Source of the DNA: a virus
Virus record (IMG/VR): IMGVR_UViG_3300023281_000583
Coordinates: 1 to 34,900 of that record
Length of the DNA stretch: 34,900 nt
Direction: 5' to 3' (one strand)
The notes under the pieces are model-generated. The model worked only from the letters and a program-made list of their open reading frames with translations, did no database searches and had not been told where the DNA came from. Positions 1 to 34,900 of this stretch are shown here, in pieces. Within the stretch, counting starts at the first letter, position 1, and every line of letters begins with the position of its first letter. The position numbers and the translations under genes are program-made.

Positions 1-106
1 GAGCTCCCTAGGTCTCGGCAGAGCTCCCTAGGTCTCGGCAGAGCTCCCTAGGTCTAGGCAGAGCTCCCTAGGTCTAGGCAGAGCTCCCTAGGTCTAGGCA
101 GAGCTC
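1..106. repeat. Terminal tandem repeat, five 20-bp units
   Basis: Five head-to-tail copies of a 20-bp unit beginning GAGCTCCCTAGG fill positions 1-100. Units 1-2 differ from units 3-5 at one base (C/A at unit position 16). A sixth copy stops after GAGCTC at 101-106. The window opens exactly on a unit boundary, so the contig probably ends inside the array. In T7, short repeats (SRL/SRR) flank the terminal redundancy, and this array lies at the equivalent genome end. A packaging or terminal-repeat role is inferred. Confidence 0.85.
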
Positions 107-445
107 GGCGCCTTGTCAAAGGACGGGCAAGCAAAGAGACAGATCCAAACCGGCAGCGCGGCGCGGCGGGAGCTCGGCAGGCTTGGCGGTGCCTGACTGG
201 ACAGCGGCGGGAGCTCGATTCGGATTGGGAATCCGAGAAGGCACACCCCCACACCGCACTTGCTGCCCGGTTAGGCGCCGGTAGCCCTTGCTGTGTGCCG
301 CGTGATGTGCCGCCCAGGGCTTGCAGGCCGGAAGGGCTCGCTGTGTGTGCGGATTATGGAATAGCCGCCGGGGGCCCGGGGGGGCGGTAGCCACCAGCGC
401 TATATATCGACCCCTCAGATTTTTGTGCCGTATTTAGGTACCAAG
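107..445. other. Non-coding genome-end region
   Basis: No credible gene is seen here. The reading frames are arginine- and proline-rich and look like chance frames in GC-rich DNA. The stretch holds a 14-bp direct repeat (GCGGCGGGAGCTCG at 163-176 and 204-217), a loosely repeated GCTGTGTG-containing segment (about 290-355), a G/C-run segment near 365-390, and the AT-rich GCTATATATCGA at about 400. This content fits the untranslated end of a T7-like genome. Confidence 0.5.
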
Positions 446-479
446 AAAAAAAGAGAGGAAGGCGCCCTAGAAGCCTTCC
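446..479 (-). terminator. Intrinsic terminator at the end of the rightward T7-equivalent map
   Basis: On the minus strand, GGAAGGC (479-473) pairs perfectly with GCCTTCC (463-457) around a 9-nt loop. TCTC and seven T residues (452-446) follow. A 7-bp GC-rich stem with a U tract is a standard intrinsic terminator. It lies downstream of all the late genes, so it would end late transcripts or the short transcript from the candidate promoter at 634-656. Confidence 0.75.
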
Positions 480-493
480 CCTCAAAAGGGTGT

Positions 494-507
494 CACACAC
501 ACACACA
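494..507. repeat. (CA)7 microsatellite
   Basis: Seven CA dinucleotides lie between the terminator and the candidate promoter. A matching TG tract occurs at 29397-29408, just upstream of the primase-helicase start. No function can be assigned. Confidence 0.8.
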
Positions 508-633
508 GAACCTCTAGAGCTCGCCTACGATTTATCGCTTTACAACTAAGAGGTCTTAGTCCTTCTAAGCATCGTCTTTCTATGTCTTGGTGGTCGAGCT
601 CTATAGCCCCTTATAAGGGCTTGGATTCTTCTT

Positions 634-656
634 CCTTCTATACTGGCACCTAATCC
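634..656 (-). promoter_or_regulatory. Candidate phage RNA polymerase promoter (SP6-like, phi-OR position)
   Basis: The minus strand reads ATTAGGTGCCAGTATAGAAG. My hand alignment gives 17 of 21 matches to the SP6 promoter core (ATTTAGGTGACACTATAGAAG), including the GGTG recognition block and TATAGAAG with the predicted +1 G at 638. It lies downstream of the last late gene and upstream of the genome end. T7 carries its phi-OR promoter at that place. The polymerase of this phage is divergent, so use of this promoter is inference. Only one convincing copy was found. Confidence 0.5.
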
Positions 657-698
657 TCAGGGGCGTCTTCCCGGGGCATTACGTCCGGGAGCGGTATG

Positions 699-742
699 GA
701 TAGAAATGTATACACCTGTCAACTTTTGAGTGCATTTCTATC
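699..742. repeat. 10-bp inverted repeat
   Basis: GATAGAAATG (699-708) and its exact complement CATTTCTATC (733-742) are separated by 24 bp. The element lies just after the stop of the last late gene. No T tract follows on either strand, so it is not an obvious terminator. It could be a protein-binding site or an RNA processing structure. Confidence 0.55.
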
Positions 743-761
743 AGGCCGTCTGCTTTGAGCA

Positions 762-1073
762 TTACGGCAGCGCCGGCGGTAGTTTGATAATGGGGGCCCC
801 GGGCCTGCCAGTGCCTGGGCGGGAGCCTTGCGCGATGTGCATACCTTCCCACTGGGGCTCTTTTGAGTCCCAAGAGTTTGACACTTCAACTCCCAAGGCC
901 ACCTTCATAGCCTCGTCGAGCGGTACGCCGGCCTGGAGTAGCCCGTGTAGCAGGTTGGTCCCGTGGTTTGTGCGGGCCTTTGGGAACTTCGGAGTAGGGA
1001 GAGCTCCCGTGAATCCGATTTCCTCAGAGTTGAGGACGATGCGTATTTTCTTCTGTTTCTTGTCGTAGTTCAT
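762..1073 (-). CDS. Small hypothetical late protein downstream of terminase
   Basis: This 103-residue protein of unrecognised family follows the large terminase by one base (terminase stop at 1077-1075, ATG at 1073-1071). T7 places its gene 19.2-19.5 small proteins in the same position. The N-terminus is lysine-rich (MNYDKKQKKIRIVLN), and the last third is rich in Gly and Pro (GSRPGTGRPGAPIIKLPPALP, interrupted by no charged cluster). An upstream in-frame start at 1109 would overlap terminase by 35 nt. I prefer 1073 because it abuts the terminase stop. There is no signal peptide or membrane segment. It is probably coexpressed with terminase; the function is unknown. Confidence 0.6.
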   Translation of the reverse strand: MNYDKKQKKIRIVLNSEEIGFTGALPTPKFPKARTNHGTNLLHGLLQAGVPLDEAMKVALGVEVSNSWDSKEPQWEGMHIAQGSRPGTGRPGAPIIKLPPALP

Positions 1074-1074
1074 T

Positions 1075-2766
1075 TCACATCCATGTGTCGGGCTTGTGGG
1101 CCTCACCAAACGTGCGTGTGTTTATTATGGACTCAAGCTCCTTTTCAAGCAACTCATCGCGCCTGGTGTTCATCTCTTCAGTAGCCGAGCGGCCGGCAGC
1201 CTCTGCCCAGTATTTCACAGCCATACTAAGGACGTCAAGGCGGTCGTCGTGGATCAGGGCTCCCCTCTCGCGTGTACAGCGCGTCATCTGCCAGAAGAGC
1301 CTGTACTGGTTTTGCTTCTCCGGCGGAAGTGTTAGAGTGGACTCGTAGTCCGCTTCGATAAGGCTGGAGGAGACTACCAGTTTATGCTGATTCATTACTG
1401 GCTCAAGAGTATCAACGATTCGCTTATTCTTCTGGATGTGATGGCGGACCTCTTCAGTCGTGACGGGGTAGATACGCCTGAGGTGCTGCTTGAGCAGTTC
1501 CAGAAACATACCGTCCCCAAAGTTCGATTCTACGAGAATAAGGTTTACTTGATGCAGCTTGGCTTTGTGTGCGAGTTTTTCGAGCACCTCTTTGCCGTAT
1601 CCACCAGCGATGCCAGTACATTCATGGACGTACATAAAACCGTTCAGCACTTTTACGACACAGAACGAAGTTTCGTCCTTGCCGCGTCCAGAGGGGTCAA
1701 TCGCCATGACTGAGCCGCTATATGGAAGCCAATCCCCGTCGATCACCATTGGTTTGTGGTAGTGGTCCCCAGCAAAGGAGACGTTCGGGAGCTCAGGCAG
1801 CCTGTAGTCGTCTGACCCGGCCCAGATCAGGTTCTCAGGGGCTTTATCGGGGTTGACGTCCATGACTACGAGGTCGCGGACGCGCAGCGGGTACTTGTTC
1901 TCGTCTTCAAGAGAAGGGTCCAGCATGAACTGCTGGGCGAACCCGCTTCGGCCGTAGCTGGCTTCGCGCTCTGCGAGCTCGGTCGTGTTGAAGCGACAGG
2001 GGTCCGTGGGCTCTCCAACGATCTCTGGGGCCTCTCTGATCTCTTCTTCGATCTTCGGGGCTAGGGTGTTCCCGTAGCGCCTCCTCAGGCGCTCTGTGGG
2101 GTACCTTGCAGGCCACACTCGAGTGGTGTAGCCCCGCTCTGGCAGTATGTGGTAGAGGCTACCAGCGTCCGTCTGAGGCGTCCCCAGGAAGACGATCTCC
2201 CCACCGGGCTTGACGATGGCTTCAAACTCTTTGACGAGCTCTGAAAGCTTGTCTCGCTGCCCCTGGGTGGCTGCGTTGTTCAGTGACTCCGCGTCATCAG
2301 AGATGATTAGGTCGGCGCGAGACCCTGTAAGCTGCCCTGTGATGCCGACAGACTTGACCGAAGGAGCGTGCGCCGCTTTGGCCGGCCCTACATCGAACGC
2401 GATCTTGGAGGTACGCTGGGATTCCGCCGGCTTCAAGTGCGCCAGGATCGGCATTTCCCAGATCATGCGCTGCACGAAAGTTGAAAAGTCGTCAGATCGA
2501 GACTTACTGGCCGATACCACCAATATGTTTTTCTGAGGGTCTAGCAGTAGCTGCCAGACTGCGTAGGCGCTAGTAAGGAACGACTTACCCACCCCTCGAA
2601 ACGCGCATATGGTCCGGCGGCGTGGGCCATGCTGCAAGAACGCGCTAATGTCGTACTGGATGGACGTAGGCTCTGGCAGGTTTAGATAGCTCCAAACCAG
2701 ATAAACAAAGTTCCTAAAGTCTTTGAGCTCTTCAGGGACTTCAAACTCGGCCTTACGCTTGCTCAT
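1075..2766 (-). CDS. Terminase large subunit (T7 gp19-like DNA maturase B)
   Basis: This is the ATP-driven DNA packaging motor and nuclease, which acts at the portal to fill the procapsid and cut concatemers. The protein has 563 residues, close to T7 gp19 (586). The ATPase half shows a Walker A motif (AFRGVGKSFLT, about residues 55-65), a Walker B (LIISDDAE, about 153-160) and the coupling motif FLGTPQT (about 193-199). The C-terminal RNase H-like nuclease shows the acidic residues expected: D357 in MAIDPSGRG, E413 in LVESN and D507/D508/D511 in HDDRLDVL. The start overlaps the small-terminase stop as ATGA, so the two subunits are translationally coupled. It is confidently assigned. Confidence 0.97.
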   Translation of the reverse strand: MSKRKAEFEVPEELKDFRNFVYLVWSYLNLPEPTSIQYDISAFLQHGPRRRTICAFRGVGKSFLTSAYAVWQLLLDPQKNILVVSASKSRSDDFSTFVQRMIWEMPILAHLKPAESQRTSKIAFDVGPAKAAHAPSVKSVGITGQLTGSRADLIISDDAESLNNAATQGQRDKLSELVKEFEAIVKPGGEIVFLGTPQTDAGSLYHILPERGYTTRVWPARYPTERLRRRYGNTLAPKIEEEIREAPEIVGEPTDPCRFNTTELAEREASYGRSGFAQQFMLDPSLEDENKYPLRVRDLVVMDVNPDKAPENLIWAGSDDYRLPELPNVSFAGDHYHKPMVIDGDWLPYSGSVMAIDPSGRGKDETSFCVVKVLNGFMYVHECTGIAGGYGKEVLEKLAHKAKLHQVNLILVESNFGDGMFLELLKQHLRRIYPVTTEEVRHHIQKNKRIVDTLEPVMNQHKLVVSSSLIEADYESTLTLPPEKQNQYRLFWQMTRCTRERGALIHDDRLDVLSMAVKYWAEAAGRSATEEMNTRRDELLEKELESIINTRTFGEAHKPDTWM

Positions 2767-2981
2767 TCCCCCTGAGCTCGCACTTTAGCAAACGGAACAA
2801 TCTTTGACAGGTCGTGGATGGGCGTTTCCGATTCAGCGCTTACGTCCATACCGTTGTCTTTTAGGAACTTCACCGCCACACCTATCTCTGCTGCGCTGGC
2901 TTCTCCCGACTGGAGTCTATCAATAAGCTCTTCGGCTGTGATACGATGCAGATGTTCGAGCAGTGCTTCTTTTGATTTCAT
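2763..2981 (-). CDS. Terminase small subunit (T7 gp18-like DNA maturase A)
   Basis: This 72-residue protein lies directly upstream of the large terminase and overlaps it by ATGA. Small terminases recognise concatemer DNA and recruit the large subunit. The helical region followed by AVKFLKDNGMDVS (about residues 36-48) matches the FLKDN-type segment common in T7-like small terminases. At 72 residues it is slightly shorter than T7 gp18 (89). Its ATG overlaps the ATG of the plus-strand metallopeptidase gene within the palindrome CATG (2979-2982), so the two genes diverge with no spacer. No strong Shine-Dalgarno is visible. The call rests on synteny and the short motif. Confidence 0.8.
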   Translation of the reverse strand: MKSKEALLEHLHRITAEELIDRLQSGEASAAEIGVAVKFLKDNGMDVSAESETPIHDLSKIVPFAKVRAQGE

Positions 2982-3285
2982 GGGTCTCAGTAAGAAAATA
3001 AAGCAAGGGGTTGAGACCTTGCATGACTTAGTGCCTCTTCCTCACCCAGTGAGGGTGACGCGCCCAAAGCGTATGGACGAGTATGGGACGTGCGAGTACC
3101 TTGAAGAGCCCGACAGGTTCCTGATCCGCATTTACGCACGCCTGGCAGACAACGCAGCGCTTGCGATTCTAGCTCACGAATGGGCGCACGCCGTATCCTG
3201 GACTGAAGACCCTCACGTAGACGCGCACGGGCCCGAATGGGGGGTCGCCTACTCGAGGTGTTATCAGGCACTGTGGGAAATCTAA
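2980..3285 (+). CDS. SprT-like HExxH metallopeptidase, the only plus-strand gene
   Basis: This 101-residue protein carries LAHEWAH (H66, E67, H70), a classical zinc-protease HExxH motif. It is followed by DAHGPEW with H83-G84, a plausible third zinc ligand in the arrangement seen in SprT-like proteins. The minus-strand frame over the same DNA (2987-3271) is arginine-rich low-complexity sequence with no motif, so the plus strand is the coding one. ATG at 2980 overlaps the small-terminase ATG as CATG. The TAA at 3283-3285 overlaps the lipoprotein stop at 3284-3282. No Shine-Dalgarno or clear sigma70 promoter is visible upstream. An independently expressed cargo gene or a lysis-associated enzyme are both possible. 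The family is likely; the role is unknown. Confidence 0.75.
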   Translation: MGLSKKIKQGVETLHDLVPLPHPVRVTRPKRMDEYGTCEYLEEPDRFLIRIYARLADNAALAILAHEWAHAVSWTEDPHVDAHGPEWGVAYSRCYQALWEI

Positions 3286-3629
3286 GCTGCTGGCGGCTGG
3301 GGAGGCGTTGAGCCTACTGCTTCGCCGCGTGCCGTGCGCTGATTGTTGCGGTAGCGGTTGACGCCATAGCCGCCTACGGCCGCCGTAGCTCCCATTTGGG
3401 CTAGAAGCGCTAACCAGCCGGCCGGCGTCGTAGGCATAGACTTGACGAGCTCTTCCGTGCGGAGCTCGATCTCATCGGCTTTAGCCTCAATGGCGTCGTG
3501 AAGCTCAGGCTCAGTGATTACCCCCTGTTGGTAGGCGTCCACAGAGTCTGCGAGGTCCCGAAGGTCGCCAGGAGTGGCGCAGGAAGCGGTGAGGGCCAGC
3601 AGGATGCCGGCGATGTAGGTGATTTTCAT
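3282..3629 (-). CDS. Predicted lipoprotein in the lysis region (possible outer-membrane spanin)
   Basis: This 115-residue protein begins with a lipoprotein signal (MKITYIAGILLALTASC; lipobox LTAS-C, Cys17), so the mature protein would be anchored by a lipid. A mostly acidic helical segment follows. Then comes a hydrophobic stretch, GWLALLAQMGATAAVGGYGV (about residues 72-91), and a Pro-rich tail. It starts in a TAATG overlap with the holin-like gene behind a good ribosome site (AGGAG, 7 nt from ATG). T7-like phages carry Rz/Rz1 spanin genes around here, so a spanin subunit is plausible. The second hydrophobic segment is unusual for Rz1, so the role stays open. Confidence 0.65.
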   Translation of the reverse strand: MKITYIAGILLALTASCATPGDLRDLADSVDAYQQGVITEPELHDAIEAKADEIELRTEELVKSMPTTPAGWLALLAQMGATAAVGGYGVNRYRNNQRTARGEAVGSTPPQPPAA

Positions 3630-3847
3630 TAGGAGCTCCTAGCAATAAAGGAAACGAGGGTCGAGATTACAGCCGTAATGACCGCGCAAGCCCCCATGAG
3701 AGTGGATTTAGAGGCCTCAAGAGCCCTCATACGGTCGGCCAACTTTTCAAGGTCGCCCTGCACGATTCTATCCCGCGCAATCAAAGAGTCTACTTTGCCC
3801 TCAAGTCGGCCAAGTGCCAAAAGAATACGCTGATCGTCGGGTTGCAT
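3629..3847 (-). CDS. Holin-like small membrane protein
   Basis: The protein has 72 residues. An N-terminal charged, heptad-like helix (LALGRLEGKVDSLIARD through LEKLADRMRALEASK) is followed by one C-terminal transmembrane segment, TLMGACAVITAVISTLVSFI (about residues 49-68). This is the organisation of XhlA-type holin or holin-associated proteins. T7 has its class II holin (gp17.5) at the same position, between tail fibre and small terminase. Holins permeabilise the inner membrane at lysis time. The call combines topology and synteny; no sequence match to T7 gp17.5 is claimed. Confidence 0.6.
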   Translation of the reverse strand: MQPDDQRILLALGRLEGKVDSLIARDRIVQGDLEKLADRMRALEASKSTLMGACAVITAVISTLVSFIARSS

Positions 3848-3865
3848 GGCTGATTAGAACGCACG

Positions 3866-4306
3866 CTACGGCGCGGTGGGGTAGGCGTTAGTGCGTCCTG
3901 GGAAGTCCGCCTTTACCTTGATGATAAAGTTGAGGCAAAGGTCTTGGCCGGCAACTGTACCGAGGACCGTGGGGGCCGGGTCGTGGTAAGCGTCGATACC
4001 CAGAAGGGCAGAGTTACCACACTCGTTACCGGAGTCTGTCGCGCTCATCGTGCGGTTCCCGACGATACCCCTGCCCCGAAGATCCGGCACGTTGAACGTA
4101 GTCGAGCCGTCGCCAACGCCGTAATACGTCCCTAGCACTTGGAACAGTTTGGCGTACGTAGTACGGCTGACAGCCTGCCCATTACAAAACAGGAACTCGT
4201 CAGGCGTTGCGTGGCCGACATAAGGCAGGACTACGCCTACCGGAAGAGCCAGGGACACTTCTTCAAGAAGGTCAGGCTCGAAAGATCTTTGAGTGATTTG
4301 GGTCAT
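3866..4306 (-). CDS. Tail-collar domain protein (short tail fibre / fibre tip)
   Basis: This 146-residue protein contains a phage tail-collar module: VGVVLPYVGHATPDEFLFCNGQ, then TYAKLFQVLGTYYGVGDGSTTFNVPDLRGRGIVG (about residues 23-90). This is the characteristic pattern of the collar and microcystin-dependent protein family. I chose the ATG at 4306 because it overlaps the tail-fibre stop as TAATG. An in-frame codon at 4324 would add six residues. Such proteins sit at the distal end of receptor-binding fibres. Position directly after the fibre gene suggests the two form one adhesion device. Confidence 0.85.
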   Translation of the reverse strand: MTQITQRSFEPDLLEEVSLALPVGVVLPYVGHATPDEFLFCNGQAVSRTTYAKLFQVLGTYYGVGDGSTTFNVPDLRGRGIVGNRTMSATDSGNECGNSALLGIDAYHDPAPTVLGTVAGQDLCLNFIIKVKADFPGRTNAYPTAP

Positions 4307-6243
4307 TAGATGTACAACTCCCATTTGACTGTAGGGCCATAGCCGCCAGCTTCGGAATCTTCACTTCCGTGGGTGAGCACGAAACTTGACGTTGTCTTGC
4401 TTGAAACAGCTACATCGGAGCCGTAATGCACCGTGGGGTGCTCTTCAAAAGCGCGGATCTTGTAGAAAGCGTCAGGCATCGCCCAGTTGAAGTTGACCTG
4501 CGTTTGCGTGGTAGAAATGCGGCTATACGTCCAGTCATGCGCTGAGGTCTCCATAATGTCTTCGCCGTAGTTGATGCTAACTCGGGTTTCGTTACCCACA
4601 GAGGTACCATCAATCTTGAAACCCCCAGCGCGTGCCAGCCCCCACACCCTTATGTTTTGTACGTACCTGTAGCCTAAGTAGTGTACCCGGAACAGCGAGT
4701 CGTTATTAGGGCTGCGTACGTCTAGCACGTCAATGATCGGGGTAGCGGCCCGCAGGCTAGTGCTACCGTGTGCGCTCGTTTGTAGGACGGCGACTCCGGC
4801 GTTGTCTTGTACTTCAAAAACTTCGTCGGCCTGACTAGAGCCTCCAGTGACTACGACGTGCCTAGCCTCCGAACCGGACGAGGTGTTTTGATACACGCGC
4901 AGAGCTTGGTTGCCCGCAGAGAGCTTCCAAGTTCCCGCCGGGGCGCTGTCTTGCTCGACGGCCAGAAGCTCATTACTCCCGTCCGTGATCGCCAGCAAGT
5001 CGTTGGTACCCGCACTGCGGTCAATCTTGAGCCCACCGACGCCAGTCGTAGTGCTTATGGATAGTCGAGTCGCTGCGTCTTCCGTCGCCGTGCCAATAGT
5101 CAGGTGGCCCAGAGGCGAAATCGCAGTACCTATCTCGGCGTTTGCAGCGTCTCGGAGCTCGACAAGGTTTGCGCTCTGCGTTCCTGAGCTCTTCTTGATG
5201 ACCAGCCCTTGGGTAGCGTCGTTGCCAGGCTGAAGAGTTACAGACCCCGCCGTCACCGCTGCGCCGGCCTTGGTTGTGATGCCCCCGCCCACTCCCACGC
5301 TAAACTCAGTCGCCCCAAGGTGATCTTGAATCACGAAAGGGTCTGCGGTCTGCGCGGTTAGCTGCTTTGCCGTGATAATAGACGCGTCAGCGCTACCGGA
5401 TTCAAACAACACGTTACCAGTGAGTGCCGACTTAGAAATGCCCATGTTCTGAGCGCTGACGCGAGAGCCACTTGGCGGGCAGTTTGTGTTCCCTGTGTTT
5501 CCGGGAAACGAGCTCGCTTCAAACTCGATGTAAAACTTATTGTCCGTCGCGTCGAGGTATACGCGGAAGTCTCGGGCCACCTCGCCGCTAGAGGGCGTCT
5601 GTAGAATACCGTCTACCTCAACGACAAAAAGCTCGTTGACGGTGGCGGAAGGATCGGGGCTCGTTAGCTGGAAACGGTTTGTGGTTCCGTCTGCCACCAC
5701 TTCCCACGCTTGAGCGCTTGCGGCGCCCGCAAAGACGGCCTGCGTGTCTACGTAGTCTTTAGTTACCGCGTCGGTAGGGCCAACAGGCGTTGCGAGGTTG
5801 GTGATTTTTCGCGCTTCCGCGTCTAATGCACCACTCACTCCCTCTTTCAACGCCCCTAGTAGCGTATCAAGGGCCTCTTGCGCGAGGAACTGGTTGTGAA
5901 TGGCGCTCTGGTCGAGGTTAGCTTCGGTCAGCAAAGAAGCGTTCGTAAAGTCTACCGTACGGTCTGCTAAAGCTCGGGGAGTCTCGCGGTAGAGCTCGAC
6001 CACTGAGCCGTTTGATACGGTAACAGTCGCGCCAAAGGTCAGCGTGGACACTGCCGGGACTTCATCAATGTCGAAGTCGGTAACGGCAGCGCCGTTTACC
6101 TTCGCTTTGATGTGTGCAGGCAGCAGGTACGGCTTAGACGCGGTAGCTGCGCTACCCGCTTCAAGGTCGAAGACGATGTCAAACTGTTTTGACGTAGCTT
6201 GGCCGCTAGTGGCCGTGTACGTTTTCTTAGAGAAAAAAGTCAT
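4306..6243 (-). CDS. Tail fibre protein (T7 gp17-like N-terminus)
   Basis: The protein has 645 residues. The first 130 or so resemble the T7 tail-fibre N-terminal domain that joins the fibre to the tail (FSKKTYTATSGQATSKQF ... LYRETPRALADRTVDFTNASLLTEANLDQ). The middle is repetitive Ala/Thr/Ser-rich sequence typical of trimeric beta-fibres, with motifs such as DHLGATEFSVGVGGG and recurring LRDAANAEIG-type segments. The C-terminal 100 residues are aromatic-rich and presumably reach the host surface. T7 gp17 is 553 residues. The start overlaps the stop of the giant internal protein gene by one base. The fibre family is confident; receptor specificity cannot be read. Confidence 0.9.
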   Translation of the reverse strand: MTFFSKKTYTATSGQATSKQFDIVFDLEAGSAATASKPYLLPAHIKAKVNGAAVTDFDIDEVPAVSTLTFGATVTVSNGSVVELYRETPRALADRTVDFTNASLLTEANLDQSAIHNQFLAQEALDTLLGALKEGVSGALDAEARKITNLATPVGPTDAVTKDYVDTQAVFAGAASAQAWEVVADGTTNRFQLTSPDPSATVNELFVVEVDGILQTPSSGEVARDFRVYLDATDNKFYIEFEASSFPGNTGNTNCPPSGSRVSAQNMGISKSALTGNVLFESGSADASIITAKQLTAQTADPFVIQDHLGATEFSVGVGGGITTKAGAAVTAGSVTLQPGNDATQGLVIKKSSGTQSANLVELRDAANAEIGTAISPLGHLTIGTATEDAATRLSISTTTGVGGLKIDRSAGTNDLLAITDGSNELLAVEQDSAPAGTWKLSAGNQALRVYQNTSSGSEARHVVVTGGSSQADEVFEVQDNAGVAVLQTSAHGSTSLRAATPIIDVLDVRSPNNDSLFRVHYLGYRYVQNIRVWGLARAGGFKIDGTSVGNETRVSINYGEDIMETSAHDWTYSRISTTQTQVNFNWAMPDAFYKIRAFEEHPTVHYGSDVAVSSKTTSSFVLTHGSEDSEAGGYGPTVKWELYI

Positions 6244-9200
6244 TAGCGTAATAGGTCAAGAAGCTGGTGCTCGGGACGTCCGGCTTTACGCGCCGAACGA
6301 TTGTACATAGAAATGTCGTAGTTTTGTTTGAGCATAGGGAACTCTTGTATTAGCTCCTGCCACGCTTGTGTCCGGTAGCGCGTCACTGTCTTGCGAAGCG
6401 CGTCCATTTTAGGGCTAGATGCCCCATCTCCGGCGAAATCGGGCAGTCGCTGGTAATCCCCGCTATCAATAAGACCTTCAAGCGATTGACGCATTGTGCG
6501 GCCATCCATCTGCACTTCGCCCTGAAGCTCTTGGTATCGGTCGTATGCGCCGTACTCTCGCAAATCTAGCGAACCAAACTTGACCGGCTCCGGCGGGCCC
6601 ATGATCTCGCCAAACTTCGCAGCCTCCGTGGCAATCTTGTCGCTCGATACTTGCGAGTGCGGGATAGGGCTGAACAGTCCCAATAGCGGGCCGCCAAGGT
6701 GCTGCATCTTCTCCATAGGCTCGCCCATGAAGTTGCGCTTAGGCATTAGGTCACCGCCAAGGAAGGGAAGTCGAGTCTTCCACTTGTCGGTCAGATCTCG
6801 CACATCGCGCAGCGTCGGGTCCAACTGGCCGGCCACTTGGGCAGACAGGTTAGGAACCACGGCGCCGCCCATGTTGAAGCCTACAGTCTTGCCGTAATAC
6901 TCCGGGTTGTCGATTGCGGAAGCGAAGTTGATCATGCCCGACAGGTAGGACTTCTCGCCCAGGTTGCGGAAAATCGCCATCGTGGCTCCCATCATCAGAG
7001 CCTTGATGCCTTCCTCCTCCGGGTCATCAGTGTAAGGGTTGCCGTTGAACCCCTCCGCAATGTCGGCCACGATGCCTACTACCGAAGCCAGGGGGTCGAG
7101 GCGTCCGTAGCCAAAATACGAATCACCGAACCGGACGCTGTAAGGCTGCCAGCCGGCCTCGCGCAGGATGCGCTGGGCGTTTGGGTCCTTAGGTCCGCCC
7201 CCGGTGACTTCCCCGCTGTTGGCTTTCATCCATACCAGCGAGATAATGCTGCTAGACATAGTCAGCCGGCCGAGAGCGTCTGCCGTTTCTTCCGGGTCTT
7301 GTATGTTGCGGAAGGCTTGAACGTCCCCGGAGATCAGTTGCTTGAGCTTTGTAATGCCCGGAATAATGCCATCGCTAATGGGGGATGCGAGCATATCAGC
7401 CGCTTCAGCCATCAGGTTCGTCGGCGTGTTGATGAATGGCACCAAGAAGCGCAGGTAGCGCACATCCCCAGTAAAGTTCTGTAAAGCTCGGCCCAGGTTG
7501 TAAATCTCTGACGACACAACATTACGCCCGACTTCACGGTCTGCCGGGAGCGTAAACGTAGAGCGGCGGGAAAACTCGAGAGCCTTGTCAGCCAGCGCTT
7601 GGCGCTCTTGGCTGTGGTTCTTCTTGACGTAGTCCTGCATATAACGCCGCGCCGCAGCCTTATCCAGGCCCTTAGAGTACGCCTCTTTCAGGCCGTCACG
7701 CTTGACGCGCTTGAGCGTGTAGTGGTTACCTTCCCCAATAATCGTCTGGAACTCAGACGTAATGTAGTTAGCCTGAGCCGCTGCGTCTTCGGGAAACGCC
7801 TTGACCGCTCGGCGGGTTAGCTCTTCCGTCACGACCAAGCGCGAGTGCATCTGTTTGAACACCTCATCCATACCACCTAGCAGGCGCGTAGGCCACCCAC
7901 CCAGGGATACAGTATTGAAGATACCATTGAGGAGGCCCTTGAGCGGCTGCGGCATGGTCCGCTCTCCGAGCTCGTTCGCCTGGCCGCCCATGTTGAAGCG
8001 TTTGACGTAGTCCCGACTGGTCTTACCGGAGTAAACACCTTGCGTTGAATCGAACGCGGCCCGGCTGCCTGCCGAGTCGTATTGCGCTGCGCCAGCGTCC
8101 ATCGCAATCCGGCCGATAGCGAACGACTCTTTGAAGATCGTACGCAGGCCCACCACGGTGCTTACCATCTTCTTCACGTCCTTGTTAGCCCCGGCAAAAT
8201 CGTCCGTTAGGCCAGTGGCTTGTAAGGCTGTGCGTCCCACACGCCTCGAGCCGTGCATCATGATTCCGTAGATCGTGTTAGATAGCGTGTTGACCGCGTG
8301 GGTGCGTGGGCCAGACAGCAAGCTATTGTAGAAGATCTCAAGAACAGCATCGAGCTTGTCCCCGCCGTTACTAGTGGCGGCAGAGCCCAGGGCGAGCTCT
8401 CCCTCTTTCATAGCAACGCGCAAGCGGGCAATGTATTCGTCTACCGTTTCGGCGCCGCCGCGTGCAGTTTGCAGAGCCCGCTCGGTCGCTAAGATTGCGG
8501 CGTCTGCCGTCTCCCGGCTAGTGGCCCGATCCGCGACTTCAGCAAACGGTACATCCGCTTGGTCAGCCAGGCCTCGACCTTTTTGGCTCGCGATGCTCTT
8601 CAACTGCTTCGCCAAAGGCTCGTATAAAGAGGTCCAGTACAAGAAGTCAGACTTAGCCACCGTTATATCTGCCATGTTGCCGGCCGCTTCCGCAGCCGCA
8701 AGGCGGGCTTCGGCGTCTTGGGCGGAGCCAAATACGTCGGCAGCGAACGAGCGGATTGCGCGGCTTCGCGCCATGAACCGCCGGCCGTCTTTCGTGTTTA
8801 TGTCGAAGATGCGCTCTACGTCTGCGCGGGTTCCCCTTCGCATTGCAGAAGCTAGGTCTGAGTAATAACGCTTTTCCGACTCTACGATCCACTCACGGTC
8901 AGCCTCGGCAACAGAGTCGAGATACTCCGTTTCTTCCCTGACGTGCTGCTCGAAAAGATCACGGGCGGTGTCGCTGTTTGCAACGTCTTCGACGCCATTC
9001 TCACCAGGCATAGCCACGGTGCGCCGTACGTTGAGCGGCAGCGACGGGTCGCGGCGAGCGTCAGGAAAGCCCGTATCCGGCACGTCCCGGCCGCCCTGCC
9101 TTTGGGGCTCTGCGGCCTCACTAGCAAACGGCACTCGACCGCTTTCAATCTGGGCGACCTTAGCCCGCGCAGCCTGCAACTCCCGAAGCTCTTTAGCGTC

Positions 9201-12200
9201 TAGCGAAGCCTCGTCCCAGCCCTCAGGGAACTTCTGGTCGAGCTCGGCGTGCGCTGCCTGTACTTCACTTTTAGCAGCGTGCAAGCGCTCTGCGCGACTT
9301 TCAACGCCCTGAGCCGCCGACGCAATCGTGTCCTGCTGACGCTTCCACGCCGCCCGCCGGTGGCCCAGCTTGATCTTATCCCCCTGCGAAAGGGACTGAT
9401 AGGCGGGGTCAGCGCGTAGATCCTTGTCGCTTTTGAACGCTAGGCCTGGCGGGTACTCAGGGTTCGCTTGCTTGAGCTCGCCTTCAAAGTCTTTGAGGGT
9501 CTGCTCGATTTCAGTGACCCTCGGCACTTCTTCTTCCGCCCCGCCAATCCCTCGGCCGGCCTTAGACAAAGGCTGCCCGTACAGGCTCAGGGCCTCCCCA
9601 CCTAGCGAGTCCATTACGCCCTGCACGTCAGAGCGGTTGACAGCGCCGTCGAAGATGTTGCGTATCCCTTCAGGGATCTTATCCATAGGCAGCAAAGCTT
9701 CAGTGCCTTCGTAGATCTTGCGCTGCTGTGCTGACAGCTTTGTCATAGCCATTTGCAACACTTCAAAGTCACGGTCAGTGCTGGTTGCGGTCTTCGGTAG
9801 AGCGCCTTCCCAGATGTACTTCTCCCAGTAAGCGGCTAGGAGCTCGTCCATCTCTTCCGTCCACTCATCGCCGGGCTTCATACCTAGAGCAGCTTCAAGC
9901 GCTTCAATCTCAAAGTCTCGCAAGCCGCCCATAGCCACGCGGTCGCTTTCGCGCAAAGTCCGGTTTGTGCCTATCAAGCGCCAAGCGTGGATAAGCTCAT
10001 GCAGGGCGGTAGAGACGTCGGGGTTTTGCAAGCCCGCCATGAAAATACGGCCGGATTCGTCCACGACGGTAACACCTTTGGCGCTACCTTCATCCACCTC
10101 TTGGAAAAGGAACTTGGTTTGCCCTTTTTGGCCTACAGGGACCCCAACCGGAGGCGCCTGGACGCCTTCTGCGTAGCCCATACCCTTAGCTTGGTCCTCA
10201 AGACCGGGGATTTTTTCAGGCCGCAACTGGATAGTTTCAGGCTTGTAGTAAGCATCCGGCTTGCCTTTGGAGTTTACCGACGCCACGTACCCCTCGCGCT
10301 CGGCCTTAGTCAGTTTCTTGTAGGCTTCAGGGGTGACATTATCCAGCGGGCCCTTATCTACCCAGACCTTTTCGCCGGTAGGCATGGTGAGCTTTCGGTA
10401 CTTAGCCTTGACGACGCCGAACGCCTCGCTCACGTCCCAGTACGTCACGTCACCTCTAACGTATGCTTGGTCGCCGGCCATCGTGATCTCGTCAGCCGCA
10501 CGAATCGCGTATCCGTTTTCGGTCACGAAGAACTTGCCGTCGTACCTTACCGGCACGCCCGTGCCAGAGAGCTCACCTTCGACCATAGTACCTTTGACCA
10601 GCGGCTTCTTACCGCTAACGTCAAAGTTCACGTTCTTGAGGGTGACAGCTTCTTGGACAGCTAGAGCCTTACCGCCGCCCGAAGTACGCACGACAGTAGC
10701 CGCCGTCGTGTCGTAAGCGACGGAAACCGCCTTACCTTCTTCAACGGTAGCGCCCACCACCTTTGCCACTGCACCGGTAACCGCTTGGGCTACTTCTGCA
10801 CTTTGCGGCACCGTCAGTTGGCGCTCGCGGAATGTATCAGGCAGGCCGTGTGTCTCTTCGTAATAGAAGACCTTCCGCATCGCAGCGTTGCCCTGCGTGT
10901 TCTTTAGTTTGTACTCTTTACCGCTACTGTCGATAACTCTACTGGCGCGGTAGCCCGTACCGCGTAGCATCTCGTACGTCGGCCCCGGAGCGCTAATACC
11001 GATCTTCTCCAACTGCTCCACGGAAAACTCGCGGATCATCCGCAGCATCCGGCCTGGGGCGCCGGAAGACGAGCCTTTGTAGGTGTACTGTTGGATCATG
11101 TCGATGCCTTTTCGCACCGCCTCGCGATCAAACTCACCCACCCCTTCAGCAACTTGCCGGGGAGCGAACAGGCCTTCACCAGCCCGCATCTGCGCCAGCG
11201 ATTCTTCTCCCGCCCCACCAGCCCGCATGAGCTCAGAGAACCGCTCGCTCTGCATGAGCTCCTTGAGGACGACGTTGTGGTCCCACAGTTGGGTCACAAG
11301 CTGACCGTGGAGGTTATCCATCACGTCATCAATGTTACCCCGGAAGTGCTGGAGCAAACCTTTGACCGCAGAGACGCCGGCCCACGCGGCTTCTTGCACT
11401 TCAGTGCCGCTACGCCATCCAAGTTCATCAGCAGTACGCCTGATCAGCGCTCGGTATGCCGTGGCTCCGGTGCCTTTGTATTTCGCCACGGTCTTGTCGT
11501 ACAGTTTGGTGGCGCTCTTCCAAACCTTACTGTCCAAGATGTGCCCCATGTGCACGTCCAGCGCGATACCGGAGAAACGACCCGGAATGTAACCGCCGGC
11601 AAACTCGCGGGTCTTGATTAGCCTTGCGCTGACGTAATCCAGGATTTCAGAATCGTTTTTCAATCCGTCCGCTTTCATCAAAAGACGGATTACCGTCTTC
11701 TGGTGGTCGCGCATACCTTTGAGAGACTTATCGTCTGCGCCGGTCGCGCCAAGCGCTTCATCCATAAGCAACTTGAGCCGCGCCTTCTTCGTAGGCCTCC
11801 CCGCAGCCCGCCACGCCGAAAGGATCGCCATTGAGGCCCCCGTGTGCGTGTCTACTTGTTGGTTCGGGGATAGTATTGCGTTTAGCGCCGTCCACAGGAC
11901 GCCGTCATCCCTGTCGCGTCCGGCCTGCGCGGGGAACAGCGCGGGCAAAATCTCTTCGCCCATGCGCGTGTACTCGCCGCGAACGGACTCACCGGCTCGC
12001 GCCAACTCGCGCAGCACCACAGTGTCCAGCCCGCCGTTGAGCGAGTTCTCGACAAGCTCCGAGACGTCTTGGACGGCCTTTACGTTGAGTAAGCGGATAT
12101 CATCAGGAGACAGTAGGCCTCGCAGGTTCTCGGGGACCTCTTCAGGCTTCAGCCCTTGAGCCACTGGCTGACCTTGAAAAAGCTGGCGCTCAATGTCTTC

Positions 12201-13277
12201 CGTCACGGAATCCCACTGAATACGCTCGGGGTCGATGCCAAGATTGAACATGGCCGCGTGAATCGCAGTCTCGCGGTCTGCGTTGAACTGTATAGACCTC
12301 CGAGCTACGTCGTTTTCAATCTTCTCTCGACGGAAAGCGTGCGCCGCTTTAGCAGAGTCTCCCGTCGATTGGAAAACGCGCTTGGCCGCCCACAGGCCTT
12401 TGAAGCCGCCTAGGATGCCATCGACAGCAAAGCCCATACCAAAGCCCTCGAGCGTCTGCTTCATGCGCCCTAGGAGCTCCGAGTCCATCTCGTCAGCCGC
12501 GAGGAACTCAGTAAGGGGGTTTGCAAGGCCTGGCACGCTCTGAACCATGTTAGACAGGCGGTCTTCGTGAGGGTCCCACACCGAGAAGTCCACGATGGCG
12601 CCGCCGATGCCCGCGCCCACCATCTCAGGCACTTGGCCCACGACCTTGCCGCCAACCGCCAGTCCCATACCCTGCACTTTGCCGAACATTCCGGTGGCCG
12701 CGTAGTCCGACATAGGGCCGGCAAGCGTGGCCTTGCGCCGCATCATCCAGTCGCGGCCCAGGTACTTGTTGGTATGCTTAGTGAGGTCGAGCTTATCGTT
12801 GGCGATGTACTTACCCAGCCTGTAAGTACCGCCTTGGATCTTAGATGCGGCCTTAGATATACGGCTGCCGCTCTGTAGGAGTTGAGAGCCCTTGCCGATC
12901 TTCGCGCCGCCGGCAACCCAGCCGGCGCCAGGCACCATGAACGGGGCGAAAAACGTGGTCATCCCTTCGACAAACTGCCCGAAGCCAGTCTCGGCGTGAC
13001 CGAGCCCAAAGTTATCGGGAATGTCGTAATCAATACCGGGAATAATCGAGCCGAGCTCGAGGATGCCCTCGGCCGCTCCAAGGACGCCAAGGCCCAGGCC
13101 TTCAATACCGTCAGTTAGCCAGAAGTCATCGTCAGGCTCTTGCTCGAACTGGCGGGTTATCGAGTCATCGCCATACCCGCCGAACTCCTGGCCGAAGGTT
13201 TGGGCGTCCATCGAAGTCGCGGAGCCGTAGACGCCTTCAAAAGCGTCCGTGTCAAAACCGTAATCGGATTCATTCAT
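6243..13277 (-). CDS. Giant internal virion / ejection protein (gp16-like position), with HExxH domain
   Basis: At 2344 residues (T7 gp16 has 1318) this gene fills a fifth of the window. Its place after the gp15-like gene and before the fibre marks it as internal virion protein D, part of the core that is ejected to form the trans-envelope DNA channel. The N-terminus is Gly-rich with hydrophobic stretches (about 55-120 and 205-230). Around residue 1093 lies ALHELIHAWR (H1093, E1094, H1097), followed by EEMDELLAAYWEKYIWEG (about 1141-1158). Together these fit a gluzincin-type metallopeptidase. A later block, FYNSLLSGPRTHAVNTLSNT (about 1649-1668), is typical of large phage ejection and polyvalent proteins. 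I see no T7-type lytic transglycosylase motif. The start is an ATGA overlap with the upstream gene. Confidence 0.85.
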   Translation of the reverse strand: MNESDYGFDTDAFEGVYGSATSMDAQTFGQEFGGYGDDSITRQFEQEPDDDFWLTDGIEGLGLGVLGAAEGILELGSIIPGIDYDIPDNFGLGHAETGFGQFVEGMTTFFAPFMVPGAGWVAGGAKIGKGSQLLQSGSRISKAASKIQGGTYRLGKYIANDKLDLTKHTNKYLGRDWMMRRKATLAGPMSDYAATGMFGKVQGMGLAVGGKVVGQVPEMVGAGIGGAIVDFSVWDPHEDRLSNMVQSVPGLANPLTEFLAADEMDSELLGRMKQTLEGFGMGFAVDGILGGFKGLWAAKRVFQSTGDSAKAAHAFRREKIENDVARRSIQFNADRETAIHAAMFNLGIDPERIQWDSVTEDIERQLFQGQPVAQGLKPEEVPENLRGLLSPDDIRLLNVKAVQDVSELVENSLNGGLDTVVLRELARAGESVRGEYTRMGEEILPALFPAQAGRDRDDGVLWTALNAILSPNQQVDTHTGASMAILSAWRAAGRPTKKARLKLLMDEALGATGADDKSLKGMRDHQKTVIRLLMKADGLKNDSEILDYVSARLIKTREFAGGYIPGRFSGIALDVHMGHILDSKVWKSATKLYDKTVAKYKGTGATAYRALIRRTADELGWRSGTEVQEAAWAGVSAVKGLLQHFRGNIDDVMDNLHGQLVTQLWDHNVVLKELMQSERFSELMRAGGAGEESLAQMRAGEGLFAPRQVAEGVGEFDREAVRKGIDMIQQYTYKGSSSGAPGRMLRMIREFSVEQLEKIGISAPGPTYEMLRGTGYRASRVIDSSGKEYKLKNTQGNAAMRKVFYYEETHGLPDTFRERQLTVPQSAEVAQAVTGAVAKVVGATVEEGKAVSVAYDTTAATVVRTSGGGKALAVQEAVTLKNVNFDVSGKKPLVKGTMVEGELSGTGVPVRYDGKFFVTENGYAIRAADEITMAGDQAYVRGDVTYWDVSEAFGVVKAKYRKLTMPTGEKVWVDKGPLDNVTPEAYKKLTKAEREGYVASVNSKGKPDAYYKPETIQLRPEKIPGLEDQAKGMGYAEGVQAPPVGVPVGQKGQTKFLFQEVDEGSAKGVTVVDESGRIFMAGLQNPDVSTALHELIHAWRLIGTNRTLRESDRVAMGGLRDFEIEALEAALGMKPGDEWTEEMDELLAAYWEKYIWEGALPKTATSTDRDFEVLQMAMTKLSAQQRKIYEGTEALLPMDKIPEGIRNIFDGAVNRSDVQGVMDSLGGEALSLYGQPLSKAGRGIGGAEEEVPRVTEIEQTLKDFEGELKQANPEYPPGLAFKSDKDLRADPAYQSLSQGDKIKLGHRRAAWKRQQDTIASAAQGVESRAERLHAAKSEVQAAHAELDQKFPEGWDEASLDAKELRELQAARAKVAQIESGRVPFASEAAEPQRQGGRDVPDTGFPDARRDPSLPLNVRRTVAMPGENGVEDVANSDTARDLFEQHVREETEYLDSVAEADREWIVESEKRYYSDLASAMRRGTRADVERIFDINTKDGRRFMARSRAIRSFAADVFGSAQDAEARLAAAEAAGNMADITVAKSDFLYWTSLYEPLAKQLKSIASQKGRGLADQADVPFAEVADRATSRETADAAILATERALQTARGGAETVDEYIARLRVAMKEGELALGSAATSNGGDKLDAVLEIFYNSLLSGPRTHAVNTLSNTIYGIMMHGSRRVGRTALQATGLTDDFAGANKDVKKMVSTVVGLRTIFKESFAIGRIAMDAGAAQYDSAGSRAAFDSTQGVYSGKTSRDYVKRFNMGGQANELGERTMPQPLKGLLNGIFNTVSLGGWPTRLLGGMDEVFKQMHSRLVVTEELTRRAVKAFPEDAAAQANYITSEFQTIIGEGNHYTLKRVKRDGLKEAYSKGLDKAAARRYMQDYVKKNHSQERQALADKALEFSRRSTFTLPADREVGRNVVSSEIYNLGRALQNFTGDVRYLRFLVPFINTPTNLMAEAADMLASPISDGIIPGITKLKQLISGDVQAFRNIQDPEETADALGRLTMSSSIISLVWMKANSGEVTGGGPKDPNAQRILREAGWQPYSVRFGDSYFGYGRLDPLASVVGIVADIAEGFNGNPYTDDPEEEGIKALMMGATMAIFRNLGEKSYLSGMINFASAIDNPEYYGKTVGFNMGGAVVPNLSAQVAGQLDPTLRDVRDLTDKWKTRLPFLGGDLMPKRNFMGEPMEKMQHLGGPLLGLFSPIPHSQVSSDKIATEAAKFGEIMGPPEPVKFGSLDLREYGAYDRYQELQGEVQMDGRTMRQSLEGLIDSGDYQRLPDFAGDGASSPKMDALRKTVTRYRTQAWQELIQEFPMLKQNYDISMYNRSARKAGRPEHQLLDLLR

Positions 13278-15886
13278 TGTTTAGCCCACTCCTTCCATAG
13301 GCGTCTTTGTTCAATCAGAAAGCGGTGCTCGCCTAGTTGTACACGATCCGGCAACGTGTTATATACACGCCCGCTCGGGGACTGTTCCCAGACTTGTAGC
13401 GCGGTAGCATAAGTTTCCCACTCAGCGCTTGAAAGCTGGTGTGATCCGCGCTTAGTACCTTCGGGACCTTCAGGGTAGAACGTCCTCTGAAAGACGTCAA
13501 CGAAAGCCTTGTTAGCTTCTGATTCTCTAGTAGGTTTGTATTTACCGCCAGTGTCCGCGTCATCCCACATAGCGCCACCCAACACAGGGAACATTTCCCA
13601 GTTTAGGTAGCCTTCCGGCACCTGCACCCCCGTGTTTGCGTTGATGATAATATCTGCGGAGCCAGGAAGACGCACAAGCCTACGAGGGCGGGAGAAGTTT
13701 TCCATCGCTTCAACCGCACTAGCTACGCGCCACCGGGCGTCTACTTCGTTTTGGCTGAGATCGTTGGTGCCAAAAGAGTCGTACATACCCGCCGTAGGCT
13801 TTTTATTCTCGTCTACACCCGCCCCGCGATATGAGCTAGAAGCATCGGCGGCGGTAGCAGCGGTAGCCATAGCCGGCCCTAGCTCCTTATACGCCTTCAC
13901 CATCTCAGTGTACTGCTTATCATTACGCAGCGTTTTGTAGAAGTCCCTACCGCTCGTCATAGCGTTTACCGCCATTTGTCCAGCGCCTTCCTCATCGAAG
14001 GTCATCCCCCAGAAACCGGGGTCTGCGGCGTCGAACGTTCCTTCACTAAGTACCGCCGGCTTGATCAGGGGGCGCCCAGTTATGGGAGCCTTACCCCCGC
14101 CGAGCTCAAACGACTCAATACGGTCAAGGGCCGGCCCCAGGCTGTCGTTTATGTACTTATCTACTGCGCTGTTGAACTCGCTCGTTAGCGAGATAAAAGC
14201 GTCTGGGTCGCCATCCTCAACGGCCCGTCCGGCATAATCGAATGCGATACTCTCAATGCCAGTATTCAGCGATCTGATTTCCCGAGAAAGAAACAACTCA
14301 TAATCAGTAAGGCGGTAGTCCTCCGACATTCCGCGCTCTGTTAGATCAGGCTTGCCTGTAAGCTGTCTAACTGTGTTCAATACTGCGCCTCGCAGTTGAT
14401 TTTCAAAGCTGCCGTAAATAGCGGAGCCTTGTCCCCTACTTGCGTACGTGACGGCGTATGAGTTTATCTTTAGTTCTTTATTCTCCACCCTTAGCAAGGC
14501 GGCGATGGCGCGGTCGCCTGTCGCGCCTTCAGGGGGGTTCAAAGCGAGGTTCTCAAGGCCAGTCTTATCCCCTTCCAGCGAAGCTGCGACAATAGCTTGG
14601 TTATACGCCAATACATCCTTCTCCACCGGCGAGAACTCTTTCTTTTTAGCGTCGTTGATAGCGTCGTACACTTTAGGCACTAGGCGGCCTACAGCTACAT
14701 TGACGGAGCGAGCGCTGTACTTTGGGTAGGTGGCTTGTATGTGGTCCCTAAGCCAATCATTTACGCTTTTAGAATCGGGCTTCTCTTCTTGGCCGGCCCA
14801 CTCGTCAACTTGCTCGTAAACACCGCCCATCACCGCCTCCGCCAGATAGCCGCCGGCTTTGTTGTCTTCGTCCCCTAACGTCAGGCCGCGATCTTTGAGG
14901 GCTTGCTTGCGTCTCGATGCCTTCCCTTCAAGCGCGTCCAAGTCTTCTTGGAACATATAGCCCCAAGATTCTTTTTCATTGGCACTACCCTTAGGGTTGA
15001 TGGCTCTCAGTACCTCAATACGCGCAGCAAGTACCCCCACAGCTTCCTGATCTTCGGCGGACGCAATGTCCGTCTCCAGGGACTGTATCATAGGCTTGAT
15101 AGCGGCCTCGTTGAGGGAGCCTTCAGGTAGCGAAACATTCAAGCCGCTGTAGGCCTCGCGCATTTCCTGAACCGCTTCCTTGACACCTGTAGCCAGTTGC
15201 TCCGGCGTGGCGTCGGGGTCTTGCTCCCACATTGTCCAAACGCTGGAAACGTCGTCGCTGAAGCCGGCGCCTAGCTTCTTCATCTGAGCGTTCGTGAAAA
15301 GGTCGTTCGCCTTCTCAACGTACTTCTTCTTGATATCTTCGTAAAGCGGCGAAAAAATCTGAGCGCCTTCTGCCGTGCCCATCAAGCCTGGAAAACCTTG
15401 CTGTAGAAACTGCACCTTGTAGCGCTCAAGTACAGCAGAGGGTGTACTCTCGTCTGCCGATAACGCGTTACCGTCATCGTCCGTAGCCCGGTAATCTGGG
15501 TCGTTGAACCACCCGTCATTATCTACCGCCCACGCCTCGAGCTCGCGGGCGGCCTTACGCGCCAACTGCTTGTTGACTTGCTTGACAAGGTACGGACTAT
15601 AGCCAGCAGGTATATCGCCTTTCTTGGCTGACTCATGAAGCAGGCTCGAGAGCTCTTCAGACTCTTGTTCAGCCACGATACGGGCTGCTTCTGCCTCTTG
15701 CTCTTCGCGCCGCTCAGGCTCCTGCGCCGCAAACGCTTTGGCAAGCGACTTGCTGAAGTTGCCCAGGATTTTGCCCCAGTCCTCCGAAGGCCGGGGGACT
15801 CCAGGCAGGGCCCCAGCCCCGTACGGAGACCACGTACTGGTTACGCCCTGCGTGGGCTGAATCGGAATATAAGGATCAAACTCCAT
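13274..15886 (-). CDS. Internal virion protein C (gp15-like)
   Basis: The protein has 870 residues from the ATG at 15886. A TTG one codon upstream (15889) is less likely. T7 gp15 is 747 residues. The Glu/Ala-rich helical N-terminus leads into GYSPYLVKQVNKQLARKAARELEAW (about residues 95-119, interrupted here only for description). This resembles the SPYWxxGxxxAxAR-type region of gp15-like proteins. The rest is charged and helical with no membrane segment. gp15 forms part of the internal core and, after ejection, the periplasmic tunnel. It overlaps the gp16-like gene by ATGA. The call rests on order and this short similarity. Confidence 0.85.
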   Translation of the reverse strand: MEFDPYIPIQPTQGVTSTWSPYGAGALPGVPRPSEDWGKILGNFSKSLAKAFAAQEPERREEQEAEAARIVAEQESEELSSLLHESAKKGDIPAGYSPYLVKQVNKQLARKAARELEAWAVDNDGWFNDPDYRATDDDGNALSADESTPSAVLERYKVQFLQQGFPGLMGTAEGAQIFSPLYEDIKKKYVEKANDLFTNAQMKKLGAGFSDDVSSVWTMWEQDPDATPEQLATGVKEAVQEMREAYSGLNVSLPEGSLNEAAIKPMIQSLETDIASAEDQEAVGVLAARIEVLRAINPKGSANEKESWGYMFQEDLDALEGKASRRKQALKDRGLTLGDEDNKAGGYLAEAVMGGVYEQVDEWAGQEEKPDSKSVNDWLRDHIQATYPKYSARSVNVAVGRLVPKVYDAINDAKKKEFSPVEKDVLAYNQAIVAASLEGDKTGLENLALNPPEGATGDRAIAALLRVENKELKINSYAVTYASRGQGSAIYGSFENQLRGAVLNTVRQLTGKPDLTERGMSEDYRLTDYELFLSREIRSLNTGIESIAFDYAGRAVEDGDPDAFISLTSEFNSAVDKYINDSLGPALDRIESFELGGGKAPITGRPLIKPAVLSEGTFDAADPGFWGMTFDEEGAGQMAVNAMTSGRDFYKTLRNDKQYTEMVKAYKELGPAMATAATAADASSSYRGAGVDENKKPTAGMYDSFGTNDLSQNEVDARWRVASAVEAMENFSRPRRLVRLPGSADIIINANTGVQVPEGYLNWEMFPVLGGAMWDDADTGGKYKPTRESEANKAFVDVFQRTFYPEGPEGTKRGSHQLSSAEWETYATALQVWEQSPSGRVYNTLPDRVQLGEHRFLIEQRRLWKEWAKQ

Positions 15887-15904
15887 CAAGATACCTACGT
15901 TACG

Positions 15905-16444
15905 TTATGTTTCACCTATGCCCGCACCTTTAGCGCCGGCGTAGGCCGACGCGCCGCTGGCGCCGGCTTGAATCAGGATGCCCGCCATACTCGGCGGGGG
16001 AGTAGGCGCTTGATAGGTACCCATGAGGCTTGACCAAGCGCGGTGACCACGCACGCCGCCTTCTTGGTAGTAGCGAGCCTTGATCAAATCTTGGTTCCTG
16101 AGGATGGCCGCATCAGCTTCACCCTTCTTGGCAAGGGCAGCTTGAGCCAGGGCCATAAGCGAGTTACCCGTAATGTCAGACGCGCCAGAATACTTCGTGG
16201 CGATGTAGTCTGACAGCTTTGAATCGAGGCTGCGCCGCTGCTGTTCAGTCGCCTCGAGCTCCTGCGTCGTACGCTGCGCCATCTGTCCCATCTCGTCCGC
16301 GTAGCCAGTCTTCATGGCCTGCGTGGTCATTTGGAACTGAGACGATTTAGCCTTGTTGGACGCTTTGATAGCAGCGCGTTGCTGCATCCCGCCTAGTAAG
16401 GCCGAGCCGCCCGCGATTATGGCTAAAGTAGTTGGTTCACACAT
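15905..16444 (-). CDS. Internal virion protein B (gp14-like)
   Basis: This 179-residue protein opens with MCEPTTLAIIAGGSALLGGM, the Cys-containing start and hydrophobic helix seen in gp14-like proteins. A long polar helical segment follows (about 25-125), and a small-residue hydrophobic C-terminus, MAGILIQAGASGASAYAGAK (about 153-172). T7 gp14 (196 residues) inserts in the outer membrane on ejection; two hydrophobic ends fit that behaviour. The start overlaps the gp13-like gene by 8 nt. The family assignment comes from the start motif, size and order. Confidence 0.88.
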   Translation of the reverse strand: MCEPTTLAIIAGGSALLGGMQQRAAIKASNKAKSSQFQMTTQAMKTGYADEMGQMAQRTTQELEATEQQRRSLDSKLSDYIATKYSGASDITGNSLMALAQAALAKKGEADAAILRNQDLIKARYYQEGGVRGHRAWSSLMGTYQAPTPPPSMAGILIQAGASGASAYAGAKGAGIGET

Positions 16445-16916
16445 GGGTATTCATTTTAGCAAACTCTAAAAACGGGCGCCGCTGCTCCCCAAACGAGGGT
16501 ACTTCACGGATCAACGTAAAGCCCATCCATTTGACCCAGCGGGCGTGTACCGTGTTGCGCTTATCCATGCAGCACCACAGTAGCTGAAATGAGTCGAAAA
16601 GGGTATTCAGGCATGGTATTGAATGCTCAAGGAAAGTCTTTTTGTACTCGACAATCTTATCCGTCCCCATCAGCCATACACAGCCTACGCGACAGTTGAG
16701 CGGGTCACGTATGACCCCCATCAAGGCGACCGGCTCACCGTCGATACGCGCTACAAGCGGGTACTCGCTATTATCTACGCCGTAAATCAGAGAATCTGCC
16801 GGGTCCTCAACATCGCCTAGCACCGCCCGCATCTCGGCCAAGTCCGCTGCACGGAGATTCTTAGCGATCTGCCGTGCGTCCTCACGCCTAGCCATGTGAA
16901 ACTCCGCAATCGTCAA
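16437..16916 (-). CDS. Gp13-like internal protein with GNAT-like fold
   Basis: The 159-residue protein has the pattern of the phage gp13-like family: VWLMGTDKI ... FLEHSIPCLNTLFDSFQLLWCCMDKRNTVHARWVKWMGFTLI (in pieces, about residues 80-135), which resembles acetyltransferase folds. T7 gp13 is needed to stabilise gp14 during core assembly. The start is TTG at 16916. It sits 5-6 nt after a strong Shine-Dalgarno (GGGAGG) and overlaps the tail tubular B stop (TTGA). The next ATG, at 16895, would lose this ribosome site. Whether it has any enzymatic activity is unknown. Confidence 0.85.
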   Translation of the reverse strand: MTIAEFHMARREDARQIAKNLRAADLAEMRAVLGDVEDPADSLIYGVDNSEYPLVARIDGEPVALMGVIRDPLNCRVGCVWLMGTDKIVEYKKTFLEHSIPCLNTLFDSFQLLWCCMDKRNTVHARWVKWMGFTLIREVPSFGEQRRPFLEFAKMNTHV

Positions 16917-19900
16917 GAGATCCTCCCGGCTCGGGCGTGGTACAGCGTTTCGACCTCAGCCCCTACAAAGTTGGAGGGAAAGGGCGAATCGTTAGTGATC
17001 TCGATATCCACGTCCTCGCTCCGTTCGTAGATAGGCACTTTGAAGTCGCCGGAGTCGCTAACGGGTAGCACCCCCACCTTGAAGCGGCCAGCGCCTAAGA
17101 CTTGCCCATTATACGGGTAGTCGTAAGGCGTGCGGTTGATGGGGGTAACCCGCACATTGAACGCTACCGTGTCCGCATAGAGCAGAAGCATCGTACGTAG
17201 CTGCGTACGCCCCTGCACTAGGGGAACGACTCCTCGAGACCCTGTGTTCTGTCTCACGTACTGTGTGGGTAGCTTGCACTTCATCTCATAAGCTTCTCCG
17301 AGCCACACCGTCGCGCCGGAGTAGTCCCCCACAACCGTGTACACGCTATCGACGCGGCCCGCTTGGTTGGGTAGGCGCTCCCCGTCAGACGTCACGACCT
17401 CCATCGGGCTGTCACCGTCGAAGTCATACGTCCCCGCATCGGTAACGGTGGTTAGTCCAGTCACCCTGCTGTAAGCGCCTGTAGCTGGGATATCCACCCG
17501 GTACCGGCGATCAAGGTGCGTCAGGTACGGGGACCCTGTATCAACCCGCCCTGTCTGAAAGCCGATCTTGTTGACTTCCCAAGAGTCAATACCACCCACT
17601 GTGCGGCAAACGACTAAATAAAGATCGTCGTCGTAAAAGTGCAGGGCTCGAATGTCAGCGTTCTCAAACGTGTACCTACCCCATGACGCTTGGACGCGCC
17701 GCTCTCCCACGGTGTTCGTAACGTAGATGTAGAGCTCGTTAGTGTTCTTGTAACCATCGGTCACGTCCTTCGTACCCAACGCCGCGATGACGTTTTCTTT
17801 CTCCAGCGACGCCATATCCCGCAGCTTACCTCGGATGTACTGGGGGACATGATCGGTGACGTCTTCGTGACTGAAGGTCCCCGTACCGTCAGGCTTGTAC
17901 TCGTATAGGCCAACATAGTCCCCCCTGGTGAACGGGAGGTACATCGCTTGCCCCATAAGCACCGGGGGCGCCTGGCCCTCCGACTCCGTAGAGAGTGAAG
18001 ACACAACATCAACGCTGACCGTAGTTGCGCCAAAGGCTTGCTGGCCGGAGCTACGTAGGAAAAACTGAACGTTTGGCGCGATCCCAAGCAGACCGTCGCC
18101 GTAAGGTAGCAGGCGGTCAATATCTGATACGCCGGCCCAGGAGCTCGCTACATCAATAGGCGCTGTATCTAACAGTTGCGTTACGGTCGTACGGTAGAAG
18201 TTGAAGAACTCCCCAAGCTCGGACAGTATGAAGTTCTCACCTACGGCGAATGCCAGGCGGTTCTTGAAGAAACCTACGTCGGAAATAGGCTTACCAATAA
18301 ATGTCGGATTAGGGTTCGTAAGCTCGCCGCCAGCCTGCCGGCTGTCCCAGTAAAACTTAGGGTACTTCGGGGCCTTCGCTATCTGAGCGTAGAGCGTAAG
18401 GCTAACGGTCGAGTCAAATGTAACTTGGTCAGATAGCGCTTCGTCATGGTAAAGCTCGATAATCTGCGTAGCTGACAATGTAAGGGTGACTTTAGCGTAG
18501 TACACCTTGTCTACAGGTATGTCCCAATCAGACGTGGCTTCTAGCTCGGTCACACGGACCTCGTCACCATCCACTAAGTATTCATTATAGAACGGGGATG
18601 GAGAAAGCCCGTCGAATGCGATACTAATGCTAACCCTGTTACCTACCGAATCGACCGTGGACACCGGGAACAACAAGTCACCGGCCGGTATAAACGCAAA
18701 CTGGCTAGAAGATTCACGCACCAGTATATGAGGCATCGTGCGCGGGTCAATCTCGTTGCGAGTGCCTGGGTCAGATACCTCTCGCCAGTAACCGCTACCG
18801 AGCTCTCCAGCGATCCCTGTGTCAGAAACGAAACTGACGTAGTAATCGTCAATCCCCGTGGCCGGGTCGTTTCGGATCTGAAGGGTGTAGCCTTCTACAG
18901 CAGTGTCGGGGAGCTCGCTAAACGACGGTGCCGAGTCTTTATACACGTCAATCAGTGTATTACCTGCGCCGTCGCGCACCTCGAGCGTAAAGTCTTCACC
19001 GTCCGTGTGTGACAGTAGAAGTACGTTACCTACTGAAGTCTTTGACGAACCTTGCGAGACTTCTTCAGCGTGCTGGACAACTAACTTTTCAAACCCGGCA
19101 GGCGGGGTGCCTGTCCCTAGCGTAAACAGCGCAGCACCGGCGCCGTTGCTACCCCAGTTGATAGAATCCCCCCCAGGCGAGTGCGCCAGCCTGAACGAGT
19201 TAGACTCCACGTCGCGCACGTAAAACGTAGAAGCGGCGGAGGACACCGAGGTTACTTTTATTACTTGCTGGCTATTATCGTCTGCTTGTTCGTACTTCAC
19301 CCAAGTAGGGTAAGTAGTAGCGGTTAGACGGACGGCCATTCCGTTTGTCAGGTTATGGGCCGTCTGGAGCACCTTGTCGGTGTTCTTGTCGAAGGTGACC
19401 GCCCCCTGACTCACATCGTCGCCCGTGATAACAGCGAGGATGTTTGCGGTAAGCTCCGTTGTCGATGCATCGCTTTCGTTGATTTCAGCAGTCGTGGTGC
19501 CGTTGAAAGTGACCACAACGTGCTCATCTGCGCTGGATGCCAACGTAGCTCTAACGTACATAAGGGCTTGAGGATCCCCTTCAGGCTGCACCTTACGGAG
19601 CATCGCTGGCGTCTTCGTGCGGTTGACCACGTATGTTACATCGCCAACAGTCTGGAAGCGGTAATCCTTTGGGTCCGCCGAGTCCAAATACTGCTCCCCG
19701 CTGTGCGACATTCTGATGGCGGGCTGGTTGATGTTGTTACCTACAACGTCAAGCAGGTTGTGTACCTCCAGGCGCCTTTTAGGCGTCGAGGGGGCACCGC
19801 GCAGCGCGACTAGATACCGCTCTTCGGTAGACTTGTCGATGAAGTGGAAGGCCGGCGTTGCGTCTTTTGGGATCGTCGTATTGAGGGCCCCGTGATACTC

Positions 19901-20044
19901 GCTCGGGTAGCGCTTTTGCAGCCCATCAATCATAGACGGCCATGCGTTTTCGAGCTCGTCAGCCTGCCCTGGATAACTCAGGTTGTTTGGCTGCTGCGTG
20001 ACCCCGCCGATTAGGGTCGGAATGCTGTAGTTGATCAGAGGCAT
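16913..20044 (-). CDS. Tail tubular protein B (gp12-like nozzle) with two insertions
   Basis: The protein has 1043 residues against 794 in T7 gp12. The N-terminus (LINYSIPTLIGGVTQQP) and the WDSRQAGGELTNPNPTF...FFKNRLAF region (about 566-599) are characteristic of gp12 nozzle proteins. Two extra segments account for most of the added length. One lies at about residues 215-315 (AHNLTNGMAVRLT ... FYVRDVESNSFRLAHS). The other lies at about 460-555 (LVDGDEVRVTEL ... VYYAKVTLTLSATQIIELYHD). Both look like the beta-rich GDxVxxT...YYVxxV...FxLA modules found in phage adhesins. Six gp12 copies form the tail nozzle. The start overlaps the tubular A stop (TAATG). Confidence 0.93.
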   Translation of the reverse strand: MPLINYSIPTLIGGVTQQPNNLSYPGQADELENAWPSMIDGLQKRYPSEYHGALNTTIPKDATPAFHFIDKSTEERYLVALRGAPSTPKRRLEVHNLLDVVGNNINQPAIRMSHSGEQYLDSADPKDYRFQTVGDVTYVVNRTKTPAMLRKVQPEGDPQALMYVRATLASSADEHVVVTFNGTTTAEINESDASTTELTANILAVITGDDVSQGAVTFDKNTDKVLQTAHNLTNGMAVRLTATTYPTWVKYEQADDNSQQVIKVTSVSSAASTFYVRDVESNSFRLAHSPGGDSINWGSNGAGAALFTLGTGTPPAGFEKLVVQHAEEVSQGSSKTSVGNVLLLSHTDGEDFTLEVRDGAGNTLIDVYKDSAPSFSELPDTAVEGYTLQIRNDPATGIDDYYVSFVSDTGIAGELGSGYWREVSDPGTRNEIDPRTMPHILVRESSSQFAFIPAGDLLFPVSTVDSVGNRVSISIAFDGLSPSPFYNEYLVDGDEVRVTELEATSDWDIPVDKVYYAKVTLTLSATQIIELYHDEALSDQVTFDSTVSLTLYAQIAKAPKYPKFYWDSRQAGGELTNPNPTFIGKPISDVGFFKNRLAFAVGENFILSELGEFFNFYRTTVTQLLDTAPIDVASSWAGVSDIDRLLPYGDGLLGIAPNVQFFLRSSGQQAFGATTVSVDVVSSLSTESEGQAPPVLMGQAMYLPFTRGDYVGLYEYKPDGTGTFSHEDVTDHVPQYIRGKLRDMASLEKENVIAALGTKDVTDGYKNTNELYIYVTNTVGERRVQASWGRYTFENADIRALHFYDDDLYLVVCRTVGGIDSWEVNKIGFQTGRVDTGSPYLTHLDRRYRVDIPATGAYSRVTGLTTVTDAGTYDFDGDSPMEVVTSDGERLPNQAGRVDSVYTVVGDYSGATVWLGEAYEMKCKLPTQYVRQNTGSRGVVPLVQGRTQLRTMLLLYADTVAFNVRVTPINRTPYDYPYNGQVLGAGRFKVGVLPVSDSGDFKVPIYERSEDVDIEITNDSPFPSNFVGAEVETLYHARAGRIS

Positions 20045-20649
20045 TACAGGATTGAGTTAGGGAACCCCATGCGGTTGACAATGCGGAACACGTCGATGTG
20101 GTCAAACACGCTGTTATCCGCTGACTCAGCGTCAAAGTTCCGCAAGGCCACCAGAGCTTGCTGCTCTTGGATCATGCCAAACGAGTGAATATCACCTGCA
20201 CCTATCATGCGATCAGCCAGGAGCCGGCCAGAGCGCATAGTGATGTACTGCCTCGCCGGCTGGGGGAGCTCATCCCACGCCAGCCCGTAGACAACTGTGG
20301 CCTTGAGTGTGCTATCGAACTCGTATGTGTGGTTGCGCCTGTCGTACAGACGTACGCCCCGCTGCACCACATCCACTGGGTTGGTATTAGATGCCTGCCC
20401 CGGCTCCACGTCAACCTGAAGAACATTAGGGGCGAGGTAGATGTACTTATCAGCGTTGGGCGCGAGCTCCACCTCGTACTCGCGGTTGAAGTGCCACCCC
20501 CCCGCTTGAACGTCGCGAGACACTTCGGAGTGAATCGCCTGCGAGATAGCCACGTCTGCGCTGGTGGCGCCAGACAGCGCGGAAACCGGCGAAGCGCCGA
20601 TCATGGACAGCATCGCGTTGATGCTTTCAAGTTCTGTAAGTAGCTGCAT
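20044..20649 (-). CDS. Tail tubular protein A (gp11-like adaptor)
   Basis: The protein has 201 residues (T7 gp11: 196). The opening (LTELESINAMLSMIGASPVSALSG) and GGWHFNREYEVELAPN (about 52-67) are the hallmark of gp11-like head-tail adaptors. Twelve copies connect the portal to the nozzle. A weak ribosome site (AAGG) precedes ATG. It is the first gene after the putative terminator that follows the capsid gene, as in T7 where gene 11 follows T-phi. Confidence 0.95.
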   Translation of the reverse strand: MQLLTELESINAMLSMIGASPVSALSGATSADVAISQAIHSEVSRDVQAGGWHFNREYEVELAPNADKYIYLAPNVLQVDVEPGQASNTNPVDVVQRGVRLYDRRNHTYEFDSTLKATVVYGLAWDELPQPARQYITMRSGRLLADRMIGAGDIHSFGMIQEQQALVALRNFDAESADNSVFDHIDVFRIVNRMGFPNSIL

Positions 20650-20664
20650 AGGCCTTGATTGTAC

Positions 20665-20701
20665 AAAAAAAGGCGGACACGACCATATGACCGTGCCCGC
20701 C
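20665..20701 (-). terminator. Intrinsic terminator after the capsid gene (T-phi position)
   Basis: The minus-strand transcript can fold a 15-bp stem (20701-20672), GGCGGGCACGGTCAT with ATGGTCGTGTCCGCC, using three G-U pairs. Seven U residues (20671-20665) follow. The three wobble positions would be A-C mismatches on the opposite strand, so it works only in the direction of the phage genes. The site lies between capsid and tail tubular A, exactly as T7 T-phi does. It probably raises capsid mRNA relative to tail mRNA. Confidence 0.85.
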
Positions 20702-20718
20702 CCACCTAGTCAAAAGAA

Positions 20719-20755
20719 CCTAGCGGTCGCCAAAAAAGCATAAGCAGCCGCTAGG
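20719..20755 (-). other. Hairpin just downstream of the capsid stop
   Basis: A perfect 8-bp inverted repeat (CCTAGCGG / CCGCTAGG) can be extended by three more pairs past a mismatch. It encloses a loop with a run of six A/T. It lies 9 nt after the capsid stop and 18 nt before the terminator stem. Possible roles are an RNase III processing or mRNA 3-prime protection element. No function is demonstrated. Confidence 0.6.
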
Positions 20756-20764
20756 AACTCACGG

Positions 20765-21880
20765 TTACGACTGGTCCGCAGTAGCCTTGATGGCGACGGC
20801 GCACTCGGGGCGGAGACCCGCAGTACCGCAGGCCACCTTAGCGACCATGAGGTCGCCCTGGCGCTCGATGAGATACTCGGTCTCCATAGTAATGTCCTTG
20901 AGCTTGACAGTACCTACAGCCTCAGGGTGCCAGCACAGAGCGGCAAGACGGCTGAAGTCGTCCTGATACTCGTTGTTCTCGCCGGGGTTCTTCTTGACCG
21001 CAGCGGTGCCGCCAGATCCGTCCGAGTCGTAGCGCGAATCAACGCGGGGGAGGTGTGGCGTCTTGACGACGGACATACCGGCGACCTTGATAACGAAGCC
21101 GTTCATGGTGTTACCGTTGCCTTCGTTGCCGTAGTCACGGTGCAGGATGCCCGTACCTTGGCCGGGGGCAGCGGAATCGTTGACCAGCTTGTAGTACAGG
21201 TCGGGCTGGACGAACATATAACGATCATCCTCCGGCACGTACTTTTCGTCCATAGCCTGGCAGGCCGCGAACGCAGCGGTAATCAGATCAGCGCTCGAAA
21301 CCTCCGAAGGCTTCTTAGACGCAGTGGCCGTCTCAATGACGGTGCTGGACTGGAACGGGTCAGAAGCGCTGGTGTTGTCGAAAGCGTGAATAGCGCACGC
21401 CTTCAGCACGTTCAAATCAAACTCATGAGCCAGCGCTCGGCCGAGCTCTCGGCTGAACGGCCCACGGTAGTCGAAGTGACTCTTGGCGAGGTCCAGATCG
21501 TCAATGAAACAAGTGCTGATCATCAAGTCATCAATGTTGATGATTTTCTCAGACGCCTTGATGTGCCCCAGAAGCTTGTCCGTGGTCGCATCAGTACCTG
21601 TGCCAGTACCTTTTGCCTGGGCGTTATCGACCAGAATGTCAGCGCCCGGCTTGAACCGACGCGCAGTGGTGCGGCCGGTAAAGGGGAACTGAGCACTTTT
21701 GCCAGACGAAATCTGGCGCATCCGGTGCTTACCGTTGGTGACCGAATACTTCTCGTACGCGGCGAAAACCTCGCCCCCGAAGATTTTCAGGAACAGGGCG
21801 TTTTGGTCGGCGTACGTAGAATCCCAGGCACCATTGCCTTGGTTCTGTCCGCCAAAAGAAATCTTACTAATGTCTACCAT
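20765..21880 (-). CDS. Major capsid protein (gp10-like)
   Basis: The protein has 371 residues and resembles T7-type HK97-fold capsid proteins: DQNALFLKIFGGEVFAAYEK (about 26-45), FPFTGRTTARRFKPGADIL (about 65-83), then DDLMISTCFIDDLDLAKSHFDYRGPFSRELG. It is preceded by the strongest ribosome site in the window (AGGAGGA) and followed by two hairpins, consistent with very high expression. I found no slippery heptamer near the stop, so a T7 10B-like frameshift product is not supported. Confidence 0.96.
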   Translation of the reverse strand: MVDISKISFGGQNQGNGAWDSTYADQNALFLKIFGGEVFAAYEKYSVTNGKHRMRQISSGKSAQFPFTGRTTARRFKPGADILVDNAQAKGTGTGTDATTDKLLGHIKASEKIINIDDLMISTCFIDDLDLAKSHFDYRGPFSRELGRALAHEFDLNVLKACAIHAFDNTSASDPFQSSTVIETATASKKPSEVSSADLITAAFAACQAMDEKYVPEDDRYMFVQPDLYYKLVNDSAAPGQGTGILHRDYGNEGNGNTMNGFVIKVAGMSVVKTPHLPRVDSRYDSDGSGGTAAVKKNPGENNEYQDDFSRLAALCWHPEAVGTVKLKDITMETEYLIERQGDLMVAKVACGTAGLRPECAVAIKATADQS

Positions 21881-22027
21881 TAGATTATCCTCCTAAGGAT
21901 TGGGTTGAGTCAAAAACAGGGTTAGGTTGTAGCCTTGCTGTAATCCACTCGCCTTAGGTTGTCCGCCGTAGCGGGCCGAGGGTCGTCGGGGGCACGCGAA
22001 TGCTATCAGTGTGCAGTGTATCGGCTA
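21881..22027 (-). promoter_or_regulatory. Capsid leader with strong Shine-Dalgarno
   Basis: This 147-nt spacer is the longest gap inside the structural region. It carries AGGAGGA at 21894-21888, 7 nt before the capsid ATG. T7 has its strongest class III promoter (phi10) here. I looked for a T7/SP6-type TATAG core on the minus strand and found only ACACTGATAGCA (about 22010), which is a poor match. A promoter is expected, but its sequence is not identified. Confidence 0.5.
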
Positions 22028-22771
22028 TTAGATGGCCGAGTTCTGCATTTTTCGCAAAACTTCGTTGCGGTAGGCTGCGTCCTTTTCGTAACGGGGGTCG
22101 TTCATGGCCTGAACTATCTGCGCGGTACTCTCGAATCGGCCCTCTCCAGAAGCTGAAGTGTTACCACCAATCAGGCTGGCTTCTTTCCCGGTAACGTTCA
22201 CGTACTGGGTGTGGAGCCCTCGGGTTGCCATCATGAGCGTGGTCTGATCTCCAGAAGATATCGCACTATTGAAGGCTTCGATCTCCTGCGGCTGAAGGGT
22301 CTCTCCAGCCCACTGAACCATAGCCTCGTACTCTTGTTGGCCGCCAACCTCGTTATAGACGGAGCGAGTCTGCTGATCCATCAACGCGGACTGTCCGGCA
22401 GCGTACTGCCCAACGAGCTCGCGGCTAATGCCCATACGCTCGAGATCGGTGTAATCCTTTTCGTTCAGCCCTTCCGTATAATACTTAGACGAATACTTCT
22501 GAAGCGTGTCAGGAGTTAGCGCCACCTCCTCAGACTCTTCCGAGGCCTCAGCAGCCGCAGGCTCCTGGGGTTGTCCGCCGTCCATCTTGGTGCGGAGGTC
22601 GCCGTAAGCTTTAGCAAGATCTTCGGGGTTTTGGAACTGCGCCGGCAGCCAGCCTGGGCGAGCGCTTTCGGCAGCCTCGGCGGCCGTAGGGACCGCGACA
22701 GACTCAGCGACTGCGGGGATGCCCTCTTCGTGCGTGGAGTTCTCGTCAGTGATTTCGACTCTTTCAACCAT
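22028..22771 (-). CDS. Capsid assembly scaffolding protein (gp9-like)
   Basis: The 247-residue protein lies between portal and capsid, the invariant place of T7-like scaffolds. It is very acidic at the N-terminus with Ala/Glu/Pro-rich disorder (about 1-85) and helical in the second half. It ends with DPRYEKDAAYRNEVLRKMQNSAI, a helix-turn-helix-like end typical of capsid-binding tails of scaffolds. T7 gp9 is 307 residues. Scaffolds direct procapsid assembly and leave before DNA packaging. Confidence 0.9.
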   Translation of the reverse strand: MVERVEITDENSTHEEGIPAVAESVAVPTAAEAAESARPGWLPAQFQNPEDLAKAYGDLRTKMDGGQPQEPAAAEASEESEEVALTPDTLQKYSSKYYTEGLNEKDYTDLERMGISRELVGQYAAGQSALMDQQTRSVYNEVGGQQEYEAMVQWAGETLQPQEIEAFNSAISSGDQTTLMMATRGLHTQYVNVTGKEASLIGGNTSASGEGRFESTAQIVQAMNDPRYEKDAAYRNEVLRKMQNSAI

Positions 22772-22776
22772 TGGTG

Positions 22777-24324
22777 TTACTGGGGTGTGTTGTTAGGTGC
22801 GGATTGTTGCATAGCTTGACCGGCGACTTTAGCCGCGCCGCCCACGGCGGGGCCGACTCCGGCCTGCATCATCTGGGCCTGCATGGCAGCTTGACGTTCG
22901 GCAGCGAGCTCTTCTTCAGACTTTACCAGCCCTGTAGTGTCCAGCGCAAGCGCTGCCGCACGCCGGCGGAGGTACTCCGAAACGTTCAGGTGATCCATCG
23001 CGGTCGGTCCGAGAGCCTGCACAAGCCCTACCACGAACGTGTCGAGTTTGCCCAGGTCAGTAGACCTACCAAGCGCAGCGGTGCCGGTTACGATAGCCGG
23101 CGTAATGTACTTCTCAGGGATGTTCGGGAGCTTGTTGGTTTTAGTCATGCGCTGCATCATGCGGCGGACAAGAGGCAGAGAAAACTCAGCACTAAGAGTG
23201 CTATAAAGACCTCCCAAGGACCTCTCCACGGCTTGTGATACCAGTCGTACCTCTTCCGCTGTAACTCGTTCAGCGTTGCGGACGCTCGTCTCAGCCAAAA
23301 GGAAAGCATAGTTCAATCTCTCGTTGATAATGTTCATCGTCTCCAGGGCGACGCGGAAGTCGTTGAACTTCTGCATCTGGAGGACCGAAACATCGGCAGC
23401 ATTACCGGAAATGATCTGGCCGTTACCGCTCCTGGCAATGTCGCGGGGGCGCGTAGTCCCGTTAGGGGAGCACAAAAACAGGACCTTACTGGCTGCCGCC
23501 GAACCCTCGACAATAGCCTTACTCAGGCCCTCGAGGCTGTTGAGATCCCCGTAGACCTCTTCGACGTGTGAGCGCCCGTAAGCGGAACCCTGCTCGGCCA
23601 CAAAGCGTAGCGCCAGTAGCGGGGACTTATCCGCGTCGTACGTTCCCTGGCTGCCGGGGATCACTTGGTCATAAATCTCTTGGTGAATGTTGACCTTGCC
23701 CCCTTCCCAGCACGCAATGGTGTAGAGCTCGCAACCCTTCTTATCGTGTGCCGCAGCGTGAGGCTCGGCAAACTCCCGCACGTCAGGTGGCAGCGTGTGC
23801 AGGCCGACTTCCTCCTTGATGATTACCTTAGATAGGTGGCCCATCGGATCGCGCTCGACCACGTAGCGGTCCAGGCGAAACACGCGCATCGTCCCGTCCT
23901 TTGGGATGTGAAGCAGCGCGTTGCCGGTCACCACCAGCAGCTTGAGGGCTTCGGACAGGCCCACCCGAAACCCGCTGACCTCAATCTCCTGCATGATACT
24001 ACGCTCCATCGAAGCGAGCGCAGAGTCAAGCTCGGCCTTGGCCCCCGGCACCATCGTAACCTCTTGCAGTGCGTGTTCTTCGATTACAAATCGGAAGAAA
24101 GGCTGGTTCGGCGGTAGCAGGCTCAAGCCTAACGCCGACGAAAGATTCGTAACACCGCGTGAGCCTACGCTCTGGTTCGGCGTGCGGAACTGCGTGCTAG
24201 AGTTTGCGCCTGCGTCGGGCAGCAAGCTCGGGATCGTGAGTTTCGCGCAGTCGCGCCCCCGCTGTAAGTACGGGTTGCGTTCAGTCTCGAGCTCCGCGTA
24301 CTGGGCTTTAGCTGTTTTGTGCAT
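22777..24324 (-). CDS. Portal / head-tail connector protein (gp8-like)
   Basis: The protein has 515 residues (T7 gp8: 536). The N-terminal ERNPYLQRGRDCAKLTIPSLLP and TPNQSVGSRGVTNLSSALGLSLLPPNQPFFRF segments (about 15-80) are diagnostic of T7-like portals. NERLNYAFLLAETSVRNAERVTAEEVRLVSQAVERSLGG-type sequence (about 335-372) is the conserved stem region. The C-terminus is Ala/Gln-rich. Twelve copies form the DNA channel and docking site for terminase. It starts in a TGATG overlap with the gp7.3-like gene. Confidence 0.96.
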   Translation of the reverse strand: MHKTAKAQYAELETERNPYLQRGRDCAKLTIPSLLPDAGANSSTQFRTPNQSVGSRGVTNLSSALGLSLLPPNQPFFRFVIEEHALQEVTMVPGAKAELDSALASMERSIMQEIEVSGFRVGLSEALKLLVVTGNALLHIPKDGTMRVFRLDRYVVERDPMGHLSKVIIKEEVGLHTLPPDVREFAEPHAAAHDKKGCELYTIACWEGGKVNIHQEIYDQVIPGSQGTYDADKSPLLALRFVAEQGSAYGRSHVEEVYGDLNSLEGLSKAIVEGSAAASKVLFLCSPNGTTRPRDIARSGNGQIISGNAADVSVLQMQKFNDFRVALETMNIINERLNYAFLLAETSVRNAERVTAEEVRLVSQAVERSLGGLYSTLSAEFSLPLVRRMMQRMTKTNKLPNIPEKYITPAIVTGTAALGRSTDLGKLDTFVVGLVQALGPTAMDHLNVSEYLRRRAAALALDTTGLVKSEEELAAERQAAMQAQMMQAGVGPAVGGAAKVAGQAMQQSAPNNTPQ

Positions 24325-24521
24325 CAGTACCCCGGCGTATTAGCGCCCGTGCCCGCAGTCGGAATCAGCATGGACTTTTTGCCCTGCCGGCGTAGCGTGT
24401 TACCCACGGCGCCCGAAGCGCGAGGCTTACGCAACGTGGCTGGATTGGCTCGCGGCGGCGCAGGTACTGGCGGGGGAGGGAGCTCGGGCGGCGGTGGTAT
24501 TTTTGGGGAACCCAGACACAT
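24324..24521 (-). CDS. Small proline-rich virion protein, T7 gp7.3-like
   Basis: The protein has 65 residues. The N-terminal half is a polyproline segment (PKIPPPPELPPPPVPAPP). The C-terminus, GKKSMLIPTAGTGANTPGY, resembles the end of T7 gp7.3 (GKKSLSVARSSGGGINI as I recall it). The gene lies immediately upstream of the portal, as gene 7.3 does. T7 gp7.3 is a minor virion and adsorption-related protein. The ribosome site is AAGGAAG. The first residues MCLGS repeat those of the next gene upstream (MCMGS), suggesting a shared origin of the starts. Confidence 0.7.
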   Translation of the reverse strand: MCLGSPKIPPPPELPPPPVPAPPRANPATLRKPRASGAVGNTLRRQGKKSMLIPTAGTGANTPGY

Positions 24522-24680
24522 GATTAGTCTTCCTTTTTCTTGGCCTGATCATAGGCCTGGTGCAAAACCGGCTTCTTTGCCTTTTCAACGGCCTGGAACA
24601 AAAGCGGTTTCTTGATTTTCAGTATGCCAGGCTTCGGCAGATTGAGGGAACCCATACACATGATTAGTCTTCCTTTTGCT
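24506..24680. repeat. Duplicated 35-bp gene junction flanking a 45-residue gene
   Basis: The 35-bp segments at 24506-24540 and 24646-24680 are identical except for two bases, at an offset of 140 bp. Each contains, in minus-strand order, the last codons and stop of one small gene, its downstream ribosome site region and the ATG with the first five codons of the next. The arrangement looks like a tandem duplication or recombination at a gene boundary. Confidence 0.85.
24524..24661 (-). CDS. 45-residue lysine-rich protein with an internal 12-residue repeat
   Basis: This small gene translates as MCMGSLNLPKPGILKIKKPL and continues LFQAVEKAKKPVLHQAYDQA, ending KKKED and TAA. The central part is a tandem repeat: KKPLLFQAVEKA then KKPVLHQAYDQA. 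It starts at 24661, two bases after the stop of the upstream gene, behind the ribosome site AAGGAAG at 7 nt spacing. It ends two bases before the gp7.3-like start. Its first residues resemble those of the downstream protein, and its last residues resemble the end of the upstream one (KQKED). No known family is recognised. By position it may be a virion-associated relative of the gp7.3-like protein. Confidence 0.7.
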   Translation of the reverse strand: MCMGSLNLPKPGILKIKKPLLFQAVEKAKKPVLHQAYDQAKKKED

Positions 24681-24876
24681 TTTCAAGGTGCTGGAGAAGA
24701 AAGTCGATCAAGCTGCGCTGGCCGGCGCGTAGCCAGATCTCGCGGTCAGTCCACGCTATATCAGGATAGCGAGCGGGGAACCGCGCATCTAACGCAGCTA
24801 GTAGCTTACCATCTAACGGGGGGAGCTCCTCCGCCATCGCTTCGCGGGGCGTCTTGTTGTTATCTCTATAGTCCAT
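24664..24876 (-). CDS. 70-residue hypothetical protein
   Basis: This small acidic protein has the sequence PLDGKLLAALDARFPARYPDIAWTDREIWLRAGQRSLIDFLLQHLEKQKED (in parts). Its W-containing helical segment is common to small proteins found upstream of the portal in podoviruses. It starts inside the end of the DUF1599-like gene (11-nt overlap), with ATG at 24876. No catalytic motif or membrane segment is visible. The gene order suggests a virion or replication-late role, but no function can be assigned. Confidence 0.7.
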   Translation of the reverse strand: MDYRDNNKTPREAMAEELPPLDGKLLAALDARFPARYPDIAWTDREIWLRAGQRSLIDFLLQHLEKQKED

Positions 24877-25219
24877 CGTGTTCCGTGTTGTCGGCTAGAT
24901 AGGCGGCCATAAGTACAGAATAGTTTATTAGATCAACCAGCGTATCGTAGACCGTTTCGTCACTTACTTCTAGCTTACCAGCTTGTACGTAACTAGACAA
25001 TCGGGATATCTTATCGGTCATCCTGACCAAAAAACCCTGCTCCGTCGAGCATATACCCAGCGCTTCGACGCGTTCAAAGTTGGCAAACGGCTGTATACCG
25101 TGCTCGGAATCGCCGGCATAATCCTGATTTTTGCGTTCCATCAGGCTGCGGGCTTTCTCGGTCAGAGCCGAGTGAAAACTCAGGAGGTCCTGCCTATTCA
25201 TACGCTTGGCGGCATCCAT
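24866..25219 (-). CDS. DUF1599 / Nmad1-like protein
   Basis: The protein has 117 residues. KARSLMERKNQDYAGDSEHGIQPFANFERVEALG (about 21-54, given in outline) matches the pattern E.KN.DYG......F.NF seen in the DUF1599 family, also named nucleotide-modification-associated domain 1. It is followed by KISRLSSYVQAGK and DLINYSVLMAAYL, typical of its helical C-terminus. The start is supported by a canonical AAGGAGG 7 nt upstream and overlaps the exonuclease end by 22 nt. Members occur in phages near DNA metabolism or modification genes; the biochemical activity is not established. A methyltransferase fragment at the right edge makes a modification link worth considering. Confidence 0.75.
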   Translation of the reverse strand: MDAAKRMNRQDLLSFHSALTEKARSLMERKNQDYAGDSEHGIQPFANFERVEALGICSTEQGFLVRMTDKISRLSSYVQAGKLEVSDETVYDTLVDLINYSVLMAAYLADNTEHDGL

Positions 25220-25944
25220 AGCTCGACCTCCTTCGTTGCGTAGTCGTAGCTTCCGGGGCGCATAATATAGGCCAGGCGGGTCTGGAGCAGCGCCGTCTCC
25301 TCGGGCAAGCCGGCCTTAGCATACCGCTTGACCACTGCCGGCCACCACTCCTCAGCTTCTAGCCCGTCAAGCAGCTTCCGAGCAGACACCGGGCCCACCC
25401 CTGGACAGCCGGGGTAGTTGTCCGTCGAGTCTCCGGTCAGCGCCTGTACCAGTAGGTTATAGTCCGCCTCCCGCTCCGACACCTTACGTATACCTTCTTC
25501 GGGCTTGTTAGGATTGAAGTGCCGGCCGGGTACTGTCATCAGGTCCTTGTCGGACGAACACAAGATATCGACGCGGTTAGCGTTCAAGCCTAACAAGTCA
25601 TCAGCCTCAAGCCCGTCCTCTTCCAGCACGTCCCACCTACTGCGGATGAAATCCCGCAGCGGGTTCAGCACGACAGGCTTGCGGACCTTTTTACGGTTAG
25701 CCTTGTACTGCGGCTCCAGTGCCTTGCGCCAGTTTTCGCCACCCGTTAGAGCAACATAAACTTCCGCTGTCTTGGTAGCGGCCTTGAGTCTATCGACCCA
25801 GATCACCATAGATTCTCGGGCCTCATTCATGTCCCCGCTTAGGCTCCAAAAGTCGCCACCCCAGTCTACTGCGGTTTCGACCGAGAAACCGATCTGGTAA
25901 AGAGGTATGTCGCCGTCAATAATCAGTCTGCGTTTCCGTGCCAT
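25198..25944 (-). CDS. 5-prime to 3-prime exonuclease (gp6-like, FEN/PIN family)
   Basis: The protein has 248 residues (T7 gp6: 300). It contains the acidic metal-binding residues of the family: D10 and D12 (LIIDGD), LEADDLLGL (D115, D116), SSDKDL (D132, D134) and GDSTDN (D172, D175). A helix-three-turn-helix follows, GCPGVGPVSARKLL (about 179-192). The enzyme removes RNA primers and degrades DNA during replication and recombination. It directly follows DNA polymerase with a 1-base gap between stop and start. Confidence 0.92.
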   Translation of the reverse strand: MARKRRLIIDGDIPLYQIGFSVETAVDWGGDFWSLSGDMNEARESMVIWVDRLKAATKTAEVYVALTGGENWRKALEPQYKANRKKVRKPVVLNPLRDFIRSRWDVLEEDGLEADDLLGLNANRVDILCSSDKDLMTVPGRHFNPNKPEEGIRKVSEREADYNLLVQALTGDSTDNYPGCPGVGPVSARKLLDGLEAEEWWPAVVKRYAKAGLPEETALLQTRLAYIMRPGSYDYATKEVELWMPPSV

Positions 25945-25945
25945 G

Positions 25946-27772
25946 CTAGTGAGTCTCCGCCCAAGTGTTGCCTATGTGAAAATCAGCGTCCATAGGACAG
26001 GACAACTGAAGAATGTCTGTTGTTTTGCGGAAGCAGTCAGCCAGCACTTGTCCGAGCTCTTCCGCTATAGCCTCTTCGCACGACCATTGAACTTCGTCGT
26101 GAACAAAAGCCACCATGTACGCCCGGTTTTGCCAACCACGCTTCCGGCATTCCTTATGCATCTCGACAATAGCCACCTTCATGATGGTCGCGCCCGCCCC
26201 TTGCAGCAGAGTGTTTAGGCCTTTGTGCGCGGACCTAACCGGCAGCCGGTGGCGTAATAGACCGCGCAGGTATTTACGAGACTGCGCCGACTGAGCTACC
26301 CGCTCCAGTAGATTACCGAGGGCCGGTAGGTTATTCAGGAACCTCTTCCTGAGTATGCCGCCCTGCTTTGGTGTAGTCCCCACGATCTTACCTAGCGTCC
26401 GTGGCCCTGCCCCGTAGCAGACGGCATACGCAAAGACCTTAGCCTGGTCTCGCGTCTTCAAGCCGGCAGCCTTCTGGTTCCGCGTGTGTATGTCCCCGTT
26501 TAGAATCACGTCCACGTAGTCTGGGTCGCGCATATAGTGCGCCAAACAGCGGAGCTCCAGTTGCGCCGCATCGCAGCCCACCAGCTTGTGCCCAGGCTCG
26601 ACACGGAAGAGGCTGCGAAACTCCTTACCATAAGGACTGCGCGTTGATGGTACCTGCCCCGTGTTTGGGCGGCTGTGGCTCGAGCGCCCAGTTACCGTAC
26701 CCCAGTGAACCACGCGCCCGTGTATGCGCCCGTTGATCTCCAGCTTTAGGTAAGCCTCCTTGCCCTCGGCCAGCATCCCCAGGCGCTTTGTCACCATCAA
26801 ATACTCAGACAGCGGCCGAGCCTCCGGGTACTGCATCGCCGTCAAAATACTTTCGTCGATCTTAGGGTCACCCTTGGCCGTGTACTGCGCCGGTTTCCAG
26901 CCGTACTTGTCCTGAAACGCCCGCGCAATCTGCACACGGCTCCCCGGATTGAAGGGGATGATCTTTTCCTTCAGCGGTCCTGGGTAAAGCTCAGGGCGCA
27001 AACGTGCCGGTGCTAGAGACTTTACCCGGTAACGGTTACCTTCAGCATCCTTGTAATACTGCGGGGTCTTCATCTTGATTGTTTCAGGCGGGAAAATAGA
27101 CTGGAGTCTACGTTCGAGAACATCGCGGCGATCCACAAGCTCGGCGTACAAGCTGGCCGCCGCCGGCGTGTCGAAAACAAAACCGCGTGCGCTCATGGCA
27201 TAAAGCGCAGCCGCAAAATCATGCTCAATCTGTACCGCCTCCGCATCAAGCCGGCCGTTTTCTACCGTCAGGTACAAGTACAGGCGGCGCGTAACCTCCA
27301 CGTCTTGCATACAGTAGAGGCCCATAGCTTCGGAATACTCAGCCCAGTCAGTCTCCTTGCCAAAGTCCTGCTTCTTGCACTTCAGCCGCTCGCCCCAAGA
27401 CTCAAGGCTGTGGCGGCCCCTAAGCTTGACCGGGATCGCAACAGCTTGAGGCACCGCCCAGTCATCTGCCGACCGATCAGGATGAGCCATGCGCCCCATA
27501 ATCATAGTGTCCCGCACCAGACCTTTAGGCCTCCAGTCTGGGTACAGCTTCTGGATCGCAGGTATGTCAAAGCCCACCACGTTGTGACCGTAGATCACGT
27601 CTTGCTCCGCTAAGTACGCCAGCCCTTCCGCGATGCGGCCAGGACCGTAAAGCTCCGTGTGCTTACCGTCAAGGCTACTCACCCCAATGCAGTGTATCCT
27701 CTCCAATCCGGCCAAGGTTTGGAAGTTGTCAATACCCGTGGTCTCAATGTCAAACGCAATCTCAGAAGTCAT
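25946..27772 (-). CDS. DNA polymerase, family A (gp5-like)
   Basis: The protein has 608 residues from ATG 27772. That start has GGAGG 6 nt upstream and overlaps the primase end by 11 nt; a start at 27796 adds eight unlikely residues. The proofreading domain shows FDIETTG (D8, E10) and YGHNVVGFD (about 61-69). The polymerase domain shows motif A GCDAAQLELR (D401), the O-helix RDQAKVFAYAVCYG (R441, K445, Y449, Y453) and motif C VHDEVQ (H558, D559). Y449 aligns with T7 Tyr526 and E. coli Phe762. The protein is about 96 residues shorter than T7 gp5. The segment between FPPETIK and FNPGSR (about 227-275), where T7 carries its thioredoxin-binding loop, is clearly shorter, so its processivity partner may differ. 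Confidence 0.97.
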   Translation of the reverse strand: MTSEIAFDIETTGIDNFQTLAGLERIHCIGVSSLDGKHTELYGPGRIAEGLAYLAEQDVIYGHNVVGFDIPAIQKLYPDWRPKGLVRDTMIMGRMAHPDRSADDWAVPQAVAIPVKLRGRHSLESWGERLKCKKQDFGKETDWAEYSEAMGLYCMQDVEVTRRLYLYLTVENGRLDAEAVQIEHDFAAALYAMSARGFVFDTPAAASLYAELVDRRDVLERRLQSIFPPETIKMKTPQYYKDAEGNRYRVKSLAPARLRPELYPGPLKEKIIPFNPGSRVQIARAFQDKYGWKPAQYTAKGDPKIDESILTAMQYPEARPLSEYLMVTKRLGMLAEGKEAYLKLEINGRIHGRVVHWGTVTGRSSHSRPNTGQVPSTRSPYGKEFRSLFRVEPGHKLVGCDAAQLELRCLAHYMRDPDYVDVILNGDIHTRNQKAAGLKTRDQAKVFAYAVCYGAGPRTLGKIVGTTPKQGGILRKRFLNNLPALGNLLERVAQSAQSRKYLRGLLRHRLPVRSAHKGLNTLLQGAGATIMKVAIVEMHKECRKRGWQNRAYMVAFVHDEVQWSCEEAIAEELGQVLADCFRKTTDILQLSCPMDADFHIGNTWAETH

Positions 27773-29393
27773 CGTTAGCCTCCGGCTCGAAAGCACTCGC
27801 GGTAGTCTCGACCAGCCGTCCGCTGTCCTTCTGGTACTCGAGGTATCCGGCCAGTCCAGTGTCCCCGCTGTACCTGTTCTTGAGAACCCGCACGGTAGTC
27901 ACGTTCGGGTTGTCGCCTTGCTGGTCGCGCTCAAGACCAATGACCGCATCGGCCAGTTGTGCAATAGCGGCCGAGCCGCGTAGTAGATTTAGCGACGTAA
28001 CGCCACCTTCCTCCAGAGGCTTACCCTCGCCTCTCCTCAAGTGACTAACGAGGAACAAACGAATGCCGTTCTCTTCAACTAGCTGGCGCAGTTTAGTGCA
28101 AACCGCGTCAATGCGCCGACGCTCGTCGCCTCCGTCGATACCCGAAACTACGATGCTAAGGTGATCGAGAAAAACCGTCTTGACGTTGCAGCCCTTGACC
28201 ATTTGCCTGATCTTGTTGAGCAGCCGGTCGTTTTCCATTGAGCCAAAGTGGTCGTAAAGGACCACGCGGCCGGTGCCTACCGTAAGATCATAGGCTCGGC
28301 GTAGGTCCTCTTCGCTGGTCGCCTGGAAGACGTGGTCAAGGTGCAGCGGTGAGTCGATAGATACGCCCATAATCCCAATGCAGCTACGCTCAACGCTCTC
28401 CTCCAGTGCGATGTAGCCCACGTTTTCGTCAGGGTTGACCGTCAATAGGTGGTACGCAAGCTCGCGACAGACTGAGCTCTTGCCCAGCCCTGTGCCGCTA
28501 CACAAAACCACCATCTCATGAAGTCGCATCCCGTGCAGTTTCTCGTTGACAGCCTGCCAGGGGTACGGGGTACTTGCAAAACTCTCCCGCGTCTTGATCT
28601 TTTCCCAGACCTCAGGGTCATCGCCAAACACCAGCCCGTCTGGGCGATGCGTGCGAGCTCGGAAAATAGCGTTGAGGATATCGGCCCCTTTGTCAGCCAC
28701 AAGCATATCACTCGCGTCCTTCATCGGCAGCGTAGCTATTTTAGCCTTACCCGGTGATAAAAGTTCGGCGCAGGCTCGAGCCGCCTTCTGCCCTGGCTCG
28801 TCCTGATCGAATAAAAAAACCACGGACTCATAGCTCTCTACGTACTCGAGGTTATGGCTTACGCACTTGACGGCCGCAGTTGCGCCGGCGCTCACACTAA
28901 CCACCGGCCACTTGAGCCCTTGCGCTTGGTTGATAGATAGGGCGTCGAGCTCGCCCTCACAAATCACCAGCATCTTGCCTCCTGCGGGCCAAAGGTGCCC
29001 ACCGTACAGCAGCTTAGGCACCTCTCGCGTGTCCCCCAAGATGGAGAACTTCTTGTCAGGAAACCGCAGCTTTTGCCCGACCACCTTACCGTCGAGGTCT
29101 CGGTAGTTGGCTACCTGTACCGCCTGACCCTTGTAAGAGCCGACGCCGTACCCCCACTTCCGGCACGTATCATCCTTGAGCTTGCGCTTGTTTAGAGGCC
29201 AATACTCTAGTGAAATCAGACCCGTCCTCTGCTTACCGGCTGTCTTAGTGCCCTCGGTAGGCGAGCCTTCAAAGTAGCCGCAGCCAAAGCAAAAGCTGTG
29301 GTCATCGTATACTCCTAGGTTATCTTTGCTGCCGCATTCCGGGCAGGGAGCGTGTCTCAGGAAGTTGCTTTCTTGATCTTGATTAGTATGCAT
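27762..29393 (-). CDS. Primase-helicase (gp4-like)
   Basis: The protein has 543 residues (T7 gp4A: 566). It contains a C4 zinc ribbon (CPEC at 17-20, CFGC at 35-38) and a TOPRIM primase core (CEGELDAL with E146; FDQDEP with D196, D198). The RecA-like helicase has a Walker A, CSGTGLGKSS (about 298-307), and VFLDHLS (about 407-413). It ends EPEANDDF, an acidic tail with terminal Phe, like the T7 gp4 tail that contacts the polymerase. It starts inside the RusA-like gene (37-nt overlap). No Shine-Dalgarno precedes its ATG, which instead follows a CA-repeat tract (29408-29397). Translation may depend on coupling. Confidence 0.97.
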   Translation of the reverse strand: MHTNQDQESNFLRHAPCPECGSKDNLGVYDDHSFCFGCGYFEGSPTEGTKTAGKQRTGLISLEYWPLNKRKLKDDTCRKWGYGVGSYKGQAVQVANYRDLDGKVVGQKLRFPDKKFSILGDTREVPKLLYGGHLWPAGGKMLVICEGELDALSINQAQGLKWPVVSVSAGATAAVKCVSHNLEYVESYESVVFLFDQDEPGQKAARACAELLSPGKAKIATLPMKDASDMLVADKGADILNAIFRARTHRPDGLVFGDDPEVWEKIKTRESFASTPYPWQAVNEKLHGMRLHEMVVLCSGTGLGKSSVCRELAYHLLTVNPDENVGYIALEESVERSCIGIMGVSIDSPLHLDHVFQATSEEDLRRAYDLTVGTGRVVLYDHFGSMENDRLLNKIRQMVKGCNVKTVFLDHLSIVVSGIDGGDERRRIDAVCTKLRQLVEENGIRLFLVSHLRRGEGKPLEEGGVTSLNLLRGSAAIAQLADAVIGLERDQQGDNPNVTTVRVLKNRYSGDTGLAGYLEYQKDSGRLVETTASAFEPEANDDF

Positions 29394-29767
29394 GGTTGTG
29401 TGTGTGTGAACGTTTTTTCGACTAGGAGTTTGGTCACGTACTTATCGTCTTTTAGTACGCCGCCAGCTTGCAGGAGGTCTAGGGCCCCCTTAGCGTAGTT
29501 GTCCACATCCCCCTTGGGAGTAGACAGCTTGCTGGTCTTCGGTTTCTTGACAAAGAATACGATAGATACCCGTACCTCCTCGTCAATGGGTAATGGCATA
29601 TCCAAGCTGCCCGCATCTTCCAATGCCTGGGCCAAAGCGACCGGACCAGAGACTTGCAGAAAATCCTTATACCTACCGGCGTAATAGGTAGAGGTGTATC
29701 TGCCGCGCTGCACAAACCGGGGCCGGCTCGCAGGCACTGGGTCTACGAGCAGCTTGAGATATATCAC
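29357..29767 (-). CDS. RusA-like Holliday junction resolvase
   Basis: The protein has 136 residues. TPKGDVDNYAKGALDLLQAGGVLKDDKYV (about 83-111) carries the RusA signature: D87, D89, N90, K93 and D107/D108, equivalent to the catalytic acids and lysine of E. coli RusA. The N-terminus (DPVPASRPRF) is also RusA-like. The start is GTG at 29767, 2 nt after the SSB stop; no ATG is available there. The gene sits where T7 encodes endonuclease I (gp3), so it probably resolves branched replication and packaging intermediates with an unrelated fold. Confidence 0.88.
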   Translation of the reverse strand: MIYLKLLVDPVPASRPRFVQRGRYTSTYYAGRYKDFLQVSGPVALAQALEDAGSLDMPLPIDEEVRVSIVFFVKKPKTSKLSTPKGDVDNYAKGALDLLQAGGVLKDDKYVTKLLVEKTFTHTQPCILIKIKKATS

Positions 29768-29769
29768 TC

Positions 29770-30471
29770 TTAGAAGTCCCCGTCTAGAACGGTGGTCTCC
29801 TGTGTGTCTTCGCAGGCCGGCGTATCGTCGATATCGTCTGGGTCAGGTCCACTAGATGGCCCAGTCGCAGGCTGCGGGGCTGCGGCTCCCGATGAGATAC
29901 TTTCTGCGTCCTCAAACGTCTCGAACGGGTTACTCTCGTCTCCCGCCGGGGCGTCAGCAAGGCGCACGATTTGCACTTTCTGGAGGTCCAGTGCCACGCT
30001 GATACCCAGCGGACTAGCCCAGCCTCTTACCGAAAAGTTGACGCAGAGCTCCGAGCCGCCCATGATCGCGTCCTCGAGATTGCCAATGGTCTGGCGCTGC
30101 CCGTCCACGAACTCGATCTTGTTGGTGCGAACGTTACCGTCTCGGTCAGTCCACTGCACCCCGCGCTTGAACTTGAAGATGTAGGCACCTGTCGGGTTTC
30201 CGTCTTCGTCCTCGACCTGTGCCCACGGCGTGTCGAACCGCTTGTAGGGCTTGCGCCGCATTTCCTTCTGCTCGGCGTTCTTGACCTTGATCCACTCGGT
30301 CAGGGTAGCCTCTAGCTTTTCCACCAAGGGTAAAGCGCTATCCTCGGGCAAGCGTAGGGAGGTATGCCACTCGCCCCCCTTATTCTGCTGGCTTTCAAAC
30401 TTAGTGTCTGGTGCGTTGAGGTGCGGGTAAACGGCGATACCCCTGGGGGTAGTTAGTGTTGTCAGCTTCAT
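29770..30471 (-). CDS. Single-stranded DNA-binding protein (gp2.5-like)
   Basis: The protein has 233 residues (T7 gp2.5: 232). FKRGVQWTDRDGNVRTNKIEFVDG (about 103-126) and a GGSELCVNFSVRGW strand (about 138-151) fit the OB-fold core of gp2.5. The C-terminus is strongly acidic and ends VLDGDF, the acidic tail with terminal Phe that gp2.5 uses to contact polymerase and primase-helicase. The ATG follows the RNA polymerase stop by 5 nt. No Shine-Dalgarno is present; the leader is A/C-rich (AACATAAACAACATG). Confidence 0.93.
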   Translation of the reverse strand: MKLTTLTTPRGIAVYPHLNAPDTKFESQQNKGGEWHTSLRLPEDSALPLVEKLEATLTEWIKVKNAEQKEMRRKPYKRFDTPWAQVEDEDGNPTGAYIFKFKRGVQWTDRDGNVRTNKIEFVDGQRQTIGNLEDAIMGGSELCVNFSVRGWASPLGISVALDLQKVQIVRLADAPAGDESNPFETFEDAESISSGAAAPQPATGPSSGPDPDDIDDTPACEDTQETTVLDGDF

Positions 30472-30476
30472 GTTGT

Positions 30477-32843
30477 TTATGTTGCGAAGTGTCGGCTTGT
30501 GGCGACTAGGGTAGGGTCAAAGTCCCCTACCATCGGCGGCTCAGGGAGCTCGACGTTGGCGGGGAGTAAGGTCAGCAGGTGATTACGCACCTGCGTCAAA
30601 TAATCCTCGTCTCGGCTGAACATAGCAGCAACAGATTCGAGGAGGGCTTTGCGTAAGTTGTCTAGATTACACGCATGAGTTGCAAACTGATCGAAGATTA
30701 CGCTAATGTCCGATATGCCATACTTGTCTGTGGCGGTGTTGATGGCCTCGCAGGCTATGGCCGCGTCTAGCGAGTGCGTCAAGTTAGCCATAATGGTCTG
30801 CGAGCAGCGGCGCTTGCTCAAACGAGGGCTAGACTCTTGTACAAGGTTGGTTGTGTATGCGGACCCTAGCGCCGTGCGTACTTTTTTGTACTTGGGCTTG
30901 CGGTAGTCATTGACCACGGGGAATCCGGTAGGTGCGACCCACTCAAAAGCTACGCCGTGCTCTACGCAAATGTTAGAGACTTCACGCGCCCATTCCATGC
31001 CCTTGATTACGGCCGGTATAAGCTCGAGCGTCGCCAGCTTGATCTGGTCAGCCAGGAAGTAGCAAGCCTTTTGCTCGTTAGTAAATAGGTACGTACCCTT
31101 GAGCTCTTGCAGCTTGTCGTATAGCGCCTGAGCTAACCCTACCCTGGTCCCCGAAAATGGAATGATCATTACCGCAGGTTTAGTAAGCGCCCGCGTAACT
31201 AGGCCACTAACGTACCACCCACGTGCAATAGGATCCTCACTGGACTCAAGCTTACTTAGTACCTTGTCCGCCACCGCCTGGTACAGGTCCGCCGGTGTAG
31301 TATTCGGGTAGACGTTAGTCGCCTTAGCCGTGCGCTCGTCCCGCAAGAGTAGCGCCCATATCTGACAGCCACTAGACGATGCGTCAATGGCAATGGGTAG
31401 TTGAGATTGAAAACTGGCCGGGCTCTCCCAAAACTCATCGGCCTCGAAAGCCCATGCAAGGAACTGCCACGGGCGCCTAGCTTCGCACCACATCAAGTGC
31501 TCTAGGGGATTGGCACCCACGTAGCGAAGCTCGTCTTTGTGGTGAGCTACCCAGTCCAAGAGCTCTTGCGTGCCGCCCTTGATGCCGTACAGTGAGGCCC
31601 CGTAAGCCAAGAACGCCGCAGAGGCATCGGATGCGTCAGTCTTTAGCGGCAGCGCCTTAGCAAAATGCAGCAGCGCCCGCGCTCCGTCTGAGCCTTGCGT
31701 ATGTAGGCCAGCGGGTATCGTATACATACGCCCCCGAAAGTCGAGGCAGGCAGGCTGCCACAGGGGGCGTCCAATGTGGGCACGCGCAATCCCCAGCAGT
31801 TGGCCGGCAAGCAGGCGCTTGCTCTTGTGCGCGTTGTTGCGGCTGCGTATCTGATTACGCTCTCGCCCGTAGGTTTTGCGGGCCTTTGGGTTGGTGTCTA
31901 TATCAACCGGCTTTGGCGGGTAGGGCTCAAGCTCCGGCGACGGTAGGCCGCCCAGCGCCAGGCCGCGCTGCCAGACGTACTCCATCACATCAAACACCGC
32001 CTCGTTGACTACATACGGCGTCTCTTGGTGCGCGTTTAGTGCCGAGTACACACGGCTAAGATCGTGCGGTGCGTAAATATCAGCCCTGCCCTTTTTGACG
32101 AGGGTCAGGGGTAGAGACACATAGCCCCCCACGTCCGGCGCGGACCAACGCACCGGCGGGTGTGTTAGTAACGGGTAGAGAGGGGTCATAAACTCCGCCT
32201 CACCGTGCGCCTCCGCCAACCATCCGCTCATATAGGAGCTCGCGCTCACCATACGCACCAACTTTTTGCCCTGCCGCACGTTTGCGCTAGTTATCAGCCC
32301 GGTGGATATTTCCATGAGCTCCAGCGCGACTACGCCCGCCCGCAGCCGCGACTCGCGAGGTAGCCTAGGGGCCACGTCGCCCTTGATAGTGCGGAGCCCT
32401 TCAAGTATCCACGTCTGCTGACGTGCGTCACCCCGGTGGCTAAACTGCGCGGCCTCCAGCGCCTGGATTAGCGTGGGGTAGCTACTCTTAGCCACGGCCA
32501 GGCGCCCCTCTGTTTCAATGGCGGTACCAATAGAGATAGCCAAAGACGTCTGCGGGCGCTCGCGGGTTACGCCGTTGATCACTTCGCGCAGAATAATAAC
32601 AGCCAGCAAAGCGGGGTCGCCCACGACTTGAAACACGTCTAGCGCGGAATGCCGGCGACCAGCGCCGCTTGCTGCTCGGCCCATCCACCCCTCGAGGGCG
32701 GCGCAAAGGGGTACACAGGCCGAGCGCAAAAGAGTCCTGCCCACCAGCGTGTCCGTCTCATTCTTCGTACCCGCAGCGGCCCGCCAGCGGGCCCAATACT
32801 TATCAACTGTGGCCCGCTGCGCTTTATCCTCCGCCGAGCTCAT
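30477..32843 (-). CDS. Single-subunit DNA-dependent RNA polymerase (gp1-like), divergent motifs
   Basis: The protein has 788 residues (T7: 883). It transcribes the phage middle and late genes. Recognisable landmarks are CLDFRGRMYTIPAG (about 367-380), motif A LPIAIDASSSG (D487), motif B RALTKPAVMIIPFSGTR (K555, F563), NLTHSLDA (about 687-694) and motif C VIFDQFATHAC (D718). The catalytic Asp, Lys and Asp are kept. But T7 GSCSGIQH reads ASSSGCQI, T7 Tyr639 is Phe563, and T7 HDSFG reads FDQFA. The C-terminus ends SRHFAT rather than T7 DFAFA. The shorter N-terminal domain fits a divergent promoter specificity. The start overlaps the integrase stop as ATGA. Confidence 0.96.
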   Translation of the reverse strand: MSSAEDKAQRATVDKYWARWRAAAGTKNETDTLVGRTLLRSACVPLCAALEGWMGRAASGAGRRHSALDVFQVVGDPALLAVIILREVINGVTRERPQTSLAISIGTAIETEGRLAVAKSSYPTLIQALEAAQFSHRGDARQQTWILEGLRTIKGDVAPRLPRESRLRAGVVALELMEISTGLITSANVRQGKKLVRMVSASSYMSGWLAEAHGEAEFMTPLYPLLTHPPVRWSAPDVGGYVSLPLTLVKKGRADIYAPHDLSRVYSALNAHQETPYVVNEAVFDVMEYVWQRGLALGGLPSPELEPYPPKPVDIDTNPKARKTYGRERNQIRSRNNAHKSKRLLAGQLLGIARAHIGRPLWQPACLDFRGRMYTIPAGLHTQGSDGARALLHFAKALPLKTDASDASAAFLAYGASLYGIKGGTQELLDWVAHHKDELRYVGANPLEHLMWCEARRPWQFLAWAFEADEFWESPASFQSQLPIAIDASSSGCQIWALLLRDERTAKATNVYPNTTPADLYQAVADKVLSKLESSEDPIARGWYVSGLVTRALTKPAVMIIPFSGTRVGLAQALYDKLQELKGTYLFTNEQKACYFLADQIKLATLELIPAVIKGMEWAREVSNICVEHGVAFEWVAPTGFPVVNDYRKPKYKKVRTALGSAYTTNLVQESSPRLSKRRCSQTIMANLTHSLDAAIACEAINTATDKYGISDISVIFDQFATHACNLDNLRKALLESVAAMFSRDEDYLTQVRNHLLTLLPANVELPEPPMVGDFDPTLVATSRHFAT

Positions 32844-33838
32844 CGAGCGGCGTCTTCCATTAGCGAAATAGCACGCTCGTAGTTCTTCGGGGCCAGGTGA
32901 GTGTAGCGCAGCGTGGTCTGCACGTCAGTATGACGGGCAAGGTCGCGTATAGTCACCAGAGGGACGCCAGCCATAGCGAGGCGCGAGCAGAACGTGTGGC
33001 GGGCTGTGTGCCATACCCATTCAGGCCGGCCGGCTGCTTTACGCATCCTGCCCCAGGCGTAGCGGGCCCTGTGTTGGTTCATGTCTGCCCACGGTCCAGC
33101 GTCTTGGGACTCCCGCCGCTTGAGCACCTCGGCGGCCGCCTTAGTTAGCGGGATACCGCCGGGCCGTGCGCCCTTGTGGTGCCATACGGTAACCACCCCA
33201 TTAGAGCAGTCTGCCCATTTCAAATCGAACGCTTCTTGCAGGCGCAGGCCGGTGTCACACAAGAAGGTGAAAAGATCCGCGTACGGTACAAGCTCAAGAT
33301 CTTTGAAAATGCGTTCGATCTGGGCGCGGTCCTCTTCGGAGTAATAGTCCACCCTGTTGTTGTTCTCTTTCTTGCGCGGGATCTCTACGTGGCCTTGGAC
33401 CCAACCCCGCCGCGATGCGTAACGCAGTACGCGTGACAGGATCGCCAACTTCCGGTTGATAGTGGCGTCCGACAATGACAGAGTGTCCAGATGCTGCGCG
33501 TACGCTTCCACCGCGTCCTCGTCCATACGTTGGATGGCGTACGCCGATCCGAAGAACTCGACCATAGTCTTGATGTTGCTGTTGATCGTGTCCAGGCTCT
33601 TCGCGTCCTTCCAGTAACGGGTGCGCGTCCGCTCGACTAGCTCACCTAAAGTGACGGGCGGAGGGGCCACCGAGGTACGCATACTTGGCGGGTTGTCGCT
33701 GCCCTTGGTAAAGGCCAGCTTGGTCTCGAGCTCCCACTGACTAGCGGCGCTCTCGGTCTTGAACTGGCGGCGGTAGCGGCTGCCTAGAGGGCTCGTAATA
33801 TCCACCACCCAAGATTTACCACGACGGCGGACGCTCAT
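32840..33838 (-). CDS. Tyrosine integrase
   Basis: This 332-residue tyrosine recombinase has a SAM-like core-binding domain (about 60-155). The catalytic residues are all visible: R199 (TGLRLQEA), K222 (HHKGARPGGIPL), H277 and R280 (HTARH), H303 (LARHTD) and the nucleophile Y312 (LRYTHLA). It should integrate the phage at a host attB site. It is translationally coupled on both sides: its ATG overlaps the stop of the small membrane protein, and its stop overlaps the RNA polymerase ATG. Integrase next to RNA polymerase is the arrangement of several marine podoviruses. I found no attP or tRNA fragment nearby. Confidence 0.96.
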   Translation of the reverse strand: MSVRRRGKSWVVDITSPLGSRYRRQFKTESAASQWELETKLAFTKGSDNPPSMRTSVAPPPVTLGELVERTRTRYWKDAKSLDTINSNIKTMVEFFGSAYAIQRMDEDAVEAYAQHLDTLSLSDATINRKLAILSRVLRYASRRGWVQGHVEIPRKKENNNRVDYYSEEDRAQIERIFKDLELVPYADLFTFLCDTGLRLQEAFDLKWADCSNGVVTVWHHKGARPGGIPLTKAAAEVLKRRESQDAGPWADMNQHRARYAWGRMRKAAGRPEWVWHTARHTFCSRLAMAGVPLVTIRDLARHTDVQTTLRYTHLAPKNYERAISLMEDAAR

Positions 33839-33999
33839 AGCTGCCCCCCTTGGCCGTGGCGCCTAGCTTCGCACCCCAGGGGCTCGAGAGTGCGTGCTGC
33901 TTCTTTGTCGGCCTGCTTGGTCAGTACGAGCAGCCCGTAAAGGAAAGCCACGCCGGTAAAAGAGCAGAGGGTGAGGGTAAATAACAAGATGAGTTCCAT
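33835..33999 (-). CDS. 54-residue membrane protein coupled to the integrase
   Basis: The translation begins MELILLFTLTLCSFTGVAFL and continues YGLLVLTKQADKEAARTLEP before a basic, Gly-rich end. The first 26 residues are a strong membrane segment or signal anchor. Its TGA lies within the integrase start (ATGA), the same junction type that joins integrase to RNA polymerase, which argues that it is real. No Shine-Dalgarno precedes it; the ATG follows a run of CCA triplets. No family is recognised. It could be an early host-takeover or lysogeny-linked membrane protein, but nothing in the sequence proves this. Confidence 0.6.
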   Translation of the reverse strand: MELILLFTLTLCSFTGVAFLYGLLVLTKQADKEAARTLEPLGCEARRHGQGGQL

Positions 34000-34031
34000 G
34001 ACTAAGGTGGTGGTGGTGGTGTTATTGGTGG

Positions 34032-34070
34032 GTAAAAGAGTGGGGAGAAGTCTGGCCGAGACTCCTCCCC
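34032..34070 (-). terminator. Terminator-like hairpin upstream of the integrase operon
   Basis: On the minus strand, GGGGAG/CTCCCC (6 bp), a 1x1 mismatch, AGTCT/AGACT (5 bp) and a CGGCC loop form a stable hairpin at 34070-34042. ACTCTTTTA follows. The U tract is short, so termination may be partial. It lies between the early KKPTT gene and the membrane protein-integrase-RNA polymerase chain, a sensible place for attenuation. Confidence 0.5.
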
Positions 34071-34095
34071 GTCAGACCCTCAGGATCAGTCTGAC
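34071..34095 (-). repeat. 7-bp inverted repeat overlapping a stop codon
   Basis: GTCAGAC (34071-34077) and GTCTGAC (34089-34095) are exact complements around an 11-nt loop that contains the stop codon of the KKPTT gene. The hairpin abuts the terminator-like stem at 34042-34070. Its GGTCTG arm could instead pair with CAGACT of that stem, so the two structures may be alternatives. Confidence 0.55.
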
Positions 34096-34460
34096 TGCTT
34101 GACGGTCAGGGTGTTTTCCCCCGTGTCTAGGGAGATATGAGCCCCACTAAAGCTCATGACACTGCGGCCTAGGGCGCTCTCGATTACGAGGGTAAACGGG
34201 CTAGACTTTGTGCGCGGGGCGGCCTCCTCTAAGCGGCTGTAAGCTCGCTTGGTGGTGGGCTTTTTGGTGGTGGGCTTTTTGGTGGTGGGCTTTTTGGTGG
34301 TGGGCTTTTTGGTGCCGAACGCAGCACCCCAGGCTCGAGGGTACACGGTCACGCCGCAATGCTGGGCCTTGAGTTTGGCAGCCGGGTATCCCTCGATGGG
34401 GTTGACGTTAGTCTTGAGCCACTTAGCCGTCTCGGCCAGGGTCATCTTGTTTGCTTTCAT
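34086..34460 (-). CDS. Early protein with a KKPTT repeat linker
   Basis: The protein has 124 residues and no recognised family. An N-terminal domain (MTLAETAKWLKTNVNPIEGYPAAKLKAQHCGV, about 6-37, outlined) is joined by four perfect KKPTT repeats (about 51-70) to a C-terminal segment predicted to be beta-rich (SPFTLVIESALGRSV ... ISLDTGENTLTVKQ). The lysine-rich linker resembles histone H1-like or AlgP-like DNA-binding tails. The N-terminal helix could be a small DNA-binding or protein-binding fold. It sits in the early region, where T7-like phages encode host-takeover proteins. No Shine-Dalgarno is evident. Confidence 0.7.
   Translation of the reverse strand: MKANKMTLAETAKWLKTNVNPIEGYPAAKLKAQHCGVTVYPRAWGAAFGTKKPTTKKPTTKKPTTKKPTTKRAYSRLEEAAPRTKSSPFTLVIESALGRSVMSFSGAHISLDTGENTLTVKQSD
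34251..34310. repeat. Four perfect 15-bp tandem repeats (KKPTT)
   Basis: The unit GGTGGTGGGCTTTTT occurs four times without a mismatch and encodes KKPTT on the minus strand. Identity at synonymous positions points to recent slippage-driven copy number change, so strain variation in repeat number is likely. Confidence 0.95.
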
Positions 34461-34485
34461 TGGTTATATGGGTAATACAGGTAGG

Positions 34486-34502
34486 GAGGGCGCGGTGCCC
34501 TC
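34486..34502. repeat. Short hairpin upstream of the KKPTT gene
   Basis: GAGGGC and GCCCTC form a 6-bp stem with a 5-nt loop, 26 nt upstream of the KKPTT start. There is no T tract. It could affect translation initiation or be a protein site. Confidence 0.4.
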
Positions 34503-34565
34503 TTACTCGGACACACTACACCTAGGGAATGCGGTTGTCTAGGTTATAGGCGCCAGTTTCGACTT

Positions 34566-34736
34566 TCATGATTTGGGGTCCGTCCTTTGGTGTTTTGTTT
34601 TTGGTGGGGGCTGGGTAGGTGTAGGCGCGAAGTGCAGCAGGAGTGCGACACACGCCAAGGCTGCGCTTGCGGTTGCGCTAAATGTCAGGGCGACTAGGGA
34701 GGCGGCAAAGATCGGGTCTTGTATACGCTTAATCAT
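34566..34736 (-). CDS. 56-residue small membrane protein
   Basis: The translation begins MIKRIQDPIFAASLVALTFS and continues ATASAALACVALLLHFAPTP before a Pro/Lys-rich polar tail. One or two hydrophobic helices cover residues 9-37, with the basic N-terminus probably cytoplasmic. The ATG overlaps the stop of the longer methyltransferase-like frame (TAA at 34731-34729), indicating coupling. No family is recognised. Small membrane proteins are common in T7-like early regions. Confidence 0.5.
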   Translation of the reverse strand: MIKRIQDPIFAASLVALTFSATASAALACVALLLHFAPTPTQPPPKTKHQRTDPKS

Positions 34737-34900
34737 GGGGGGTTATTTGCGAGCCGATTCGGGAGAGAAGAGAAGTAAACGCATAAGCCGCTTGTAGCGG
34801 GACAACTCCGTTGCCGAGCATTCTAAGCCGGTCCACCCTTCCGGGAGTCCCATTAGCCACTCGACGAAGTTGGGATTTAATCGCCGGGTAGTACTCTTCG
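34729..34900 (-). CDS. C-terminal fragment of a DNA methyltransferase-like gene (partial at the window edge)
   Basis: The gene enters from beyond the window. The frame ending at TAA 34731-34729 gives RRVANGTPGRVDRLRMLGNGVVPLQAAYAF (outlined), which matches the conserved end of phage DNA methyltransferases (R..RLxxLGNxVVPxxA). A second frame, ending at TAA 34745-34743, reads RLNPNFVEWLMGLPEGWT, another segment typical of the C-termini of phage DNA methylases (LNPxFVExLMGxPxGWT). Both frames are open to the edge, so I cannot tell which is used or whether a frameshift joins them. The product would methylate phage or host DNA. The catalytic domain is outside the window. Confidence 0.5.
   Translation of the reverse strand, partial: EEYYPAIKSQLRRVANGTPGRVDRLRMLGNGVVPLQAAYAFTSLLSRIGSQITPHD

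What the first reader, a model, noticed from the sequence alone, without database searches (positions are those of the whole stretch)
2979..3285. A lone inverted metallopeptidase gene fitted exactly between minus-strand genes
The only credible plus-strand gene encodes an HEWAH...HG protein. Its ATG overlaps the small-terminase ATG (CATG), and its stop overlaps the lipoprotein stop. A gene inverted with essentially zero added sequence, inside the lysis/packaging operon and against all phage transcription, needs its own promoter. It could be a cargo gene expressed in lysogens (an integrase is present), a protease acting on virion or envelope proteins, or an antisense-coupled regulator of terminase.
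Basis: partly seen in the sequence, partly recalled or inferred. Interest (0 to 1): 0.7.

Follow-up and report, generated by a model that had tools for sequence, protein, structure and literature searches.

The report
Antisense SprT-like protease beside phage terminase
A small clade of integrase-bearing T7-like phages keeps one backwards gene, a compact zinc-protease (SprT/Spartan type), interlocked start-to-start with the DNA-packaging gene; it is real and conserved, and it sits at a spot where sister phages carry a DNA-repair-type phosphoesterase and have flipped the whole structural half of the genome.

Summary
Window 2980-3285 (+) encodes a 101-aa protein that passes Pfam's SprT-like cut-off and folds with high confidence like the human SPRTN protease core. 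It is the only plus-strand gene in this T7-like, integrase-bearing phage. Its ATG shares CATG with terS, and its stop overlaps the neighbouring lipoprotein stop. The same inverted gene, at the same CATG junction, occurs in five further lineages (protein identity down to 49%), under strong purifying selection, while the antisense frames fall apart. It is therefore not an artefact or a recent insertion.

In the sister clade, terS is also head-to-head with an opposite-strand gene, but there it is a calcineurin-like phosphoesterase (phrog_284) heading an inverted structural block, so this junction is an inversion breakpoint. In unrelated phages the same phosphoesterase is often followed directly by a SprT-like gene, usually in the replication, head or packaging region. 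The two halves of this recurrent pair thus alternate in the slot beside terS. The best reading is a cytoplasmic DNA-metabolism or packaging-linked zinc protease. Function, promoter and timing of expression are not shown.

The parts
2980..3285 (+). SprT-like zinc metalloprotease gene, 101 aa (HEWAH at residues 66-70, third His 83)
   Evidence: PF10263 above the curated cut-off; AF2 pLDDT 95.5; Foldseek top hit 6mdx SPRTN; purifying selection
2979..2982 (.). CATG: start codons of the SprT-like gene (+) and terS (-) overlap head-to-head
   Evidence: identical CATG in all sequences of the clade
3282..3285 (.). 4-nt stop/stop overlap with the lipoprotein gene
   Evidence: sequence; a 4-nt overlap also in L005, L006, L007, L008; 35 nt in L010
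2763..2981 (-). small terminase subunit (terS, 72 aa)
   Evidence: phrog_891 8.8e-15, PF11123 6.8e-14
1075..2766 (-). large terminase subunit (terL, 563 aa)
   Evidence: phrog_38 4e-111, PF22530
3282..3629 (-). 115-aa lipoprotein with N-terminal lipobox and C-terminal hydrophobic segment, u-spanin-like (inference); not conserved as a neighbour across the clade
   Evidence: ORF translation; the neighbour differs in L007, L008, L010
3629..3847 (-). 72-aa holin-like protein (one C-terminal hydrophobic segment), present across the clade
   Evidence: tblastn 51-86% in relatives; the function is inference
30477..32843 (-). T7-type single-subunit RNA polymerase
   Evidence: PF00940 3e-54
32840..33838 (-). 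tyrosine integrase
   Evidence: PF00589 1.8e-20, phrog_1

Best explanation
The locus is a genuine, selected gene for a minimal (catalytic-core only) SprT-like zinc protease, held antisense and start-to-start with terS in one clade of integrase-bearing T7-like phages. Shown: gene, predicted fold, conservation, fixed junction, purifying selection. Inferred: it is a cytoplasmic protease that clears proteins bound or crosslinked to phage DNA during replication or before packaging. This is the kind of job done by SPRTN/Wss1, and in other phages the gene is paired with an SbcD/Mre11-like phosphoesterase. It probably points backwards because the 5' side of terS is a recombination and inversion boundary in this lineage, and a gene already head-to-head with terS travels with it, since their start codons overlap. 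It must be read from a plus-strand promoter inside terS/terL or further left; none was identified.
For: PF10263 in all six members. pLDDT 95.5; Foldseek 6mdx (SPRTN, DPC repair) prob 1.00, TM 0.67, and phage SprT-like proteins in BFVD. CATG invariant while the left neighbour changes. dN much lower than dS. TerL tree: SprT clade 100/99, sister to the inverted clade 98/96, jointly 100/98. In the sister clade terS is head-to-head with the phrog_284 phosphoesterase operon and the whole structural block is inverted. No phosphoesterase in the SprT clade, no SprT in sister records. Outside T7-likes, phrog_284 is followed directly by SprT in 15 of 27 loci, and all 11 phosphoesterase genes of this family among the SprT loci lie directly upstream of SprT, near ParB/MTase and TerL, portal and head-morphogenesis genes, or downstream of a DNA helicase. 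LUZ100, a T7-like phage with integrase, shows antisense transcription in its structural region (PMC10134795).
Against: The Foldseek E-value is modest (8.6e-3), and sequence search of the PDB finds no SPRTN. The protein lacks the DNA-binding modules of SPRTN. No promoter or ribosome-binding site was found for it. Some phage relatives look like lipoproteins (L114, L131, L137), so not all of the wider family acts on DNA. Jumbo-phage authors favour host-protein targets for phage SprT-like enzymes (PMC7824862). The phosphoesterase-SprT count is dominated by a few related phage groups.
Confidence: 0.5

Rival explanations
1. Lysogenic-conversion or moron gene: the lone plus-strand gene is the one gene read in the prophage, when minus-strand phage transcription is off; the protease then acts on host proteins or excludes other phages.
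For: An integrase is present and it is the only plus-strand gene. T7-like phages with integrases have prophage relatives (LUZ100, PMC10134795).
Against: No flanking promoter or terminator and no intergenic room. Not patchy: fixed in the clade with conserved junctions. GC and GC3 are ordinary. Unrelated phages keep the family mostly in co-directional replication, head or packaging operons.
Confidence: 0.25
2. Cis-antisense regulation: plus-strand transcription through terS/terL and the SprT-like gene lowers terminase expression, and the gene's position exists for that reason.
For: CATG puts the two genes start-to-start in all members, so each 5' untranslated region must lie in the other gene. 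LUZ100 has antisense RNA in its structural region.
Against: Protein-level purifying selection is not needed for this. terS synonymous sites are not unusually conserved. LUZ100's antisense RNA maps downstream of the MCP, not at terS.
Confidence: 0.12
3. Virion, envelope or head-maturation protease cleaving structural or cell-envelope proteins.
For: Sits between lysis and packaging genes. Some phage relatives carry a lipobox-like N-terminus. In L206/L211 the pair lies between portal or upstream genes and a head-morphogenesis gene.
Against: No signal peptide in this clade. T7-like heads are not known to need proteolytic maturation (established knowledge). The recurrent partner is an exonuclease-type phosphoesterase.
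Confidence: 0.1
4. Spurious open reading frame with no product.
For: Long spurious + ORFs are common in this GC-rich window.
Against: Domain match, fold, conservation and codon pattern.
Confidence: 0.02

Closest known systems
Human SPRTN (Spartan) protease domain, PDB 6mdx
   Same: HExxH plus downstream third His, same small zincin core (Foldseek prob 1.00, TM 0.67)
   Different: Only the catalytic core: 101 aa, without the zinc-binding DNA module or regulatory tail; spacing HExxH-x12-H; about 21% identity
SprT-like proteins of other phages (BFVD entries, mycobacteriophage MPC00488, group 2.2 jumbo phages)
   Same: Same fold and Pfam family
   Different: Those examined here are mostly co-directional with their neighbours; antisense start-to-start overlap with terS was seen only in this clade
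phrog_284 phosphoesterase to SprT-like gene pair in unrelated phages (L107, L117, L119, L134, L206, L211)
   Same: Same HEWAHA...H[GSD]..WG..Y family
   Different: There SprT follows the phosphoesterase in one operon; the window clade has SprT alone and its sister clade has the phosphoesterase alone
T7-like phage LUZ100
   Same: T7-like, integrase, TerL about 55% identical, antisense transcription reported
   Different: Antisense RNA there is thought to be non-coding and lies downstream of the MCP

Membership tests
SprT-like family (PF10263) | profile score above curated cut-off | tested here: met
   28.9 against 25.6 bits; all six clade members match
SprT-like family (PF10263) | HExxH and downstream third His ligand | tested here: met
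   H66, E67, H70, H83 invariant; pattern kept in phage relatives
SprT-like family (PF10263) | SprT/SPRTN zincin fold | tested here: met
   pLDDT 95.5; top PDB match 6mdx, TM 0.67, E 8.6e-3; placement of the zinc site in coordinates was not measured
SprT-like family (PF10263) | zinc binding and proteolysis | not testable with these tools
   needs purified protein
SPRTN/Wss1 DNA-protein-crosslink protease (functional class) | DNA-binding module next to the protease core | tested here: not met
   the 101-aa protein is the core alone
SPRTN/Wss1 DNA-protein-crosslink protease (functional class) | DNA-dependent cleavage of crosslinked proteins | not testable with these tools
   biochemistry needed
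Phage moron (cargo gene) | own promoter and terminator around the inserted gene | tested here: not met
   no intergenic sequence; no + promoter-like site in 1-4500
Phage moron (cargo gene) | patchy presence and atypical composition | tested here: not met
   fixed in the clade; GC 56.5% against 57.1%
T7-like phages (Autographiviridae-type) | single-subunit RNAP with T7-type head, tail and terminase genes | tested here: met

The most novel reading that the evidence does not exclude
The slot divergent from terS in this T7-like lineage alternates between the protease arm (SprT-like) and the nuclease arm (SbcD/Mre11-like phosphoesterase) of one phage system that strips proteins off DNA before packaging. 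The antisense, start-to-start lock with terS keeps that enzyme tied to the packaging genes through whole-block inversions.
Probability: 0.2. Interest if true: 0.75.

Novelty: new variant of a known kind. Interest (0 to 1): 0.55.

Why it matters
Phage SprT-like proteases are common but have no known job. A conserved start-codon overlap with terminase, plus a recurrent partnership with an SbcD-type phosphoesterase in replication, head and packaging regions, gives a concrete and testable link between protein removal from DNA and genome packaging. It also shows that the terS 5' junction is an inversion boundary in T7-like phages, which bears on how their rigid gene order is broken.

Tried and rejected
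Embedded promoter: no sigma70-like site on + in 1-4500; terS synonymous sites are no more conserved than those of terL. A terminator-like hairpin on minus at 3022-3003 is not evidently kept in relatives. Phage-RNAP promoter: a motif upstream of the MCP (TACGGCGGACAACCTAAGG, 21952-21970 minus) is kept in relatives but has no copy near the gene. Shine-Dalgarno: absent for the SprT-like gene and terS, but also for many other genes here, so uninformative. Cellular relatives: the genome scan returned only a phage contig binned in a MAG; plasmids gave none. A SprT tree does not resolve whether L097 falls inside the clade (AU p 0.26). Scenario 'ancestor inverted, then re-inverted' against 'independent insertion next to a breakpoint': not decided; the second needs fewer events. 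The label INV for L067 is taken to be an ORF-calling artefact; it falls among co-directional phages.

Full report
WHAT IS THERE. The window is most of a T7-like phage: single-subunit RNA polymerase, tyrosine integrase, primase/helicase, DNA polymerase, portal, scaffold, capsid, nozzle, tail fibre, terS and terL, all on the minus strand. The given gene (2980-3285, +) is the only plus-strand gene that stands up. CATG at 2979-2982 carries both its start and that of terS; its stop overlaps the stop of a 115-aa lipoprotein.

IS IT REAL. ORF length proves nothing here. The evidence is PF10263 above its cut-off in the window protein and matches in all six clade members, an AF2 model with pLDDT 95.5, 6mdx (human SPRTN core) as best PDB fold match and SprT-like phage proteins in BFVD. 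The codon pattern is that of a protein under purifying selection (10/10/51 changes at positions 1/2/3 against L005; dN 0.127, dS 1.45), with stops scattered through the antisense frames of relatives.

WHERE ELSE. Of 80 contigs with related TerL, the same antisense gene is at the same place in every one with TerL identity of 76% or more: L005, L006, L007, L008/L009 and L010/L011 (L008 and L009 are identical over the shared stretch, L010 and L011 nearly so). CATG is identical in all. The gene left of it changes: lipoprotein (window, L005, L006), a 136-aa membrane protein (L007), the holin-like gene directly (L008), another lipoprotein (L010). So the junction with terS is frozen while the other side turns over.

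THE SISTER CLADE. In L012-L015 and L017-L022 (TerL 60-67%) no SprT-like gene was found. terS is again head-to-head with an opposite-strand operon led by the phrog_284 calcineurin-like phosphoesterase (in L012-L015 with a 100-aa gene in between). It starts a block phosphoesterase-portal-scaffold-capsid-...-holin that is inverted as a whole relative to RNAP/exonuclease and terS-terL. A TerL tree makes the SprT clade (100/99) sister to this inverted clade (98/96; joint 100/98); outgroups have terS co-directional. The junction is thus an inversion breakpoint in the sister lineage. Whether the window clade descends from an inverted ancestor that flipped back, leaving the first gene behind, or took up the gene on its own is not decided.

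THE PARTNER. Among SprT-like loci elsewhere in phages, all 11 phrog_284-type genes found lie directly upstream of the SprT-like gene, same strand. Among phrog_284-type loci outside the inverted T7-like clade, 15 of 27 are followed directly by a SprT-like gene. Neighbours include ParB/methyltransferase and terL (L107, L100), or portal and head-morphogenesis genes (L206) or a head-morphogenesis gene (L211), or a DNA helicase upstream (L221, L227). No such phosphoesterase is found in the window clade. The two members of a recurrent pair therefore occupy the same slot beside terS in two sister clades. These counts come from a limited number of related phage groups, and the pairing is an association, not proof of joint function.

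HOW IT MOST LIKELY WORKS. A core-only SprT zincin without signal peptide acts in the cytoplasm. Its recurrent partner is of the SbcD/Mre11 type, and these two enzyme types are the protease and nuclease routes known for clearing DNA-protein crosslinks (established knowledge). The likeliest job is removal of proteins from phage DNA in replication or before packaging (inference). Host-protein cleavage or prophage-phase expression remain possible. How the gene is transcribed is open: no promoter was found. A T7-like phage with integrase, LUZ100, does have antisense transcription in its structural region (PMC10134795).

WHAT IS KNOWN. SprT-like proteins in phages are known (jumbo phages, PMC7824862; mycobacteriophages, PMC12363180) without an experimentally assigned function in those papers. 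I found no report of one antisense and start-overlapping with terS, nor of the phosphoesterase pairing, in the papers searched, which cover only the open library.

Noticed in passing
window 1-100: Five copies of a 20-bp tandem repeat (GAGCTCTGCCTAGACCTAGG) at the late end of the genome, as near T7-type terminal repeats.
   Followed up: no
window 409-438 (-): CCTAAATACGGCACAAAAATCTGAGGGGTC, non-coding, is kept in G003 (381-410) and in part in G005 (8445-8461): candidate phage promoter, end-processing or attachment site.
   Followed up: partly
window 21952-21978 (-): GGCCNGNTACG..GGACAACCT upstream of the capsid gene is kept in relatives: candidate phage promoter.
   Followed up: partly
window 34249-34310: 15-bp tandem repeat (CACCAAAAAGCCCAC) within ORF 34086-34460.
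   Followed up: no
window 3282-3629 (-): Lipoprotein with a C-terminal hydrophobic segment: candidate unimolecular spanin.
   Followed up: no
L114, L131, L137, L141: SprT-like domain in proteins with a lipobox-like N-terminus; in L131 and L141 downstream of a T7-type terL on the same strand.
   Followed up: partly
G009, G012: T7-like phages with the whole structural block inverted against replication and terminase genes.
   Followed up: partly

Follow-up and report, generated by a model that had tools for sequence, protein, structure and literature searches.

In textbooks, Tyr639 of T7 RNA polymerase (RNAP) is the residue with which phage RNA polymerases read the sugar, and the Y639F substitution was engineered into the T7 enzyme to make 2'-modified RNA. 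What does it mean, then, when a phage polymerase in nature carries phenylalanine at this position? The question is raised by P0001, a T7-type single-subunit RNAP gene (30477..32843, minus strand, 788 amino acids) in one complete virus record of 34,900 bases, the whole of which was analyzed and is called the window below.

The T7 enzyme provides the reference points. According to PMC9836923, the ribose of the nucleotide in the T7 pre-insertion site is contacted by R632 and by metal C-Y639, the triphosphate and metal B are contacted by D471, K472, R627, and K631, and the Y639F change lowers rATP/dATP discrimination from ~120-140-fold to 5-7-fold. PMC11617373 states that DNA polymerases carry a bulkier residue in place of T7 G542 and that changes at the C-terminus (F882 and its neighbors) affect catalytic efficiency. 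On T7 H811 or D471, a search of open PMC papers found nothing of use other than PMC9836923.

P0001 belongs to this enzyme family. Its reading frame is unbroken over 788 codons, and the protein matches PF00940 (E 3.2e-54, 184.9 bits against a curated cut-off of 22) and phrog_414 (E 1.3e-157, 527 bits, residues 5-786); the PF14700 N-terminal domain scored 21.3 bits, under its cut-off of 30.1, and no NCBIfam family was matched. The AF2 model (pLDDT 86.2) is predicted to have the T7 RNAP fold, with a Foldseek match to 8dh0 at E 4.5e-41 and, against 1s76 (VIA), a Z of 40.4 and an rmsd of 4.8 with 757 residues aligned. The latter structure, which PMC9836923 takes as its pre-insertion reference, is a T7 elongation complex containing an ATP analogue.

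We aligned P0001 to T7 both by HMMER and in an 18-sequence MAFFT alignment and read the codons of the key residues, all on the minus strand. A preliminary description of the locus had placed the catalytic Asp487, Lys555, and Asp718 at 30690-31385, an interval that runs exactly from D487 to D718, and these residues do align on T7 D537, K631, and D812 (codons at 31383-31385, 31179-31181, and 30690-30692). Motif A (IDASSSGCQIWA, 31353..31388) keeps Asp487 and Gly492 (T7 G542), so the position at which a family-A DNA polymerase has a bulky steric gate such as Glu is glycine here, and the motif B/O-helix (RALTKPAVMIIPFSGTRV, 31140..31193) keeps Arg551 (T7 R627) along with Lys555. His690 (30774..30776) occupies the T7 His784 position, meaning that both ribonucleotide-favoring residues, G542 and H784, have their equivalents; those of K472 and R425 are kept as well, and D471 is the single catalytic or triphosphate residue that is missing.

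Phe563 (codon TTT, 31155..31157) sits at the Tyr639 position in both alignments, as the preliminary description had proposed; all 17 MAFFT comparators have Tyr there. In the same helix Pro556 stands at T7 Arg632 and Ser564 at Gly640. Upstream, the run G420-I421-K422 (31578..31586) contains a one-residue deletion that removes T7 Asp471 just before Lys472 (K422, kept), and Leu428 (31560..31562) replaces Arg478. Motif C reads VIFDQFAT (30678..30701), with Phe717 (TTC, 30693-30695) at T7 His811, Asp718 at D812, and Gln719 (CAG) at S813, and the protein ends in Ala787-Thr788 (30480..30485), where T7 has Phe882-Ala883. The Asp471 deletion, R632P, R478L, and F882A had escaped the preliminary description. 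The motif substitutions it did list, FDQFA for HDSFG and ASSSGCQI for GSCSGIQH, are borne out by alignment, with His-Asp-Ser in motif C of 17/17 comparators, and are unequally unusual: H811F is exceptional, S813Q recurs in 10 other sequences, and the motif A change is partly ordinary, T7 G538 being Ala in 5 and H545 Ile in 6 of the 18 alignment rows (P0001 counted).

A comparison with 154 other representatives (80% clusters) shows where P0001 breaks with strong conservation. In columns conserved to 95% or more it differs at R478 (Arg in 153/154, Leu in P0001), Y639 (Tyr in 150/154), H811 (His in 154/154), and F882 (Phe in 151/151), and is gapped at D471 (Asp in 146/150). These departures are more than chance would produce, and Phe at H811 was seen in none of the other sequences compared. 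Close relatives were likewise not found by octapeptide patterns, with none in viral contigs and none confirmed in genome contigs; the motif C pattern FDQFATH gave 13 matches in viral contigs, none with an RNAP by profile. At the level of the whole protein, P0001 is 27-29% identical to the RNAPs of four related phages, which are 30-38% identical among themselves, and the same comparison for the terminase TerL gives 52-60% versus 54-61%. The RNAP is thus somewhat more diverged than expected; SSB, the integrase, and some of the tail genes have diverged to the same degree.

A scan of the viral collection with a motif B Pro-Phe pattern, blind to residue 471, asks how far Phe639 extends in nature. 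It matched 76 contigs, of which 52 encode an RNAP, every one with Phe639; 51 of these form a single marine clade with the signature TK.IVM.KPFGMN and with His811 wherever motif C is readable, and the remaining one is L054. Another pattern, R..TK..VM...FG, matched 73 contigs, and the 22 new ones among them had no RNAP. Searches made irrespective of residue 639 returned no Phe639, either in bacterial-genome RNAPs (58/58 Tyr with both sites readable) or, among the matches listed, in viral-contig RNAPs (80/80 Tyr). The preliminary description had allowed that Phe might prove common among relatives; such relatives do exist, and natural Phe639 is rare though not unique. Since Phe639 is fixed in a marine clade that retains His811, Phe by itself is no mark of a new activity.

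What accompanies Phe639 is the loss of Asp471. The reverse scan, for the Asp471 deletion and blind to residue 639, found at least 120 contigs; among the matches listed, 25 were already in the Pro-Phe scan, all with Phe; the other 95 loci were new, and the 84 rows readable among them divide into 65 with Tyr, 16 with Phe, and 3 with Asn. Pooling all sets yields, among the matches listed, 407 RNAPs readable at both sites in the raw protein. Phe639 occurs in 65 of them (64 with the Asp471 deletion, 1 with Gly, 0 with Asp471) and Asn639 in 3, all with the deletion. Tyr639 occurs in the other 339, comprising 251 with Asp471, 7 that have a single additional residue in the G469-K472 interval and are read as Asp in another alignment, 66 with the deletion, and 15 with another letter, so that all 258 bearers of Asp471 (251 + 7) have Tyr639. 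These counts, which leave out ORFs under 60 amino acids, rows gapped at either test site, L287, and 3 unreadable rows, overstate the evidence when taken raw, because the sequences fall into groups by descent and because Phe639 and the Asp471 deletion were each searched for specifically. Arg632 follows the same line, being kept in 237/251 enzymes with Asp471 versus 22/156 of the rest among the matches listed, and when the 66 columns with at least 90% conservation among representatives that bear Asp471 are ranked by association with loss of that residue, R632 comes 1st, Y639 2nd, and F882 5th. The preliminary description had coupled Phe to the motif C change, a coupling not seen in relatives: they pair Phe639 with Asp471 loss, and H811F is private to P0001.

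Several other sequences deserve mention in their own right. The L402 and L448 RNAPs have Asn at the Tyr639 position (RSVMKHIIMGIPNGVTHN) together with the Asp471 deletion. A further RNAP clade (L298, L304, L307, L315, L316, L325, and others) keeps Tyr639 and shows HDQ in place of HDS in motif C, while its motif A reads DATTQGLQ. In L287, a Billgrantia bachuensis contig, a prophage-type RNAP is split over two ORFs with the break near motif B, and its apparent Tyr to Leu change with Asp471 was dismissed for that reason.

Did Phe639 arise once or repeatedly? In a FastTree phylogeny of 189 sequences, built with columns 471 and 639 removed and rows of fewer than 450 aligned residues dropped, P0001 clusters (support 0.904) with L476 and L404, two enzymes that carry the Asp471 deletion and have Tyr639. 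The grouping recurs in a site-mixture tree (SH-aLRT 94), though with a branch as long as that of P0001 (1.5) this placement is less secure than such values imply. Gene content backs it. In L417, which has an L476-type RNAP, the genes form an RNAP-SSB-RusA-primase/helicase-DNA polymerase block as they do in the window (DNA polymerase 47% and helicase 54% identical), and in L296, from the same region of the tree, an integrase, an RNAP, SSB, and RusA are neighbors too. Placing P0001 within the marine Phe clade, with a common Phe639 and Asp471 deletion, is rejected (AU test, p 1.8e-17), as is a single clade of the tested Asp471-deletion enzymes (AU test, p 3e-6). Because these tests separate the Phe of P0001 from that of the main Phe clade, Phe must have replaced Tyr on about three occasions, always on an Asp471-less branch; the FastTree reconstruction places the change in P0001, the marine group, and L054, with parsimony also permitting retention of Tyr and more than one gain of Phe within the marine group. 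Asp471-less branches make up 14.3% of tree length, and three of three changes would fall on them by chance about 0.3% of the time, or 2% when P0001, the reason for looking, is set aside. The 11 readable relatives of L054 all have Tyr639, 10 with Gly471 and 1 with a deletion. As L476, L404, and these L054 relatives keep Tyr without Asp471, and no enzyme with Asp471 has Phe, the present-day sequences fit an order in which Asp471 was lost first and Tyr639 afterward.

The genome around P0001 is that of a T7-like temperate podovirus of the Autographiviridae kind, showing T7-type gene order with its own RNAP, a head-tail connector, tail tubes, and a T7-type terminase, which shares 60% identity with the one in Roseobacter phage CRP-114. 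The minus strand carries the integrase, RNAP, SSB, RusA, primase-helicase, DNA polymerase, and exonuclease genes, followed by head-tail connector, scaffold, capsid, tail tube, internal virion protein, tail fiber, and terminase genes. The tyrosine integrase gene (32840..33838, minus strand, PF00589) lies directly upstream and overlaps the start of the RNAP gene, and an integrase likewise adjoins the RNAP in CRP-114, HTVC019P, and LUZ100. Downstream of the RNAP is the replication block of SSB, RusA, primase/helicase, and DNA polymerase (25946..30471, minus strand), in which profile searches identify a T7-type primase-helicase and a family-A DNA polymerase. No promoter-like repeat family was found in the window. 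A scan of the minus strand for promoters singled out only the tandem repeat at 1-126 and a duplicated gene start near 24.5 kb, and a TGTACAATC-like word common to two gene starts, tried as a promoter, was not above chance.

Other features of the window can be recorded here. At the left end of the record (1-126) a 20-base unit, GAGCTCCCTAGGTCTMGGCA, is repeated head to tail about six times and may mark a location near the genome terminus, and a 36-base duplication (94%) at 24506-24541 and 24646-24681 covers the start regions of two consecutive small genes. A 15-base tandem repeat at 34249-34323 encodes repeated KKPTT units inside the ORF 34086-34460 (minus strand). The plus-strand ORF at 2818-3285, in an otherwise reverse-strand genome, matches a SprT-like metallopeptidase (PF10263, E 2.8e-6). 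On the minus strand, 24866-25219 has a weak match, just below the cut-off, to DUF1599, "nucleotide modification associated domain 1," and a single 2344-amino-acid ORF at 6243-13277 matches internal virion protein family phrog_6651 in its C-terminal part.

How might these observations be explained? With the contacts of Y639, R632, and D471 removed, altered substrate selection or compensation elsewhere, as the preliminary description had suggested, is a fair reading. The explanation we prefer, and to which we give about even weight, is that P0001 is a working T7-type RNAP in which the pre-insertion check on the sugar was dismantled in steps, loss of Asp471 being the permissive event. In the open T7 enzyme, the incoming NTP occupies the pre-insertion site with Tyr639 reading the 2'-OH through a metal ion; in P0001, deletion of Asp471, Arg632 to Pro, and Tyr639 to Phe would together take this checkpoint apart. 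Once Asp471 had been lost, the constraint on Tyr639 would be released, and Tyr could drift to Phe (or Asn). Phe563 would presumably still stack on the template base as a gate but would offer no hydroxyl for reading the sugar, leaving the choice of sugar to the insertion-state residues His690 (T7 H784) and Gly492 (T7 G542) and to the cellular excess of rNTPs. P0001 would then be expected to synthesize RNA in vivo, with weaker discrimination. Several points count against this account: H811F, S813Q, F882A, and R478L, the lack of a repeated promoter-like family in the window, the long branch of P0001, and the small number, about three, of independent Phe events. As C-terminal changes in T7 affect catalysis, the four residue changes could also mean that P0001 is poorly active.

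A rather unlikely alternative is that the pocket has been rebuilt (H811F, S813Q, F882A, R632P), so that other contacts select rNTPs as strictly as in T7 and Phe563 is neutral. The retained H784 and G542 equivalents and the several changes that P0001 has in conserved active-site motifs would suit such an enzyme, and the spread of the clade with Phe639 and His811 through marine contigs (51/52) is compatible with a successful phage polymerase. However, the private H811F, R478L, and Ala at F882 take away polar or bulky groups, and the other Phe enzymes do not have these changes, so that a compensating residue common to them all did not emerge.

Quite unlikely, in our estimation, is that this temperate phage leans on the host RNAP and that its own polymerase, slow or decaying under relaxed constraint, has accumulated its changes by drift. 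The lower identity of P0001 to its relatives, in excess of the difference seen for TerL, would agree with that, as would the loss of F882 and the otherwise invariant H811 and the lack of a repeated promoter family. Yet the 788-codon frame is intact, the metal and triphosphate residues are kept bar D471, and enzymes with Phe639 or without Asp471 are found not as lone decaying copies but as diverse clades that have been sampled widely. That the polymerase has gained a DNA-synthesizing or mixed RNA/DNA role, for instance in priming replication, seems very improbable, since the loss of the 2'-OH reader Y639, R632, and D471 that would favor it is set against the retained, ribonucleotide-favoring Gly492 and His690, the phage's own primase-helicase and family-A DNA polymerase, and the lack of anything tying the RNAP to priming.

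The kind of enzyme that P0001 represents is known; its dismantled pre-insertion site is new. It resembles T7 RNAP in predicted fold and in the equivalents of D537, D812, K631, R627, K472, G542, and H784, and differs from it in length (788 versus 883 amino acids, ~23% identity), in the Asp471 deletion, and in R632P, Y639F, G640S, H811F, S813Q, R478L, and F882A. With the engineered T7 Y639F and Y639F/H784A variants, both listed in PMC11617373, it shares Phe at 639, a residue that makes T7 less selective against deoxy and 2'-modified nucleotides, but it is natural, keeps the H784 equivalent, and has lost Asp471 and Arg632 as well, changes absent from the entries for those variants. The marine clade (e.g., L034, L067, L043, and L083) shares the natural Phe639 and the Asp471 deletion but keeps His811, Arg478, and Phe882 in its representatives, with HDS or HDC in motif C. 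L476, L404, and L417, the nearest in the tree at 28-30% identity, share the Asp471 deletion but retain Tyr639, HDS, Arg478, and Phe882. CRP-114, pelagiphage HTVC120P, and Pseudomonas phage LUZ100 share the phage type, the integrase beside the RNAP, and a TerL 52-60% identical, whereas their RNAPs have Asp471, Tyr639, and HDS. Among the matches listed from phage records, the best are ~29-32% identical, and none comes from an isolated phage of either the Phe clade or the clades with the Asp471 deletion; in the accessible parts of open PMC papers, a scope outside which subscription papers fall, we found no report of natural Phe639 or of its link to residue 471.

More broadly, and as something possible rather than probable, these enzymes may mark a natural route to losing the sugar checks of phage RNAPs, in which Asp471 is the keystone, its loss frees Tyr639 and Arg632, and about three lineages went on to Phe, P0001 having gone furthest and selecting weakly. 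If so, P0001 would be a polymerase that, in its natural state, separates rNTPs from dNTPs only weakly. Natural Phe639 enzymes are in any case ready candidates for the synthesis of 2'-modified RNA. Natural enzymes without Tyr639, together with a rule for its loss (so far only where Asp471 is gone), make it testable whether a living phage needs the metal/Tyr contact at pre-insertion in order to select the sugar.
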